NCBI RefSeq assembly: GCF_000427645.1 | Contig: NZ_KE386571.1 | Coordinates: 620,001-684,000, forward strand | Source: Sphingomonas phyllosphaerae FA2 | Lineage (GTDB): Bacteria; Pseudomonadota; Alphaproteobacteria; Sphingomonadales; Sphingomonadaceae | Reading direction: 5' to 3' | DNA length: 64,000 nt | Shown here: one piece after another, positions 1 through 64,000 of the stretch | Position numbering within the stretch: position 1 is the first letter of the stretch | How the letters are laid out: every line of letters begins with the position of its first letter | Notes under the pieces: generated by a model | Told to the model about the DNA's origin: nothing | Database searches by the model: none | What the model saw: the letters and a program-made list of their open reading frames with translations, nothing else | Translations under genes and position numbers: made by a program

Positions 1-273
1 GATGTTCTGGCGCGTGGTGAAATGGCCATAGCCACGATCGTACTTGCGCGCGACATGCGCGAGCATCCGCATCTGCCGCGCGTTGAGCGTGCCATAGGGC
101 ACGGCGACGCGCAGCATATAGGCGTGCAGCTGCAGGTAGAGGCCGTTCATCAGCCGCAGCGGCTTGAACTGGTCCTCGCTCAGCTCGCCCGAAAGCCGAC
201 GCTGGCACTGGTCGCGAAATTCCTCGACCCGCGCATCGACGATCGACTGATCATATTCGTCGTACTTGTACAT
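1..273 (-). CDS. cysI: Nitrite/sulfite reductase hemoprotein, N-terminal part (cut by window edge)
   Basis: Only the first 91 residues lie in the window; the gene continues past position 1. The protein begins MYKYDEYDQSIVDARVEEF and soon reads RMLAHVARKYDRGYGHFTTR, the ferredoxin-like half-domain of siroheme/[4Fe-4S] sulfite and nitrite reductases. The family reduces sulfite to sulfide in the cytoplasm; the siroheme and cluster ligands would lie in the missing part. The ATG is preceded by GAGGAAG at normal spacing. It follows cobA (siroheme precursor synthesis) and a DUF2849 gene on the same strand, the usual alphaproteobacterial cysteine-assimilation order. Sulfite is the more likely substrate from this context; nitrite cannot be excluded from the fragment. 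Confidence 0.88.
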   Translation of the reverse strand, partial: MYKYDEYDQSIVDARVEEFRDQCQRRLSGELSEDQFKPLRLMNGLYLQLHAYMLRVAVPYGTLNARQMRMLAHVARKYDRGYGHFTTRQNI

Positions 274-313
274 CGTTGCTTCCTCGATCCCCGCGCAGGC
301 GGCAGGGAGGGGT

Positions 314-610
314 TCAGATCACCCAGTCGCCCGCAAGGGCATCGGCGGGCTTGAGCGTCAGATCGGGGCGGACGGTCGGGCCGAGCGCGCGAATCCGGTC
401 CTTTATATGCGCGGGGCGGGGACCGTCGGGGGTCTCGCTCGCCTCGATCACGTAGGGGACGTTGACGCGGCGCGCGGCCTCTTCCTCGCGCGCGATCGCC
501 TCGGCGCGCTCACCGGCGTCGCCGGCGTCGGCGATGTGGCGCGACCAGCCGTGGCCGGTCCACCAGACCACGTCGCCGCTCGCCAGATCGTTGCCGGTCA
601 CCAGCCTCAT
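314..610 (-). CDS. DUF2849 domain-containing protein
   Basis: A 98-residue soluble protein beginning MRLVTGNDLASGDVVWW. It matches DUF2849, a small family found almost only between cobA/cysG and cysI in alphaproteobacteria. The function is unknown; its fixed neighbourhood points to sulfite reduction or siroheme supply. Its ATG overlaps the cobA stop codon (ATGA), so translation is probably coupled. About 40 bases separate it from cysI. No signal peptide, membrane segment or metal motif is visible. Confidence 0.88.
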   Translation of the reverse strand: MRLVTGNDLASGDVVWWTGHGWSRHIADAGDAGERAEAIAREEEAARRVNVPYVIEASETPDGPRPAHIKDRIRALGPTVRPDLTLKPADALAGDWVI

Positions 611-1395
611 GCCATCGTCTCCGCCACCTTCGCATAGCCCGCCAGCCGGTCCTCGGCGTCGGACAGTTCCACCACCTCGCCAACGACGATGATCGCCGGG
701 CTCGCCACCTGCTCGCGCAACACCATCGCGCCGAGATCGGCGAGCAACGTGCGCAGCGCGCGATGGCCGGGCAGCGTGCCCTTCTCCAGCACCGCGACCG
801 GCATGTCCGGCGCGACGCCATCGGCCATCAATTTGTCGGCGATCGCCTCGGCGGTCGCGACGCCCATATAGATCACCAAGGTGCGGCCCTGTCCGGCGAG
901 CCCCGACCAGTCCTGATCGGTCAGCCCCTTGCACTGGCCGGCGACGAAGGTGACCGCCGAGCTGTGATCGCGGTGGGTGAGCGGCAGCATCGCCTCGGCG
1001 GCGCAGCCGAGCGCCGCCGACACGCCCGGGATCACCTCGACCGCCAATCCGGCGGCGCGCACTGCCTCAACCTCCTCGCCGCCGCGTCCGAAGATGAACG
1101 GATCGCCGCCCTTCAGCCGCACGACAACGCTGCCGGCCATGACATGCGCGACGATCAGCGCGTTGATCGCTTCCTGCGGCAGCGTGTGGCGCGCGCGGCG
1201 TTTGGCCACCGAGATTCGGTGCGCTTCAGGCGGGGCGAGATCGAGGACACGCGGGTCGATCAGCCCGTCGTGGACGACGACGTCGGCCGAACGCAACGCT
1301 TCAACCGCACGGACGGTTAGGAGGCCGGGATCGCCGGGGCCGGCACCGACGAGGATGACGCGGCCGCGCGCGTCGGGATCAAGAAGGGTCGCCAT
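607..1395 (-). CDS. cobA: Uroporphyrinogen-III C-methyltransferase
   Basis: SAM-dependent methylation of uroporphyrinogen III at C2 and C7 to precorrin-2, the first step towards siroheme. The 262-residue protein has the tetrapyrrole methylase glycine loop VGAGPGDPGLLTVRA near the N-terminus, VVRLKGGDPFIFGRGGEE in the middle, and VIPGVSAALGCAAE after it. It has only the methyltransferase domain, with no CysG-type oxidase/chelatase half. The start at MATLLDPDARG places the glycine loop at the usual distance; an in-frame ATG five codons upstream (1408–1410) is possible. It leads the cobA–DUF2849–cysI set and would supply its cofactor. Confidence 0.93.
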   Translation of the reverse strand: MATLLDPDARGRVILVGAGPGDPGLLTVRAVEALRSADVVVHDGLIDPRVLDLAPPEAHRISVAKRRARHTLPQEAINALIVAHVMAGSVVVRLKGGDPFIFGRGGEEVEAVRAAGLAVEVIPGVSAALGCAAEAMLPLTHRDHSSAVTFVAGQCKGLTDQDWSGLAGQGRTLVIYMGVATAEAIADKLMADGVAPDMPVAVLEKGTLPGHRALRTLLADLGAMVLREQVASPAIIVVGEVVELSDAEDRLAGYAKVAETMA

Positions 1396-1541
1396 GATGG
1401 CATCGCACATGGGGCAGGGCGGCGGATGGCGCAATCGAGCGATGCTTGGCGGTGGCGTAGGATTGGTTTTGTGGTGGTTGTTGCTGAGGGTGGGGTGGAC
1501 ACAGCGGCGTTTGGCTTGCCGGGCGCGGCGGTGGCTGATTG

Positions 1542-1643
1542 GACAGACATGGGCCCCTGCCTGCGCAGGGGCGACGGTTAAAATGGGACGGATCCGATCA
1601 ACAAAAGCCGTCGCCCCTGCGCAGGCAGGGGCCTATGTCTGTC
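1542..1643. repeat. Palindromic repeat pair, family A (two inverted ~37-bp units)
   Basis: Two units of the form gacagacatgggcccctgcc... (1542–1578) and its near-perfect reverse complement (1606–1643) face each other across a short AT-richer spacer. Each unit also contains its own short hairpin (cccctgc-ctgcgcagggg). The same unit recurs at 37100–37235 and, as a single copy, inside glyS at 41802–41838. Apart from this pair, the 296-base gap between cobA and the DUF808 gene shows nothing I can support. Confidence 0.85.
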
Positions 1644-1691
1644 GAGTTGAAGCGTGACGGCGCCTCGCAGGCGACAGACGTGTGTCGCCCC

Positions 1692-2606
1692 TCAATGCCG
1701 CGCCGCATGACCCTTGTGCATGACCGCCGCGATTACGCCGCCGACGATCAGCCCGAACACCCCGGCTACGCCAGCGCTGACCAGCCAGCCGAGCGCACCG
1801 CCGCCCGCGCCCTCGGCGAGATGATGCACGAATTGGGCCGGTGCCGGCACGCCGACATCGGCGGCATTGTGGATCAGCAGGTCGCCGCCGACCCACAGCA
1901 TCGCCGCGGTGCCGACGACCGTCAGCACCTGCATCAGCACCGGAACGCCCTTCACCAGCCCGCGTCCGATCGCCTGCGCCGCCGCCGACGGTCGCTGCGC
2001 CAGATACAGGCCAACGTCGTCCGCCTTCACGATCAGCGCAACGACGCCGTACACGCCCGCGGTGATCAGCACGGCGACGATCGCCAGCGTCACCGCCTGC
2101 GTCAGCAGCGGCTGGTCGGACACCTCGCGCAGCGCGATCACCATGATCTCGGCCGACAGGATGAAGTCGGTGCGGATCGCGCCCGACACCTTTTGCTTTT
2201 CCAGCGCGACCGGGTCGGTCGTCACCGTTTCCTCGTCCGCGCCATGCCCGCCCGACACCGCCTCGATCACCTTTTCCGCACCCTCGAAGCACAGGAACGC
2301 GCCGCCCAGCATCAGCAACGGTGCGAGCGCCCAGGGCGCGACCGCGCTGAGGATCAGCGCGGCGGGCAGCAGGAACAGCAACTTGTTGCGGATCGACCCC
2401 AGCGCGATCTTGCCGATGATCGGCAATTCGCGCTTCGGCGAGAGTCCGACGACATAGCGCGGGGTGACCGCGGTGTCGTCGATCACCACTCCGGCTGCCT
2501 TCGTCCCCGCCTTGGTGGCGGCGGCCCCGACATCGTCGAGCGAGGCCGCGGCCAGCCGCGTCAGTCCCGCGATGTCGTCGAGCAGCGCGACGAGTCCGCT
2601 TGCCAT
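1692..2606 (-). CDS. DUF808 (YedI-like) inner membrane protein
   Basis: A 304-residue protein of the DUF808/YedI family, whose function is unknown. The N-terminus MASGLVALLDDIAGLTRLAA and the segment KELPIIGKIALGS-like region (PKRELPIIGKIALGSIRNK) are family hallmarks. Several hydrophobic stretches follow, roughly residues 75–105, 150–195, 215–245 and 270–300, separated by the charged loop EEKxxx around residues 125–140. It stands alone between an intergenic repeat pair and astD, on the same strand as astD but without overlap (about 20 bases). Family assignment is firm; any function would be a guess. Confidence 0.87.
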   Translation of the reverse strand: MASGLVALLDDIAGLTRLAAASLDDVGAAATKAGTKAAGVVIDDTAVTPRYVVGLSPKRELPIIGKIALGSIRNKLLFLLPAALILSAVAPWALAPLLMLGGAFLCFEGAEKVIEAVSGGHGADEETVTTDPVALEKQKVSGAIRTDFILSAEIMVIALREVSDQPLLTQAVTLAIVAVLITAGVYGVVALIVKADDVGLYLAQRPSAAAQAIGRGLVKGVPVLMQVLTVVGTAAMLWVGGDLLIHNAADVGVPAPAQFVHHLAEGAGGGALGWLVSAGVAGVFGLIVGGVIAAVMHKGHAARH

Positions 2607-2627
2607 GTCGTTCGATCCTTTTATAAA

Positions 2628-4037
2628 TCAGGCGTCGGCGAGGCCGATGCCGATCGTCGCGCGGGCCGCCTCGGCTTCGTTCGAGACGACGGGATAGGCG
2701 CAATAATCGGCGGCGTAATAGGCGCTTGGGCGGTGGTTGCCCGACCAGCCAATCCCGCCGAACGGCGCGGACGACGACGCGCCGTTGGTCGGACGGTTCC
2801 AGTTGACAATCCCGGCGCGCGCGCCCGCCCAGAAGCGGTCGAACAGCGCCGGAGTCTGGCTGATCAGCGAGGCCGACAGGCCGTAGCGGGTGTTGTTGGC
2901 CTCTGTGATCGCGCCGTCGAAATCGTCAGCGCGGATCACCTGCAGCAACGGGCCGAACAGCTCGATATCGGGGCGGTCGCCAACATCGGTGACGTCGATG
3001 ATGCCGGGCGTCACGAACGGCCGATCCTCGGCCGGGCGCGCCATATGCTGGATCGGGCGACCGCCCTTCATCATTAACGCGAGGAAACTCTCGGTCAGCC
3101 CGTCGGCGGTGTCATTGTCGATCACCGGGCCCATGAACGGCGCCGGATCGTCGTGCGGCGCGCCGACGATCAACCGGCGGGTCAGCGACGCCAGCTCGGC
3201 AAGCAACGGTTCCGCCAGCGATTCCTGCACGATCAGCCTCCGCGCGGCGGTGCAGCGCTGCCCGGCGGTGGTGAAGGCTGACTGGACGATCAGCACCGCG
3301 GCGGCGTGCAGGTCGGGCGTGTCCCACACGAGGATCGGGTTGTTGCCACCCATCTCCAGCGCGAGAATCTTCTCGGGCTTCTCCGCGAAGGCGCGGTTGA
3401 GCGCGATACCGGTGCGCGCCGAGCCGGTGAACAGCAGCCCGTCGATCCCGTCGTGCGCGGCGAGCGCACGGCCCTCGTCGGGGCCGCCGATCACCAGCCG
3501 CAGCGTCTCGGGCGGAACCCCGGCGGCGTGAAAACAATCGACCAGAAACGCGCCGGTGGCGGGGGTTTTCTCCGAGGGTTTGAAGACGATGGCGTTGCCC
3601 GCGATCAGCGCGGGGACGATGTGGCCGTTGGGCAGATGTGCGGGGAAATTATACGGGCCCAGCACCGCCAGCACGCCGTGCGGCTTGTGGCGCAAAGCCA
3701 TGCGGGTGTTCATCGGCGCGTCGAGCCGGCGCTGCGCGGTGCGCTCGGCATAGGCGCTGACCGAGATATCGACCTTCGCCGCGACGGTGTCGACCTCGGT
3801 GCGCGCCTCCCAGAGCGGCTTGCCGGTTTCGCGCGCGATCAGGTCGGTGAAGGCATCGGCGCGCTGGCGGACGACATTGGCGAAGCGGCGCAGCGTTTCG
3901 ATGCGGAACGACAAGGACTTGGCCGCCCACGGCACGAAGCCGGCGCGCGCCGCCGCCACCTCGGCATCGACGTCGGTCGTCTCCGCACGCCACAGTTCCG
4001 CGCCGGTGGCGGGTTCGAAGGAGATCAGCTCTGCCAT
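2628..4037 (-). CDS. astD: N-succinylglutamate 5-semialdehyde dehydrogenase
   Basis: An aldehyde dehydrogenase of 469 residues. It would oxidise N-succinylglutamate semialdehyde with NAD+ in the arginine succinyltransferase (AST) route of arginine use. It shows LGPYNFPAHLPNGHIVPAL and FKPSEKTPAT (cofactor and AstD-like substrate segments), LEMGGNNP (general-base Glu) and AGQRCTAARR (catalytic Cys). I chose MAELISFEPATG; an in-frame ATG at 4062–4064 adds nine residues (MKVTAKTSG). No other ast gene is in the window, so the specificity rests on sequence resemblance only. It lies just downstream of selO on the same strand. Confidence 0.85.
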   Translation of the reverse strand: MAELISFEPATGAELWRAETTDVDAEVAAARAGFVPWAAKSLSFRIETLRRFANVVRQRADAFTDLIARETGKPLWEARTEVDTVAAKVDISVSAYAERTAQRRLDAPMNTRMALRHKPHGVLAVLGPYNFPAHLPNGHIVPALIAGNAIVFKPSEKTPATGAFLVDCFHAAGVPPETLRLVIGGPDEGRALAAHDGIDGLLFTGSARTGIALNRAFAEKPEKILALEMGGNNPILVWDTPDLHAAAVLIVQSAFTTAGQRCTAARRLIVQESLAEPLLAELASLTRRLIVGAPHDDPAPFMGPVIDNDTADGLTESFLALMMKGGRPIQHMARPAEDRPFVTPGIIDVTDVGDRPDIELFGPLLQVIRADDFDGAITEANNTRYGLSASLISQTPALFDRFWAGARAGIVNWNRPTNGASSSAPFGGIGWSGNHRPSAYYAADYCAYPVVSNEAEAARATIGIGLADA

Positions 4038-4084
4038 GCCGCTGGTCTTAGCCGTAACTTTCATCAGGGCGGAAGGGGGGATCG

Positions 4085-5443
4085 TCAGCGCAGCGCGTCG
4101 CCCATCACGCGGATGTTGGCGATGGTTGCGCCAAATGGCCCCCAATCGTCGGCATCGGCGATCGGCGACCAGATCGCCTCGACCCGGTCGATCAGCATCG
4201 AGCACGGCTCCCCCTGCCAATAGGCGTGATCGCGCGCGCGGCGGGGCGAAAAGGCCTGTAGATGTTGACGGACCTCGTCCCATTCATTGCCGTAAGTTTG
4301 CGGTAGTGGTTGCGCAAAGGCATCGAAGAAGAACTGGTCGACCGGCGTGAGCGTCGCGCGCAACGCCCGTTCGACCGCCTGTACCAGTGCGCGGTTCTCC
4401 TCCGGTGCGCGTGGCACCCGACCCATCCGCCACAACACCGCTTCGGCGATCGCGGGCTGATACTGGCCGGCGAACGCGTCGAGCGCGGCGATCAGCGGCT
4501 CGGACTCGCTGATCTGCGCGAGCGAGGAAGCGAGCTGCATCACGTCCCACAGGATTGCCTCGGGCTGGCGGCCGAAGGCGTAGAGCCCGGCGTGGTCGAA
4601 ATAGGCGGCGACGAACCCCGGGTCCCACACCGGCGCGAACCGCCACGGACCATAGTCGAAGCTCTCGCCGGTGACGTTGATGTTGTCGGAATTGAGCACG
4701 CCGTGGACGAACCCCGCCGCCATGTAGCGCGCGGCGAGCGTCGCGGTGCGCGCAACGACCCGCTCCAGCAGCCGGACGGGATCGTCGCTGTCCTCGCCAT
4801 AGAGTTCGCGCAGCACATAGCCGGTCAGGCGGCGCAGCGCGTCCTCGTCGCGGTGGTAGGCGAGCCGCTGGAACGTGCCGATGCGGATATGCGAATGGCT
4901 GAGCCGCACCAGCACGCTGCCGCGCGTCGGCGAGGGTTCGTCGTTGCGCTCCAGCGCCTCGCCGGTTTCGATCAGCGAGAAACTGCGCGAGGTCGGCACG
5001 TTCAGCGCCTCGAGCATCTCGGTCGCCAGCACCTCGCGGACGCCGCCCTTCAGCGTCAGGCGGCCGTCGCCGAACCGGCTCCACGGCGTCTGCCCCGATC
5101 CCTTGGTGCCGAGGTCCATCAACCGCCCGCGATCGTCGCGGAGTTGCGCGAAGGTGAAGCCGCGCCCGTCGCCGATGTCGGGATTGTACACGCGGAACTG
5201 ATGCCCGTGGTAGCGCAGCGCCAGTGGCTGTTCGAGCGAGCCGGGTAGCGGCGCGAAGCGGCCGAAATGCGCGACCCATTCGGCATCGTCGAGCGTGTCG
5301 AGCCCGACCTGCGCCGCGGCGCGATCGTTGCGAAAACGAAGTATCGCCTGCGGGAAGCGCGCCGCGGCGACTTCGTCGTAAAAGGGGTCACCAAGCGCGG
5401 TGAGGGTGCGCTCGGGGCGATATGCTTGCGGGTCGACGGCCAT
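4085..5443 (-). CDS. selO: SelO/YdiU-family protein adenylyltransferase
   Basis: A pseudokinase-fold enzyme of the YdiU/UPF0061 family. Characterised members transfer AMP to Ser/Thr/Tyr of target proteins. The core is clear: PLALRYHGHQFRVYNPDIGDGR, GSGQTPWSRFGDGRLTLKGG (nucleotide loop), HGVLNSDNINVTGESFDYGPW (catalytic and metal-binding Asp/Asn segment) and LWDVMQLASSL. At 452 residues it is shorter than E. coli SelO, and the last ~70 residues do not show the usual conserved family ending; they read YWQGEPCSMLIDRVEAIWSP instead. It may therefore belong to a divergent subgroup. Divergent from the hydrolase at 5482; the two starts are 38 bases apart. Confidence 0.85.
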   Translation of the reverse strand: MAVDPQAYRPERTLTALGDPFYDEVAAARFPQAILRFRNDRAAAQVGLDTLDDAEWVAHFGRFAPLPGSLEQPLALRYHGHQFRVYNPDIGDGRGFTFAQLRDDRGRLMDLGTKGSGQTPWSRFGDGRLTLKGGVREVLATEMLEALNVPTSRSFSLIETGEALERNDEPSPTRGSVLVRLSHSHIRIGTFQRLAYHRDEDALRRLTGYVLRELYGEDSDDPVRLLERVVARTATLAARYMAAGFVHGVLNSDNINVTGESFDYGPWRFAPVWDPGFVAAYFDHAGLYAFGRQPEAILWDVMQLASSLAQISESEPLIAALDAFAGQYQPAIAEAVLWRMGRVPRAPEENRALVQAVERALRATLTPVDQFFFDAFAQPLPQTYGNEWDEVRQHLQAFSPRRARDHAYWQGEPCSMLIDRVEAIWSPIADADDWGPFGATIANIRVMGDALR

Positions 5444-5481
5444 GCCGCGATATGGGGGGCGGTCGGCAGGGGGCGCAAGCG

Positions 5482-6354
5482 ATGGCGGAATTTCGGGACA
5501 TTTACTGGTGGTCGAGCGACGGGCTGCGGCTCCATGCGCGCGACTATCGGGGCGCCGATGACGCGCCGCCGGTGCTGTGCCTGCCGGGACTGACCCGTAA
5601 CGCGCGCGACTTTGCCGATGTGGCGCGGTCGATCGCGCCCGTGCGCCGCGTGATTGCGGTCGAGTTCCGCGGGCGCGGCGAAAGCGGCTATGCCAAGGAC
5701 CCGATGAGCTATGTCCCGCTGACCTATGCGCAGGACGTGGTGGCGCTGCTGGACGATCAGAAGATCGACCGCTTCGTGACGATCGGGACGTCGCTGGGCG
5801 GGATCGTGACGATGCTGCTCGCCGGGCTGGCGCCGGGACGGCTGGCGGGGGCAGTGCTCAACGACGTCGGGCCGGAGATCGAACCGGCCGGGCTCGCGCG
5901 CATCCGCGGCTATGTCGGCAAGCCGAGCACCTGGCCGACGTGGATGCACGCGGCGCGCGGGGTGCAGGAGGGCAATGCCGGTGCCTATCCCGACTGGGGG
6001 ATCGAGCAATGGCTGGCGATGGCCAAGCGGCTGTACCGCGTCAATTCCGCCGGGCGGATCGTGCTCGATTACGACATGAAGATCGCCGAGCCGTTCCGCC
6101 TGCCCGGCAACGAGGCGGGGCCGGACATGTGGCGCGCGCTGGCGGCGCTGGCCGGGGTGCCGGTGCTGGTGGTGCGCGGTGCGCTGAGCGATATCCTGTC
6201 CGCGCGCACCGCCGAGCGGATGGTCGCGACGCTCCCCGACGCCACGCTGGTGACGGTGCCGGAGATCGGCCACGCGCCCATGCTCGACGAGCCGGCGGTG
6301 CAACCTGCGTTGCGGCACTGGCTGGCGCGGACCGGGAACCGCCCGGCGGACTGA
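5482..6354 (+). CDS. Alpha/beta-fold hydrolase
   Basis: A 290-residue cytoplasmic hydrolase without a signal peptide. The strand/oxyanion segment is LCLPGLTRNARDF, the nucleophile elbow is IGTSLGG (Ser104), and the C-terminal catalytic His is in EIGHAPMLDEP. EFRGRGESGYAKDP after strand 4 is typical of the fold. The start at MAEFRDIYWW matches the usual length; an upstream start in the same frame would run into the selO promoter region. The substrate cannot be told from the sequence. It is followed by a family D palindromic repeat rather than a coupled gene. Confidence 0.88.
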   Translation: MAEFRDIYWWSSDGLRLHARDYRGADDAPPVLCLPGLTRNARDFADVARSIAPVRRVIAVEFRGRGESGYAKDPMSYVPLTYAQDVVALLDDQKIDRFVTIGTSLGGIVTMLLAGLAPGRLAGAVLNDVGPEIEPAGLARIRGYVGKPSTWPTWMHAARGVQEGNAGAYPDWGIEQWLAMAKRLYRVNSAGRIVLDYDMKIAEPFRLPGNEAGPDMWRALAALAGVPVLVVRGALSDILSARTAERMVATLPDATLVTVPEIGHAPMLDEPAVQPALRHWLARTGNRPAD

Positions 6355-6426
6355 GGCGCTGTCGCGGGGCTTTACGACCTTGGCCCGGAGAGCCCGCGGA
6401 TGACAAAATTGTTTCCCAACTCATTC

Positions 6427-6507
6427 CGTCATCCCGGACTTGATCCGGGATCGCGCTTCTGCGCCGACCGAGGAGAAGCGGGGCCCCGGATCAAGTCCGG
6501 GGCGACG
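6427..6507. repeat. Palindromic repeat pair, family D
   Basis: Left unit cgtcatcccggacttgatcc and right unit ggatcaagtccggggcgacg are inverted relative to each other, and each contains a cccgga/tccggg hairpin. One further half copy is at 45643–45676. It sits between an alpha/beta hydrolase and an SDR gene on the same strand and could end transcription or stabilise the upstream mRNA. Confidence 0.8.
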
Positions 6508-6548
6508 TTCTATAGGGCGATGGAGCAGCCCTATCATGGAGCGTCTGC

Positions 6549-7307
6549 ATGACCGGCGTTCGGGACGCTCATACTGCCGTGTTGCCCCTCAAGGGACGCC
6601 GCGCCGCGATCACCGGCGGGACGACCGGGATCGGGCGCGCGATCGCGCGGTTGCTCGCCGCCGAGGGCGCGTCGGTGTTCATCGGCGGCACCGATCGGGC
6701 GCATCTCGACGCGGCGCTGGCGGACATCCGCAAGGTGGGAACAGGCGAGGGCGCGCTGCACGACCTGTCCGACCCCGACAATGTCGGGGCGTTCCTGTCC
6801 GCCGCCGACGCGGCGCTGGGCGGCTATGACATCGTCGTCGCCAATGCCGCGGAGGCGGCGTCGGGGCTGACCGAGATGGACGAGGCGGCGGTGCGACACG
6901 CGATCTCGCTCAACTTCACGCACTATCTGCTGCTCGCGCACCGCGCCGCCGCGACGATGGCGCCCGGCGGCGATATCGTGATGATCGGCTCGACCAGCGC
7001 CTATGTGCTCGGGCCGCATTCGACCGTCTATGCGGCGATCAAGCACGGGTTGCAGGGCTTCTCGATCGCGCTGCGCCGCGAGCTGGGCGGCAAGGACATC
7101 CGCGTCGCTTTGGTCGAGCCGGGCAAGACCGGCTCGGACATGCAGATGCCCGACGTCAGCCCCGAGGAGCAGCGCGAACAGATCGAGGCGGGGACGATGC
7201 TGCGCGCCGAGGATATCGCGGTCGGCGTTCGGTACCTGCTGACCCAGCCGCGCCGCACGGTGATCCAGCGGCTGACGATCAGCCCGCGCGTGCAGGAGGA
7301 GGAATGA
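6549..7307 (+). CDS. SDR-family NAD(P)-dependent oxidoreductase
   Basis: A classical short-chain dehydrogenase of 252 residues: cofactor loop TGGTTGIG (22–29), NAAEA in place of NNAG (99–103), and catalytic Ser148, Tyr161 and Lys165 (YAAIK) with canonical spacing. The Gly-rich loop lacks an obvious Arg for NADP. The last codons overlap the start of the GH130 gene (ATGATG), which strongly suggests translational coupling and a shared role in sugar or glycan metabolism. The actual substrate is unknown. Confidence 0.87.
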   Translation: MTGVRDAHTAVLPLKGRRAAITGGTTGIGRAIARLLAAEGASVFIGGTDRAHLDAALADIRKVGTGEGALHDLSDPDNVGAFLSAADAALGGYDIVVANAAEAASGLTEMDEAAVRHAISLNFTHYLLLAHRAAATMAPGGDIVMIGSTSAYVLGPHSTVYAAIKHGLQGFSIALRRELGGKDIRVALVEPGKTGSDMQMPDVSPEEQREQIEAGTMLRAEDIAVGVRYLLTQPRRTVIQRLTISPRVQEEE

Positions 7308-8437
7308 TGGTCGACTGGCCGCATGACGCGCTGGTGCTGACCCCGCACGACATCGATCTGTCGCGCTCGCCGCTGGCGGGGAAGATCGACGCCGAGACCT
7401 ATGTGCTGGGCGCGTTCAATCCCGGCATGACGCGGCTGCCGAACGGCAATCTGTTGCTGATGGTGCGTGTCGCCGAGGCGCTGCGTCATCCGGTGCGGGA
7501 GCAGCAGGTTCATGCGATCCGCTGGCACGACGGCGGCTATGTGCTCGATGCGTGGCCGCTGTCGCTGGTCGACACGTCCGACCCGCGCAAGTTCATGATG
7601 CGCGGCGGCGGGTGGAAGGTGATGGCGCTGACGTCGCTGTCGTGGCTGTTGCCGGTCGAGCTGGATGCCGAAGGGCGCGGGGTGGTGGCGATCCACTATG
7701 ATCGCGCGATCGCGCCGCGCACCGACTATCAATGCTATGGCGTCGAGGATGCGCGGATCACGCAGGTCGACGGGCGTTATTACATGACGACCTGTTCGGT
7801 CAGCCCGGAGCGGCATTCGACGACGCTCTACACCAGCGACGATGCGCTCGACTGGACGCTGGAGGGGATCGTTCTCGATCACCAGAACAAGGATATGCTG
7901 ATCTTCGAGGGGAAGGTCGGCGGTAAATTCTGCGCGCAGACGCGGCCGCTCGGCGATTTGTATTTCGCCTATCCGCCTGAGTCCGAATGGCGCGCGGGGC
8001 CGTCGATCAATCTCGCGACCTCGCCCGACGCGCTGCACTGGAAGCCGTATGACAAGCCCGGCATCCGCCCGCATGCGCAGACGATGGCGACCGCACGGAT
8101 GGGCGGTGGCGCGCCGCCGGTGCTGGCGGAGGTCGGCGGACGGCGGGGCTGGCTGTCGCTGTGGCATGGCGTCGAGCCGTCTGGCGTGGTCGGCATCTAC
8201 CGGACCTATTGGACCTTGCTCGACCCGGACGATCCGTCGCAGGCGCTGGCGACCGATCATGCGCCGCTGCTCGAGCCGGCGCCGGAGTTGCTCAAGCCGC
8301 TGGAGAATCTGCTTTACGTGACCGACGTGGTGTTCACGACCGGGATCGCGGACGGCGGCGACCATTGGGCGGTGGCGAGCGGCGAGGCCGATCTGGCCTG
8401 CCGAATCACGCATGTGCCGAAGGATCGGATCGGGTGA
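7304..8437 (+). CDS. Glycoside hydrolase family 130 protein
   Basis: A 377-residue beta-propeller protein of the GH130 family. Members act on beta-mannosides, either as phosphorylases (releasing mannose-1-phosphate) or as beta-1,2-mannosidases. Visible family features are GAFNPGMTRLPNGNLLLMVR at the start of the propeller, GVEDARITQVDGRYYMT (catalytic Asp region), EGKVGGKF, ARMGGGAPPVL and DHWAVASGEADLACRI near the C-terminus. No signal peptide is seen, so it is probably cytoplasmic. It overlaps the upstream SDR gene by four bases. I cannot choose between phosphorylase and hydrolase from the residues visible. Confidence 0.87.
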   Translation: MMVDWPHDALVLTPHDIDLSRSPLAGKIDAETYVLGAFNPGMTRLPNGNLLLMVRVAEALRHPVREQQVHAIRWHDGGYVLDAWPLSLVDTSDPRKFMMRGGGWKVMALTSLSWLLPVELDAEGRGVVAIHYDRAIAPRTDYQCYGVEDARITQVDGRYYMTTCSVSPERHSTTLYTSDDALDWTLEGIVLDHQNKDMLIFEGKVGGKFCAQTRPLGDLYFAYPPESEWRAGPSINLATSPDALHWKPYDKPGIRPHAQTMATARMGGGAPPVLAEVGGRRGWLSLWHGVEPSGVVGIYRTYWTLLDPDDPSQALATDHAPLLEPAPELLKPLENLLYVTDVVFTTGIADGGDHWAVASGEADLACRITHVPKDRIG

Positions 8438-8451
8438 TCGTCGTCTGTCAT

Positions 8452-8530
8452 CCGTCATTGCGAGCGGAGCGAAGCAATCCAGGGCGACCTGGTCCGGCCC
8501 TGGATTGCTTCGCTCCGCTCGCAATGACGG
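8452..8530. repeat. Palindromic repeat pair, family B (perfect 33-bp inverted repeat)
   Basis: The arms ccgtcattgcgagcggagcg... (8452–8484) and 8498–8530 are perfect reverse complements over 33 bases, with a 13-base loop. The same repeat occurs at 17995–18073, 35548–35625 and, with a degraded left arm, 45723–45801. Arms of this length would form a cruciform or a very stable RNA hairpin. Here it lies just after the GH130 gene. Confidence 0.88.
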
Positions 8531-8540
8531 CGAACACGAA

Positions 8541-8573
8541 AAGGCCCGGAGCGCGCGTGCGCCCCGGGCCTTT
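8541..8573 (-). terminator. Rho-independent terminator of the small exported-protein gene
   Basis: The stem aaggcccgg/ccgggcctt has a GC-rich loop. Read on the minus strand it is followed by TTTTC, placing it about 35 bases after the stop codon at 8610–8612. Confidence 0.7.
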
Positions 8574-8609
8574 CATCATCACGCCGGCATACCGGCGCAA
8601 CGGCTCGGA

Positions 8610-8861
8610 TCAGTTGCTGTCCGAATCGTCGTTGTCGTCGACCGCGATCACGACACCGGCGGCGACGACCGCAGCGGCGAGGACCAGACCGACGATCGCG
8701 CCCGGCGCGGCCAGCTTGCTCTTGCCGCTGGTGACGGTGGCGGCGCGTGCCGACTTCGCGACCGACAGCGAGGCCGCCGGGCTGGCAGCCGGAGCGGCGA
8801 GGGCGGGGGCGGCAGCCAGCGTGAGCGAAGCGGCAGCGGCGAACATGGAAGCGATCTTCAT
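8610..8861 (-). CDS. Small exported protein with C-terminal hydrophobic segment
   Basis: An 83-residue protein with a clear Sec signal peptide, MKIASMFAAAASLTLAAAPALA, probably cut after ALA. A short Ala/Ser-rich linker follows, then a hydrophobic helix (about 53–73, APGAIVGLVLAAAVVAAG) and an acidic tail DDNDDSDSN. The start is supported by AGGAG eight bases upstream. Similar small Ala-rich proteins with an acidic end are common in sphingomonads, but I recognise no defined family. The layout suggests a small periplasmic or inner-membrane-anchored protein. Function unknown. Confidence 0.8.
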   Translation of the reverse strand: MKIASMFAAAASLTLAAAPALAAPAASPAASLSVAKSARAATVTSGKSKLAAPGAIVGLVLAAAVVAAGVVIAVDDNDDSDSN

Positions 8862-8971
8862 GGGTGCGTCTCCTGTTAGTCGCGGATAACAGGCCAACCC
8901 TTGTCCTGTTCCGTCGCGGCAGGGAAGCGGAACATGGTGCGCGGCAGCATTTGCCGTATTATGTGGCGGGT

Positions 8972-10090
8972 ATGTCACAGTCGCTGTCCCTTCTTTACTT
9001 GTTCGACGTCTTCGATCCGCAGGGCGACGATCCGTGGAGCCGGCGGGCGGTGCAGTTGATGACTGCGTTTCGCGAGACGGCGCGGCACGTCGTCGCGGCC
9101 GACGACTATCGCAGTGCGCTGCCCGCGGGCGTGGCAGGCACGCTGGCGCAGAACCCGCCGCCGCTCGCCGGCGCGGTGTCGGTCGCGCGCTATGAGGCGA
9201 TCGCGCGCGCGATGCGCGGTCACGATCTGGTACTGGGTTTCGGGGCGGGCGCGATCGACGCGGTGATGGCGCGGCGGGCGTTTCCGCGCGACACGCCACC
9301 GATCGTCCACCACGAGGACCCCGCGGAGGCGACGAGCGACGGCAGCGCGCGGCTGTATCGCCGGATCGCGCTGGGCGCAGCGGCGGGGCTGGTGGTGGGC
9401 GGACCGGCGGCGGCGGAGACAGCGGCGGCGCGCTGGAAGGTGCCGGCCGCGCGGCTGCACGTCATTTCCGACGGCATCGACCTGTCAACCTTTGCGCGGG
9501 GACCGAATGCGAAGACCGTGGCCGGCTTTCGCCGCAAGCCCGCCGAGGTGGTGATCGGCGTGCAACTGGCCGGCGCAAGTGACGACGAACTGGCGTTGCT
9601 GGTGCGCGCGGCCGCGGGGCTCGCCGCGCGGTTCCGGCTCGTTGCCGTCGGCGAGGGTGCGGGGCGCGCGGCGGTCGAGCGCGCGGCGCTGGCGATGGGG
9701 ATAGACGACCGGCTGGTGCTGCCCGGCGCGTTGGCGCCGACGTCGGCGTGGCTTGGCGGGGTCGATGTGCTGTTGCTGCCGATGCGTTTGGGCGCGGCGC
9801 CCGCGATCGTCGTCGAGGCGATGGCGGCGGGGGTGCCGGTGATGGCGTTGCACGGCGGCGCGACCGAGGCTTTGCTCGCCCCGGAGAACCGTGCGTTGCT
9901 GTCGCCCTACGCCGCGGAGGTCGCGTTGCGCGATGCGCTCCAGCCGTTGGCCAGCGACGCGACGCTGCGCGCGGCCATCGGCGCGGCCAACCGCGCGCGG
10001 GCGCTGGCTTCGCACGATGCCGCAGCGATGATCGCGCGCTCTGCCGCCGTCTATTCGAACGCGATCGGGGGGGCGGCTTTGCTCGGGTGA
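8972..10090 (+). CDS. GT4-type glycosyltransferase
   Basis: A 372-residue protein with the two Rossmann-like halves of GT-B glycosyltransferases. The acceptor-side half starts MSQSLSLLYLFDVFDPQGDD; a linker near residue 190 contains HVISDGIDLSTFARGP, the usual GT4 domain junction. The donor-side half has VVEAMAAGVPVMALHGGATE, the GT4 E-x7-E type nucleotide-sugar site. No membrane segment is seen. The ATG at 8972 fits GT-B length; a start upstream would overlap the divergent gene's promoter. Donor and acceptor are unknown. It faces away from the small exported-protein gene. Confidence 0.83.
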   Translation: MSQSLSLLYLFDVFDPQGDDPWSRRAVQLMTAFRETARHVVAADDYRSALPAGVAGTLAQNPPPLAGAVSVARYEAIARAMRGHDLVLGFGAGAIDAVMARRAFPRDTPPIVHHEDPAEATSDGSARLYRRIALGAAAGLVVGGPAAAETAAARWKVPAARLHVISDGIDLSTFARGPNAKTVAGFRRKPAEVVIGVQLAGASDDELALLVRAAAGLAARFRLVAVGEGAGRAAVERAALAMGIDDRLVLPGALAPTSAWLGGVDVLLLPMRLGAAPAIVVEAMAAGVPVMALHGGATEALLAPENRALLSPYAAEVALRDALQPLASDATLRAAIGAANRARALASHDAAAMIARSAAVYSNAIGGAALLG

Positions 10091-10164
10091 GTCGCATTTC
10101 GGTCGCGTTGCGGCCCGATTGCTTTATATGGGGCCGCTCCATCATTGGTGAAACGGGAATTCGC

Positions 10165-11568
10165 GTGTTCAAGGGGCTGAAGCCGATCGTCTATGCGGGC
10201 CGCGAGGTCTGGCCGCTGGTGGAGGGGGGCAAGGGCGTTGCCGCCACCAATCACGCCTCGGCGGGTGCCTGGGCGGCGGCGGGCGGGATCGGCACGGTCT
10301 CGGCGGTCAACGCGGACAGCTACGACCCTGACGGCAAGATCATCCCGCAAATCTATCGCGCGCTGACCCGGCGCGAGCGCCACGAGGAACTGATCGCCTA
10401 TGCGATCGAGGGCGCGGTGCAGCAGGTGCAGCGCGCATGGGAGATCGCGGGCGGCAAGGGCGCGATCAACATCAACGTGTTGTGGGAAATGGGCGGCGCG
10501 CCGCGCGTGCTGCACGGCGTGCTGGAGCGGACGCGCGGGCTGGTGGCGGGCGTCACCTGCGGCGCGGGGATGCCGTACAAGCTCAGCGAGATCGCGGCGT
10601 CGTACAATGTCAATTACCTGCCGATCGTCAGCTCGGGCCGCGCGTTCCGCGCGCTGTGGAAGCGCGCCTATTCGAAGGCGAGCGAGTGGCTGGCGGCGGT
10701 CGTCTATGAGGACCCGTGGCTGGCGGGCGGGCACAACGGCCTGTCGAACGCCGAGGACCCGCTGAAGCCCGAGGACCCCTATCCGCGCGTCAAGGCGCTG
10801 CGCGAGACGATGCGCGAGGGCGGCATCCCGGACACCACGCCGATCGTCATGGCGGGCGGCGTCTGGTACCTGCGCGACTGGAACGAGTGGATCGACAATC
10901 CCGAACTCGGGCAGATCGCGTTCCAGTACGGCACCCGCCCGCTGCTGACGCAGGAAAGCCCCATCCCCGAAGAGTGGAAAGCCAAGCTGACTCAGATCGA
11001 GGAAGGCGAGGTGCTGCTGCACCGTTTCTCGCCGACCGGTTTCTATTCGTCGGCGGTGCGCAATCCGTTCCTGCGCGCGCTCGAGGCGCGGTCGGAGCGG
11101 CAGATCGCCTTTTCGACGCAGGAAGCCGGCGACCATGTCTTCCAGCTCGACGTCGGGGTGAAGGGCAAGAACTTCTGGGTGACGCGCAACGACCTGCTGC
11201 GCGCGCGCGAATGGTTCGGCGCGGGCTTCACCGACGCGCTCAAGACCCCGGACAATACGCTCGTCTTCGTGACGCCGCAGGAGAAGGGCGAGATCCGCAA
11301 GGATCAGGCCGATTGCATGGGCTGCCTCAGCCAGTGCCTGTTCTCGAGCTGGGCGGATACCGAGACCAATTCGACCGGGCGGCTCGCCGATCCGCGCAGC
11401 TTCTGCATCCAGAAGACCTTGCAGGATATCGCGCATGGCGGCGATACCGATGCGAACCTGATGTTCGCGGGGCACGCCGCGTATAACTTCAAGCGCGATC
11501 CCTTCTACTCGAACGGCTTCGTGCCGAGCGTGAAGCAGCTCGTCGATCGCATCCTGACCGGCGACTGA
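10165..11568 (+). CDS. Nitronate monooxygenase-family flavoprotein
   Basis: A 467-residue FMN-dependent TIM-barrel protein of the nitronate monooxygenase/2-nitropropane dioxygenase family. Visible parts are LVEGGKGVAATNHASAGAWA (N-terminal FMN region), GVTCGAGMPYKLSE, VMAGGVWYLRDWNEWIDNP and GQIAFQYGTRPLLT (phosphate-binding segment). It is about 100 residues longer than simple members. The C-terminal part holds a cysteine set DCMGCLSQC, followed by another Cys about 35 residues later (RSFCIQKT), which could bind an Fe-S cluster. I used the GTG at 10165; no ATG in frame gives the expected N-terminus. Its stop overlaps the next gene's ATG. Confidence 0.85.
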   Translation: MFKGLKPIVYAGREVWPLVEGGKGVAATNHASAGAWAAAGGIGTVSAVNADSYDPDGKIIPQIYRALTRRERHEELIAYAIEGAVQQVQRAWEIAGGKGAININVLWEMGGAPRVLHGVLERTRGLVAGVTCGAGMPYKLSEIAASYNVNYLPIVSSGRAFRALWKRAYSKASEWLAAVVYEDPWLAGGHNGLSNAEDPLKPEDPYPRVKALRETMREGGIPDTTPIVMAGGVWYLRDWNEWIDNPELGQIAFQYGTRPLLTQESPIPEEWKAKLTQIEEGEVLLHRFSPTGFYSSAVRNPFLRALEARSERQIAFSTQEAGDHVFQLDVGVKGKNFWVTRNDLLRAREWFGAGFTDALKTPDNTLVFVTPQEKGEIRKDQADCMGCLSQCLFSSWADTETNSTGRLADPRSFCIQKTLQDIAHGGDTDANLMFAGHAAYNFKRDPFYSNGFVPSVKQLVDRILTGD

Positions 11569-12011
11569 TGTTCGACGCAGCGCTGGCGCAGGTAGCGACG
11601 GCGCTGCGTGACACGCGCGATCCGTGGTGGGTGATCGGTAGCGCAGCGGTGCGGCTGCATGGCGCCGAAACGTCGGTCGCGGATATCGATGTTTTGGTCA
11701 GCGAACGCGATGCGGGGAGCGTGTTGCGCGACTGGCCGCGCGCGGTGACGATCGGGGCCGCCAGCGAGCGCTTCCGATCGCACCCGTTCGCGCGGCTGGA
11801 AGGCGCGGCGTTGCCGGTCGAGGTGATGGCCGATCTCGAACTATGCACCGATGGTGTCTGGCGTCGGGTGCTGCCGGCCACGCGGGTGGCGGTCGCGGGC
11901 GTGTTCGTGCCGGCGCGCGATGAACTGGCGGCTATCCTGCGCGCGTTCGGGCGTGACAAGGATGTGGCCCGGGCGGGATTGCTGTCGCGGTCGGACGTGC
12001 GAGCGGGGTGA
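11568..12011 (+). CDS. Nucleotidyltransferase-fold-like hypothetical protein
   Basis: A 147-residue soluble protein. The N-terminal half reads PWWVIGSAAVRLHGAETS, then VADIDVLVSERDAG. The GS loop (24–25) with D39-x-D41 is the pattern of minimal nucleotidyltransferases. No third Asp is obvious, so activity is uncertain. The start overlaps the stop of the flavoprotein gene (TGATG), making co-translation likely. It could act as a nucleotidyltransferase, or as a substrate-binding relic of the fold. I recognise no named family. Confidence 0.72.
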   Translation: MFDAALAQVATALRDTRDPWWVIGSAAVRLHGAETSVADIDVLVSERDAGSVLRDWPRAVTIGAASERFRSHPFARLEGAALPVEVMADLELCTDGVWRRVLPATRVAVAGVFVPARDELAAILRAFGRDKDVARAGLLSRSDVRAG

Positions 12012-12098
12012 TATTGACGCAGCGCGAGGCAGCGGTCGCGACAGCCTGTCGCCGACGGTGCCGCTCGCGCCGCCCTTCGGCGATGCTATAGGTCCGCG

Positions 12099-12977
12099 AT
12101 GAGCATCCACGTATCCCGACGTCAATTGCTGGTCGGCGGCGCGTTCGCGCTCGTCGGCGCCGCCCCGCGGCCGTCAGTCGAGCGGGCGCTTGCCGCGCTG
12201 GAGCGTCGCGCGGGCGGGCGGCTGGGCGTCTCAATCGTCGACACGGGCCGCGGGACGACGATCGGCTGGCGAGCGCATGAGCGCTTCACCCAGGCCAGCT
12301 CCTTCAAGCTGTCGCTGGCGGCGCTGATCCTCGCCGAAGCGGATCGCGGCCGGCTTGTCTTGACCGAACGACTCGGCTGGTCGGCCGGCGATATCCTCCC
12401 GCACAGCCCGGTCACGACCGCGAGCGCCGCGATGACCTTGCCGATCCGCGAATTGGCGCGCGCCGCCGTCGTCACCAGCGACAATACGGCCGCCAACGTC
12501 CTGCTGCGCAAGATCGGTGGACCGGCGCGGCTGACCGCCTTCTGGCGGGCGGGTGGCGACCGGGTCAGCCGGCTCGACCGCTACGAACCGGCGTTGAACG
12601 TGACCCCGCCGGGCACTACCCTCGATACGACGACCCCAGCGGCAATGGCGGCGACCGTCGCCAGATTGGTGCGTGGCCCCGTGCTGCGACCGGCGAGCCG
12701 CGCGCTGCTGACCGAGTGGATGGTCGCGGCGAACACCGGGCGGCACCGCCTGCGCGCGGGGTTCCCGGCGGACTGGTACGCGGGCGACAAGACCGGGACG
12801 GGCGGGGGCGAGCGGCGGCCGATCTTCGTCGACCTCGCCTTTGCGTGCCCGCGTGGCCGCGCACCGTTGATCGTGGCGGCCTATTTCGAGCCGGTTCGGT
12901 CGGCATCGTCGGAAAGCGCGGAGGCTGTGCTGGCGAAGGTGGGTCGGATCGCGGCGGGCAGCTTTGTGGCGGCCTGA
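12099..12977 (+). CDS. bla: Class A beta-lactamase
   Basis: A 292-residue serine beta-lactamase with all class A motifs: S67-x-x-K70 (ASSFKLSLAA), the SDN loop at 127–129, the omega-loop Glu163 in RYEPALN and KTG at 231–233. The N-terminus MSIHVSRRQLLVGGAFALVGA is a twin-arginine signal, as in several environmental class A enzymes, so it would work in the periplasm. No ampR/penR-type regulator is adjacent and no mobile element flanks it, so it looks like an intrinsic chromosomal gene. The substrate range cannot be read from the sequence. Confidence 0.93.
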   Translation: MSIHVSRRQLLVGGAFALVGAAPRPSVERALAALERRAGGRLGVSIVDTGRGTTIGWRAHERFTQASSFKLSLAALILAEADRGRLVLTERLGWSAGDILPHSPVTTASAAMTLPIRELARAAVVTSDNTAANVLLRKIGGPARLTAFWRAGGDRVSRLDRYEPALNVTPPGTTLDTTTPAAMAATVARLVRGPVLRPASRALLTEWMVAANTGRHRLRAGFPADWYAGDKTGTGGGERRPIFVDLAFACPRGRAPLIVAAYFEPVRSASSESAEAVLAKVGRIAAGSFVAA

Positions 12978-13032
12978 TGTATACGGGAGCGGTCGTCAGT
13001 TCGGCTCGCGGGCAGGCTTAGGGCAAAGGGAT

Positions 13033-13165
13033 GTTCACGCGGAGGCGCGGAGGCGCAGAGAGGCTGTGCTTGCCGCACTGCAAATCCACCATCGCACGAT
13101 CTGGAGTGACAGGGCGACGCGTGATTCACGCGATACATCTCCGCGTCCTGCGCCTCCGCGTGATC
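13033..13165. repeat. Short inverted-end element related to the GxxExxY element, without a gene
   Basis: The left end (13033–13060, gttcacgcggaggcgcgg...) and the right end (about 13139–13165) are imperfect inverted copies of the 28-bp ends that flank the GxxExxY gene at 58579–59022. The interior of about 78 bases has no open frame worth calling. It lies in the 315-base gap between bla and the gene ending at 13293. The remainder of that gap (13166–13292) shows nothing recognisable. Confidence 0.78.
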
Positions 13166-13292
13166 CAAATTGTTTTTCCGACGCCCGGCGTGGCGACGTC
13201 TGATGTCGATCGGTTCCTGTTGTTCTCTCTCCCTGTTCAGGTGAGAGGGCCAGAGCGGCGGGTGTATTGCGCTCACCGCAGGACGGTGGCGA

Positions 13293-13610
13293 TCAGCTGC
13301 AGTGGAACGTGCGAACGCCTGCGCGCCGCGACAGGCGACATTCGCGGACCGGCCGGGTCACCGGCGCCAACACCGAGCGGTCGGCGGCATAGCCGCACCG
13401 GACATTGAGCGAGCGTCCGGCGCGATAGACGCCCTCGACCCGCCAGACCTGCACCGTCGTCCGGTTCAGCCGCCGCGTTGCATCGGGGGCCAGGACGGCA
13501 TTGTCGGCGATCGGGCCATCGTAGATCTCGACGTTCTGGAGCGGCGCGCCGCGCTGCTGCGCCGGACAGGTGGCGGTCACCGCCGCCGCCATCGCCACGA
13601 TCCCGATCAT
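13293..13610 (-). CDS. Small exported protein, possibly STY0301-like
   Basis: 105 residues. The N-terminus MIGIVAMAAAVTATCPAQ is a short signal peptide or membrane anchor. The rest reads VEIYDGPIADNAVLAPD, VYRAGRSLNVRCGYA and ends in TFHCS. The order Cys-Pro near the N-terminus, DGPxxDxAxLxPD, LxxxCxY and a terminal Cys resembles STY0301-type small periplasmic proteins; I give that only as a resemblance. The start is fixed by GGGAGGAG upstream of the ATG. Cysteines suggest disulphides in the periplasm. Function unknown. Confidence 0.65.
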   Translation of the reverse strand: MIGIVAMAAAVTATCPAQQRGAPLQNVEIYDGPIADNAVLAPDATRRLNRTTVQVWRVEGVYRAGRSLNVRCGYAADRSVLAPVTRPVRECRLSRRAGVRTFHCS

Positions 13611-13630
13611 CGCTCCTCCCCCCAAACGAA

Positions 13631-13662
13631 ACGGCGCGCCCCCCGACCGGGTGACGCGCCGT
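13631..13662. terminator. Hairpin between two minus-strand small genes
   Basis: Arms acggcgcg and cgcgccgt pair across a GC-rich loop. It follows the stop of the lipoprotein gene (13689) in the minus direction. There is no strong T-run, so termination is probable rather than certain. Confidence 0.5.
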
Positions 13663-13688
13663 CATCATAGCGCGACGCAGGCGGTGCG

Positions 13689-13880
13689 TCAGTCCACCAC
13701 GGTACCCACCACGGCGCCGCCGACGCCACCGACCGCCGCGCCCTTCTCGACATTGCCGCCGGTCGCCGCAGCGACACCCGCGCCGCCGGCCCCGCCGATC
13801 GCCGCGCCGCGCAGCGTCGAACAGGCCGAGGTCGACACCGCAGCGGCGACGAGCAAGGCGGAGAGTGCGATCTTTTTCAT
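13689..13880 (-). CDS. Small lipoprotein with glycine-zipper segment
   Basis: 63 residues. MKKIALSALLVAAAVSTSAC is a lipoprotein signal with Cys20 as the likely lipidated residue. The mature part alternates Gly and Ala (STLRGAAIGGAGGAGVAAAT, then GAAVGGVGGAVVGTVVD), a glycine-zipper helix as in osmotically inducible or OmpA-type small lipoproteins. It would be anchored in the outer membrane facing the periplasm. Similar genes are frequent in sphingomonads, and the exact role is unknown. Confidence 0.8.
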   Translation of the reverse strand: MKKIALSALLVAAAVSTSACSTLRGAAIGGAGGAGVAAATGGNVEKGAAVGGVGGAVVGTVVD

Positions 13881-14065
13881 GTGCTTGGTTCCTGTGCTGG
13901 GGGATGCCGCGTCAATGCGGCGGCCGCTGCACGGTTCCGGGCGGACATGCTTCGTCACGTTCCGCTGCCCGATCGGCTGCGACGCAGATTGCGGCGCGGC
14001 TACGCGATCGACATGTGCTGGCAACGTCGTCGGGGCATGCCGGTGCGGCCATGATGGAGAGCCCG

Positions 14066-14263
14066 ATGCCGCACGATCGCCACGCCGCCTACCACGCCGA
14101 CCGCGCCCGCGGTGAAGCCGTACGCGCGATCAGCGCCACCAGCGCCGATGCCGCCGCGATCCATCAGGAGCTGTGCCTGCGCTATAGCGGACGCGTGATC
14201 GCCGCACTGATCCTCGGCGCGGTGGGGAGGGGCGTGGGATCGTCTCCTGCCGGGCCGGATTGA
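14066..14263 (+). CDS. Small hypothetical protein
   Basis: 65 residues beginning MPHDRHAAYHADRARGEAVR and continuing SADAAAIHQELCLRYSGR. It is soluble, Ala/His/Arg-rich, with no signal peptide. The ATG at 14066 has GGAGA six bases upstream; the in-frame ATGs at 14051/14054 are less well placed. The pattern of a short charged helix followed by SADAAAIHQELCLRYS resembles small conserved proteins I have seen in sphingomonads, but I cannot name the family. Confidence 0.55.
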   Translation: MPHDRHAAYHADRARGEAVRAISATSADAAAIHQELCLRYSGRVIAALILGAVGRGVGSSPAGPD

Positions 14264-14345
14264 TTGGCCGGGATGACGTCGACGGACGATTTATGGAACC
14301 CAAGCGATCAGGTGAAAGGCGTTCATTTTAGGTGAGCGGCTTGCG

Positions 14346-15344
14346 CTACGCCCAGCCCTCCAGCACCTGATCGGGCGGGCGGTGGCCGTCGGCCCACATG
14401 CGGATATTGGCGATCACCTTCTCGCCCGACGCGACGCGGCCCTCCCATGTCGCGGAGCCCATGTGCGGCGTCATCACGACGTTGGGCAGCGCGAGCAGCC
14501 GCGGATCGATCTCGGGCTCGTGCCGCCACACGTCGAGCCCGGCCCCGGCGAGCCGCCCATTTTCGAGCGCTTCGACCAGCGCATCCTCGTCGAGAATGCC
14601 GCCGCGGCTGGCGTTGATGACGAAGACGTGCGGGCGCAGCAATGCGATGCGCCGTGCGTCGATCAGCTCGCGGCTGTCGGTATTGAGCGGCGTGTGGATC
14701 GTCAGGATGTCGATCGCACCCAGCAGCTCGTCGAGGTTCGGATGCCAGACCGCGTTCAGCTCCGCCTCGACGACCTTCGGCAGCCGGTGGCGGTTGTGAT
14801 AGTGGATCGAGAGCCCGAAGGCGCGCGCGCGTCGCGCGACCGCCTGGCCGATGCGGCCCATGCCGACGATCCCCAGTGCCTTGCCGCCGATCCGGTAGCC
14901 AAGCATCCCGCCCGGGCTCCATCCCTTCCATTCGCCGGCGCGGACCAGCTTCTCGCCCTCCGCCAGCCGCCGCGGCACCGAGACGATCAGCGCCATCGTC
15001 ATGTCGGCGGTATCCTCGGTCAGCACGCCAGGGGTGTTGGTGACGATGATCCCGCGTGCGCGCGCTGCCTTCAGATCGATATGGTTCACGCCCGCGCCGA
15101 AATTGGCGATCAGCCGTAGCCGCGGACCCGCATCCGCGATCAGCGCGGCGTCGATCGTGTCGGTGACCGCGGGGACCAGCACGTCGCACTCGGCCATCGC
15201 CGCGGCGAGCGCATCGCGCGACAGCGGGGTGTCGTCGGCGTTGCCGGTCACGTCGAACAATTCGTCCAGCCGCCGCATCACGACATCGGGCAATGCCCGC
15301 GTCACGATCACCTTGGGATGGGCGCAGCGTCGCGTATCGGCCAT
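14346..15344 (-). CDS. D-2-hydroxyacid dehydrogenase (glyoxylate/hydroxypyruvate reductase type)
   Basis: A 332-residue NAD(P)H-dependent dehydrogenase. Catalytic-domain segments FGAGVNHIDLKAARARGI and VTNTPGVLTEDTADMTMALI flank the Rossmann loop GIVGMGRIGQAVARRA. The catalytic set is the Arg in INASRGG, the Glu in WRHEPEID and the His in TPHMGSAT. The RxxLPKxVE stretch after the Rossmann strand (NRHRLPKVVEAE) is common in the GyaR-like group that reduces glyoxylate or hydroxypyruvate. It stands alone and diverges from the SH3-protein operon that starts at 15419, so the 74-base gap should hold both promoters. Confidence 0.88.
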   Translation of the reverse strand: MADTRRCAHPKVIVTRALPDVVMRRLDELFDVTGNADDTPLSRDALAAAMAECDVLVPAVTDTIDAALIADAGPRLRLIANFGAGVNHIDLKAARARGIIVTNTPGVLTEDTADMTMALIVSVPRRLAEGEKLVRAGEWKGWSPGGMLGYRIGGKALGIVGMGRIGQAVARRARAFGLSIHYHNRHRLPKVVEAELNAVWHPNLDELLGAIDILTIHTPLNTDSRELIDARRIALLRPHVFVINASRGGILDEDALVEALENGRLAGAGLDVWRHEPEIDPRLLALPNVVMTPHMGSATWEGRVASGEKVIANIRMWADGHRPPDQVLEGWA

Positions 15345-15418
15345 GCGTCGGGATTGGCGAAGCCGCGCGCATGCGTCAACGGTTGATGCGGCAGGGTCGC
15401 CGTGGCTAGAGGGTAAAT

Positions 15419-15913
15419 GTGAACAGGGACCTTCTCACGATCGTGGCGGGCGCGACGGCGCTGGCGCTGCTCGCCCCCATGCCCGCCGCGGCGGCCAGCG
15501 AGGCGAAGACGCCGCCGTTCGTCGGCTCGATCGCCGCATCGCGCGCGCGGATGCGCACCGGGCCGGGGCGCAACTTTCCGGCGAGCTGGATCTATGTCCG
15601 CGCCGATCTGCCGGTGCGCGTGCTGGAGGCGTTCAAGGAATGGCGCCGCGTCGAGGACCCGGACGGGACGCAAGGGTGGATGCTCAACGCGCTGCTCAGC
15701 AGCCGCCGCACCGCGATCGTGCGCGGGACCGAGCCCGCCGAGCTGCGGGATCGTCCCGGCGGGCCGACGATCGTGTGGCGGGCCCAGCCCGGGGTGGTCG
15801 GGCGCATCAGCCGCTGCGGCAACGGCTGGTGCCGGTTCGACGTGAAGGGGCAGGCGGGGTTCATCCAGACCGACCGGATCTGGGGCGTCGGGCCGACGGA
15901 GCAATTGCCATGA
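15419..15913 (+). CDS. Exported SH3-domain protein
   Basis: 164 residues. The signal peptide is MNRDLLTIVAGATALALLAP...AAAAS. The mature part carries bacterial SH3 repeats: SRARMRTGPGRNFPASWIYV, EWRRVEDPDGTQGWMLNALL, then a second, weaker unit ELRDRPGG...GNGWCRFDVKGQAGFI. This type usually binds peptidoglycan or acts as an adaptor in the periplasm. The start is GTG at 15419 after AGAGGG. The stop overlaps nadC (ATGA), opening a four-gene run of overlapping starts. Confidence 0.83.
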   Translation: MNRDLLTIVAGATALALLAPMPAAAASEAKTPPFVGSIAASRARMRTGPGRNFPASWIYVRADLPVRVLEAFKEWRRVEDPDGTQGWMLNALLSSRRTAIVRGTEPAELRDRPGGPTIVWRAQPGVVGRISRCGNGWCRFDVKGQAGFIQTDRIWGVGPTEQLP

Positions 15914-16755
15914 CCTTCACCCTCGACGGCTTCGATCTCGAGGCATTCGTCGCCGTGACGCTTGCCGAGGATCTGGGGGAGGGCGGCGATGTCAGCTCCG
16001 CGGCGGTGATTCCGGCCGATGCGCGGTTCGAGGCGGTGATGGACAGCCGCGACGCGATCACCGTCTGCGGGCTGGGGATCGCGGCGGCGTTCTTCCGGCG
16101 GCTCGATCCCGGCGCGGCGATCACGATGCTGGTGCAGGACGGCGACCGCGTCGCGCCCGGGACCGCGCTGATGCGCATCACTGGCAACGCGCGCGCGCTG
16201 CTGACCGCCGAGCGGTCGGCGCTCAACACCGTCCAGCATCTGTCTGGGATCGCGACGCTGACCGCGGCCTATGTCGATGCGATCGCGGGGAGCGGCGCGA
16301 CCCTGCTCGACACGCGCAAGACGATCCCGGGGCTGCGGCGGCTCGAAAAATATGCGACGCGCACCGGCGGCGCGCAGAACCATCGCATGGGGTTGTGGGA
16401 CGCGGCGATGATCAAGGACAACCACGTCGCGGTGGCCGGCGGGGTCGGGCCGGCGGCGGCGCTGGCGAAGGCCGCCGGCATCGCGACGATCATCGTCGAG
16501 GTCGACCGCATTGACCAGATCGAGCCGGCCATCGCGGCGGGCGCCACCCACCTCTTGCTCGACAACATGGGGCCCGACATGCTGCGCACGGCGGTGACGA
16601 TCGTTGCGGGTCGGGTGCCGACCGAGGCGTCGGGCGGGGTCACGCTGGAGACGATCGGCGCGATCGCACGCAGCGGCGTGCGCTACGTCAGCGTCGGGCG
16701 GATCACCCAGTCGGCTCCCGCCGCCGACATCGGGCTGGACTTTGCAGAGCTATGA
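15910..16755 (+). CDS. nadC: Nicotinate-nucleotide pyrophosphorylase (carboxylating)
   Basis: Quinolinate phosphoribosyltransferase, which converts quinolinate and PRPP to nicotinate mononucleotide in de novo NAD synthesis (cytoplasm). The 281-residue protein shows LAEDLGEGGDVSSAAVIP at the N-terminus, ERSALNTVQHLSGIAT, DTRKTIPGLRRLEKYA (substrate-binding Arg/Lys), GGAQNHRMGLWD, IKDNH and LLLDNMGP, with EASGGVTLE near the C-terminus. All family landmarks are in order and the length is normal. nadA/nadB are not nearby. Its four-base overlaps with the genes on both sides indicate an operon. Confidence 0.95.
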   Translation: MTFTLDGFDLEAFVAVTLAEDLGEGGDVSSAAVIPADARFEAVMDSRDAITVCGLGIAAAFFRRLDPGAAITMLVQDGDRVAPGTALMRITGNARALLTAERSALNTVQHLSGIATLTAAYVDAIAGSGATLLDTRKTIPGLRRLEKYATRTGGAQNHRMGLWDAAMIKDNHVAVAGGVGPAAALAKAAGIATIIVEVDRIDQIEPAIAAGATHLLLDNMGPDMLRTAVTIVAGRVPTEASGGVTLETIGAIARSGVRYVSVGRITQSAPAADIGLDFAEL

Positions 16756-17255
16756 GCGAGCGCAGGAAGAAGACGGTGGTGTCGGTGGAGAAGAAATCGC
16801 CGCTGGCGTATTTCGGTGCGGACGGCCGCCCGCCGTCGATCGTGCGGTTCGAGCGGCTGTATCTCGCGTCGTTCGCGGTATCGCTGATCGGCTGGGCGTT
16901 CAGCTGGCAGCAGACCGCCGACCGGCTGGCGATCGACCCGAAGACCGCGAACTATACGTGGCTGTTGCCCGCCGCACTGGTGCTGAGCTGTGCGATCACG
17001 CTGACGCTGTGGTATTTCATCGCGCGCCGCGCCAGCCTTGCCGCCAAATGGGTGGTGACGATCCTGACCGGGCTGGCGGCGGTGCGCTTCGCGATCAACC
17101 TGATGGTGGTGGCGGGCGGCAAGGTGCCGGTGACCGCGCTGCTGCTGTCGGCCGCGATCCTGGCGCTCAGCATCGCCGCGGCGGTGCAGCTGTTCCGCCC
17201 CGACGCACGCTTGTGGTTCGGCGAAGGGCTGGACCCGGAGGAAGAAGAAGCATGA
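16752..17255 (+). CDS. Four-helix inner membrane protein, unknown function
   Basis: 167 residues with a basic N-terminal tail (MSERRKKTVVSVEKK) and about four hydrophobic segments, near residues 38–55, 68–90, 98–118 and 124–145. It ends in the acidic tail DPEEEEA. I recognise no domain. The Lys/Arg-rich N-terminus and positive-inside rule place both ends in the cytoplasm. It overlaps nadC at the start and the RNase T2 gene at the end, so its expression is tied to theirs. Confidence 0.78.
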   Translation: MSERRKKTVVSVEKKSPLAYFGADGRPPSIVRFERLYLASFAVSLIGWAFSWQQTADRLAIDPKTANYTWLLPAALVLSCAITLTLWYFIARRASLAAKWVVTILTGLAAVRFAINLMVVAGGKVPVTALLLSAAILALSIAAAVQLFRPDARLWFGEGLDPEEEEA

Positions 17256-17977
17256 CGATGGTGACGAAGCGGGTGATGCTGCTGGGCGCGCTGGCGGCCA
17301 TCGCCGTGCCCGGCGTCGCGACGGCGCAGGCGCTGTCGTGCGCGATCCCGGCCGATCTGCCGCGCCCGCGCCCCGATCTGCCCTCGGCGAGCCAGCCGGC
17401 GCGGCGGCTGCCGATCGGCAGCTACACGCTGGCGATCAGCTGGAGCCCCGAATATTGCCGGACCAGCGGCGACCGGCCGAACGCGCGCTTCCAGTGCGGG
17501 GGCAGCAATCGCTTCGGATTCGTGCTGCACGGGCTGTGGCCGGACGGCGTCGGCAAGGACTGGCCGCAATATTGCCGCGCGACGCCGATCCTGTCGCGGC
17601 AGGTGATCCGCCGCCACGTCTGCGCCACGCCGTCGCCGCAGTTGATGCAGCACGAATGGTCGAAGCACGGGACGTGCATGGCCGGCTATACGCCCGAGCG
17701 CTATTTTACCAAGTCCAACGCGATGTTCCACGCGCTGCGCTTCCCCGACATGGCGCGGCTGGCGCAGGCGCCGCTGACTGCCGGGCGGCTGGCGGAAGCG
17801 ATCGCCGCGGCCAATCCGGGGCTGCGCGCCGACATGATGCGCGTGACCGGCACGAAGGGCGGTGCGCTCGACGAAGTGTGGCTGTGTACCGACAAGCGCT
17901 TCCGCTACGCGCGCTGCCCGGCGCATCAGGGCGGGCTCGACCCGGCGGCGCGGATCACGATCACGCCGCCGCGGTGA
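17252..17977 (+). CDS. Exported ribonuclease T2
   Basis: A 241-residue RNase T2-family endoribonuclease, cutting single-stranded RNA through 2',3'-cyclic phosphate. The N-terminus has a Sec signal (MLLGALAAIAVPGVATAQA). Both catalytic segments are intact: FVLHGLWP with His93, and HEWSKHGTC with Glu135 and His139. Eight or more cysteines fit a disulphide-bonded periplasmic enzyme. It is the last gene of the SH3–nadC–membrane protein–RNase run, with a four-base overlap. A role in nucleotide scavenging is possible but is inference. Confidence 0.92.
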   Translation: MTMVTKRVMLLGALAAIAVPGVATAQALSCAIPADLPRPRPDLPSASQPARRLPIGSYTLAISWSPEYCRTSGDRPNARFQCGGSNRFGFVLHGLWPDGVGKDWPQYCRATPILSRQVIRRHVCATPSPQLMQHEWSKHGTCMAGYTPERYFTKSNAMFHALRFPDMARLAQAPLTAGRLAEAIAAANPGLRADMMRVTGTKGGALDEVWLCTDKRFRYARCPAHQGGLDPAARITITPPR

Positions 17978-17994
17978 GGTGAGCCGGCGGGTTT

Positions 17995-18073
17995 CCGTCG
18001 TTGCGAGCGTAGCGAAGCAATCCAGCGCCGGATCAGGACGCCCTGGGTTGCTTCGCTACGCCCGCAATGACGG
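17995..18073. repeat. Palindromic repeat pair, family B
   Basis: Arms at 17995–18025 and 18043–18073 are imperfect inverted copies of the cgtcattgcgagc... unit. It lies just after the RNase T2 stop. With the family C pair that follows and the rpoC terminator, it fills the 332-base gap 17978–18309. Confidence 0.82.
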
Positions 18074-18090
18074 TTGGAACTCGGCCTAGT

Positions 18091-18184
18091 CGTCATTCCC
18101 GCGGAGGCGGGAATCCAGAAGCCCTGACGTAGCGACTTTTACGAGGACCTGCGCGTCTGGATTCCCGCCTTCGCGGGAATGACG
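18091..18184. repeat. Palindromic repeat pair, family C
   Basis: Units cgtcattcccgcggaggcgg (18091–18119) and its inverse (18155–18184) face each other; each has a cccgc/gcggg hairpin. A sister copy is at 32170–32264. Both copies lie between convergent genes. Confidence 0.82.
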
Positions 18185-18243
18185 GAACGGGACGTGCCGG
18201 TCGTACCGCCGCGACGACCTACATCAAACCAAACCGCACGAAC

Positions 18244-18277
18244 AAAAAGCCGCCGCCCGGCATCCCGGACGGCGGCT
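18244..18277 (-). terminator. Rho-independent terminator of rpoBC
   Basis: The stem agccgccg/cggcggct extends with cgg/ccg around a CATC loop. On the minus strand it ends in TTTTT (plus 18244–18248). It lies 33 bases after the rpoC stop. Confidence 0.85.
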
Positions 18278-18309
18278 CTTTCACGTCAGGCCGGCGCCTG
18301 AGGCGAGGA

Positions 18310-21300
18310 TCACTCCTCGTTCAGATACTCGCCCGCGTCGGCATCGGTGCCGGTGCCCGAGGGAACGACCTCGGCGAGCGGATCACTGCCGGTACCGACG
18401 TCCTCGCGCGGGCTGCGCTTTTCTTCCGCGGCGCGGGTCTGCGCGGCGGTGCCGGCCGAACCCGCAGCCACCATCGCCTCCTGCAACTTGCGCTGCTGGA
18501 CGCGCAGTGCCGCATCGCGCGACGAGGCCGCCACGCGCAGACGGTTCATGCCCGCACCGGTGCCCGCTGGGATCAGGCGACCGACGATCACATTTTCCTT
18601 GAGGCCCATCAGCGTGTCCTGCTTGCCCTGGACCGCCGCCTCGGTGAGCACGCGGGTGGTTTCCTGGAACGACGCCGCCGAGATGAAGCTGCGGGTCTGC
18701 AGCGACGCCTTGGTGATGCCGAGCAGGATCGGCTTGCCCGCTGCGCGCGCCTGACCGTCCTCCAACTTCTCGTTGATCGCGTCCATTTCCTCGCGATCGA
18801 CCTGCTCGCCGACCAGCAGCGTCGTGTCGCCGGCTTCGATGATCTCGACCTTCTGCAGCATCTGACGAACGATCGTCTCGATGTGCTTGTCGTTGATCTT
18901 CACGCCCTGCAGTCGATAGACTTCCTGGATTTCGCTGACGAGATACTCGGCCAGCGGCTCGATCCCCATCGTCTCCAGAATGTCGTGCGGGTTCGGCGAA
19001 CCGCCGATCAGGTTGTCGCCACGCTTGACGTAGTCGCCTTCCTGAACGTCGATCACCTTCGACTTCGGCACCAGATACTCGACGACGTCGCCGCCGTCCT
19101 CGGGCTGGATACCGATCTTGCGCTTCGCCTTATAGTCCTTGCCGAACACTACCCGGCCGGAGATCTTGGCGATGATCGCCGCCTCCTTGGGGATGCGCGC
19201 CTCGAACAATTCGGCGACGCGCGGCAGACCGCCGGTGATGTCGCGGGTCTTGGCGCTTTCGCGCGCGACACGCGCCAGCACGTCGCCGGCATGGACCGTT
19301 GCATTGTCCTCGACCGACAGCACCGCGCCCGGCGCCAGCAGGTAGCGGGCGGCCTCGCCCGACCCTTCGTCGAGCAGGGTCATGCGCGGACGCAGATCCT
19401 CCTTCGACTTGGTGGTCGCACGATATTCGATCACCACGCGCTGCGCGATACCGGTCGCTTCGTCGACCTGCTCGGTGAGCGTCTTGCCCTCGATCAGATC
19501 CTGGAACTTCACGGTACCGCCGGTTTCGGTGATCACCGGCATGGTGAACGGATCCCATTCGGCCATCCGGTCGCCCTTGCTGATGATGTGGCCATCATCG
19601 AACATGACGTACGCACCGTACGGGATCTTGTGCACCGCCAGCTCACGGCCGTCCATGTCGACGATCGCGATCTCGCCCGAACGGCTGAGCACGACGCGAC
19701 GGCCACGCTGGTCCTCGATCAGGCGCAGGTCGCGGAACTCGACCGTGCCGTCGACCGGCGATTCGAGGTTCGACTGCTCGTTGAGCTGCGCCGCGCCGCC
19801 GATGTGGAAGGTCCGCATCGTCAGCTGCGTGCCCGGCTCGCCGATCGACTGCGCCGCGATCACGCCGACCGCCTCGCCGATGTTGACCGGCGTACCGCGG
19901 GCGAGGTCACGCCCGTAGCACTTGCCGCACACGCCGACCTTGCTTTCGCAGACCAGTGGCGAGCGGATCTTCATCGCCGGGATGCTCAGCGCCTCGATCT
20001 GCGCGACCATCGGCTCGTCGAGCAGCGTGCCGACCGGGATGACGACCTTGCCCGTCTTGGCATCCACGACGTCCTCGGCCGTGGTCCGGCCCAGGATCCG
20101 CTCGCCCAGCGACGCGATCGTCGAGCCGCCCTGCACGATCGCCTTCATCTCCAGCGCACGCTCGGTACCGCAATCCTCCTCGATGATGACGCAATCCTGC
20201 GACACGTCGACAAGACGGCGGGTCAGATAGCCCGAGTTGGCGGTCTTCAGCGCCGTGTCCGCCAGGCCCTTACGCGCGCCGTGGGTGGAGTTGAAGTATT
20301 CGAGGACGGTCAGACCTTCCTTGAAGTTCGAGATGATCGGCGTCTCGATGATCTCGCCCGACGGCTTGGCCATCAGCCCGCGCATACCGGCAAGCTGCTT
20401 GATCTGCGCGGGGCTACCACGCGCACCCGAGTGGGCCATCATGTAGATCGAGTTGATGTCGCGCTCGCGGCCGACCATCGGGCCGTCCTCGTAGTGGCGC
20501 ACCGCCTTGATCTCGTTCATCATCGAGTTCGCGACCTGATCGCCGCACCGGCTCCAGGCGTCGATGACCTTGTTGTACTTCTCCTGCTGCGTGATCAGGC
20601 CGTCCTGATACTGCTGCTCGAAGTCCTTCACGAGATCGCGGGTCTCGTCGACCAGCTTGTCCTTGTCCGGCGCGATCAGCATGTCGTCCTTGCCGAACGA
20701 GATGCCCGCACGGAACGCGTGACGGAAGCCAAGCGCCATGATCGCGTCGGCGAACAGCACGGTCTCCTTCTGGCCGGTGTGACGATAGACCTCGTCGATG
20801 ACCTCACCGACGTCCTTCTTGGTCAGGACGCGGTTGACGACGTCGAACGGCACCTTGTGGCTCTTGGGCAGGCACTCGCCCAGCAACATGCGACCCGGCG
20901 TGGTCTCATAGCGCTTCAGGTACTGGTTGCCCTGCTCGTCGGTCTGCGGAACGCGGCTGACGATCTTGGTGTGGAGCGTCACCGCACCCGCGAACAGCGC
21001 CTGGTGCACCTCGGCCATGTCGCCCAGCAACATGCCTTCGCCCGGCTCGTTCTGCTTTTCGAGCGAGAGGTAATAGAGACCCAGCACCATGTCCTGCGAC
21101 GGCACGATGATCGGCTTGCCGTTCGCGGGGCTCAGGATGTTGTTGGTCGACATCATCAGGACGCGCGCTTCCAGCTGCGCTTCGAGCGACAGCGGGACGT
21201 GCACGGCCATCTGGTCACCGTCGAAGTCGGCGTTGAACGCCGAGCAGACCAGCGGGTGAAGCTGGATCGCCTTGCCCTCGATCAGCACCGGCTCGAACGC

Positions 21301-22608
21301 CTGAATGCCGAGGCGGTGGAGCGTCGGCGCGCGGTTCAGCAGCACCGGATGCTCGCGGATCACCTCGTCGAGGATGTCCCAGACTTCCTTGCGCTCCTTC
21401 TCGACCCACTTCTTCGCCTGCTTCAGCGTCATGCTGAGGCCCTTGGCGTCGAGGCGCGCGTAGATGAACGGCTTGAACAACTCGAGCGCCATCTTCTTCG
21501 GCAGGCCGCATTGATGCAGCTTCAGCTCCGGCCCGGTCACGATGACCGAACGGCCCGAATAGTCGACGCGCTTGCCGAGCAGGTTCTGACGGAAGCGGCC
21601 CTGCTTGCCCTTCAGCATGTCGGACAGCGACTTCAGCGGACGCTTGTTGGCGCCCGTGATCGTGCGACCGCGGCGGCCGTTGTCGAACAGTGCGTCGACC
21701 GCTTCCTGCAACATGCGCTTTTCGTTGCGGACGATGATGTCCGGCGCACGCAGCTCCATCAGGCGCTTCAGGCGGTTGTTGCGGTTGATGACGCGGCGAT
21801 ACAGGTCGTTGAGATCCGACGTCGCGAAACGACCGCCGTCCAGCGGCACCAGCGGGCGCAGCTCGGGCGGGATGACCGGCACGACCTCGAGGATCATCCA
21901 CTCCGGACGGTTGCCGGATTCGAGGAAGCTCTCGACGACCTTCAGGCGCTTGATGATCTTCTTGGGCTTCAACTCCGACTTGGTCGTCGCCAGCTCTTCC
22001 AGAAGCTGCACCTTCTCGCCCTCGAGATCGAGGCTTTCGAGCATGATGCGGACCGCTTCGGCGCCGATCCCGGCCGAGAAGGCGTCCTCGCCGTACTCGT
22101 CCTGCGCCTCGAGCAGCTCATCCTCGGTGAGCAGCTGATACTTCTCCAGCGGGGTCAGGCCCGGCTCGATGACGATATACGCCTCGAAGTACAGCACGCG
22201 CTCGAGCTGCTTGAGCTGCATGTCGAGCAGCAGGCCGATGCGGCTCGGCAGCGACTTCAGGAACCAGATGTGCGCGACCGGCGCGGCCAGCTCGATATGG
22301 CCCATCCGCTCGCGGCGGACCTTCGACACCGTGACCTCGACACCGCACTTCTCGCAGACGATGCCCTTGTACTTCATGCGCTTGTACTTGCCGCACAGGC
22401 ATTCGTAGTCCTTGATCGGACCGAAGATGCGCGCGCAGAACAGGCCGTCACGCTCGGGCTTGAACGTGCGATAGTTGATCGTCTCGGGCTTCTTGATCTC
22501 GCCGAACGACCACGAGCGGATTTTGTCCGGCGACGCGATCCCGATCTGGATCTGGTCGAAGGTTTCCGGCTTCGCGAGCGGATTGGCGAAATTGGTCAGT
22601 TCGTTCAT
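18310..22608 (-). CDS. rpoC: DNA-directed RNA polymerase subunit beta'
   Basis: A 1432-residue catalytic subunit. The N-terminal zinc finger has Cys70, Cys72, Cys85 and Cys88 ([19 protein letters not shown]). The active-site loop NADFDGD carries the Mg-binding Asp461, Asp463 and Asp465. The second zinc site is spread over CGTE and [13 protein letters not shown]. The C-terminus is a low-complexity acidic tail ([18 protein letters not shown]). It starts [20 protein letters not shown]. It lies 141 bases downstream of rpoB, and that gap holds a family F repeat pair. Single-subunit form, no split. Confidence 0.98.
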
Positions 22609-22633
22609 CTTGATGAACCTCTTTCAATTCGTA

Positions 22634-22738
22634 GCCCTCTCCCCGCCGGGGAGAGGGTTGGGTGAGGGGCTGCCAAAGGCGGTGGTCTCGATGAGACCCC
22701 GACCCCTCACCCCGGCCCTCTCCCCGGTGGGGAGAGGG
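22634..22738. repeat. Palindromic repeat pair between rpoB and rpoC, family F
   Basis: Units gccctctccccgccggggag... (22634–22669) and 22703–22738 are near-perfect inverted copies. Each contains a ctctcccc/ggggagag hairpin and ends in ggtgagggg. They occupy most of the rpoB–rpoC spacer, about 25 bases upstream of the rpoC start. Confidence 0.85.
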
Positions 22739-22749
22739 GGGAGGCAGGC

Positions 22750-26928
<4,179 letters not shown>

Positions 26929-26975
26929 AAAAGCTTGTGCCTCGTCAGCCGTCAAAATGCAGGCGCAGGGTGGAA

Positions 26976-27010
26976 CGAAGAAAAGCCGATCGCAAAGATG
27001 CGTCGGCTTT
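26976..27010 (-). terminator. Terminator-like hairpin in the rpoB leader (possible attenuator)
   Basis: An 11-bp stem (AAAGCCGA, one bulge, CGC) with loop AAAGAT lies at 26982–27010. On the minus strand it is followed by TTTTCTTC, so it is in the rpoB direction. It begins about 50 bases upstream of the rpoB ATG and about 80 bases downstream of the predicted start of transcription, so transcripts must read through it. It may be an attenuator; a block on read-through from upstream is the alternative. Confidence 0.6.
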
Positions 27011-27093
27011 CAGCGTCCTGAACCGCGGCTTCCCAATCCGATCGACACGCTGCGCAAGGCGCGCCGTTTCCCGGAAGCTGTGGTGATGGAGCG

Positions 27094-27122
27094 GATATAG
27101 GGGCGGGGCGGGGGCGTGTCAA
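27094..27122 (-). promoter_or_regulatory. Predicted sigma-70 promoter of rpoBC
   Basis: On the minus strand TTGACA (27117–27122) is followed by exactly 17 bases and then TATATC (27094–27099). Transcription would start near 27087, giving a leader of about 160 bases. The match to the housekeeping consensus is 6/6 and 5/6. Confidence 0.72.
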
Positions 27123-27196
27123 ACGGACGGGCTCGACAGATGTCGATCGATCGGCGAAGCTCCGCGCGTCATGAACGGGAGGGGGCGATCGTGGTG

Positions 27197-28078
27197 ATGA
27201 CAAGAGCAAGGGCGACCGCGTTGGCGATGCTGCTGGTGGCCAGTCCGCTGGCGGCGCAGATGCCGCCGGGGATGGCGGAACTCCGGGCCGAGCAGGCGAA
27301 GATGCCTGCCCCGGACGCGGTGGTCCGATATGGCGGCGACGATCTGCGGTCGGGCGAGATCCGGTTGCCGAAAGGCAAAGGGCGGTTCCCCATCGCGATG
27401 CTGATCCACGGCGGCTGCTGGAGCCAGGAATATGACACCGTCAAGGGCATGACGCCGCTGGCCGAGGCGCTGCGCCAGCGCGGTTTCGCGGTGTGGAATG
27501 TCGAATACCGGCGGCTCGGCAATCCGGGTGGCGGCTGGCCGGGCACGTTCCAGGATATTGCGGCGGCGATGGATTATCTGCCGACGCTGGCGAAGACCTA
27601 TCCGCTCGACCTGAAGCGGCTGACGATCGTCGGCCATTCGGCGGGTGCGCATCTGGCGGCGTGGGCGGGGAGCAGGACCAGATTGCCCGCACCCTGGACC
27701 GCTCCGAAGGCCGTCCGTCCGGTATCGGTGGTGGTGATCGACGGGCCGACCACGCTGGCGCCGTTCGTCGGGGCGGATGCGGAGGTGTGCGGCAAGCCGG
27801 TGATCGTGCCGCTGATGGGGGGCACTCCCGCGGAGAAGCCGGCCGAATACCGGATCGCCAGCCCCGCCGATCATCTTCCGCTGGGTGAGCGGCAGGTGAT
27901 CGTGCTCGGATCGCTTACGCCGTACATCAAGCCCTATGTCGCCGCGGCGCGGGCTGCCGGCGATCCGGTCGACGCGCTGGAGCCGGCCGGCGCCAATCAC
28001 TTCGACATCATCACGCCCTCCACGCCGAACGGGAAGGCGGTGGCGGACTTCGTGGCCGCGAAGGCGCTCGCGAAATAG
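27197..28078 (+). CDS. Exported alpha/beta hydrolase (BD-FAE/esterase-like)
   Basis: 293 residues with a Sec signal MTRARATALAMLLVASPLAAQ. The oxyanion loop is LIHGGCWSQ (71–77) and the nucleophile elbow GHSAG places Ser148; the C-terminal His is in GANHFDI. The HGGxW pattern is shared by carboxylesterases, BD-FAE feruloyl esterases and kynurenine formamidases. With export, an esterase is the more likely role. It lies on the plus strand between rplL and rpoB, dividing the usual rplJL–rpoBC operon, and converges with rplL on a shared terminator. Confidence 0.85.
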   Translation: MTRARATALAMLLVASPLAAQMPPGMAELRAEQAKMPAPDAVVRYGGDDLRSGEIRLPKGKGRFPIAMLIHGGCWSQEYDTVKGMTPLAEALRQRGFAVWNVEYRRLGNPGGGWPGTFQDIAAAMDYLPTLAKTYPLDLKRLTIVGHSAGAHLAAWAGSRTRLPAPWTAPKAVRPVSVVVIDGPTTLAPFVGADAEVCGKPVIVPLMGGTPAEKPAEYRIASPADHLPLGERQVIVLGSLTPYIKPYVAAARAAGDPVDALEPAGANHFDIITPSTPNGKAVADFVAAKALAK

Positions 28079-28085
28079 CGCACGA

Positions 28086-28121
28086 AAAAGGGGCGGCACC
28101 CGCGTGGGTGTCGCCCCTTTT
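28086..28121. terminator. Bidirectional rho-independent terminator
   Basis: The stem aaaggggcg-gcaccc/gggtg-cgcccctttt has an A-run on the left and a T-run on the right. It serves the hydrolase on the plus strand and rplL on the minus strand, which converge here. Confidence 0.85.
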
Positions 28122-28197
28122 CTGCTGGCGGCCGCGTCATGGCGCTGAACCAGATGACGTCGAACGAGCGGGCTTGGGCCGCTCGTCGGCCGGCCTC

Positions 28198-28221
28198 GTG
28201 TGAGGGGCTCGCCCCTCACAC
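28198..28221. terminator. Perfect 10-bp hairpin just after rplL
   Basis: Arms gtgtgagggg and cccctcacac are exact complements with a CTCG loop, seven bases after the rplL stop. There is no T-run, so it may protect the 3' end of the rplJL mRNA rather than end transcription. Confidence 0.55.
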
Positions 28222-28227
28222 TTCGGC

Positions 28228-28602
28228 TTACTTCAGCTCGACGGTCGCGCCGGCTTCTTCCAGCTGCTTCTTGACCTTCTCGGCCTCGTCCTTGCTCACG
28301 CCTTCCTTGACGGGCTTCGGCGCGCCTTCGACGAGTGCCTTGGCTTCGGTCAGGCCCAGGCCGGTGATGGCGCGGACTTCCTTGATGACGTTGATCTTCT
28401 TGCCACCGTCGCCGGTCAGGATCACGTCGAACTCGGTCTTCTCTTCAGCGGCCGGAGCAGCAGCGCCGCCGCCAGCAGCCGGAGCCGCAACCGCCGCAGC
28501 GGCCGAAACGCCCCACTTCTCTTCGAGCAGCTTCGACAGCTCGGCTGCTTCCAGGACGGTCAGTTCGCTCAGCTGGTCAACCAGCGCGTTCAGGTCTGCC
28601 AT
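28228..28602 (-). CDS. rplL: 50S ribosomal protein L7/L12
   Basis: The 124-residue ribosomal stalk protein. The N-terminal dimerisation domain reads [20 protein letters not shown], followed by an Ala/Gly/Pro hinge ([20 protein letters not shown]). The C-terminal factor-binding domain is [20 protein letters not shown] then [26 protein letters not shown] precedes the ATG. It lies 69 bases downstream of rplJ in the same transcript and is not followed by rpoB, as would be usual. Confidence 0.97.
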
Positions 28603-28671
28603 GATCTTACTTCCTAATCTAAACGGGGACAGGGCCCCGAAATCCAAACATCAACCGGAGGCGGCCTGAAA

Positions 28672-29187
28672 TCAGGCTGCTTCCTTCTCCGAATAAGCTG
28701 CCAGCACGCGCGCGATCTGCGCGGCCGGGGCCTGGGTGATGGTCGCCAGCTTCGTGGCAGGCGCCACGATGAGGCCGACGATCTTCGCACGCAGCTCGTC
28801 CAGCGACGGCAGCGTGGCCAGTGCCTGCACGCCCGCCACGTCGAGCGGGGTCGCGCCCATCGCACCGCCGACGATCTCGAACTTGTCGGTCGTCTTGGCG
28901 AACTCGGCGGCAACCTTGGCGGCCGCGACCGGATCGGTCGAGGTCGCTAGGCCGACCGGACCGGTCAGCATGTCGCTGATCGAACCGTAATCGGTGCCGT
29001 CGAGGGCGATTCTGGCAAGCTTGTTCTTCGAGACCTTGTAGGTCGCGCCGGCGTCCCGCATCCGGTTGCGCAAGTCGGTCGACTGCGCCACCGTCATCCC
29101 CAGGTTGCGGGTGACGACCACCACGGCAACCTCGGAGAAGGTACGGTTGAGCTCGGCGACGGCCGCGGTCTTCTGACTACGATCCAT
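28672..29187 (-). CDS. rplJ: 50S ribosomal protein L10
   Basis: A 171-residue protein that anchors L7/L12 dimers to 23S rRNA. It starts MDRSQKTAAVAELNRTFSEV and shows RNRMRDAGATYKVSKNKLAR and LTGPVGLATS. The C-terminal helix (IARVLAAYSEKEA) is the L12 attachment site. GGAG precedes the ATG. rplK and rplA are not adjacent. The long leader (29188 to about 29435) is the place where L10 autoregulation normally acts. Confidence 0.97.
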   Translation of the reverse strand: MDRSQKTAAVAELNRTFSEVAVVVVTRNLGMTVAQSTDLRNRMRDAGATYKVSKNKLARIALDGTDYGSISDMLTGPVGLATSTDPVAAAKVAAEFAKTTDKFEIVGGAMGATPLDVAGVQALATLPSLDELRAKIVGLIVAPATKLATITQAPAAQIARVLAAYSEKEAA

Positions 29188-29434
29188 GCCATTCTCCACA
29201 TTGGGAAGGGACGTGCCGAAACACGAAGCCCTTCCGGGTACGAACCACCGGCCGCGCGGATGCGCAATCGGCGGCATAGTCCAGCGATGGGGAAAATGAC
29301 CGGGCGACCGGCCGCACGATCATCGTGGCGGCGCGGGGAGCGTCGATCCTGTCCCCGTCTCGGCGGGGAATTAAGGCCCGAGGGGCCACCCGCTGTCTCG
29401 GACGGTGTGCCATGCCCGCGAGCGGACCGGCGAC
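29188..29434 (-). promoter_or_regulatory. rplJ 5' leader, candidate L10 autoregulatory region
   Basis: About 247 bases of GC-rich transcribed leader run from the predicted start to the rplJ ATG. Several inverted segments are visible, such as gtccccgtctcggcggggaa near 29350. In many bacteria L10(L12)4 binds the rplJ leader to repress translation. I infer the same here from position and length; I cannot identify the kink-turn binding site with certainty. Confidence 0.4.
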
Positions 29435-29441
29435 GCGGCGG

Positions 29442-29469
29442 CCTATAGCGGATCGTGAGCGACGGTCAA
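29442..29469 (-). promoter_or_regulatory. Predicted sigma-70 promoter of rplJL
   Basis: On the minus strand TTGACC (29464–29469) is separated by 16 bases from TATAGG (29442–29447). This is a good housekeeping promoter match and gives rplJL a transcription start independent of rplKA. Confidence 0.6.
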
Positions 29470-29481
29470 GCGCGATCAATG

Positions 29482-29521
29482 TGTCACGAAGTTGACCCCG
29501 AATTGTCGTGTGGGTGTCGCC
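29482..29521 (+). promoter_or_regulatory. Pho-box-like array upstream of phoX
   Basis: Four consecutive 11-base units begin TGTCACGAAGT, TGACCCCGAAT, TGTCGTGTGGG and TGTCGCC. The 11-base period with TGTC at each step is the known layout of PhoB sites. It lies about 70 bases before the start of a PhoX-type phosphatase, a classical PhoB target. Confidence 0.55.
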
Positions 29522-29589
29522 GAACGTTCACGCCGCTGCCTTTCAAGGTCGCGATAGGCACCCGGGAAACCTATCCTCGGGGAAACGTT

Positions 29590-32103
29590 ATGACCACCTT
29601 ACGCCACGACGACCTGATCATCGGCAATGATTACGATGGCGACGTCGATGCCAATCCGTCTGCCACCACCACGCTCGGCGAGCTGGTCGAGAAGCGCTAT
29701 TCGCGCCGCCAGATGATGGGCGGGATGAGCGCGATGACGACCGCGGCGTTCGGCGCGTCGATGCTCAGCGGTTGCGGATCGGACGACAATGACGGCGACA
29801 TCATCACCGTGTCGGACGGTGCCACCGTCCAGACGCAGGGCGGCCGCGTCGTCACGCTGACCTCCACCGCCAGCAGCAACGCCACCAGCTCCAGCTGGGC
29901 GCAGGTGAGCGGCCCCAGCGTCGCGCTGACCACCAGCGGTACCTCGGTCAGCTTCGTCGCGCCGAACGTCACGAGCGCGACCAGCGTCGTGCTGGCGTTC
30001 ACCGCCACCAACGGCAGCGGCTCCAGCACCGAGCGGTCCACGGTCGTCATCAATCCGGCGACGCTCGACTTTACCGCGGTGGCCAAGAACAAGAACGACG
30101 TCGTGACGGTGCCGTCGGGCTATACCGTGTCGGTGCTGTACCGCGCCGGCGACCCGATCGCGTCGGGCGTTCCGGCGTTCGCCAACGACGGGACCGACAC
30201 CAATTACGCGCAGCGTGCCGGCGACAACCATGACGGTATGACCTATTTCGGGCTTGCCGCCAGCGGCACCACCCCGGATGCCAGCAACAGCACGCGCGGC
30301 GTGCTGGCGATCAACCACGAATATATCAATCCGGACTATATGCACGTCGGCGCTCCGACGACGACGACCGATGCGAACGGCGTGGCGCGCCGTCCGGAGG
30401 CCGAGGTCCTCAAGGAAATCGAAGCGCACGGCGTCTCGGTCGTCGAAGTGGCCCGCGCGGGAAATACCGGCGCATGGAGCTATGTCGCGAACAGCACGCT
30501 GAACCGTCGCGTCACGCCCAGCACGCCGGTGTCGTTCAGCGGCCCGGTGCGCGGCGACGCGATGCTGCGCACGGTGTATTCCAAGGACGGCACCACCGGC
30601 CGCGGGACGATCAACAATTGCGCGAACGGCGGCATGCCGTGGGGCACCTACGCCACCTGCGAGGAAAACTGGGCGGGCTATTTCGCGCGCGCCTCGACCG
30701 ACGCCGCGGTGCGGACCGCTGCCGGCAATGCCAAGCAGGTGACGTCGCTGTCGCGATACGGCGTGGGCACCAGCAGCCGTTACGGATGGGAAACGGTCGC
30801 CGCCTCCGATGCCACCAGCACGATCTTCTCGCGGTGGAATGCCTCGGCGATCGCAGCCAATCCGGCCGACGGCACCGGCGATTTCCGCAACGAGCCGTTC
30901 ACGTTCGGCTGGGTGGTCGAGATTGACCCGTACAATCCGGCCTCGACCCCGCGGAAGCGCACCGCCCTCGGCCGCATGGCGCATGAGGGCGTGATGCCGG
31001 GCCGCGTGGTCGCGGGCGTCAAGCCGGCGTTCTACATGGGGGATGACGGTCGCAACGAATATATCTATAAGTTCGTCTCGGCGACCGCTTGGGCGGCGGC
31101 GGATGCGACCCCGTCGGATCGCCTCGCGACCGGCGACAAATATCTCGACACCGGCACGCTGTACGTCGCGAAGTTCAACGCCGACGGCTCCGGTCAGTGG
31201 CTGCCGCTGGTGTTTGGCCAGAATGGGCTGGACGCGAACAACGCGCGCTATCCGTTCGCCAATCAGGCCGATGTGCTCGCCAACGCGCGCCTCGCCGGCG
31301 ACGCTTTGGGCGCGACACCGATGGATCGTCCGGAATGGACCGCGGTGAACCCGGTCACCGGCGAGATGTATTGCACGCTGACCAACAACTCCAGCCGTCG
31401 CGGCGTCGCCAACAGCAGCGGCACGCGCTCGATCGACCCCGCCAACCCGCGCGCCTATGTCGATACCCGCACGGATGGCAAGGCCCCTGCGACGGGCAAT
31501 GCCAACGGCCATATCGTCCGGCTGCGTGAAGCCAACGACTCGACCGAGTCGCTGACCTTCACCTGGGACGTCTACGCGTTCGGCGCGCGTTCGACCGCTG
31601 ACAAGACCAACGTCAACCTGTCGGGGCTGGACGACACCAACGACTTCTCATCGCCGGATGGCCTGTGGTTCGGCTTGCCGACCAACGCGGCCGGGCAAGC
31701 CTCGCCGCTGCTGTTCATCGAAACCGACGACGGCGCCTATACCGATGTGACCAACTGCATGTTGCTGATCGGCATGCCGGGCCGCGTCGGGGACGGCACC
31801 ACGAAGTCGGTGACCAGCTCGTCCGGGGGCACCGCCACCACCACTGCGCGCGTCGGCGCGGCACCGGGCGCGAAGCTGAAGCGCTTTCTGGTCGGGCCGA
31901 AGGAGTGCGAAGTCACCGGCATCACCTCGACCGCCGATGGGCGCTCGATCTTCATCAACATCCAGCATCCGGGCGAAGATGGCAATTACGCCAACATCAC
32001 CTCGCACTGGCCGCAAAGCCAGGCGACCGGCACCGGTACCGGCCGCCCCCGCGCGGCGACGGTGGTGATCACCAAGAATGACGGCGGTGTGGTCGGGCTG
32101 TAA
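29590..32103 (+). CDS. phoX: PhoX-family phosphatase with N-terminal Ig-like domain
   Basis: An 837-residue alkaline phosphatase of the PhoX/DUF839 type, which uses Ca/Fe to release phosphate from organic esters. The N-terminus has a twin-arginine signal (RYSRRQMMGGMSAMTTAAFG, about 36–55), and LSGC ending at Cys62 could be a lipobox, so it may be a Tat-exported lipoprotein. Residues about 70–155 form a Thr/Ser/Val-rich beta domain (SWAQVSGPSVALTTSGTSVS, then FVAPNV), like PKD/K319-type folds. The PhoX part follows, with GVLAINHEYINPDY, GTYATCEENWAGYF, FNWVVEIDPY-like GWVVEIDPYNP and LGRMAHEG. A Pho-box-like array lies upstream and a strong terminator downstream. Confidence 0.88.
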   Translation: MTTLRHDDLIIGNDYDGDVDANPSATTTLGELVEKRYSRRQMMGGMSAMTTAAFGASMLSGCGSDDNDGDIITVSDGATVQTQGGRVVTLTSTASSNATSSSWAQVSGPSVALTTSGTSVSFVAPNVTSATSVVLAFTATNGSGSSTERSTVVINPATLDFTAVAKNKNDVVTVPSGYTVSVLYRAGDPIASGVPAFANDGTDTNYAQRAGDNHDGMTYFGLAASGTTPDASNSTRGVLAINHEYINPDYMHVGAPTTTTDANGVARRPEAEVLKEIEAHGVSVVEVARAGNTGAWSYVANSTLNRRVTPSTPVSFSGPVRGDAMLRTVYSKDGTTGRGTINNCANGGMPWGTYATCEENWAGYFARASTDAAVRTAAGNAKQVTSLSRYGVGTSSRYGWETVAASDATSTIFSRWNASAIAANPADGTGDFRNEPFTFGWVVEIDPYNPASTPRKRTALGRMAHEGVMPGRVVAGVKPAFYMGDDGRNEYIYKFVSATAWAAADATPSDRLATGDKYLDTGTLYVAKFNADGSGQWLPLVFGQNGLDANNARYPFANQADVLANARLAGDALGATPMDRPEWTAVNPVTGEMYCTLTNNSSRRGVANSSGTRSIDPANPRAYVDTRTDGKAPATGNANGHIVRLREANDSTESLTFTWDVYAFGARSTADKTNVNLSGLDDTNDFSSPDGLWFGLPTNAAGQASPLLFIETDDGAYTDVTNCMLLIGMPGRVGDGTTKSVTSSSGGTATTTARVGAAPGAKLKRFLVGPKECEVTGITSTADGRSIFINIQHPGEDGNYANITSHWPQSQATGTGTGRPRAATVVITKNDGGVVGL

Positions 32104-32123
32104 GATCCAGGACCGAAACGGAA

Positions 32124-32164
32124 ACGACGACCGTAGCGGAAGGGCTACGGTCGTCGTCTTTTTG
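32124..32164 (+). terminator. Rho-independent terminator of phoX
   Basis: A 14-bp stem (acgacgaccgtagc with its complement) with a short loop is followed by CTTTTTG, 20 bases after the stop. Confidence 0.88.
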
Positions 32165-32169
32165 TCGAT

Positions 32170-32264
32170 CGTCATTCCCGCGATGGCGGGAATCCAGACG
32201 CGCAGACCGTCCTGGGAGCCACGACAGTCCGAGGTTCTGGATTCCCGCCTTTGCGGGAATGACG
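32170..32264. repeat. Palindromic repeat pair, family C
   Basis: Units at 32170–32198 (cgtcattcccgcgatggcgg...) and 32236–32264 are inverted copies, the same family as 18091–18184. It sits between the convergent phoX and DEAD-box helicase genes. Confidence 0.82.
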
Positions 32265-32300
32265 CAGTGAGCGCGATCAGACGCTCCGCAACACCCGTCT

Positions 32301-33992
32301 TTACCGCCGCGGGCGTGGGCCGCCGCGGGGCGCGCCACCACCGCCGCCGTGGCGCCGCTGCGGCGGACCGCCGGCGTTGCGGATCGGGGCAGCGCCGCTC
32401 GGCATCGGCTCGATCCGCACGCCGCTCTCGTCCTCGCCGTCCGCGTTGGCCGACGCCTTGACTGCCGCCGCGAAACGCGCCGCCAGCGCGCGCGGCACCT
32501 GGAACTGCGTCTCGGTCGCGCCGATGCGGATCGCACCGATCTCGGCCTTGGTGACATGCCCGCGACGACACAGCAGCGGCAGCACCCAGCGCGGATCGGC
32601 ATTCTGACGCCGACCGACGTTCATATGGAACCACACCACGTCGTCGAAGCCGTCGCGATGCCCCTTCTGCTGGTTCGCGCTCATCTCGCTACGATCGGCG
32701 AGTTCCTCGGGCGCGGGCAGCGCCGCGCGCTGCGCGGCGACCAGCGCTGCGGCGATCTCCTCGGGCGTGCGCTGCTTGAGCAGCTCGGCGGCCAGCGCCT
32801 GATCGTCGTCATCGACCTCGACCGGCGCGAGCAGCCGCTCGAGCAACCGCTCGCGATCCTTGGCGCGGATCGCCTCGGCGCTCGGCACCTCGCCCCATTC
32901 GGCCGCGATCCGCGCGCCACGCAGCATCATCTCGACACGGCGACGGCGCGGATAGGGGACGATCAGCACTGCGGTGCCCTTCTTCCCCGCGCGACCGGTG
33001 CGGCCCGAACGGTGCTGCAACACCTCGGCATCGCGCGGCATCTCGACGTGGATGACGAGGCTGAGCGTCGGCAGGTCGATCCCGCGCGCCGCGACGTCGG
33101 TGGCCACGCACACCCGCGCACGGCGGTCGCGGAGCGCCTGCAACGCATGGTTGCGCTCGTTCTGCGAATGCTCGCCCGACAGCGCCACCGCCGCGAAGCC
33201 GCGCTCGACCAGACCGGCGTGGAGGTGCCGGACGTTGTCGCGCGTCGCGCAGAACAGTATTGCGGTTTCCGCCTCGTAGAAGCGCAGCAGGTTGATGACC
33301 GCATGCTCGATCTCGGACGGCGAGACGGTCACCGCGCGATAGGTGATGTCACCGTGCCCGCGCTGCTCGCTCACCGTCGAGATGCGCAGGGCGTCGCGCT
33401 GATACGCCTTGGCCAGCGCCACGATCGGGCGCGGCAGCGTCGCGGAGAACAGCAGGGTACGGCGCTCGGTCGGCGTCTGGTCGAGCAGCGCCTGGAGGTC
33501 GTCGCGGAAGCCCATGTCGAGCATCTCGTCCGCCTCGTCGAGCACCGCGGCGCGGATCTGCGACAGGTTCAGCGCGCCACGCTCGGCATGGTCGCGCAGG
33601 CGGCCCGGCGTGCCGACGACGATATGCGCGCCGTGGTTGAGCGCGCGGCGCTCGCGGCTGGCGTCCATGCCGCCGACGCAGGTCGCGATCCGCGCGCCCT
33701 CATAGAGCCACGTCAATTCCTTGGCGACCTGCAACGCCAATTCGCGCGTCGGCGCGATCACCAGCGCGAGCGGCGGCCCGGCGACCGGCAGATTGCCATC
33801 CTCGCCCAGCAATTGCTCGGCCATCGCGAGGCCGAAGGCGACGGTCTTGCCGGAGCCGGTCTGCGCTGAGACGAGCAGGTCGCGACCGTGCGCGACCTCT
33901 GCGGTCACCTCGGACTGAACGGGGGTGAGCGCGGTGTAACCACGCGTTGCGAGCGCGCTGGCGAGCGCGGGGGGGAGATTCGGGAAGTCCAT
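32301..33992 (-). CDS. DEAD-box RNA helicase with DbpA-type RNA-binding domain
   Basis: 563 residues. Helicase core 1 has the Q-motif (ALTPVQSE), Walker A AQTGSGKT (43–50), PTRELALQ, LDEADEMLDMGF and SAT. Core 2 has VATDVAARGIDLP and HRSGRTGRAGKKG. Near the C-terminus FHMNVGRRQNADPRWVLPLL and IGAIRIGATETQFQVP match the DbpA RNA-binding domain, which recognises 23S rRNA in E. coli DbpA. A Gly/Arg-rich tail ends the protein (GGGGGAPRGGPRPRR). GGAGG lies six bases before the ATG. It is likely a ribosome-assembly or RNA-remodelling helicase; it is longer than E. coli DbpA, so I leave the symbol open. Confidence 0.9.
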   Translation of the reverse strand: MDFPNLPPALASALATRGYTALTPVQSEVTAEVAHGRDLLVSAQTGSGKTVAFGLAMAEQLLGEDGNLPVAGPPLALVIAPTRELALQVAKELTWLYEGARIATCVGGMDASRERRALNHGAHIVVGTPGRLRDHAERGALNLSQIRAAVLDEADEMLDMGFRDDLQALLDQTPTERRTLLFSATLPRPIVALAKAYQRDALRISTVSEQRGHGDITYRAVTVSPSEIEHAVINLLRFYEAETAILFCATRDNVRHLHAGLVERGFAAVALSGEHSQNERNHALQALRDRRARVCVATDVAARGIDLPTLSLVIHVEMPRDAEVLQHRSGRTGRAGKKGTAVLIVPYPRRRRVEMMLRGARIAAEWGEVPSAEAIRAKDRERLLERLLAPVEVDDDDQALAAELLKQRTPEEIAAALVAAQRAALPAPEELADRSEMSANQQKGHRDGFDDVVWFHMNVGRRQNADPRWVLPLLCRRGHVTKAEIGAIRIGATETQFQVPRALAARFAAAVKASANADGEDESGVRIEPMPSGAAPIRNAGGPPQRRHGGGGGAPRGGPRPRR

Positions 33993-34092
33993 GAAGGCCT
34001 CCACATGGACCTTTTGGCCGCCAATTGCCAGTGGGAACGCAGTCGGACCGCACCGCGTTGGGGCAGCACTCCTGCCAATCATGGAATTTCGC

Positions 34093-34953
34093 ATGACGCT
34101 TCCTGCCGATCCGGTCTGGTTCATCACCGGTTGCTCGACCGGTTTCGGTCGCGAACTGGCCAAGCTGGTGCTTGCGAAAGGGTGGCGGGTGGTGGCGACC
34201 GCGCGCGATGCGGCGCGGGTGGCGGATCTTGCGGCCGGGCAGGACGACCGGCTGCTCGCCCTGTCGCTCGACGTCACCGACGCCGCCGCGATCACCGCCG
34301 CGATTGCAGACGCCGAGGCGAAGTTCGGGCGCATCGACGTGCTCGTGAACAATGCCGGCTATGGCTATCAGTCGAGCATCGAGGAAGGTGAGGAGCACGA
34401 AATCCGTGCGCAGTTCGATGCCAATGTCTTCGGCCTGTTCGCGATGACCCGTGCGGTGCTGCCGGGGATGCGCGCGCACCGGCGGGGTGCGATCGTCAAC
34501 ATCACCTCGGTCGCCGGGCTCGTCGGCTTCCCCTCATCGGGCTATTATGCCGCGTCGAAGCACGCGGTGGAGGGCTTCTCCGACGCGCTCGCCGCCGAGG
34601 TCGCGCCGCTCGGTATTTCGGTGACCTGCATCGAGCCGGGGCCGTTTCGCACCGACTGGGCGGGCCGCTCGCTGCGCCAGACCGAAAGCCATATCGCCGA
34701 TTATGCCGATACCGCCGCGGCAAGGATGGCGTCCACTAAAGGTTATTCGGGCAACCAGCCCGGCGACCCGGTGCGCGCGGGCGAGGCGATGATCGCGGCG
34801 GTCACGCGCGACACGCCACCGCGGCATCTGGTGCTCGGCAAATGGGGCTATGACGCGGTCACCGAGCGGTTGCGCGCCCGCGTCGCCGAGATCGAAGGGC
34901 TCCGCGACGAAGCGCTCGGCGCGGATTATCCCGACGCTACCAACGATAGTTGA
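34093..34953 (+). CDS. SDR-family oxidoreductase
   Basis: 286 residues of the classical short-chain dehydrogenase fold: TGCSTGFG (12–19), NNAG (86–89), Ser139, and Tyr152/Lys156 (YAASK). CSTGFG and the longer C-terminal helix (LRARVAEIEGLRDEALGAD) place it in the group annotated as oxidoreductases or short-chain dehydrogenase/reductase; the substrate is unknown. An in-frame ATG at 34081 would add four residues. It diverges from the helicase, and its last 17 bases overlap the end of the convergent 2OG-oxygenase gene. Confidence 0.88.
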   Translation: MTLPADPVWFITGCSTGFGRELAKLVLAKGWRVVATARDAARVADLAAGQDDRLLALSLDVTDAAAITAAIADAEAKFGRIDVLVNNAGYGYQSSIEEGEEHEIRAQFDANVFGLFAMTRAVLPGMRAHRRGAIVNITSVAGLVGFPSSGYYAASKHAVEGFSDALAAEVAPLGISVTCIEPGPFRTDWAGRSLRQTESHIADYADTAAARMASTKGYSGNQPGDPVRAGEAMIAAVTRDTPPRHLVLGKWGYDAVTERLRARVAEIEGLRDEALGADYPDATNDS

Positions 34954-35521
34954 AGCTGACGCTGATCCGCTCGGCCTTGGCGGTGCTGGTCATCACCTCG
35001 TGCCGCAGCCAGCTCTCCCACAGGAACAGCGCGCCGTCGCGCGGCTCGGCATAGACGAACGTGCCGTCGCGCGGCGGCGCGGCCATCAGCATCGGCAGCC
35101 GCGGGTCCTCCAGCTTGAGCGCGCCCGACCCCTCGGGCACCGCGACGTAGAAGGTGCCGGAGACGACGCTGTGCGGGTGGAGGTGCCCGGAGTGCGTGCC
35201 GCCCGGCTTCATGACGTTGACCCACAGGCTGTCGAGCTTGAGCTTGCGCCCGCCGAGATCGAACCCGGCCTCCTTGGCGAAGGCGGCGACGTGGCGGTCG
35301 AGCAGTTTCTTGAGATCGGCGAACACCGGGTCGCGCAACGGCAGATCGTTGAGCGAGGCGTAGCTGGTGTAGCCGCGATAGCCATGCGCCTTCGACCAGC
35401 GCTTCCCGGCGACGTCCTCCTCGGCCAGCGCCCGGCACGAGGCGTCGAGATCGGCGAGCAGCGCGGCATCGGCGACGTCGGCGTCGTAGAACAGGGTCGG
35501 GAACAGCTGGCGGGTCGGCAT
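34937..35521 (-). CDS. 2OG-Fe(II) oxygenase family protein (TIGR02466-like)
   Basis: 194 residues. The core LWVNVMKPGGTHSGHLHPHS and VVSGTFYVAVPEGSGALKLE, followed by LFLWESWLRHEVM and a C-terminal Arg (ERISVSFNYRW), match the putative 2OG-Fe(II) oxygenase family seen in phage and marine bacteria. The metal ligands would be His115 or His113, a downstream acidic residue, and the His in LRHEV. Cofactor and substrate are inferred only. The start MPTRQLFPTLFY gives the normal length. It is flanked by a family B repeat pair upstream. Confidence 0.8.
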   Translation of the reverse strand: MPTRQLFPTLFYDADVADAALLADLDASCRALAEEDVAGKRWSKAHGYRGYTSYASLNDLPLRDPVFADLKKLLDRHVAAFAKEAGFDLGGRKLKLDSLWVNVMKPGGTHSGHLHPHSVVSGTFYVAVPEGSGALKLEDPRLPMLMAAPPRDGTFVYAEPRDGALFLWESWLRHEVMTSTAKAERISVSFNYRW

Positions 35522-35547
35522 GGGGAGGGTCCTTAGGTCCGTCCACT

Positions 35548-35625
35548 CGTCATTGCGAGCGTAGCGAAGCAATCCAGGGCGTCCTGGTCCGTCACTGGAT
35601 TGCTTCGCTGCGCTCGCAATGACGG
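35548..35625. repeat. Palindromic repeat pair, family B
   Basis: Arms 35548–35577 and 35595–35625 are near-perfect inverted copies of the unit seen at 8452–8530. It lies between pth and the 2OG-oxygenase gene, both on the minus strand. Confidence 0.85.
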
Positions 35626-35639
35626 CAGGGAGTGCCCGC

Positions 35640-36206
35640 TCACCCCATTCGCAGCGCCACGTCGTTCATGAACCGCACGTCGTCGCCCTGCGCCAGCCAC
35701 TCCGCCTCTGCGGCCAGCGCGCCGAGCAGGTCGCTCAGCGCGTCGATCTCGCTCTTGGCGTAATTGCCGAGCACATGACCGGTCACGCGATCCTTGTGCC
35801 CCGGATGCCCGATCCCGATCCGGACACGGCGGAAATCCGGTCCAAGATGCTGGTCGATCGAGCGCAGCCCATTGTGACCGGCGGTGCCGCCGCCCTGCTT
35901 CACCTTGACCTTCATCGGCGCGAGGTCGAGTTCGTCGTGGAAGACGGTCAGCGCGTCGGTGCCGAGCTTGTAGAAGCGCAGCGCTTCGCCCACCGAACGG
36001 CCGCTGTCGTTCATGAAGGTCGCGGGCTTGAGCAGCAGCACCTTGGTCGTGCCGATCCGGCCTTCCTGCAACCAGCCCTGGAATTTCTTGGCCGGCGCGG
36101 CGAAGCCATGGACCGCGGCGATCGCATCGACCGCCATGAAGCCGACATTGTGGCGGTGCATCGCATATTGCGCGCCCGGATTGCCAAGCCCCACCCACAA
36201 TTGCAT
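35640..36206 (-). CDS. pth: Peptidyl-tRNA hydrolase
   Basis: 188 residues. Frees tRNA from peptidyl-tRNA dropped by stalled ribosomes. The N-terminal MQLWVGLGNPGAQYAMHRHN has the conserved Asn9 and catalytic His19; VFHDELDLAPMKVKVKQGGG holds the catalytic Asp; GTAGHNGLRSID and RIGIGHPG complete the fold. AGGAAGGATC precedes the ATG. It lies 93 bases after rplY, the arrangement seen in most proteobacteria (rplY–pth), so they are probably co-transcribed. Confidence 0.96.
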   Translation of the reverse strand: MQLWVGLGNPGAQYAMHRHNVGFMAVDAIAAVHGFAAPAKKFQGWLQEGRIGTTKVLLLKPATFMNDSGRSVGEALRFYKLGTDALTVFHDELDLAPMKVKVKQGGGTAGHNGLRSIDQHLGPDFRRVRIGIGHPGHKDRVTGHVLGNYAKSEIDALSDLLGALAAEAEWLAQGDDVRFMNDVALRMG

Positions 36207-36299
36207 CGCTGATCCTTCCTTCCAAAAGCAAAGGGCAGGGGAGCGTCGCCGCTGCCCTGCCCCAGAACGATGGTCCGCACGCGATCGGCGGACCGGCGA

Positions 36300-36953
36300 T
36301 TACTCGCCCTTGTCCTCGCCTTCGCCAGCTTCCTCGGCGGCTTCGGCAGCCTGCGCCTCGGCTACTTCGGCGTCGGCCTGCTCGTCCGCAGCGGTCGGGA
36401 CGGTCGGCGCCACCAGCGTCGCGACCGCGACGTCGCCCTCGGCGGCCGGCTTCGCGCCCTTCGGCAGCTTCAGGTCGGAGATGTGGATCGTGTCGCCGAT
36501 CTCGACGCCCTTGAGCGACACCGTGATCTCGCTGGGGATGTCGGCGGCGTCGACGACCAGCTCGACGTCGTGCTGGACGATGTTGAGCACGCCATTGCCC
36601 TTCTTGATGCCCGGCGCGTCCTCTTCGTCGGTGAACACGACCGGCACCGCGATCGTCACGGTCTCGTGCTCGCCGATGCGCAGGAAGTCGACGTGGGTCG
36701 GACGGTCGGTGACCGGGTGGAACGCCACGTCCTTGGCCAAAGTGCGCGTGCCGTCGACCATGATGACCGAGTTCATGAAGTGGCCGGTCATCAGAGCCTT
36801 GACGAGTGCCTTCTCCTCGAGATGGATCGAGGTCGGCTCCTTGTTCTGGCCATAGATCACGGCGGGGACGCGGCCGTCGCGACGGAGTGCACGGGAGGCT
36901 CCCTTGCCAACCCGGTCACGCGTCTCGGCTGCGAGCGTAATGGTGTCGCTCAT
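36300..36953 (-). CDS. rplY: 50S ribosomal protein L25 (Ctc/TL5 form)
   Basis: 217 residues with an N-terminal 5S-rRNA-binding L25 domain ([29 protein letters not shown]) and the C-terminal TL5/Ctc domain ([20 protein letters not shown]). A long acidic Ala/Glu tail follows ([20 protein letters not shown]). The start [13 protein letters not shown] has GGAG nine bases upstream. It precedes pth on the same strand. Confidence 0.95.
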
Positions 36954-37099
36954 CTCAAATGCTCCGAAATACGGTGATATGCTTTCCGGGCCACGCCTCC
37001 AGGGATGACCATGACCGGAAGCCCGCGCGCTTAGCGGGTGAGGGCGCGAAATGCAAGGTGCCGCCGCCCGGAACGCCGTCGCCCCTCCGTAGGCATACA

Positions 37100-37235
37100 C
37101 CGTCGCCTCTGCGGAGGCAGGGGCCCATGTCTGTACCGTCGTTCATCAAGGTCTGACACAAATAGCGCGGCTCATGTGTCCACGTTGCACGAGCACGACA
37201 CAGCCATAGGCCCCTGCCTCCGCAGGGGCGACGGC
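37100..37235. repeat. Palindromic repeat pair, family A (opposed orientation)
   Basis: Units at 37100–37136 (ccgtcgcctctgcggaggca...) and 37197–37235 are inverted copies of the family A unit, here with a 60-base spacer. A truncated third copy precedes them at about 37075–37098. The right unit abuts the stop codon of the TraB/GumN gene. Confidence 0.8.
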
Positions 37236-38135
37236 CTAATACTTAACCCGCACCGCCTTCAGCCGGTACGCCCCCAACTGATCCTGCACGCTGCCCTTGC
37301 CCGCCAGATGCCCCGCGCCGACCGCGATGAACACCGTCCCCGGCCGCTTCATCCGCTCCGCGATCCACGCCGCCCATTGCTTGTTGCGATCGGTGAGCAG
37401 CACCTTGGCGACCTCGGGCGAGTCCTTGAGCGACTCGTTCATTTCCTTCGCCACCCCCTCGGGCTTGCCGCGCGCCCAGGCGTCGACCAGCGTCGTGAAC
37501 GTCGCATCGACCTTGGGCAATTCGTCGAGCGTGCTCTCCAGCAACTGCACCTGCGCAGGCTTCGACAGCTTGCCGAACACGCCCAATTGCCCCTCGAACG
37601 TCTCCAGCCCGACGACCGGCTTGCCCGCCGCCTTCGCCGCGTCGCTCAGCACCTTCTCCGGCCCGTTCGCCGGATCATAGCCGAGCTCGCGCACCGGCAG
37701 CAGCGACAACGTCACCGCCGCGAACCACGGGCGCATCTTCTCGTAGACCGCCGGTTGGACCTGCCCGTCGCCCATCGCCTTGGCGAAGGCGGCGCGGTAA
37801 TTGGGCGAGAGCTGCTGCGTCAGCGGCGTGCCGTTCGGGTCGAAGGCGGCGGCGCTCACCACCCGCTGTTGCGTGGTGGCGTCCGGCTCGACCATCTCCA
37901 GCACCAAAGTCTGCGAGCGGTCGAAAGCGGTCTTCACCGCCTCGTCGAACCACGACAATCCCGGCTTCAGGACGTGGATCGTCCCGAACAGATAGATGGT
38001 CGTGTCCTTGTCCTTGACCACCCACAGCGCCGGATCGGCGTCCTGCGCCGTCGCGGCAGGCGCGGGCGCCGGCTGCGCACAGGCGGGCAGTGGCAAGGCG
38101 AGGAGCAGCGCGGGCAGGGGAGCGGCGATCTTCAT
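37236..38135 (-). CDS. TraB/GumN-family lipoprotein
   Basis: 299 residues. MKIAAPLPALLLALPLPAC is a lipoprotein signal with Cys19 as the modified residue; an in-frame ATG four codons upstream is also possible. The mature protein shows the two metal-binding motifs of the TraB/GumN (Tiki-like) family: LFGTIHVLKPG near the start and FIAVGAGHLAGKGSV near the end, with LEMVEP between. Family members are proposed metallo-proteases. It would sit on the periplasmic side. It follows a small membrane protein and an XRE regulator on the same strand. Confidence 0.87.
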   Translation of the reverse strand: MKIAAPLPALLLALPLPACAQPAPAPAATAQDADPALWVVKDKDTTIYLFGTIHVLKPGLSWFDEAVKTAFDRSQTLVLEMVEPDATTQQRVVSAAAFDPNGTPLTQQLSPNYRAAFAKAMGDGQVQPAVYEKMRPWFAAVTLSLLPVRELGYDPANGPEKVLSDAAKAAGKPVVGLETFEGQLGVFGKLSKPAQVQLLESTLDELPKVDATFTTLVDAWARGKPEGVAKEMNESLKDSPEVAKVLLTDRNKQWAAWIAERMKRPGTVFIAVGAGHLAGKGSVQDQLGAYRLKAVRVKY

Positions 38136-38182
38136 GCCGCCGCTCATACGGGCGCGTCGCATTCGGCGGAAGAGGCGACCGG

Positions 38183-38614
38183 TCAGCCGGCCTCCCGATC
38201 GCGCCAACGCTGGACCAGCAGCACCGCCACGCCCGTCGCGATCGACAGCCACCACAAGGTTTCCGTCGGGCTAGGTATGTGGAATGCCCGGCCCAGCATC
38301 TCCGCGACCGGATTGCCGACGATCGCCACGACACCCACTGCCGCGAAGACGTGCAGCGCGCGCCGGCGAAGCACTTCGTCCGCCTCCCGCCACCCGAGCC
38401 CTAGCGTAATCGCCGCTACCGCTACGATACAGAACGCGGTGACCAGTGGGGCGATCGTCACGCCCGAACCGACCGTCGTCCCTCCGATCAGCGATGCCGC
38501 CCCCATGACCGCTACCGCAGCTGCGATGGTGAGCGCCTTGCGAACCCGCCGCCGCCGTTGCCGGTCGTCGGCCCGCCTAGCGCCCCATGCGTCAGTCCTT
38601 GTCGTGCCCGTCAT
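38183..38614 (-). CDS. Small four-helix membrane protein beside the XRE regulator
   Basis: 143 residues: a basic N-terminal stretch (ADDRQRRRRVRKA) then four hydrophobic segments (about 30–50, 55–75, 88–108 and 118–137). It starts within the last codons of the XRE gene (23-base overlap), so translation is coupled. Pairs of an XRE regulator and a small membrane protein of this type are widespread; the membrane partner's job is unknown. I recognise no motif for enzymatic activity. Confidence 0.78.
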   Translation of the reverse strand: MTGTTRTDAWGARRADDRQRRRRVRKALTIAAAVAVMGAASLIGGTTVGSGVTIAPLVTAFCIVAVAAITLGLGWREADEVLRRRALHVFAAVGVVAIVGNPVAEMLGRAFHIPSPTETLWWLSIATGVAVLLVQRWRDREAG

Positions 38615-38795
38615 CGAAAACCTCCTCGATCTGCAATCCGAACAGCCGGGCGATCCGGAACGCGAGCGGGAGCGACGGGTCGTGCTTGCCCGTTTCGATC
38701 GCATTCACCGCTTGCCGCGACACGTCCAGCCGACCGGCCAGTTCGGCCTGACTCCAGTCCCGTTCCGCGCGCAGCACTTTCAGCCGGTTCTTCAT
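38592..38795 (-). CDS. XRE-family helix-turn-helix regulator
   Basis: 67 residues, essentially a single HTH domain: MKNRLKVLRAERDWSQAELA, GRLDVSRQAVNAIETGKHDP and SLPLAFRIARLFGLQIEEVF. This is the YozG-like Cro/C1 group. I chose this ATG because the two 18-bp palindromes upstream (38828–38845 and 38868–38885) look like operators and would be coding if the ATG at 38844–38846 were used. It is followed by the overlapping membrane-protein gene and probably represses both. Confidence 0.88.
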   Translation of the reverse strand: MKNRLKVLRAERDWSQAELAGRLDVSRQAVNAIETGKHDPSLPLAFRIARLFGLQIEEVFDDGHDKD

Positions 38796-38827
38796 CGCAC
38801 CATCGTTGTCGCGCTTACCTGTCGGTA

Positions 38828-38845
38828 TGTCAGGTAATGCTGACA
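38828..38845. promoter_or_regulatory. Candidate operator 1 of the XRE regulator
   Basis: TGTCAGGTAATGCTGACA: 6-bp perfect arms (TGTCAG/CTGACA) around a 6-base centre, 33 bases before the regulator's start. Confidence 0.6.
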
Positions 38846-38867
38846 TGATGATGCGAGCGTTCGGCTG

Positions 38868-38885
38868 TGTCAAGCATGGCTGACA
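38868..38885. promoter_or_regulatory. Candidate operator 2 of the XRE regulator
   Basis: TGTCAAGCATGGCTGACA: same arms (TGTCA/TGACA) and same 18-base length as operator 1, exactly 40 bases away centre to centre (about four helical turns). It lies between the regulator and glyQ, which diverge. Confidence 0.6.
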
Positions 38886-38945
38886 TCATCCCGTCCTCCG
38901 TCGCTCGCTTGATTCGATCCGGCCCTTGCGCCACAGGCTCGGCGC

Positions 38946-39848
38946 GTGACCGACATCAGCGCTCCCCGCCCGCTCAGCTTCCAGGCGATGATCCTGCGGC
39001 TCCACCAATATTGGTCGGAGCGCGGCTGTGCGATCCTCCAGCCCTATGACATGGAAATGGGGGCCGGCACCTTCCACCCCGCCACCACGCTGCGCGCGCT
39101 GGGGCCGGACACGTGGAACGCCGCTTATGTCCAGCCGTGCCGCCGCCCGACCGACGGCCGCTATGGCGAGAACCCCAACCGGCTCCAGCATTATTACCAA
39201 TATCAGGTGATCCTGAAGCCGAGCCCGCCCGACCTGCAGGAACTCTACCTTGGCAGCCTCGCTGCGATCGGCGTCGATACCGGGCTGCACGACATCCGCT
39301 TCGTCGAGGACGATTGGGAGAGCCCGACGCTCGGCGCGTGGGGGCTGGGCTGGGAGGTCTGGTGCGACGGGATGGAGGTGACGCAATTCACCTATTTCCA
39401 GCAGATGGGCGGGTTCGACATGAAGCCGGTCGCGGGCGAGCTGACCTACGGGCTCGAACGGCTGGCGATGTACATCCAGAATGTCGACAACGTCTACGAT
39501 CTGGCGTTCAACGATGCCGGGGTCTCCTATGGCGACGTGTTCCTCGAGAACGAACGCCAGATGTCGACGTGGAATTTCGAGGTCGCCGACACCGACGCGC
39601 TGTTCGACCTGTTCAGAAAGGCCGCGGCGGAATGCGAGCGCAGCCTTGCCGCCAAGCTGCCGATTCCTGCCTATGAGCAGGCGATCAAGGCCAGCCACAC
39701 CTTCAACCTGTTGCAGGCGCGCGGCGTGATCTCGGTCGCCGAGCGGCAGGCCTATATCGGCCGCGTCCGCGACCTCGCGAAGGCGGCGTGCGCGGCGTAT
39801 ATGGAAAAGAACGGCTGGGCGGAGCCGCTCAAGGTCCCGGCGGCGTGA
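38946..39848 (+). CDS. glyQ: Glycyl-tRNA synthetase alpha subunit
   Basis: A 300-residue catalytic subunit of the bacterial heterotetrameric GlyRS. Class II motifs are in [60 protein letters not shown] and [20 protein letters not shown]. The start codon is GTG at 38946. An inverted-end element separates it from glyS, so the pair is not overlapping as in many relatives. No T-box is expected or seen. Confidence 0.96.
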
Positions 39849-39876
39849 CGCGCTGCCGACTCGCCGCGCAGAGATT

Positions 39877-40017
39877 GTTCGCGCAGGGGCGCGGAGGCGC
39901 AGAGATGGTGCGCGCGCGGCGCATGTCCGCGGTAGCAATCTCGTCAAGCGCCGGCGGCTCCGGCGATGCGCTGGCCGCTGACGCGCCCTCTCTGCGCCTC
40001 CGCGCCTCTGCGCGAAC
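39877..40017. repeat. Short inverted-end element between glyQ and glyS, without a gene
   Basis: The left end 39877–39905 (gttcgcgcaggggcgcggag...) and right end 39989–40017 are inverted copies with a single mismatch over 29 bases. They belong to the same family as the ends of the GxxExxY element. The interior of about 83 bases has no credible gene. It fills nearly all of the glyQ–glyS gap. Confidence 0.82.
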
Positions 40018-40083
40018 TAACCTTCTTCTTCCTCTTCGCGTCCTCGCGGCTTCGCGTGACCCCAACCAAACGGCCCGCCCAGC

Positions 40084-42141
40084 ATGACCGACTTCCTTCT
40101 CGAACTCCGCTCCGAGGAAATCCCCGCGCGGATGCAGGCCAAGGCGCGTGAGGATCTCGCGCGGCTGTTCGCGGCCGAGCTGGCGAAAGCCGGCCTCACC
40201 GCCGCCGCGACCGTCACCTATGCGACCCCGCGTCGCCTGACGCTGATCCTACGCGAGCTGCCCGACGCCACGCAGGCAGTCAGCGAGGAAGTAAAAGGCC
40301 CTCGCGCCTCCGCCCCGCCGCAGGCGCTGGACGGCTTCCTCCGCAAGACCGGGCTGACCCGCGAACAACTCACCGAGCGCGACGGCGTGCTCTACGCGGT
40401 GACCGAAAAGCCGGGTCGCGCGACCGCCGACGTGCTCGCCGAGGCGATCCCCGCCGTGATCCGCGCCTTCCCGTGGCCGAAGTCGATGCGCTGGGGCGAC
40501 GCCTCGCTGTCGACCGAGAGCCTGCGCTGGGTCCGCCCGCTGCAAGGGATCGTCGCCTTGCTTGGCGAACAGGTCGTGCCGGTCACGATCGCCGGGATCG
40601 CCAGCGGCGCGGCGACGCTCGGGCATCGCTTCCACCATCCGGGCGTGATCACGATCGGCTCGGCGGCGGATTATGTCGAGAAGCTGCGCGCCTGCCACGT
40701 CATCGTCAATCAGGACGAGCGCGCCGCGCTGATCCGCGACCGCGCCGCCGCGCTCGCCGCCGAGGCCGGGCTGGTGCTGGTCGAGGACGAGGGGCTGGTC
40801 GCCGAGAATGCCGGGCTGACCGAATGGCCGGTGCCGCTGCTCGGCCGCTTCGACGCGGAGTTCCTGTCGGTGCCGCCCGAGGTCATCCAGTTGACCGCGC
40901 GGGTGAACCAGAAATATTTCGTGTGCCGCGACGGGACGGGCAAGCTCGCGAACGCGTTTGTCTGTACCGCTAACATTGACGCGCACGACGGCGGCGCGAA
41001 GATTGTCGAGGGCAACCGCAAGGTGCTCGCCGCCCGGCTGAGCGATGCGCGCTTCTTCTACGACACCGATCTAAAGGTGCCTCTGGCGGAGCAGGCGAAG
41101 AAGCTCGACCGGATCGTCTTCCACGAAAAGCTCGGCACCGTCGCCGACAAGGTCGAGCGCGTCGCCAAGCTGGCGCGCTGGCTGGTCGAGGAGGGCGTGG
41201 TCGGCACGCCTGACCTCGCCGACAAGGCCGAGCGCGCCGGGCGGCTCGCGAAGGCCGACCTCGTCACCGGCATGGTCGGTGAATTCCCCGAGCTACAGGG
41301 GCTGATGGGCGGTTATTACGCCGCCGCGCAGGGCGAGGACGAAGCCGTCGCGAACGCAATCCGCGACCATTACAAGCCGGTCGGGCAGGGCGACGACGTA
41401 CCGACCGAACCGGTGACGGTCGCGGTGGCGCTGGCCGACAAGCTGGATAGCCTCGAGCAGTTTTTTGCGATTGGACAGGCGCCGACCGGATCGAAGGACC
41501 CGTTCGCGCTCCGTCGCTCGGCGCTGGGTGTCATCCGCCTGATCACCGAGAACAACCTGCGCTACCGTGTGCCGCCTGATCTACTCGATTTCTTCGCCGA
41601 CCGCCTCAAGGTCCAGCAACGCGAAGCCGGCGTCCGCCACGATCTGATCGACGCGGTCTTCGCGCTCGGCGGCGAGGACGATCTCGTCCGCCTGCTCGCT
41701 CGCGTACGTGCGCTGCAATCGTTCGTCACCACCGACGACGGTGCGAATCTGCTCGCCGGCTACAAGCGCGCCGCCAACATCCTGAAGAAAGAAAACTTCC
41801 TCGTCGCCCCTGCGCAGGCAGGGGCCCATGTCTCTGTCGATCAGGCGGTGCCGCCCGTGGCCGCGGACGAAGGGCTGTCCTACACGCCCGAAAGGGACGA
41901 AGTTGCGCTGATCGCGGCGCTCGACGCTGCCGAGCCCGCCGCCGCGCAGGCGATCGAACGCGAGGACTTCGAAGGCGCGATGGCCGCGCTCGCGACGCTC
42001 CGCGCGCCGATCGACGCGTTCTTTGATAGCGTTATCGTAAACGATGCTGATCCGCAAAAGCGTTCAACACGTTTAAAGCTGCTGGCGCGCGTTCGCGCCG
42101 CAGTGCACAAGGTCGCCGATTTCTCGAGAATCGAGGGCTGA
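40084..42141 (+). CDS. glyS: Glycyl-tRNA synthetase beta subunit, with repeat-derived insert
   Basis: 685 residues. MTDFLLELRSEEIPARMQAK, MRWGDASLSTESLRWVRPLQ and LTARVNQKYFVCRDGTGKLA are beta-subunit hallmarks; the C-terminal part carries the anticodon-binding-like domain (DFFDSVIVNDADPQ-like FFDSVIVNDADPQKR). It is needed for tRNA-Gly binding by the GlyQ/GlyS complex. Residues 574–585 (VAPAQAGAHVSV) are encoded by a family A palindromic repeat that lies in frame and keeps the reading frame open. The stretch after it (DQAVPPVAADEGLSYTPERD) is low in conservation, so the insert probably lies in a tolerant loop. Confidence 0.95.
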   Translation: MTDFLLELRSEEIPARMQAKAREDLARLFAAELAKAGLTAAATVTYATPRRLTLILRELPDATQAVSEEVKGPRASAPPQALDGFLRKTGLTREQLTERDGVLYAVTEKPGRATADVLAEAIPAVIRAFPWPKSMRWGDASLSTESLRWVRPLQGIVALLGEQVVPVTIAGIASGAATLGHRFHHPGVITIGSAADYVEKLRACHVIVNQDERAALIRDRAAALAAEAGLVLVEDEGLVAENAGLTEWPVPLLGRFDAEFLSVPPEVIQLTARVNQKYFVCRDGTGKLANAFVCTANIDAHDGGAKIVEGNRKVLAARLSDARFFYDTDLKVPLAEQAKKLDRIVFHEKLGTVADKVERVAKLARWLVEEGVVGTPDLADKAERAGRLAKADLVTGMVGEFPELQGLMGGYYAAAQGEDEAVANAIRDHYKPVGQGDDVPTEPVTVAVALADKLDSLEQFFAIGQAPTGSKDPFALRRSALGVIRLITENNLRYRVPPDLLDFFADRLKVQQREAGVRHDLIDAVFALGGEDDLVRLLARVRALQSFVTTDDGANLLAGYKRAANILKKENFLVAPAQAGAHVSVDQAVPPVAADEGLSYTPERDEVALIAALDAAEPAAAQAIEREDFEGAMAALATLRAPIDAFFDSVIVNDADPQKRSTRLKLLARVRAAVHKVADFSRIEG
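41802..41838. repeat. Single family A palindromic unit inside glyS
   Basis: cgtcgcccctgcgcaggcag... continues to the ggggcccatgtct end, the same 37-base unit as at 1542–1578 and 37100–37136. It is read in frame by glyS as VAPAQAGAHVSV. Confidence 0.85.
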
Positions 42142-42160
42142 CGGACACCCGCCAGCGTCT

Positions 42161-42178
42161 CAACTTTCGCAACATTCG
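42161..42178 (+). promoter_or_regulatory. Tandem 9-bp repeat upstream of ppdK
   Basis: CAACTTTCG followed directly by CAACATTCG, ending 36 bases before the ppdK ATG. The same 9-mer occurs three times between rpsF and fabD (57454–57485), in the same orientation relative to rpsF. Likely a regulator site; the regulator is unknown to me. Confidence 0.45.
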
Positions 42179-42214
42179 CGTGGCCAACCGACGCGAGATC
42201 AAGGACTTGGCACG

Positions 42215-44884
42215 ATGACCCAGCGTTACGTCTATCGCTTCGGTGGCGGCGTCTCCGACGGGGGCAAGGGCGACAAGAATTTGCTCGGCGGCAAAGGCGC
42301 GAACCTCGCCGAGATGGCGTCGATCGACCTGCCGGTGCCGCCGGGCTTCACGATCTCGACGGCGATGTGCACGCGTTACTACGAGGAAGGCGAGCGCTTC
42401 CCCGATTCGCTCAAGGCCGAGGTCGCCGAGGGGATCGCGCATATCGAGCGGATCACCGGCAAGGCGTTCGGCGACGCCGCCGATCCGCTGCTGGTGTCGG
42501 TGCGGTCGGGCGCGCGGGTGTCGATGCCGGGGATGATGGACACCGTCCTCAACCTGGGGCTCAACGATGCGACGGTCGAGGGGCTGGCCGCGACCAGCGG
42601 CGACGAGCGCTTCGCCTGGGACAGCTACCGCCGCTTCATCCAGATGTATTCGGACGTGGTGCTCGAACTCGATCACGGCGCGTTCGAGGAAGCGCTGGAG
42701 ATCGCCAAGGAAGACCGCGGCTACACCCTCGATACCGAGCTGTCGGCGGCGGACTGGCGCGAACTGGTCGCCGAGTACAAGGCGATCGTTGCCAAGGAAT
42801 GGGGCAAGCCGTTCCCGCAGGACGTGCATGACCAGCTCTGGGGCGCGGTCGGCGCGGTGTTCGGCTCGTGGCAGTCGGAGCGCGCGAAGGTGTATCGCCG
42901 CCTCAACCACATCCCCGGCGACTGGGGCACCGCGGTCAACGTGCAGGCGATGGTGTTCGGCAACATGGGCGACACCAGCGCGACCGGCGTCGCCTTCACG
43001 CGCGATCCCGCCAAGGGCGACCGCGCTTATTACGGCGAATTCCTCATCAATGCGCAGGGCGAGGATGTCGTCGCCGGCATCCGCACCCCGCAATATCTGA
43101 CGAAGGCCGCGCGCGAGGAAGCGGGGGCGAAGCCGCTGTCGATGGAAGAGGCGTTGCCCGAGGTTTATACCGAACTGGCGGCGGTCTTCGACAAGCTCGA
43201 AACCCACTACCGTGACATGCAGGACATCGAGTTCACGGTCGAGCGCGGGAAGCTGTGGATGCTCCAGACCCGCTCGGGCAAGCGCACCGCCAAGGCCGCG
43301 CTCAAGATCGCGGTCGAGATGGCGAGCGAGGGGCTGATCACGCGGGAGGAAGCGATCGCGCGCGTCGAGCCGCAGGCACTCGACCAGTTGCTCCATCCGA
43401 CGCTCGACCCCGATGCGCCGCGCGACGTGCTGACCAAGGGGCTGCCCGCCTCGCCCGGCGCGGCGAGCGGACTCGTGGTGTTCGACGCCGACACCGCCGA
43501 GCGGATGGCGGCGGACGGCAAGGCGGTGATCCTCGTCCGCACCGAAACCAGCCCCGAGGACATTCACGGGATGCACGCCGCGAAGGGGATCCTCACCGCG
43601 CGCGGCGGGATGACCAGCCACGCGGCGGTGGTCGCGCGCGGCATGGGGCGGCCGTGCGTGTCGGGTGCCGGGTCGCTGTCGATCTCCGCGAAGGACAAGG
43701 TATTGCGCGTCGGCGGGCGTGAGGTGCGCGAGGGTGATACGCTGACGATCGACGGCGCGACCGGCGAGGTGATGGTCGGCGAGGTCGCGACGATCCAGCC
43801 CGAGCTGGCCGGCGATTTCGGGACGTTGATGGAATGGGCCGATGGCGTGCGTCGCCTCAAGGTCCGCGCCAATGCCGAGACGCCGCTCGACTGCCGCACC
43901 GCGCGTGATTTCGGCGCGGAGGGTGTCGGGCTGTGCCGCACCGAGCATATGTTCTTCGACGCGGCGCGGATCACCGCGGTGCGGCAGATGATCCTCGCCG
44001 AGGACGAGGCGGGGCGGCGCGCGGCGCTGGAGAAATTGCTCCCCGAACAGCGCGCCGATTTCACCGCGATCTTCGAGGTGATGGCGGGGCTGCCGGTGAC
44101 GGTGCGCTTGCTCGACCCGCCGCTCCACGAATTCCTGCCGCATGAGGAAAACGAGTTCGCCGAGGTCGGGCGCGCGACCGGGTTGTCGGTCGAGCAATTG
44201 AAGCGCCGCGCGGCCGAGCTGCACGAGTTCAACCCGATGCTCGGGCATCGTGGCTGCCGGCTGGGCGTGACCTATCCCGAAATCTACGAGATGCAGGCGC
44301 GTGCGATCTTCGAGGCGGCGATCGACGTCGCGGAGAAATCCGGCGAGGCGCCGATCCCCGAGGTGATGATCCCGCTGGTCGGGACGAAGCGCGAGCTGGA
44401 GTTGATGAAGACCGTCGTCGACGCAGCGGCGAAGGCGGTGTTCGCCGAGCGCGGGCGGACGCTCGACTATCTGGTCGGCACGATGATCGAGCTGCCCCGC
44501 GCCGCACTGCGCGCGGGTGAGATCGCAGAAGCGGGCGAGTTCTTCTCGTTCGGCACCAATGACCTGACGCAGACGACGCTCGGCGTCAGCCGCGACGACG
44601 CCAGCCGCTTCCTCGGTGCCTATGTCGAAAAGGGCATTTACGCCCGCGATCCGTTCGTCAGCCTCGATGTCGAGGGTGTCGGGGAACTGGTTGAAATCGC
44701 GGCCGAGCGCGGGCGCAAGACGCGACCTGGTATCAAGCTCGGCATCTGCGGCGAACATGGCGGTGATCCGGCGTCGATCGCGTTCTGCGAACAGGTCGGG
44801 CTCGATTACGTCTCTGCTTCGCCGTACCGCGTGCCGATCGCACGACTGGCGGCGGCGCAGGCAGCGTTGCAGGCGCGCGCATGA
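42215..44884 (+). CDS. ppdK: Pyruvate, phosphate dikinase
   Basis: An 889-residue enzyme that interconverts pyruvate + ATP + Pi and PEP + AMP + PPi. The N-terminal ATP-grasp domain starts GGGVSDGGKGDKNLLGGKGA. The swivelling phosphohistidine domain has GGMTSHAAVVARGMGRPCVS with catalytic His469. The C-terminal PEP/pyruvate barrel has GVGLCRTEHMFF and GICGEHGGDP with Cys845. The length is normal. AAGGA precedes the ATG. It lets the cell switch between glycolytic and gluconeogenic PEP use. No regulatory protein gene (DUF299) is adjacent. Confidence 0.97.
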   Translation: MTQRYVYRFGGGVSDGGKGDKNLLGGKGANLAEMASIDLPVPPGFTISTAMCTRYYEEGERFPDSLKAEVAEGIAHIERITGKAFGDAADPLLVSVRSGARVSMPGMMDTVLNLGLNDATVEGLAATSGDERFAWDSYRRFIQMYSDVVLELDHGAFEEALEIAKEDRGYTLDTELSAADWRELVAEYKAIVAKEWGKPFPQDVHDQLWGAVGAVFGSWQSERAKVYRRLNHIPGDWGTAVNVQAMVFGNMGDTSATGVAFTRDPAKGDRAYYGEFLINAQGEDVVAGIRTPQYLTKAAREEAGAKPLSMEEALPEVYTELAAVFDKLETHYRDMQDIEFTVERGKLWMLQTRSGKRTAKAALKIAVEMASEGLITREEAIARVEPQALDQLLHPTLDPDAPRDVLTKGLPASPGAASGLVVFDADTAERMAADGKAVILVRTETSPEDIHGMHAAKGILTARGGMTSHAAVVARGMGRPCVSGAGSLSISAKDKVLRVGGREVREGDTLTIDGATGEVMVGEVATIQPELAGDFGTLMEWADGVRRLKVRANAETPLDCRTARDFGAEGVGLCRTEHMFFDAARITAVRQMILAEDEAGRRAALEKLLPEQRADFTAIFEVMAGLPVTVRLLDPPLHEFLPHEENEFAEVGRATGLSVEQLKRRAAELHEFNPMLGHRGCRLGVTYPEIYEMQARAIFEAAIDVAEKSGEAPIPEVMIPLVGTKRELELMKTVVDAAAKAVFAERGRTLDYLVGTMIELPRAALRAGEIAEAGEFFSFGTNDLTQTTLGVSRDDASRFLGAYVEKGIYARDPFVSLDVEGVGELVEIAAERGRKTRPGIKLGICGEHGGDPASIAFCEQVGLDYVSASPYRVPIARLAAAQAALQARA

Positions 44885-45621
44885 TCCGGCGGGCGGCGGC
44901 GGCGGCGGTGTTTGTGTTGACGCCGGCGTCGGCGAGCGCCGCGGTGACGATCGGGACGCAGATCGTCGACACGCGCATCACCGGGACGATTGCCGCGGCA
45001 CCGCTCGATTCATCGGGCAGCGACGCGGCGACGCGCGTCGGCACGATCAGCGCGGCGGCGCAACTTGTTGAGCGGGGCGGATTTCCTGCGGTGCGGGGAC
45101 GGTCTTCGGTGGTGGCGGAACTGGGGAGCGCGGAGCGTGGACGGGTGACGTTTCAGCGTACGTTGACGCCCGGTGGGATCGCCAGCGGTAACGCGGTGAC
45201 GGCTAGCAGCGCGAATTACCGGTACTTCTTCACGACCGATACGGAAGCGGTGTTCGAGGTCGACTGGGGTGTTTCGGCGTTCGGCGAGGGTGCGGACGGG
45301 CAGCTGCCGGGTCAATCGGTATCACTTGCGGCACGGAGCGGTGCCGCGGCGTTGCTGAAAATAGGACCCTTGGGGAACGGTGCGAGCGGCGATACGCAGG
45401 TTTTGCTCGGGCCCGGTAGCTATGAATTCCGCATCGAGGACGCGTTTTCGCCACAAGCGTCGGCCGGACAGAGCAGCGGCCTGTCGAGCCAGTACAGCTT
45501 CGCGATCCGCGCGGTGCCGGAGCCGGCGACATGGGCGCTGATGCTGGTCGGGTTCGGTGCCGTCGGGATGGCGGCGCGGCGGGCGCGGAAGGGCTCTGCC
45601 TTTTCGGTGCGTCGGACGTGA
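44881..45621 (+). CDS. PEPxxWA-CTERM sorting-domain protein
   Basis: 246 residues. A Sec signal (MIRRAAAAAVFVLTPASASA) leads a beta-rich, Gly/Ala/Ser-rich exported domain. The C-terminus is the sorting tripartite signal: VPEPATWALMLVGFGAVGMA then RRARK, the form processed by exosortases in sphingomonads. Its start overlaps the ppdK stop (ATGA), an odd pairing of a metabolic enzyme and a surface protein. The mature domain has no motif I recognise; it may be part of the extracellular matrix. Confidence 0.85.
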   Translation: MIRRAAAAAVFVLTPASASAAVTIGTQIVDTRITGTIAAAPLDSSGSDAATRVGTISAAAQLVERGGFPAVRGRSSVVAELGSAERGRVTFQRTLTPGGIASGNAVTASSANYRYFFTTDTEAVFEVDWGVSAFGEGADGQLPGQSVSLAARSGAAALLKIGPLGNGASGDTQVLLGPGSYEFRIEDAFSPQASAGQSSGLSSQYSFAIRAVPEPATWALMLVGFGAVGMAARRARKGSAFSVRRT

Positions 45622-45642
45622 TGTGATCGAGCGGTATCAGAA

Positions 45643-45676
45643 GAAGCGGGGCCCCGGATCAAGTCCGGGGCGACGG
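45643..45676. repeat. Family D palindromic unit (half copy)
   Basis: gaagcggggccccggatcaa and the following tccggggcgacgg match the right unit at 6474–6507. It forms a ccccgga/tccgggg hairpin just after the PEP-CTERM gene. Confidence 0.75.
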
Positions 45677-45722
45677 TGATTGCTCAATGACGCGATGGAT
45701 GAAACCCGTTTGGACCGTTGAA

Positions 45723-45801
45723 CCGTCATTGCGAGCGTAGCGACGCAGGCGAGAGCTGGATCAAGACGCCCTGGATTGCTTCGCTACGCTCGCAATGACG
45801 G
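45723..45801. repeat. Palindromic repeat pair, family B, with degraded left arm
   Basis: The right arm (45769–45801) is a full copy; the left arm matches only over ccgtcattgcgagcgtagcg and then diverges. It lies between convergent genes. Confidence 0.78.
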
Positions 45802-45836
45802 AGGTGTTGGACGTCCTCCGCCGCTGATCGGTGGGA

Positions 45837-46286
45837 TCAGATGAAGCCCCGGTCGCGCGGGTGGCCGGGTGCCAGGCGGTCGCCTTCATAGCGGTCGCCA
45901 TCGAACGGGCGATCGTCGCGTACGTAGCGATCGTCGGCGATCGGCCGGGCGGCGGACAGGCGGCTGTTCTCGCGCTCGAGTTCGTCGTTCTCGCGCTTCA
46001 ACTCTGCGACACGCTCGTTGGCGAGATCGCGCTCACGCTCCAGCTCGGTGACGCGGGTGCCGACCGTGCCATAATCGCGCTCCAACTCGGCGGCGCGCTT
46101 CGTGGCGGTGTCGTGGTCGCGCTCAAGCTCGCTGATGCGCTTGCTGGTCACCGCATGCGCGTCGCGCTCCGCGACGTAGCGCGCCTTCCACTTGCGGCCG
46201 CCGGGATGGCTGGCGAGGCCGAACAGCCATCCGGCAATCAGCGCGACCGCCAGCGCGATATATTGCGTCGTCGTGGTGAACAGCAT
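45837..46286 (-). CDS. Membrane-anchored coiled-coil protein
   Basis: 149 residues. One N-terminal membrane helix (about 8–28, QYIALAVALIAGWLFGLASH) is followed by a long charged coiled coil with repeated ISELERDHD, AAELERDYG, VTELERERD and VAELKREND heptads (about 50–108). The tail is Asp/Arg-rich. GGAGGA precedes the ATG. It follows tadC on the same strand after about 50 bases and may be carried in the Tad transcript, but nothing shows that it is a pilus component. Confidence 0.8.
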   Translation of the reverse strand: MLFTTTTQYIALAVALIAGWLFGLASHPGGRKWKARYVAERDAHAVTSKRISELERDHDTATKRAAELERDYGTVGTRVTELERERDLANERVAELKRENDELERENSRLSAARPIADDRYVRDDRPFDGDRYEGDRLAPGHPRDRGFI

Positions 46287-46338
46287 GACGGTCCTCCGTT
46301 CGTTATCGTCGCTGAACGACGGAGGCGGGAGGCTGTTC

Positions 46339-47322
46339 CTACGGCTTGGCGTTGATGAACGAGTCGTTGAGCGAGCAGGCCGCCGGGCCGAGGATGACGA
46401 TGAACAGCACCGGCAGGATGAACAGGATCAGCGGCACCGTCATGATCGCCGGCAGCCGCGCGGCCTTCTCCTCGGCGCGCATCATGCGTTCGTGACGGAA
46501 CTCCGCCGACAGCACGCGAAGCGCGCTGGCGAGCGGGGTGCCGTATTTCTCGGTCTGGATCATCGTCGTCACCACGCCGCGCACCGCATCCAAATCGACG
46601 CGATTGGCGAGATTCTCGAACGCCTGTCGACGATCGGTCAGGAAGCCAAGCTCGATCGCGGTCAGCGCGAATTCCTCGCCGAGTTCGGGGTACGCCTTGC
46701 CCAGTTCGCGCGAGACGCGGTGGAAGGCGGCGTCGACGGTCAGCCCGGCCTCGGCGCAGATCACCAGCAGGTCGAGCGCGTCGGGCAGCCCCTTGCGGAT
46801 CCCGTCGGTGCGCTTCGTGATCTTGTTCTTCAGGAAGATGTCGGGCGCCTTGTAGGCGAGCACGAACGTACCCGCGACCAGCCCGTAGCGCTTGAGCGCG
46901 CCCCATTCCGGAAAGGCGTCGAGCAGATAGACCCAGACCACCATCAGCCCGCCGAACACGATCGGCAGCACCAATCGGCCGAAGATCACCGCGACCGCCC
47001 ATTCCTTGTTGCGGATACCGGCCTGGATCAGCTTGCGCTGCGCCTCCTTGACCTGTTCGTCCTGCAACACGCGCAACGACGACAGCAATGCACGGACACG
47101 GTCAGCGGTGTTGCTCTGGTGCACCAGCTTGGTACGGCGCTTCGCAGTCGAGGCGGTGATGCCCGCCTTCAACTGCTCGCGCCGATCGTTAAGTGCGCGC
47201 ACGCGGCGCGTCATCGGATCGCGCAGGCTGCGCGTCGCATAGCCGGCCACCAGCAGCGCCGCCCCGACCGCGGGCAGCAGGGTGAGAAGCATCAGCAGGT
47301 CGAGGCCGAAGATCATGGGCAT
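46339..47322 (-). CDS. tadC: Tad pilus platform protein TadC
   Basis: A 327-residue inner membrane protein of the T2SS-F family. The cytoplasmic part contains GLPDALDLLVICAEAGLTVD, ELGFLTDRRQAFENLANR and TPLASALRVLSAEFR; membrane segments lie at about 5–27, 106–145 and 290–315. TadC pairs with TadB as the platform that couples the ATPase to pilin polymerisation. It overlaps nothing but starts one base from the tadB stop. It is the last clear tad gene in this direction. Confidence 0.9.
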   Translation of the reverse strand: MPMIFGLDLLMLLTLLPAVGAALLVAGYATRSLRDPMTRRVRALNDRREQLKAGITASTAKRRTKLVHQSNTADRVRALLSSLRVLQDEQVKEAQRKLIQAGIRNKEWAVAVIFGRLVLPIVFGGLMVVWVYLLDAFPEWGALKRYGLVAGTFVLAYKAPDIFLKNKITKRTDGIRKGLPDALDLLVICAEAGLTVDAAFHRVSRELGKAYPELGEEFALTAIELGFLTDRRQAFENLANRVDLDAVRGVVTTMIQTEKYGTPLASALRVLSAEFRHERMMRAEEKAARLPAIMTVPLILFILPVLFIVILGPAACSLNDSFINAKP

Positions 47323-47323
47323 A

Positions 47324-48292
47324 TCAGATCTCGAAGCTCACCATCCGGGACATGATGAAGGCGCCGATCGCCATCCAGATCAGGCCGCCGACGGCGGTGA
47401 CGGTCAGCCGCATGTCGCTGAAGAACGTCTGCATATACGGCGGGTTGATCGCGTAGATCAGCCCGAAGACGATGAACGGCAACGAGCCAATGATATAGGC
47501 CGATGCCTTCGATTCCGACGACATCGCCTTGATCTTCAGCTTCATCTGGCCGCGCTGGCGCAGCACGGTGGCGAGATTCTGGAGCGTTTCGGCCAGATTG
47601 CCACCGGTTTCGCGCTGAATCGCGATCGTAATGACGAAGAACTGGAATTCGGCGGTCAGAAGCCGGTCGGCGGTTTCCTGCAACGCGACGTCCATCGAAC
47701 GGCCGATACGCATCTTGTCGGACACCGAGCGGAATTCCTCGCCGACCGGGCCGGGGACCTCGGCAGCGACGACCTGCATCGTCTCCGAGATCGGCAGACC
47801 CGAGCGCAGGCCGCGGACCAGCAGCTCGATCGCATCGGGGAATTTGGCGATGAACGCGCCGATGCGGCGCTTGATGAGGAACGCCACCGCGAGATGCGGG
47901 ATGAGGGCACCCAGCATCATCGCGACGAACAAAGCGATCAGCACCGGCACGCCCTGCAGCAGCATCAGCAGCAGCGTGACGATCGCGATCGTGACCGCGG
48001 CGATGCCATATTGGCCGACGGTCCACGGCTTGCCGGTCATCGACAGCCGCTTTCGCAGCTCCGCGGCGTTGGGGAGGATGCGGATGACCGCGAGATCGGC
48101 GCGCGTCGCGCTCTTCCCGGTGATGCGGCGCATCTGCGCCTCGATCGTGTTGGTCGGCGCGGGCACATGGCGCTCACGCAGCACCGCCAGCCGGCGTGCA
48201 CCCGCCTTCTGCGTCGATGGCGCGGCAAGCGCGAAGACCAGCAGCCCCAGCGTCAGCGCACCCGCCAGCAGCAACAGGATCAGCGGGGACAT
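47324..48292 (-). CDS. tadB: Tad pilus platform protein TadB
   Basis: 322 residues of the T2SS-F family: an N-terminal helix (MSPLILLLLAGALTLGLLVF), a cytoplasmic loop, two helices near 105–140, the F domain (FPDAIELLVRGLRSGLPISE, RQRETGGNLAETLQNLA-like IQRETGGNLAETLQNLATVL), and two C-terminal helices. In the usual tad order cpaF/tadA should precede it. Here the CpaE gene ends only 31 bases upstream, so the ATPase gene is missing from this place. Confidence 0.9.
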   Translation of the reverse strand: MSPLILLLLAGALTLGLLVFALAAPSTQKAGARRLAVLRERHVPAPTNTIEAQMRRITGKSATRADLAVIRILPNAAELRKRLSMTGKPWTVGQYGIAAVTIAIVTLLLMLLQGVPVLIALFVAMMLGALIPHLAVAFLIKRRIGAFIAKFPDAIELLVRGLRSGLPISETMQVVAAEVPGPVGEEFRSVSDKMRIGRSMDVALQETADRLLTAEFQFFVITIAIQRETGGNLAETLQNLATVLRQRGQMKLKIKAMSSESKASAYIIGSLPFIVFGLIYAINPPYMQTFFSDMRLTVTAVGGLIWMAIGAFIMSRMVSFEI

Positions 48293-48323
48293 GGCGGCTC
48301 CACGTCGAGGGGGCGGATGCCGC

Positions 48324-49595
48324 TCACTTCCGCGCCGGCTTCTTCGCGACCAGTTCGGTGATGCGCGCGAGCAGCGACCCGCCGCGTCCTGCGCCGCCGT
48401 TCAGCGGCACCGGATCATCGCCGGTCGCAGCCAGCAAGCGGTTCGCCAGATCGGCGAGCGGCGCGACAGTCTTCGAATTCTTGCCGACCGCCGCCATCGG
48501 CTTGCCCGTTTTCGCAGCCTGCGCCGCGAGTTTGTGATCATAGGGGATCGCGACGTCGATCTTGTGCTCGATCGATCCCTCGAAATCCTTGCGCAGCACC
48601 TCCTGTTGCGCGCCGGGATGGACGCGATTGGCGAGGACGCAGACCTGCGCCTGCGGCGCGTTGGTGCGCAGCCACGACAGCAACCGGATCGTATCGCGCG
48701 CCGCGGCCAGCGTCAGCTCGGTCACCAGCACGACCGCCTGTACCTCGGTCATCAAATGCGGGTGCTGGATCAGCATCGCGCGCGGCAGGTCCATCACGCT
48801 CATGTCGAACGCGCTGCGCAGTTCCTCCTGCAACTGGTAATAGGCCGTGCCGTCGGTGACGATCGGGTTGCTGATCGGCGCCTCGGCCGACAGCACCGAC
48901 AGCGTGTCGGACGCGCGGACGAGCGCGCGTTCGAGGAACAGGCCGTCGATGCGGCTGGGATTGTCGATCGCGTCGATCAGCCCGCGCCCCGGCTCGACGT
49001 CCATGGCCAGCGCATTGGTGCCGAAGTGTACGTCGAGGTCGAGCAACGCGGTCGAGCGCTTGCCGGTCTCGCTCATCTGCCACGCCAGCGATGTCGCGAT
49101 CGTCGAGGCGCCGACGCCGCCGCGGCAGCCGATCACCGCGAGCGCGGCGTGAACGCGCTCCGCCGCGCCATCGGCATAGCGCGGCGCGTTGAGCATCGCC
49201 TGTGCCGAGGCGAAGGCATCGCGCACCGCGTCGACGCCCAGCGGCTTCAGCAGATAATCGTGGATGCCGCTGGCCAGCAGATCGCGATAGAGGCGGACGT
49301 CGTTGACCGGCCCGGCGGCGATCACGATCGTGCCGGGCTCGCAGACTTCGGCGAGGCTGTTGATGTCGGTGAGCGGATCGCTGGTTTCGCTGAGATCGAC
49401 GAACAGCAATTGCGGGCTGGAGGAAACCGCCAGCGTCTGCACCGCCTGCCGCAGCCCGCCCTTGTAGACGTTTTCCTGCGGCCAGCCGAGTTCGTCGACC
49501 ACAGCGCGCAGCGTCATGCTGGCATTGTCGTCGCAGCAGAAGGCGAGGAACGGGGCGCGCGTCGCTGCGCCCGCGACTTTCCACGGTGCGTTCAT
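48324..49595 (-). CDS. cpaE: Tad pilus localisation ATPase CpaE/TadZ
   Basis: 423 residues. A receiver-like N-terminal domain (about 15–130; LLFVDLSETSDP, SGIHDYLLKPLG) is followed by a ParA/MinD-type ATPase with deviant Walker A GCRGGVGASTIATSLAW and LLDLDVHFGTNALAMDVEPG. TadZ/CpaE proteins place the Tad machine at the pole. It overlaps neither neighbour: cpaD ends one base upstream and tadB starts 31 bases downstream. Confidence 0.92.
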   Translation of the reverse strand: MNAPWKVAGAATRAPFLAFCCDDNASMTLRAVVDELGWPQENVYKGGLRQAVQTLAVSSSPQLLFVDLSETSDPLTDINSLAEVCEPGTIVIAAGPVNDVRLYRDLLASGIHDYLLKPLGVDAVRDAFASAQAMLNAPRYADGAAERVHAALAVIGCRGGVGASTIATSLAWQMSETGKRSTALLDLDVHFGTNALAMDVEPGRGLIDAIDNPSRIDGLFLERALVRASDTLSVLSAEAPISNPIVTDGTAYYQLQEELRSAFDMSVMDLPRAMLIQHPHLMTEVQAVVLVTELTLAAARDTIRLLSWLRTNAPQAQVCVLANRVHPGAQQEVLRKDFEGSIEHKIDVAIPYDHKLAAQAAKTGKPMAAVGKNSKTVAPLADLANRLLAATGDDPVPLNGGAGRGGSLLARITELVAKKPARK

Positions 49596-49596
49596 G

Positions 49597-50229
49597 TCAG
49601 CGGCCCCCCGTCGATTCGCTCTTCACGACGGTGCCGCCGCCGCCGGTCGGCGCGGCCTTGCGCCACACGCCGATCGCCTTCGCGCCGCTGGCCGCCGCGC
49701 CGGCGCCATCGTCGCGCTTGCCGCGGATCAGGTCGTTCGGATCGGCGATCATCGCCGCGAGCGTGCCGTTGATCGCACAGCCGAACGCGCCGCTGGTGTG
49801 TGCGTCGAAATTGACGAGCGTGGCGGACGCGCCGGGCGCCTGGCAGCTGGGCACCGAAGCGGTGGCGCGCGTCACGACGACGCGCAGCGTGCCCGGCGGC
49901 GGGGCGTCGCCGTGCGCGGCGGCGGCGGGCGCGAGCCGCAGCCCGCGGGCGCTCGCCAGCGCCGCAATCTCTGCCCGTGCCCCCGGCGAGGCGGCGGGAT
50001 CGTCGATCGCGATCGTCGCGCCGGCGGCGGGCGCGAGCACGTCGAGCCAGCCGCGCAGCCGTTGCGCTTCGCCGCCGCCCAGACCGTCGGGCCCGGCGAG
50101 CAGATCGAGCGCATAGTCGGTCTGCGCGACGACCGGCTGGTGAACGGTTTCCAGCCCGCGATATTCGCCGCACGCGGCAAGCGGCAGCGCGGCGACGAGG
50201 GCGCACAGGAGGAGCGGACGCGGGGTCAT
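49597..50229 (-). CDS. cpaD: Tad pilus lipoprotein CpaD
   Basis: 210 residues. The lipoprotein signal MTPRPLLLCALVAALPLAAC has Cys20 as the lipidated residue. The mature domain matches CpaD (VVVTRATASVPSCQAPG, then GCAINGTLAAMIADPNDLIR). It assists assembly of the CpaC outer-membrane secretin. I chose the ATG with GAGGA eight bases upstream; an ATG three codons earlier and a GTG overlapping the cpaC stop are alternatives. The cysteine pair in the mature part (SCQAPG, GCAING) fits a periplasmic disulphide. Confidence 0.88.
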   Translation of the reverse strand: MTPRPLLLCALVAALPLAACGEYRGLETVHQPVVAQTDYALDLLAGPDGLGGGEAQRLRGWLDVLAPAAGATIAIDDPAASPGARAEIAALASARGLRLAPAAAAHGDAPPPGTLRVVVTRATASVPSCQAPGASATLVNFDAHTSGAFGCAINGTLAAMIADPNDLIRGKRDDGAGAAASGAKAIGVWRKAAPTGGGGTVVKSESTGGR

Positions 50230-50240
50230 GAAGGGCATCC

Positions 50241-51776
50241 TCACTTGATCGAGAAGCCGGGCGCGGCCGGCGCGGGCGGGGTCGCGAGCTTCGGCTTGGG
50301 GCGGTCGGCGGCGCGATCGCCGCTGTCGAGCTTGCCCAGCAGCGCGCGTTCGAGATCGGTCGGCGCCTTGTAGCCGTCGGTCGGCAGCTTGATGTCGGCG
50401 GCGTCGACGGGGCGCACGAGATACGGGGTGATGACGATCACCAGCTCGGTTTCGTTGCGCTGGAACCCGTTCGAGCGGAACAGCGCGCCGAGGATCGGCA
50501 GGTCGCCGATGCCGGGCGTCTTCGTGTAGCTGTTGTTGTGCGTGTTCTGCATCAGCCCGGCGATCATGAAGCTCTGGCCCGAGCCCAGCTCGACGGTGGT
50601 TTCCGCACGACGCGTGGTGAGCGCCGGGACGCGTGCGCTGCCTACCGACACGGCGTTGCCATAGTCGAGCTGCGACACCTCGGGCTTCACGCGCAGCGAG
50701 ATGCGCCCGTCCGACAGGACGGTCGGCGTATAGGCGAGGCTGACGCCGAACTGCTTGTATTCGATCGAGTTGGTGCCGAGCGCCTGCGCGATCGGGATCG
50801 GGATCTCGCCGCCGGCCAGGAAGGTGCCGGTCTCCCCCGACAGCGCGGTCAGGTTCGGGCTGGCGAGCGTCGTGACCTGGCCCAGCGTCTCACCGAGATC
50901 GAGCGCGTTGATGAAGTCGGTGCCCAGCAGGCTGCCGAACAGGCTGAACGTGCCGCCGCTGCTGCTGACCGCGGGGAGCGTGAACAGCGTGCCGCCACTT
51001 TGCAGGTTCGGATCGGTGCCGGGCAGCACGTTGGTGATCGTGCCCTGACGCCCGAAGCCGAGGCCGAGTAGCGGGTTCTTGCGGCCCAGCGTGCGGGTGG
51101 TGATGTTGTTGGCGATGTTCTTCAGGAACGAGCGGCTGACCTCGGCGAACTTGACCTGAAGGTTGACCTGGAGCGGGGTCGCCACCTTGATGCGGTTGAT
51201 GACGCCGATCTTGAAGGTGGCGCCTTCGGCGCTGGGATCGACGCCGGGGTTCAGCAGGCCGGTCACCAGCCGCTGCGCCTGCTCGGCGTCCGCAGGAGCG
51301 GCGGCGTTGCCGTTCAGCACCGCGATCTGCCCGACCAGCGTGACGTGGAAGTCGCTGCCCGGCAGTGCGGCCTGGAGCATCCGATCGATCTGCGTCGCGT
51401 TCTGCGCAACGCGGACCGAGGCGGAATAGATCACCGCGCCCGCACGATCGGTGGCGAAGATCGTCGCCTCGCCGTCCGCCTTGCCGAACAGATGGATCTG
51501 GCGCGGGTTGGCGACATAGACGTCGGCGGTCGCGGCGTTCGAGGTCCATACCTCGGTCACCGCGGCGGGAAGGGTGATGAGTTCACCCTCGCCGATCGAG
51601 AGCCACTTTTCGATGCTCGGCTTGGTGACGCCGACCGGCGGCAGGCCGCTGCGGACGACCGGGCGGGCCGCTAGGGCGCGCTGCGCGCCGCGCGGGGCGG
51701 CGGCGATGGTGGCGGGGGCGAGCGCCGCCGTCAGCGCCGCGGCCAGCGCCGCGCCATGATACAGGGGGGAGCGCAT
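50241..51776 (-). CDS. cpaC: Tad pilus secretin CpaC
   Basis: 511 residues. It has a signal peptide, a pilus-assembly N-terminal domain (GEGELITLPAAVTEVWTSNA, VYVANPRQIHLFGKADG), a BON-like segment, and the secretin core with VKFAEVSRSFLKNIANN, ASPNLTALSGETGTFLAGGE, IPIPI and GIGDLPILGALFRSNGFQRN. The C-terminal S-domain-like tail is Pro/Lys-rich. It forms the outer-membrane channel for the Flp pilus. It lies between cpaB and cpaD with gaps of a few bases. Confidence 0.94.
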   Translation of the reverse strand: MRSPLYHGAALAAALTAALAPATIAAAPRGAQRALAARPVVRSGLPPVGVTKPSIEKWLSIGEGELITLPAAVTEVWTSNAATADVYVANPRQIHLFGKADGEATIFATDRAGAVIYSASVRVAQNATQIDRMLQAALPGSDFHVTLVGQIAVLNGNAAAPADAEQAQRLVTGLLNPGVDPSAEGATFKIGVINRIKVATPLQVNLQVKFAEVSRSFLKNIANNITTRTLGRKNPLLGLGFGRQGTITNVLPGTDPNLQSGGTLFTLPAVSSSGGTFSLFGSLLGTDFINALDLGETLGQVTTLASPNLTALSGETGTFLAGGEIPIPIAQALGTNSIEYKQFGVSLAYTPTVLSDGRISLRVKPEVSQLDYGNAVSVGSARVPALTTRRAETTVELGSGQSFMIAGLMQNTHNNSYTKTPGIGDLPILGALFRSNGFQRNETELVIVITPYLVRPVDAADIKLPTDGYKAPTDLERALLGKLDSGDRAADRPKPKLATPPAPAAPGFSIK

Positions 51777-51777
51777 C

Positions 51778-52788
51778 TCAGTTCTTTCCTGCGACGGAGA
51801 CTTCGGTCACGGCATTGCCGCGGGCGATACGGACCTTGGGGCCGGCGGCGATGGCAGCGACGACGGGCGTGCCGGGGATCGAGGGGCCAGCGGGTTGCGT
51901 ATTCGCGCGCGGCGGCGCGGTGCGACGCTGGAAGCGCGAGACGTCGGCACCGACCGCATAGGTGGTGTTGCCGGTCTGCGGCGTGTTCTGGAGCCGGTCG
52001 AGCACCGCTTCCTCGCCCTTCGCGTCGTGCGTGTCGCCGACGCTGACGCTGCCCGAGGCGATCGCGCGGTCGAGTTCGGAGGCGTTGTCGGCGAGCGATC
52101 GCAGCGACAGCGACAGCGTGCCGATCGTCTGCGCCACCGCGATCTGCTCGGCGATCTTCGGGGTCGCCTCGACGGTAATCGTTGAGAAGGTCTGGACGAC
52201 GGTGTTGCCCTGTTCGTCCTTCTGATCGGTGGTGCGCTGATCGGTGGCGAGGACGCGCAGGTTGCGCATCACCGTCTCGCTGGCGCGCAGCGGCGGGCCG
52301 TCGCCTTCGACCGACTGGGTCAGGATCAGGTCGATATGGTCGCCCGGGAAGACGAAGCCGGCGACGCTGGTCTGCGCCGACACCGGCACCGTCACCGCGC
52401 GCATGCCCGGCCCGAGCGCGGCGGCCAGGAAGCCGCGATCACCGGGCTTCACCAGTTGCCCCTGCGTCACCGGCTGGCCGGCGGTGATCGGCAGGCGGAC
52501 GACCGTGCCGATCAGCTTGCCCAGATCGGTGCCGCTGCGCATGTAATAAGCGTTCTCCACCAGCTCCTTGGGCCAGGGCTGGAACTTCAGCGCGCTGGCG
52601 TCGAGGATCGTGCCGACCGGCAGCGCGCGCGTGGCGACCAGCACCTCCGGCCCGTCGATCTTCGGCGCGGCGGCCAGCGCCGCAGCCTCCGGCGCGGGCG
52701 AGCCGACCAGCATCGAGCGCGCGGCGAACGCGGTGATCGCGGCCACCATCAAGGCTCCGACCAGCAGAATGAGCTTGCGACTGTCCAT
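51778..52788 (-). CDS. cpaB: Tad pilus assembly protein CpaB/RcpC
   Basis: 336 residues. An N-terminal membrane helix (LILLVGALMVAAITAFAARS) is followed by a SAF domain (VLVATRALPVGTILDASALK, QPVTQGQLVKPGDRGFLAAA), the CpaB core (VPVSAQTSVAGFVFPGDHID LILTQ is continuous) and a C-terminal region of low complexity. CpaB is a periplasmic scaffold of the Tad secretin. It follows cpaA after 48 bases and precedes cpaC by one base. Confidence 0.92.
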   Translation of the reverse strand: MDSRKLILLVGALMVAAITAFAARSMLVGSPAPEAAALAAAPKIDGPEVLVATRALPVGTILDASALKFQPWPKELVENAYYMRSGTDLGKLIGTVVRLPITAGQPVTQGQLVKPGDRGFLAAALGPGMRAVTVPVSAQTSVAGFVFPGDHIDLILTQSVEGDGPPLRASETVMRNLRVLATDQRTTDQKDEQGNTVVQTFSTITVEATPKIAEQIAVAQTIGTLSLSLRSLADNASELDRAIASGSVSVGDTHDAKGEEAVLDRLQNTPQTGNTTYAVGADVSRFQRRTAPPRANTQPAGPSIPGTPVVAAIAAGPKVRIARGNAVTEVSVAGKN

Positions 52789-52836
52789 GAATGACCCTGT
52801 CCCCGCGCGGCGCCACCGGCGCCCGTCTGCCTGCGA

Positions 52837-53313
52837 TTATTGGATAAATTGGTTAAGGAGCGGTTCGCGAAGCGCGAGCAGCCCGGCGAGTGCGATCGCA
52901 ACGCCGTACGGCACCTCGATCGCGGTGGTGCGGCATCGAACGCGATGCTCGACCAGCATCGCCAGCGTCAGCGCGCCGCCGATCACCGACATCGCCAACA
53001 GCATGTCGAGCAGGTGCAGCGGCGCGAGCCACAGCGAGAGCGCGCCGATCAGCTTGACGTCGCCACCGCCCATCTGCCCGATCGCGAACGCGCCGACGAA
53101 AAGGGCGAAGACGAGCAAGGCGACGCCGAATTGTATCGCCATGCCCGGCCAGGGATTGAGCCCGATCGCCACCCACCACAGCGGCGCGAGCAGCGCGATC
53201 GCGGCGTTCTTCCAATTGGCGATCTCACGCGAGCGCACGTCCTGGATACCCGCCGACAACAGCAACGCGCCCATCAGGACGGGCAGCAGCCATGCAAGAA
53301 ATCCCCAGCTCAT
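52837..53313 (-). CDS. cpaA: Prepilin peptidase CpaA/TadV
   Basis: A 158-residue, multi-helix A24-type aspartic peptidase without the N-methylation domain. It carries the two catalytic Asp motifs: GIQDVRSREIANW (Asp25) and MGGGDVKLIGA (Asp85). It would cut the leader from Flp prepilins and TadE/F-like pseudopilins. It heads the cluster cpaA-B-C-D-E-tadB-tadC. No flp pilin gene is seen upstream; an alpha/beta hydrolase diverges there. Confidence 0.92.
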   Translation of the reverse strand: MSWGFLAWLLPVLMGALLLSAGIQDVRSREIANWKNAAIALLAPLWWVAIGLNPWPGMAIQFGVALLVFALFVGAFAIGQMGGGDVKLIGALSLWLAPLHLLDMLLAMSVIGGALTLAMLVEHRVRCRTTAIEVPYGVAIALAGLLALREPLLNQFIQ

Positions 53314-53362
53314 GCCGCATGGCGCTAGACGGAATGGTTTGAGAAACCGTAACCATGCCGCG

Positions 53363-54301
53363 ATGCCGACGACGACCGATCCCGCCGCGGTGCGCCGCGC
53401 CCTGCCGGCCGACGCTCGCCTGTCCTTCGATCGTGCGGCCGACGGATGGCCGTTGCGCCGTTTCTCCCGGCCCGGTCGCGGCCGCGGTGCGTTGATGTTT
53501 CAGGGCGGGCGCGGCGACATGATCGAGAAATATCTGGAGTCGTTTGCCGACTGGCATGAGCGCGGCTGGGCGGTCACGGCGTTCGACTGGCGCGGGCAGG
53601 GCGGGTCGGGACGTTTGTGCGCGAACCCGCATGTCGGCCATTGCGACGACTTCGCGCCGTTGATCGACGATCTGGCCGGGCTCTGGCGGGACTGGACCAG
53701 CGAACAGGACGGGCCGCATGTGATCGTCGGCCACTCAATGGGCGGTTATATGGTGCTGCGTGCGCTGCTCGACGGCGCGATCCGCGCGGATGCGGTGGTG
53801 CTGGTCGCGCCGATGCTGGGGCTGCGCTCGCCGGTCGGATCGTGGCTGGGAACGCGGGTGGCGCAGGCGATGCGACGGCTGGGTGATCCGACGCGCCCCG
53901 CGTGGAAGAGCCATGAACGGCCGGGCATGTTGCCGCGCCAGCGGCTGCTGACGGCCGACGATGCGCGCTATTCGGACGAGGCGTGGTGGCTGGAGGCACA
54001 GCCCGACCTGCGGCTTGGTCCGCCGAGCTGGGCGTGGCTGGCGGAGGCGTTCAGCGCGACCGCGCGATTGCGACGCGACCCTGGGCTTGCGACGCTGAGG
54101 ACGCCGGTGCTGATGCTGGTGGCGGACAATGATCGGCTGGTGGACCCGCGTGCCGCGGCGGAGGTGGCGGCGCAACTGCCGAATGCGACGCTGGTCCGGT
54201 TCGGGCGGGAAGCGGCGCACGAGTTGCTGCGCGAGGCCGATCCGGTGCGTCGGCGCGCGATAACGGCGATCGACGACTTCCTCGATCGGCATGCGGCATG
54301 A
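53363..54301 (+). CDS. Alpha/beta hydrolase (lysophospholipase-like)
   Basis: 312 residues of the alpha/beta fold. FDWRGQGGSGRLCANPHVGH precedes the nucleophile elbow VIVGHSMGG (Ser125); the acid is in LMLVADNDRLVDP and the His in AAHELLREAD. The GQGGSGR–GHSMGG combination is typical of PldB/monoglyceride-lipase-like enzymes, so a lysophospholipase or monoacylglycerol lipase role is probable but unproved. No signal peptide. The stop overlaps the start of the following FAD enzyme (ATGA). Confidence 0.87.
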   Translation: MPTTTDPAAVRRALPADARLSFDRAADGWPLRRFSRPGRGRGALMFQGGRGDMIEKYLESFADWHERGWAVTAFDWRGQGGSGRLCANPHVGHCDDFAPLIDDLAGLWRDWTSEQDGPHVIVGHSMGGYMVLRALLDGAIRADAVVLVAPMLGLRSPVGSWLGTRVAQAMRRLGDPTRPAWKSHERPGMLPRQRLLTADDARYSDEAWWLEAQPDLRLGPPSWAWLAEAFSATARLRRDPGLATLRTPVLMLVADNDRLVDPRAAAEVAAQLPNATLVRFGREAAHELLREADPVRRRAITAIDDFLDRHAA

Positions 54302-55371
54302 GCTTCGACATCGCGATTGTCGGGGCCGGGATCGCCGGCGCCAGCCTGGCCGCGGCGATCGGCGATCGTGCGCGGGTGCTGCTGCTCGAGGGGGAAGAGC
54401 GGCCCGGCTATCACGCGACCGGGCGGTCCGCGGCCTTCTGGTCAGAGACATATGGCGGGCCGCATATCCAGCCGCTCACCACCGCATCGGGGCCGATGCT
54501 ACAGGCAGGCGGCTATCTCGATCCGCTCGGCGCGGTGCATATCGGGCGCGACGAGGATGCGGCGGCGATCGAAGCGCTGCTGGACGAATTCGCCGCCACC
54601 CCGGTCGCGCTGTCGGCGGTCGATCCGCAGCCGCTGATCCCCGGGCTGCGGGCCGAATGGACGTTGGGGGTAGGAGAGCCGACCTGCGCCTATATCGATG
54701 TGGCCCGGCTGCACGGTGACTATCTGCAACAGGCGACGCGTAGCGGCACCAGGATAGAAAGCGGCGCGCGGCTGGAGGCGGCGTCGAGGCAGGCGGGCGT
54801 GTGGCGGATCGAGACCGAGCACGGGCGCTCGTTCGAGGCGACCATTCTGGTCGATGCGGCGGGGGCGTGGGCGGACGAGGTGGCGACGCGCTGCGGCGTC
54901 GCGCCGATCGGGATCACGCCGTACCGCCGGACGATGGTGCAATTGCAGACCGATCCGGCGGCGCCCGCGACGCTGCCGTTCGTCATCGATGTGAACGGCG
55001 GCTTCTATTTCAAGCCGGAGGCGGGCGGACGTTTGTGGCTGAGCCCGCATGACGAGCATCCGGTGCCGGCGCACGACGTGGCGGCGGAGGAGCTGGACGT
55101 GGCGATCGCGATCGATCGACTGGAGCGGGCGGTCGACTGGCGCGTGGTGCGGGTCGAGCGGCGCTGGGCAGGATTGCGGTCGTTCGCGCCGGACCGGCTG
55201 CCGGTGTACGGCAGCGCAGAGTCGTGCTTTTTCTGGTTCGCAGGGCAGGGCGGGTTCGGCATTCAGACCGCGCCGGCCGCCGCGCGGATCGGTGCGGCGT
55301 TGCTGCTCGATACCGCGATGCCGGACGGGATCGATGCGGCGCGTTACGCGCCGTCACGCTTCAAGCGCTGA
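54298..55371 (+). CDS. FAD-dependent D-amino acid dehydrogenase (DauA-like)
   Basis: 357 residues of the DAO/GlyOx fold. The N-terminal FAD loop is IVGAGIAGAS; PGYHATGRSAAFWSETYGGP is very close to the DauA (D-arginine dehydrogenase) N-terminal signature. Substrate-side residues occur in GVAPIGITPYRRTMVQLQ and SFAPDRLPVYG, and the second FAD segment is WFAGQGGFGIQTAPA. A broad D-amino acid or cyclic amine oxidation is likely; D-arginine is only the nearest named relative. It is translationally coupled to the hydrolase upstream. Confidence 0.85.
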   Translation: MSFDIAIVGAGIAGASLAAAIGDRARVLLLEGEERPGYHATGRSAAFWSETYGGPHIQPLTTASGPMLQAGGYLDPLGAVHIGRDEDAAAIEALLDEFAATPVALSAVDPQPLIPGLRAEWTLGVGEPTCAYIDVARLHGDYLQQATRSGTRIESGARLEAASRQAGVWRIETEHGRSFEATILVDAAGAWADEVATRCGVAPIGITPYRRTMVQLQTDPAAPATLPFVIDVNGGFYFKPEAGGRLWLSPHDEHPVPAHDVAAEELDVAIAIDRLERAVDWRVVRVERRWAGLRSFAPDRLPVYGSAESCFFWFAGQGGFGIQTAPAAARIGAALLLDTAMPDGIDAARYAPSRFKR

Positions 55372-55404
55372 CTCCTGGAGTGTGATCCATACAAGCTGAA
55401 GCGC

Positions 55405-55429
55405 CACCCCGGCCTTCGCCGGGGTGACG
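55405..55429. repeat. Palindromic unit, family E
   Basis: caccccggccttcgccgggg and tgacg form a 9-bp caccccggc/gccggggtg hairpin with a CTTC loop, 33 bases after the oxidase stop. Copies of this unit act as terminators or mRNA ends in many alphaproteobacteria. Only one copy is present here. Confidence 0.6.
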
Positions 55430-55462
55430 ACGGGAGATGGTTCAAGCCGGGTGGATCAAACT

Positions 55463-55645
55463 CTAATCGCGCTTGCGTTCCGGAACGGCGGGCACCTGGC
55501 CGAGCAGGGTCAGCAAGGTCGGAATGTCGCCGGTGATGTAGGTGTCGGTGGGAACGCGCAGGCTGGTGCGCAGCGCGCGGCCCATCGTGCTCAATTGCTC
55601 CTGCTTGTCCCGCTCCTTCGCCTGCACGACTTCGATCCTACGCAT
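55463..55645 (-). CDS. Small hypothetical protein
   Basis: 60 residues: MRRIEVVQAKERDKQEQLST, GRALRTSLRVPTDTYITGDI, then PTLLTLLGQVPAVPERKRD. It is charged, with a short hydrophobic run (IPTLLTLLG) and no signal peptide. The start is not supported by a clear ribosome-binding site; an upstream ATG (55702) gives 79 residues. No family is recognised. Codon use fits its neighbours. Confidence 0.45.
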   Translation of the reverse strand: MRRIEVVQAKERDKQEQLSTMGRALRTSLRVPTDTYITGDIPTLLTLLGQVPAVPERKRD

Positions 55646-55834
55646 TACGATGATGCCGCAACCCGCGGCGTTCGAACGAAGAACCTGCCGACAGGCTTGC
55701 ATGTTCCCGCGTCCGAGCAGCGGTTCGTCGCACCGGAGATGCCGGTCGCCGGATCAATTTGTTCAGCGCCGCGCAACCTTTGATGGCGGTGGCGATTGTG
55801 CAGCCAACGACGATAACGGATCGCGAAGGCCGCC

Positions 55835-55915
55835 ATGTTGAAGCAGATCATGCCCCTGACACTCGCGCTCCTGCCGCTGGTCGCCGTGGTGAGCGCGGTG
55901 TGGAACGTCCCCTGA
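55835..55915 (+). CDS. Candidate 26-residue hydrophobic peptide
   Basis: ATG at 55835 opens MLKQIMPLTLALLPLVAVVS followed by AVWNVP, one membrane-spanning segment with a positive start. GAAGG lies six bases before the ATG. It is too short for statistics, and it could be a real small membrane protein or a chance frame. It sits between a charged hypothetical gene and the rplI terminator. Confidence 0.35.
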   Translation: MLKQIMPLTLALLPLVAVVSAVWNVP

Positions 55916-55978
55916 TTTCCAAGTTTTACGGCCCCCCGAAGGCGCCGCCGTTCCCCCCCGACTGGCGGTGCCAAAAGG

Positions 55979-56014
55979 AAAGGCCCGCCCGGAGCGATCC
56001 GGGCGGGCCTTTCT
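55979..56014. terminator. Rho-independent terminator of rpsF-rpsR-rplI
   Basis: The stem aaaggcccgcccgg/ccgggcgggccttt (14 bp) with loop AGCGAT has an A-run on one side and T-run on the other, so it can work in both directions. It lies 25 bases after the rplI stop. Confidence 0.88.
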
Positions 56015-56038
56015 TCGTGCAGGCGATGCGTAAGGCGA

Positions 56039-56632
56039 TCAGCCCTGCGCGTCGTCCGACTGAGCCTCGGCGGTCGCGCCCGGCTCGGCGTTGGGATCGT
56101 AATCCTCGGTGAAGCCGCCCTGATCGCGGCCTTCCTCGAAGACCTGCTGCATGACGTCGACACCCGCCGACTGCATCTCGGCCTCTTCAGGCGAGCGCGC
56201 GACGTTGACCTTGACGTTCACGACGACTTCCGGGTGCAGCTGCACCTTGACGTCGTACAGGCCGATCGACTTGATCGGACGGTCCAGCACCACCTGGCTC
56301 TTGGTCACCTTGTGACCATCGGCCACCAGCGCCTCGACCAGATCGCGCACCGCGACCGAACCGTACAGCTGGCCGGTGTTCGACGACTGGCGGATCAGCG
56401 TGATCTGCGCGTCCTTGAACGAACCGGCTTCCTTCTCGGCCTCGCCGCGACGGTTGGCGTTCTCGCTCTCAATGCGGGCGCGGTTCGCCTCGAACACCTT
56501 GCGGTTGGCTTCGTTGGCGCGCAGCGCCTTCTTGTTCGGGAGGAGGTAGTTACGGGCGAACCCGTCCTTGACCTTCACCACGTCGCCGATGCCGCCGAGC
56601 TTCTCGACGCGCTCAAGCAGGATGATATCCAT
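56039..56632 (-). CDS. rplI: 50S ribosomal protein L9
   Basis: 197 residues. MDIILLERVEKLGGIGDVVK and VKDGFARNYLLPNKKA are the N-terminal rRNA-binding domain; a charged connecting helix (about 45–75) leads to the C-terminal domain with GSVAVRDLVEAL and PIKSIGLYDVKVQLHPEV. About 50 extra acidic residues follow (GGFTEDYDPNAEPGATAEAQ). It is the last gene of the rpsF–rpsR–rplI operon. Confidence 0.96.
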   Translation of the reverse strand: MDIILLERVEKLGGIGDVVKVKDGFARNYLLPNKKALRANEANRKVFEANRARIESENANRRGEAEKEAGSFKDAQITLIRQSSNTGQLYGSVAVRDLVEALVADGHKVTKSQVVLDRPIKSIGLYDVKVQLHPEVVVNVKVNVARSPEEAEMQSAGVDVMQQVFEEGRDQGGFTEDYDPNAEPGATAEAQSDDAQG

Positions 56633-56644
56633 CTGCTCTTCTCC

Positions 56645-56869
56645 TTACTTCACGACGTAGGGCAGCAGGCCCAGGTGGCGGGCGCGCTTGATCGCCTGCG
56701 CCAGCTCGCGCTGCTTCTTGGCGCTCACCGAGGTGATGCGCGACGGGACGATCTTGCCACGCTCGGACACGAAGCCCTGGAGCAGACGGACGTCCTTATA
56801 GTCGATCCGGGGCGCATCCTTGGCGCTGAACGGGCACGACTTGCGGCGGCGGAAAAACGGACGCGCCAT
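56645..56869 (-). CDS. rpsR: 30S ribosomal protein S18
   Basis: 74 residues: [73 protein letters not shown]. The ATG overlaps the rpsF stop by one base, and 12 bases separate it from rplI. In the ribosome it pairs with S6. Confidence 0.97.
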
Positions 56870-57306
56870 TATGCGGCCTCCTCTTCACGGTCACGACGGG
56901 GGCCACGATCGCCACGATCGCCGCCGCGGTCACCACGCTCGCCACGGCCGCCTTCGCGGTCGCTGCGGCGCTCACGGTCGCGCTCCTGCTTGCGCATCAT
57001 CACGGTCGGGCCCTCTTCATGGCCGTCGACGCGGACGGTCATGTAGCGGATCACGTCCTCGTTGATGCTGGTCTGACGCTCCAGCTCGGCGACCGTGTCG
57101 CCCGGTGCGTCGATCTCGAGCATCACGTAGTGCGCCTTGCGGTTCTTCGCGATCCGATAGGCGAGCGAACGCAGGCCCCAGGTCTCGGTCTTGACGACCT
57201 TGCCGCCGCGTTCCTCGACGATCTTGGTGGCGGTTTCCGCCAGCGTGTCCACCTGCGCCTGTGCCAGATCCTGGCGCGCAAGGAACACATGCTCGTACAG
57301 AGCCAT
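56869..57306 (-). CDS. rpsF: 30S ribosomal protein S6
   Basis: 145 residues. The S6 fold spans [57 protein letters not shown] and [19 protein letters not shown]. The last 40 residues form a low-complexity Arg/Asp/Gly tail ([20 protein letters not shown]), a feature of sphingomonad S6. It leads the operon; the upstream 311-base gap shared with fabD holds three copies of a 9-bp motif. Confidence 0.96.
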
Positions 57307-57453
57307 GCATGTACCTTCATGTTGGCCGATCGCTGACGTGCACCCCATGTGCAACGCCCCTCCGGCTGTCGTTCCAATGGCAAAGGGCGGCAAGGGTGAT
57401 TCCCTTCCGCCCGACGCCGTCGCGCTATGACGACAAATCGCGTCCGGCGCAAC

Positions 57454-57485
57454 CGAATGTTGGGCCGCGAATGTTGCGAATGTTG
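57454..57485 (-). promoter_or_regulatory. Triple CAACATTCG repeat in the rpsF–fabD intergenic region
   Basis: CGAATGTTG occurs at 57454–57462, 57468–57476 and 57477–57485 (CAACATTCG on the minus strand), the last two back to back. The same tandem 9-mer lies before ppdK. The rest of the 311-base gap 57307–57617 should hold the promoters of both rpsF and fabD, but I see no strong consensus pair. Confidence 0.45.
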
Positions 57486-57617
57486 AGACGATCGCGCGTT
57501 GGAACGGGCGCTTCGGCCCTCTGACATCCTCATAGCGGAAAGTGCGCCGAATCGCCAGTGGTTGACCCGGTGGCGGCGCGCGGCCTAGCAGCGCGGGCGA
57601 TTTTCACGGAGGCCTTC

Positions 57618-58577
57618 ATGCGCGCGTTCATCTTTCCCGGTCAGGGCAGCCAGGCGGTCGGCATGGGCGCGGCGCTGGCCGATGCCTCGGCGGTGGCGCG
57701 CGAGGTGTTCGGCGAGGTCGACGAGGCGCTGGGGCAGAATCTGCGCCGGTTGATGGCGGAAGGTCCCGGCGACGAACTGACGCTGACCGAGAATGCGCAG
57801 CCGGCGATCATGGCCAATGCGATCGCGACGCTGCGCGTGCTGACGCGTGAGGGCAATGTGCGGCTGGCCGAGAAGGCCGATTATGTGGCCGGGCACTCGC
57901 TGGGGGAATATACCGCGTTGTGCGGGGCGGAGGCGCTGGACCTCGGAACGACCGCGGGGCTGCTCAGGACGCGCGGGCGCGCGATGCAGGCGGCGGTGCC
58001 GGTCGGCGAGGGCGCGATGGCGGCGCTGCTGGGCGCGGACGTCGAGAAGGCGCAGGCGATCGCCGGCGCGGCGGTCGACCTGATCCTGACGGAGACCGGC
58101 GAGACATTGGTGTGCACGGTCGCCAACGACAATGATCCGTCGCAGGTGGTGATCTCGGGGCATCGCGTCGCTGTCGAGCGTGCGGTGGGACTGGCCAAGG
58201 AGATGGGGGCGAAGCGGGCGGTGCTGTTGCCGGTGTCGGCGCCGTTCCACTGCGCGTTGATGGAGGATGCGGCGCGGGTGATGGAGGGCGCGCTGGCGGA
58301 GGCCGATCTGCGCGCGCCGCTGGTGCCGGTGTTCGCCAACGTCGATGCAGTGGCGGTGGCCGATCCGGGGGCGATCCGGCGGCTGCTGGTCGAGCAGGTG
58401 ACCGGGCGCGTGCGGTGGCGCGAGTCGGTGCTGGCGATGGTCGAGGCGGGGGTGACCGAGTTCGTCGAGTTCGGCGGCAAGGTGCTGTCGCCGATGGTGA
58501 AGCGGATCGCGCCGGACGTCGAGGCGGTGAGCGTGGTGTCGATGGACGATGTCGAGGCGGTGCTGAAGAGGCTGTGA
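57618..58577 (+). CDS. fabD: Malonyl-CoA:ACP transacylase
   Basis: 319 residues. Loads malonate from CoA onto ACP for fatty acid synthesis. MRAFIFPGQGSQAVGMG at the N-terminus, nucleophile Ser94 in AGHSLGEYTA, and catalytic His211 in VSAPFHCALM are intact. GGAGG lies seven bases before the ATG. It heads the cluster fabD–[GxxExxY element]–fabG–acpP–fabF. The stop codon lies one base before the left inverted repeat of that element. Confidence 0.97.
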   Translation: MRAFIFPGQGSQAVGMGAALADASAVAREVFGEVDEALGQNLRRLMAEGPGDELTLTENAQPAIMANAIATLRVLTREGNVRLAEKADYVAGHSLGEYTALCGAEALDLGTTAGLLRTRGRAMQAAVPVGEGAMAALLGADVEKAQAIAGAAVDLILTETGETLVCTVANDNDPSQVVISGHRVAVERAVGLAKEMGAKRAVLLPVSAPFHCALMEDAARVMEGALAEADLRAPLVPVFANVDAVAVADPGAIRRLLVEQVTGRVRWRESVLAMVEAGVTEFVEFGGKVLSPMVKRIAPDVEAVSVVSMDDVEAVLKRL

Positions 58578-58578
58578 T

Positions 58579-59022
58579 GTTCACGCGGAGGCGCGGAGAC
58601 GCGGAGAAGAGGTGAGAGATATCGACGCCATCAGCGGTGACGTTCTCGATCTGGCGTTGCGGCTCCACCGTGAACTCGGCCCCGGGCTGCTGGAGAGTGT
58701 GTACGAGACCGTGCTGGCCGGACGCCTTGCGGCGATGGGCTATTCCGTCTCCCGGCAGCATTCGATGGACATTCGCTTTGATGGTCAGATTTTTCCGGCG
58801 GCGTTTCGGATCGACCTGTTGATCGACGACCGTTTGGTCGTCGAGGTGAAGTCGGTCGACAAGTTGCTGCCAGTGCATGGCAAGCAATTGCTGACGTATC
58901 TGAGGCTTACCGAGCAGCCCGTGGGGCTGCTCATCAATTTCGGAGGTGAGACGTTGAAGGAAGGCGTGCGACGGGTCGTCAACAACCATCGTCCCTCCGC
59001 GTCTCCGCGCCTCCGCGTGAAC
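58579..59022 (+). mobile_element. Inverted-repeat element carrying a GxxExxY gene
   Basis: Perfect 28-bp inverted repeats at 58579–58606 (gttcacgcggaggcgcggag...) and 58995–59022 bound a 444-base unit. The only gene inside is the GxxExxY protein, and the right repeat encodes its last residues. No target-site duplication is visible. Two related elements without the gene are at 13033–13165 and 39877–40017. It sits between fabD and fabG, which are usually adjacent. Mobility is inferred from the repeats, not shown. Confidence 0.72.
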
Positions 59023-59037
59023 CAACCTACGGAGTAA
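58612..59037 (+). CDS. GxxExxY-family protein (PD-(D/E)XK-like)
   Basis: 141 residues starting at GTG, with GGTGAGAG context and the left repeat just upstream. The family signature GPGLLESVYE (G-x-x-E-x-x-Y) lies at about 23–32. The nuclease-like core follows with FDGQIFPAAFRIDLLIDDRL (candidate metal-binding Asp), VVEVKSVDKL (E-x-K) and KQLLTYLRL. The fold is related to PD-(D/E)XK nucleases, but no function is established. The C-terminal tail SASPRLRVNQ is encoded by the right inverted repeat, a recurring feature of the family. It probably cotranscribes with fabD and fabG. Confidence 0.85.
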   Translation: MRDIDAISGDVLDLALRLHRELGPGLLESVYETVLAGRLAAMGYSVSRQHSMDIRFDGQIFPAAFRIDLLIDDRLVVEVKSVDKLLPVHGKQLLTYLRLTEQPVGLLINFGGETLKEGVRRVVNNHRPSASPRLRVNQPTE

Positions 59038-59040
59038 CCA

Positions 59041-59784
59041 ATGTTCGACCTTACAGGCATGACCGCGCTGGTGACCGGCGCTTCGGGGGGGATCGGGTCG
59101 GCGATCGCGAAGGGGCTCGCGGCGCAGGGGGCGCGGCTGGCGGTGTCGGGGTCCAACGTCGCCAAGCTGGAGGCCTTCCTGACCGAACTGGGCGGGGAGG
59201 GGCATGTCGCGGTGCCGTGCGACCTGTCGGATGCCGCCGCGGTGGACGCGCTGGTGCCGCAGGCGGTGGCGGCGCTGGGCGGGCGGATCGACGTGCTGGT
59301 CAACAACGCCGGTGTCACGCGCGACAATCTGGCGATGCGGATGAAGGACGACGAATGGGATCAGGTGATCCGCGTCAACCTAGAGGCCGCGTTCCGGCTG
59401 ATCCGCGCCGCGGCCAAGCCGATGATGAAGCAGCGCTTCGGCCGCGTGATCTCGATTACCTCGGTCGTCGGGCAGACCGGCAATCCGGGGCAGGCGAACT
59501 ATGCCGCGTCCAAGGCCGGGCTGGTCGGCATGTCCAAGGCGCTGGCGCAGGAGCTGGCCAGCCGCAACATCACCGTCAATTGCGTCGCGCCCGGCTTCAT
59601 CCGCTCGGCGATGACCGACGGGCTGCCCGAGGCGCAGAAAACGCAGTTGACGGCGCGCATCCCGGCGGGCGATCTGGGGACGGGCGAGGACATCGCCGCC
59701 GCGGTCGTGTATCTGGCGTCGAAGGAGGCCGGCTACGTCACCGGGCAGACCATCCACGTCAACGGCGGGATGGCGATGGTTTGA
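59041..59784 (+). CDS. fabG: 3-oxoacyl-ACP reductase
   Basis: 247 residues of the SDR family. NADPH-dependent reduction of 3-ketoacyl-ACP. TGASGGIG (12–19), NNAG (88–91), Ser141, Tyr154 and Lys158 (YAASK) are present; the FabG-specific NYAASKAGLVGMSKALAQEL and NGGMAMV end fit. GGAG lies seven bases before the ATG, just past the right end of the inserted element. Position between fabD and acpP supports the fatty-acid role over other SDR substrates. Confidence 0.95.
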   Translation: MFDLTGMTALVTGASGGIGSAIAKGLAAQGARLAVSGSNVAKLEAFLTELGGEGHVAVPCDLSDAAAVDALVPQAVAALGGRIDVLVNNAGVTRDNLAMRMKDDEWDQVIRVNLEAAFRLIRAAAKPMMKQRFGRVISITSVVGQTGNPGQANYAASKAGLVGMSKALAQELASRNITVNCVAPGFIRSAMTDGLPEAQKTQLTARIPAGDLGTGEDIAAAVVYLASKEAGYVTGQTIHVNGGMAMV

Positions 59785-59893
59785 GCCCCTCGCCCGGCAG
59801 GTGCCGCACGCGCGGACTTGTCAGGCGGGTTAACGGGCTCTACCTGCGTTCAGGAAATTTAAATCACCCCCCCAAATCGAAAGAGGGAAAGTT

Positions 59894-60130
59894 ATGAGCG
59901 AGACCGCCGACCGCGTGAAGAAGATCGTCGTCGAGCATCTCGGCGTCGAAGCCGACAAGGTGACCGAGGACGCCAGCTTCATCGACGATCTGGGCGCGGA
60001 CAGCCTCGACATCGTCGAGCTGGTCATGGCGTTCGAGGAGGAATTCGGGGTGGAAATCCCGGACGATGCCGCCGAGAAGATCTCGACCGTCAAGGACGCG
60101 ATCACCTATATCGACGAGCACAAGGGCTGA
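59894..60130 (+). CDS. acpP: Acyl carrier protein
   Basis: 78 residues. Phosphopantetheine is attached at Ser37 in [20 protein letters not shown]; the rest is the normal acidic four-helix ACP. GGGAAAG precedes the ATG. A TTGTCA–17–TACCTG pair at 59818–59846 may be a promoter just upstream. A terminator-like hairpin lies between acpP and fabF, as expected for a gene expressed above its neighbours. Confidence 0.97.
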
Positions 60131-60197
60131 CGCCCTGATGCGCCGGGCGGCGGGGCTTCATGCCCGTGCCGACGCCCGGCCGTCGAACAGATTTGAG

Positions 60198-60240
60198 CGG
60201 CTTCCCGTCCTTCGCTAGAGGATGGGGAGCCGTTTCGTTT
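60198..60240 (+). terminator. Hairpin with T-run between acpP and fabF
   Basis: A 13-bp stem (cggcttcccgtcc/ggatggggagccg, two G-U pairs) with a 9-base loop is followed by TTTCGTTT, 55 bases before the fabF ATG. It probably ends most acpP transcripts while letting some through to fabF. Confidence 0.72.
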
Positions 60241-60295
60241 ATGAAGACCGCCGGATGCGTGGGAGAGGCGCAAGGGGCGGGAAGAAGGGAAGCCT

Positions 60296-61552
60296 ATGCG
60301 TCGCGTCGTCGTCACCGGACTTGGCCTCGTCACCCCGCTCGGGGCGGATGTAGAAACCGCCTGGGCGAACCTTATTGCCGGGAAGTCGGGTGCCGGCCCG
60401 ATCACGCGCTTCGACACCACCGGGCAAAAGTGCCTGATCGCGTGCGAAGTGAAGCCGAAGGACCATGAATATGGCTTCGATCCCGACAAGCGCGTGGACC
60501 ACAAGGTCCAGCGGCAGGTCGACCCGTTCATCGTCTATGGCATCGATGCCGCGGGGCAGGCGCTGGAAGACGCCGGGCTGACCGAGATGGACGAAGAGAT
60601 GCGGATGCGCGCGGGCGTATCGATCGGTTCGGGGATCGGCGGCTTGCCGGGGATCGAGATCGAATCGGTCAACCTGCACGAGCGCGGTCCGGGCCGGGTG
60701 AGCCCGCATTTCGTCCACGGTCGGCTCATCAACCTGATTTCGGGTCAGGTTTCGATCAAGTACGGCTTGATGGGGCCGAATCACGCGGTGGTCACCGCCT
60801 GTTCGACCGGCGCGCATTCGATTGGCGACGCCGCGCGGATGATCCGCGACGACGACGCCGACATCATGCTGGCGGGCGGTGCGGAGAGCACGGTCAATCC
60901 GCTCGGCGTCGCCGGCTTCGCGCAGGCGCGCGCGCTCAACTGCAGCATGAACGATCGTCCCGAGCAGGCCAGCCGCCCCTATGACAAGGATCGCGACGGC
61001 TTTGTGATGGGCGAGGGCGCGGGCGTGATCGTGCTCGAGGAATATGAGCACGCCAAGGCGCGCGGCGCGAAAATTTATGCCGAGGTGGTCGGGTACGGCC
61101 TGTCGGGCGACGCCTATCACGTCACCGCGCCGCACCCGGAGGGCAAGGGCGCGGAGCTGGCGATGCGGATGGCGCTGCGCAAGGCCGGGATGACCCCGGC
61201 CGACATCGATTACATCAACGCGCACGGCACCTCGACGATGGCCGACACGATCGAGCTGGCGGCGGCGAAGCGCGTGTTCGGCGACGATCTGTCGGGCGCG
61301 TCGATGTCGAGCACCAAGTCGGCGATCGGGCATCTGCTGGGCGGCGCGGGCGCGGTGGAGAGCATCTTCTGCATCCTTGCGCTGCGCGACCAGATCGTGC
61401 CGCCGACGCTGAACCTCGACAATCCCGACGAGGGGACCGAGGGCGTCGATCTCGTCCCGCATCAGGCCAGGAAGCGTGAGGTGCGCGCGGTGCTGAACAA
61501 TTCGTTCGGCTTCGGCGGCACCAATGCGTCGCTGGTGATGAAGGCGATCTGA
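60296..61552 (+). CDS. fabF: 3-oxoacyl-ACP synthase II
   Basis: 418 residues. Elongating condensation enzyme. The Cys169 nucleophile lies in VVTACSTGAHS, with His310 (NAHGTSTMAD) and His346 (IGHLLGGAGA) completing the triad; NNSFGFGGTNASL is the C-terminal loop. It starts MRRVVVTGLGLVTPLGADVE after GAAGGGAAG. It ends the fab cluster and is 10 bases from mltG. Confidence 0.97.
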   Translation: MRRVVVTGLGLVTPLGADVETAWANLIAGKSGAGPITRFDTTGQKCLIACEVKPKDHEYGFDPDKRVDHKVQRQVDPFIVYGIDAAGQALEDAGLTEMDEEMRMRAGVSIGSGIGGLPGIEIESVNLHERGPGRVSPHFVHGRLINLISGQVSIKYGLMGPNHAVVTACSTGAHSIGDAARMIRDDDADIMLAGGAESTVNPLGVAGFAQARALNCSMNDRPEQASRPYDKDRDGFVMGEGAGVIVLEEYEHAKARGAKIYAEVVGYGLSGDAYHVTAPHPEGKGAELAMRMALRKAGMTPADIDYINAHGTSTMADTIELAAAKRVFGDDLSGASMSSTKSAIGHLLGGAGAVESIFCILALRDQIVPPTLNLDNPDEGTEGVDLVPHQARKREVRAVLNNSFGFGGTNASLVMKAI

Positions 61553-61562
61553 GGCGTCGGTC

Positions 61563-62531
61563 ATGCGCAGGCTCGGCTGCTTTGCTCTTGTCGCCGGCCT
61601 GCTGCTGATCGCGGCCGGCTTCTGGGTCGGATACGGCTGGAAGGGCGCGGGGCCGTTGCCGCGCGCCGCCAATGTCGAGATCGCCGAGGGGTCGAGCCTC
61701 GCCGCCGCGGCGCGGACGCTGGAGAAGGCCGGGGTGATCGGTTCGGCGCGGAAATTCCGCGTGCAGGCGCGGATCTTCGGGTCGGACGCGCCGATCAAGG
61801 CGGGCGAATATGCCTTCCCCGAACACGCCAGCGCGGCGCAGGTGCTCGCGATCTTGCAGGGCGGCAAGGCGGTGCAGCGGCTGGTGGTGGTGCCCGAGGG
61901 GCTGCCGTCGGTGATGGTGCGCGATGCCTTGATGAAGGCCGAGACGCTGACCGGTGACGTCAAGGTGCCCGCCGAGGGATCGGTGCTGCCGGACGGTTAT
62001 GCCTTCGAGCGCGGCGAGCCGCGCGCGGCGGTGCTGGCGCGGATGCAGGCGGCGATGAAGACGTATCTCGCCGCGGCGTGGAAGACGCGCAAGCCGGCGG
62101 CGGTCGTCACGACCCCGGCACAGGCGATCATCCTCGCCTCGATCGTCGAGAAGGAAACCGCCAAGCCCGAGGAGCGGCGGACGGTCGCGGCAGTCTATGG
62201 CAATCGCTTGCGGCTGGGCATGCCGTTGCAGGCCGATCCGACCGTGATCTACCCGATCACCAAGGGGCGGCCGCTGGGGCGGCGTATCCGGCAGTCGGAA
62301 CTGCGCGCGAAGAACGGCTATAACACCTATGCTTCGCCGGGGCTGCCGGTCGGGCCGATCGCCAATCCGGGGCGGCTGTCGATCGATGCGGTGCTGAACC
62401 CGGCGCAGACGAAGGCGCTGTATTTCGTCGCGGATGGCAGCGGCGGGCATGTGTTCGCCGACACGCTGGCCGAGCATAACGCCAATGTGAAGAAATGGTA
62501 CGCGATCCGCCACGCGCGCGGGGAGATGTAG
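61563..62531 (+). CDS. mltG: Endolytic murein transglycosylase
   Basis: 322 residues. An N-terminal membrane anchor (LGCFALVAGLLLIAAGFWVG) holds a periplasmic YceG domain. A LysM-like region (VEIAEGSSLAAAARTLEKAG) precedes the catalytic part SIVEKET, with the active Glu near residue 196, and the substrate cleft AKNGYNTYASPGLPVGPIAN. It cuts nascent glycan strands and sets their length. The link to fab genes upstream is common in alphaproteobacteria (fabF–mltG). Confidence 0.94.
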   Translation: MRRLGCFALVAGLLLIAAGFWVGYGWKGAGPLPRAANVEIAEGSSLAAAARTLEKAGVIGSARKFRVQARIFGSDAPIKAGEYAFPEHASAAQVLAILQGGKAVQRLVVVPEGLPSVMVRDALMKAETLTGDVKVPAEGSVLPDGYAFERGEPRAAVLARMQAAMKTYLAAAWKTRKPAAVVTTPAQAIILASIVEKETAKPEERRTVAAVYGNRLRLGMPLQADPTVIYPITKGRPLGRRIRQSELRAKNGYNTYASPGLPVGPIANPGRLSIDAVLNPAQTKALYFVADGSGGHVFADTLAEHNANVKKWYAIRHARGEM

Positions 62532-62672
62532 GCGGGCGCTTCCTTCGCAACGACGGAGAGCGGAAGCGAGACCCCGGGGTGACGGATCGGGCGTCGCGCC
62601 CACGCCTTAAGGGAGAGCTGCCGTCCGGCTTCACGCTGGCCTTTCCGCGTGACTGGCGTGTAAGGCGTCGGG

Positions 62673-63998
62673 ATGACGGAGCAATCTTCATCGCGCGGCG
62701 GGCCATTCGGATGGACGCCGACGCGGATGCGGGCGTTGCTCCGCTCGCAACGGCCGCGGGCGCGCCGGTTGCGCGCGCGACTGGCGATCCTCGCCGGGGC
62801 GGTGGCGATCGGGCTGGCGGCGACGGTGTTCGCGCTGGCGGCGGATGCGTGCGGCGAATTGTTCGCAGGACTGGCGCGGCGCTATCGGTGGTTGCCGCTG
62901 GTGACGACGCCGCTGACGTTCGGGGCGCTGGTGTGGCTGACGCGCCGCTACGTGCCGCTGGCGCGCGGGTCGGGGATCCCGCAAGTGATGGCGGCGCAGG
63001 CCGATCCCGAAGCGGCGACGCGGTCGCTGGTGTCGCTGCCGACCGTGATCGGCAAGGCGGCGCTGACGCTGGCCGCGGTGCTTTCCGGCGCGTCGGTGGG
63101 GCGCGAGGGACCGACCGTGCAGATCGCCGCTGCGGTGATGGGCTTGACGCACCGTATCCTGCGCGTGCCGTTGCGCGCCGGGGTGTTGATCGCCGGCGGC
63201 GCGGCCGGGGTCGCGGCGGCGTTCAACACGCCGCTGGCGGGATTGCTGTTCGCGATCGAGGAACTCGCCTCCGCCTATGAGCAGAAGGTGACGCTGCTGG
63301 TGGTCGGCGCGATCGTGATCGCCGGGATGGTCGCGCAGTCGGTGCAGGGCGACTACCTGTATTTCGGGCTGGTCGGCGCGCACATGCCGATCGGATCGGC
63401 GCTGGTCGTCGCGGGTGTCGCGGGGTTGGTCGGTGGGCTGTCCGGCGGGGCGTTCGCGCGCGTCATGCTGATGCTCGCCAATGGCGCCCATCCGCTGGCG
63501 GCTTGGAGCAAGCGCCGGCCGGTCTGGTTTGCGGTCGGGTGCGGCATGGTGGTCGCGGTGCTGGGATGCGGCACCGGGCTGACCTGGGGCACCGGATATA
63601 GCGCGGCGCGGGCGATGATCGGAGGGGTGGATGCGCCGCTGTGGTTCGGACCGGCCAAGCTGCTGGCGACGCTTGCTACCGCTATCGCCGGGTTGCCGGG
63701 CGGTATCTTCGCGCCGTCGCTGGCGGTGGGGGCGGGGATCGGCAATCTGCTCCGGCCGATCTTCGCCGACTCGCCGGCCTCGGCGGTCGTGATCCTGGGG
63801 ATGGTCGGCTATTTCGCCGGCGTGGTCCGGGCGCCCTTGACGGCGGTCATCATCCTGGCCGAGACTACGGGCAGCCGGGGGCTGATGCTGCCAATGTTCG
63901 CCACCGCCTTCGTCGCCGACGGCGCTAGCCAATTCATCTGCCCTGAGAAATTGTACCACGGCCTCGCGCGCACCTTCGCGCTGCCCCTGCACAAATAG
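62673..63998 (+). CDS. ClC-family H+/Cl- antiporter
   Basis: 441 residues with about 10–12 membrane helices. The three filter loops are GSGIP (central Ser), GREGPTVQIAA (gating Glu) and GLPGGIFAP. AFNTPLAGLLFAIEE carries the internal Glu that marks proton-coupled exchangers rather than channels, and the Tyr of CPEKLYHG may be the third chloride ligand. No CBS domain follows. The ATG at 62673 gives the family N-terminus. It is separated from mltG by 141 bases that show nothing clear. Confidence 0.9.
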   Translation: MTEQSSSRGGPFGWTPTRMRALLRSQRPRARRLRARLAILAGAVAIGLAATVFALAADACGELFAGLARRYRWLPLVTTPLTFGALVWLTRRYVPLARGSGIPQVMAAQADPEAATRSLVSLPTVIGKAALTLAAVLSGASVGREGPTVQIAAAVMGLTHRILRVPLRAGVLIAGGAAGVAAAFNTPLAGLLFAIEELASAYEQKVTLLVVGAIVIAGMVAQSVQGDYLYFGLVGAHMPIGSALVVAGVAGLVGGLSGGAFARVMLMLANGAHPLAAWSKRRPVWFAVGCGMVVAVLGCGTGLTWGTGYSAARAMIGGVDAPLWFGPAKLLATLATAIAGLPGGIFAPSLAVGAGIGNLLRPIFADSPASAVVILGMVGYFAGVVRAPLTAVIILAETTGSRGLMLPMFATAFVADGASQFICPEKLYHGLARTFALPLHK

Positions 63999-64000
63999 CT

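Follow-up and report, generated by a model that had tools for sequence, protein, structure and literature searches.

The window, i.e., the 64,000-nucleotide stretch of Sphingomonas phyllosphaerae FA2 DNA analyzed here, holds between fabD and fabG a short cassette that consists of a GxxExxY gene and two inverted arms (Table 1). The arms are 28 nt long, 100% complementary and separated by 388 nt. Upstream, the fabD stop codon ends at position 58577, one base ahead of the left arm; downstream, fabG starts at 59041 with a GGAG in front. A first-pass annotation, made from the letters alone, had described a unit that splits fabD from fabG in this way, and the coordinates agree with it. The FA2 genome has one GxxExxY gene, and no Rfam family was found at gathering scores between positions 57000 and 60500.

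Table 1. Features of the fabD–fabG cassette and of gene-less arm elements in the window.
Feature	Position	Strand	Description
fabD	57618..58577	+	upstream neighbour of cassette; matched in 58 of 61 genus genomes
left arm	58579..58606	+	GTTCACGCGGAGGCGCGGAGACGCGGAG; three CGCGGAG heptamers
GxxExxY gene	58612..59037	+	141 aa, GTG start; PD-(D/E)XK / Cas4-like fold
right arm	58995..59022	-	exact inverted copy of left arm; codes part of C-terminal tail
fabG	59041..59784	+	downstream neighbour of cassette
e9, gene-less 131-bp element	13034..13164	+	two inverted arms, 78-bp core
e10, gene-less 139-bp element	39878..40016		CGCAGAG-type arms, between glyQ and glyS (gene names by eye)
single CGCGAAG-like arm	40034..40060	-	second arm type at glyQ–glyS, just outside e10

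We scored arms as the best ungapped inverted match between 200-nt flanks (+1/−1.5). The FA2 pair has a score of 28, and none of 267 control windows of nearly the same geometry, placed on contigs of 80 other GxxExxY loci, reached 15. The perfect 28-bp inverted repeats that had been noticed around the gene are hence not a product of chance. The right arm lies inside the GxxExxY open reading frame and, from the translation, codes for SASPRLRVN. The earlier reading that this arm forms the C-terminal codons thus stands for FA2 and for the fabD site in the genus, where the stop codon lies past the arm in 21 of 24 copies and within it in the other three. It does not extend to other places: the stop codon precedes the right arm in the four genus copies at other sites, as it does in 54 of the 60 loci with arms examined elsewhere. 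GxxExxY cassettes are about 490 nt in length.

The FA2 protein matched TIGR04256, its sole NCBIfam family, with 121.9 bits (cut-off 35; profile positions 3–116 of 116), and PF13366 (PDDEXK_3) with 121.1 bits (cut-off 22; positions 3–117 of 117). An AlphaFold2 model built from a 64-row alignment (pLDDT 91.3, pTM 0.86) had Cas4 SSO0001 as the nearest solved fold (VIA Z 8.9) and also resembled other PD-(D/E)XK enzymes; in Foldseek the best hit, again Cas4 SSO0001, had an E value of 1.2e-3 and none was at or below 0.001. Cas4/RecB-type nucleases have the motif order E-D-ExK-QxxxY. Residues D68, E78 and K80 were invariant in 64 of 64 aligned GxxExxY proteins, as were a Q and a Y that we take to be the Cas4/RecB-like motif residues. 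The PD-(D/E)XK-like core proposed earlier is therefore well founded on family matches, invariant D/E/K residues and fold. The protein resembles Cas4/RecB-type nucleases in fold and motif order, but unlike Cas4 itself it stays under the Pfam Cas4 (PF01930) gathering score (13.3 against 22.7 bits), and the PDB contained no sequence relative at E ≤1. Median dN/dS of the gene was 0.18 and the highest value 0.27, for the 74 of 171 pairs with dS below 1.5, with dS near saturation. Judged from alignment and substitution rates, the active site is conserved and under purifying selection. One copy outside the 64 aligned proteins (L065, genome G290) has good arms but carries T instead of the catalytic K in its ExK motif and is perhaps inactive.

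Arms around GxxExxY genes are found far beyond Sphingomonas. A genome_contigs scan with a six-member alignment yielded at least 575 relatives, from which the best 80 were kept. By record titles, these 80 loci span many phyla, including Acidobacteria, Planctomycetota, Bacteroidota, Chloroflexi, cyanobacteria and two Methanosarcinales contigs. Among these best 80 of at least 575 loci, inverted flanks scored at least 15 in 60, at least 20 in 37 and at least 25 in 16; at the remaining 20 loci an arm pair at score 15 was absent. When left flanks were combined with right flanks of other loci, 22, 7 and 0 of 400 combinations reached 15, 20 and 25, respectively, whereas shuffled flanks (0/240) and same-contig windows (0/267) never reached 15. 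The expectation that matching inverted repeats flank such genes more often than chance was thus confirmed, and a chance origin of the repeats is ruled out by 60 of 80 loci against 0 of 267 control windows. In a sample from the class, 17 of 29 GxxExxY loci scored at least 15 (hand count) and 12 were without an arm pair at that score; in the genus, all 24 copies at the fabD site scored at least 18. As far as sequence can tell, the gene forms a single unit with its two arms.

The arms are built from iterated heptamers of the form C[A/G]C-NN-AG. Read from outside to inside, an arm is approximately TTNACC[A/G]C-NN-AG, followed by C[A/G]C-NN-AG two more times with a few spacer bases. The two bases NN are mostly common within a locus: in 55 loci they were identical in 65% of unit pairs within a locus versus 23% between loci, and none of 500 permutations gave a value as high. 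At the level of phyla, NN follows the protein tree weakly (23 changes versus 27.6 when shuffled; 2/200 shuffles as low).

To follow the cassette among close relatives, we compared 30 fabD–fabG junctions. Nineteen contained a GxxExxY gene, eight were short (12–95 nt) and three held another gene. In L024, L026 and L030 (genomes G060, G009 and G037), an opposite-strand acyltransferase-like gene, named from its sequence, replaces the cassette. Target-site duplications were not seen in the comparisons at this site. Of 28 genus GxxExxY copies read, 24 lie directly behind fabD. Their arm types, assigned by eye from the commonest unit with several arms being mixed, were GGAG (8), GAAG/AAAG (8), AGAG (7) and GACG (1). 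On a GxxExxY tree computed without the arms, the arm type required five changes, with a minimum of three and a shuffled mean of 12.1; none of 200 shuffles was as low. On the fabD and fabG trees it required 13 changes each, and 163 and 170 of 200 shuffles, respectively, were as low. Judged by these trees, the arm type is linked to the protein rather than to the host. The residues that track the arm type are inseparable from phylogeny.

AU tests on the GxxExxY data rejected host groups that had been chosen after the trees were seen, i.e., G018+G058+G034+G024 (p 0.004), G029+G032 (p 7e-12) and G000+G059 (p 0.008). The nearest neighbour by FabD was also the nearest by GxxExxY in only 3 of 19 species, and FabD and GxxExxY distances were weakly correlated (Mantel r 0.18; 20 of 999 permutations as high). 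Because host and cassette trees conflict and nearest neighbours rarely agree, we rule out vertical inheritance of the cassette at fabD–fabG. The first-pass annotation had pointed to the junction in related genomes, and there the cassettes have been exchanged independently of the host.

Identity along the junction was compared in 11 chosen species pairs. In seven close pairs with different arm types, fabD and fabG were 91–94% identical and the cassette 65–73%; in the more distant pair G042/G005 the neighbour genes were 85–87% and the cassette 68% identical. Three pairs with the same arm type had cassettes of 83–95% identity. For two of the seven close pairs (G058/G024 and G058/G018), the drop of identity on either side was flush with the arms. 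In the other five it lay up to about 30 nt outside the arms, and in the three pairs with G034 within the last 30 nt of fabD. In these alignments identity is thus lost no more than about 30 nt from the arms, if not exactly at them, which supports exchange of the cassette as a unit. Since five of the seven drops lie outside the arms, recombination in short flanks may be involved.

Carriage by phages or mobile plasmids was considered as well and rejected. No match was found among 50,697 phage records, and the eight plasmid records with the gene are all listed as non-mobilizable. The best plasmid match was a fabD-GxxExxY-fabG arrangement with CGCGAAG-type arms on an 880-kb replicon of Sphingomonas parapaucimobilis, where the public record annotates the gene only as 'GxxExxY protein'.

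Arm sequences also occur away from the gene. The 23-nt core of the FA2 left arm had 21 copies in the genome at up to 3 mismatches versus 5 for the reversed control pattern, and a stricter arm pattern had 33 versus 0. With the genus pattern TTCRCGCRRAGVCGCRRAGVCGCRRAG (2 mismatches, own arms counted, 61 genomes), at least five copies were found in 22 of 26 gene-bearing genomes (median 35) versus 3 of the 35 genomes that lack the gene (median 0). Over all 61 genomes, the reversed control had two matches. In the class, with an ACCAC-type pattern and 385 genomes, the numbers were 8 of 23 gene-bearing versus 6 of 362 gene-less genomes. That the repeats might occur mostly without a tie to GxxExxY genes, which would have spoken against the initial reading, is thus not what these genomes contain. 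In G060, the genome nearest to FA2 by FabD, both the gene and the repeats are absent. In G004, whose gene is flanked by CGCGACG arms, we counted 17 copies of the CGCGACG type, with at most 5 in each of the 60 other genomes, and two copies of the common arm type. By pattern counts, the dispersed arm type is therefore cognate to the gene in this one species.

The p-values for the gene–repeat tie treat species as independent. When we corrected for relatedness with a fabD tree that included 36 of the 61 genomes, five supported independent pairs were left (4.0 in the same direction, 0.1 opposite, median p 0.125), and the tie was not significant because there were only five such pairs. The genome counts hence support an association of gene and repeats that is not significant after this correction. 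The gene-less exceptions in the genus are G031 (27 copies), G020 (28 copies, 79% complete) and G009 (7 copies). Between fabD and fabG, G031 (L216) has a short, decayed 3' remnant of a GxxExxY gene with the right arm, and has kept its 27 dispersed arms; the remnant aligned with a score of 60 versus a maximum of 26 in 200 shuffles. The six repeat-bearing gene-less genomes of the class comprise four that are 94–100% complete (G152, G245, G259, G365) and two that are 70–80% complete (G285, G287). We looked for a hidden GxxExxY gene in repeat-rich gene-less genomes and did not find one. A profile search of 12 such genomes, including the six of the class, was run without a positive control. A lax HMM, likewise without a positive control, was applied to 17 short stretches of three of these genomes and one stretch of G031; it detected no gene and missed the G031 remnant. 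Gene-bearing genomes have one to three matches to the GxxExxY family, fragments included.

The gene could be a passive passenger with an unrelated job in repair or defence, swapped by ordinary homologous recombination, its arms kept alike by gene conversion and its repeats spread by another transposase. Short recombination tracts would fit the slight drop outside the arms in five of seven close pairs, and the protein's PADLOC matches are nucleases of defence systems, albeit weak ones (best E 6e-4). Such a passenger would, however, not be expected to have repeats tied to it in both genus and class, a G004 repeat type that fits the arm type of its gene, or arms that flank it in many phyla, and we consider this explanation quite unlikely.

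Where they are listed in full, in three genomes with 139 copies, the dispersed copies mostly form gene-less pairs of about 130 bp. In these genomes, 46 of 72 neighbours closer than 500 bp face each other as they do around the gene, and 4 of 72 have the opposite orientation. Thirty-five of the 46 facing spans measure 128–153 bp, and three of 437–445 bp are gene cassettes (hand count). In 25 elements the arms were near-exact and the cores of about 75 bp loosely alike: 79 of 300 core pairs were above the 95% shuffled level and 36 of 300 above the shuffled maximum. Several elements have different arm types nested concentrically round one core. The gene-less element e9 folds as a single hairpin (z −6.0), whereas a single arm as single-stranded DNA barely beats its shuffles (z −0.96 and −1.31).

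Sites without these elements were looked up in relatives. For e9 no match was found in the two G060 stretches compared. In G060, the 259 bases from 39823 to 40081 between glyQ and glyS, which include e10, are missing and the flanks abut. Three relatives have rough empty sites for element e1 (71% identity). Element e2 has an uninterrupted counterpart in G005 (86%), another insert in G060, and in G059 a counterpart whose outer arms are the same but whose interior differs. No target-site duplication was found at the e1, e2 and e10 sites, where relatives are 71–95% identical and boundaries unclean. At two G060 loci (L024, L191), a TTCGACAAGCTCAGCACGAACGG-like repeat is found where relatives have GxxExxY arms. 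In G000 a nest of about 640 bp is present twice in inverted orientation (C1:2163138-2163782 and 3476359-3477001; L006, L015). It consists of several arm types and a TTGCGAGC hairpin, and neighbouring sequence on one side is duplicated too.

Taken as one unit with cognate dispersed copies and exchange at or near the arms, the cassette would best be explained by recognition of the heptamer arms by the GxxExxY protein, with cutting or nicking that would move or convert the DNA between them. We lean, by a narrow preference, towards a system of the REPIN/RAYT kind in which the GxxExxY gene and its two arms are served by a helper of the PD-(D/E)XK class acting on its own arms. The GxxExxY protein would recognize its iterated-heptamer arms and, as a PD-(D/E)XK nuclease, would cut or nick at or beside them. 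Genomes would then, on rare occasions, swap the whole cassette through exchange at or near the arms, and gene-less arm pairs of about 130 bp, similar to REPINs or MITEs, would spread and persist in trans within the same genome. The protein would thus bind and cut the arms, with cutting as the presumed cause of dispersal. The first-pass annotation had suggested a mobile unit that moves itself or a domesticated one; exchange at the site and arms at 60 of the best 80 of at least 575 loci support a mobile or domesticated unit, and it may be the protein itself that moves it.

Several of these observations could also be arranged around a homing-like conversion, in which the nuclease would cut a rival arm type at the resident site, repair would copy its own cassette into the break, and the dispersed arms would be by-products. 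Close relatives with different cassettes at the same site, an identity drop at the arms or up to about 30 nt away as expected from end resection, an arm type that goes with the protein and concentric arms of different types around one core all suit this explanation; it accounts for the constancy of the site, the nesting of arms and the indistinct edges better than the REPIN/RAYT-like reading does. That reading in turn explains better the many gene-less dispersed pairs, which homing would not readily make, and the empty junctions are not evident cut sites. On balance we regard homing-like conversion as unlikely.

The REPIN/RAYT-like reading invites comparison with known systems. In RAYT (TnpAREP)/REPIN systems, a single-copy gene is flanked by its repeats, dispersed inverted doublets are conserved at their ends and less so in the spacer, and repeat and protein co-evolve (PMC3116915, PMC8266576). 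Certain tyrosine-transposase genes carry long TIRs where others have REPs (PMC3733652). The GxxExxY gene likewise is flanked by its own repeats and accompanied by dispersed inverted doublets in the same genome. In contrast to RAYT/REPtron genes, it encodes, by Pfam, NCBIfam and fold, a PD-(D/E)XK protein and not an HUH/Tyr enzyme; unlike a REP, a single arm consists of iterated heptamers and is neither a small palindrome nor a stable hairpin; and unlike in RAYT/REPIN systems, different cassettes replace each other at one site. The system would hence work like RAYT/REPIN and yet not be one, because its helper is not HUH and its arms are not single palindromes. Similar to MITEs with an autonomous partner, the gene-less units of about 130 bp share terminal repeats with a gene-bearing unit in the same genome; they differ from MITEs in that no target-site duplication was seen, GxxExxY is not a DDE transposase and cores are little conserved.

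Bacterial 23S rRNA intervening sequences are another relative in form. The Coxiella sequence measures 428 nt, combines a 28-bp stem with an S23 ORF and is called selfish (PMC4990558). It shares with the GxxExxY cassette a short ORF within terminal inverted repeats; the GxxExxY protein, though, is unrelated to S23 (TIGR02436), and the fabD–fabG cassette is intergenic and outside rRNA. We also inspected eight TIGR02436 loci (L256–L263), whose genes encode four-helix-bundle (S23) proteins. Inverted repeats were found at all eight, with scores of 14–33, at least 15 in six, and by eye the arms are mostly iterated heptamers; these eight loci had no separate control. TIGR02436 genes with similar arms imply that a nuclease fold is not required for such an architecture. 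An RNA-level element comparable to these intervening sequences, whose protein would bind or trim a transcript hairpin while host recombination or a foreign enzyme spreads the DNA, is retained since in the folded transcript of the FA2 cassette the 28-bp stem formed by the arms is closed (z −6.9) and since TIGR02436 genes, of unrelated fold, have inverted arms. We nevertheless hold it to be improbable: dispersed DNA copies correspond to the arm types, short pairs without a gene make up many of the copies, and the fold is nearest to DNA nucleases such as Cas4.

In a wider and more tentative proposal, which we would sooner doubt than assert, the GxxExxY cassettes belong to an ancient family of mobile units in bacteria and archaea. 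A Cas4-like protein would read the heptamer address C[A/G]C-NN-AG, usually present three times per arm, and would move or copy what lies between the arms; NN would assign elements to their protein, and TIGR02436 cassettes, with heptamers of their own, would be a second lineage of this architecture. GxxExxY genes are widespread and belong to a family whose name says nothing about what the protein does. Should the arms be what the protein targets, this anonymous family would acquire both a substrate and a role, and a class of bacterial repeats so far unexplained would acquire its helper. Specificity would be directly testable as a two-base heptamer code, and the repeatedly exchanged fabD–fabG site would be a natural laboratory for replacement among cassettes of different specificity. 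Should TIGR02436 cassettes indeed be the second lineage, rRNA intervening sequences would obtain a mobile origin. Literature linking GxxExxY (PF13366, PDDEXK_3, TIGR04256) to repeats was not found in a search that mostly did not reach subscription papers, such that novelty is unproven; the findings suggest a type of bacterial mobile DNA that has received little description.

A second repeat family, GTCATTGCGAGCGNAGCGAAGCAATC, occurs in the window at 8454 and 35549. It has 301 copies in the genome at up to 3 mismatches, with 0 for the reversed control. The repeats form long hairpins (z −13 for window positions 8430–8530), and the copies seen begin with CGTC. This start recalls the CGTC-tagged REPs of PMC3733652, the text of which does not contain 'GCGAGC'.
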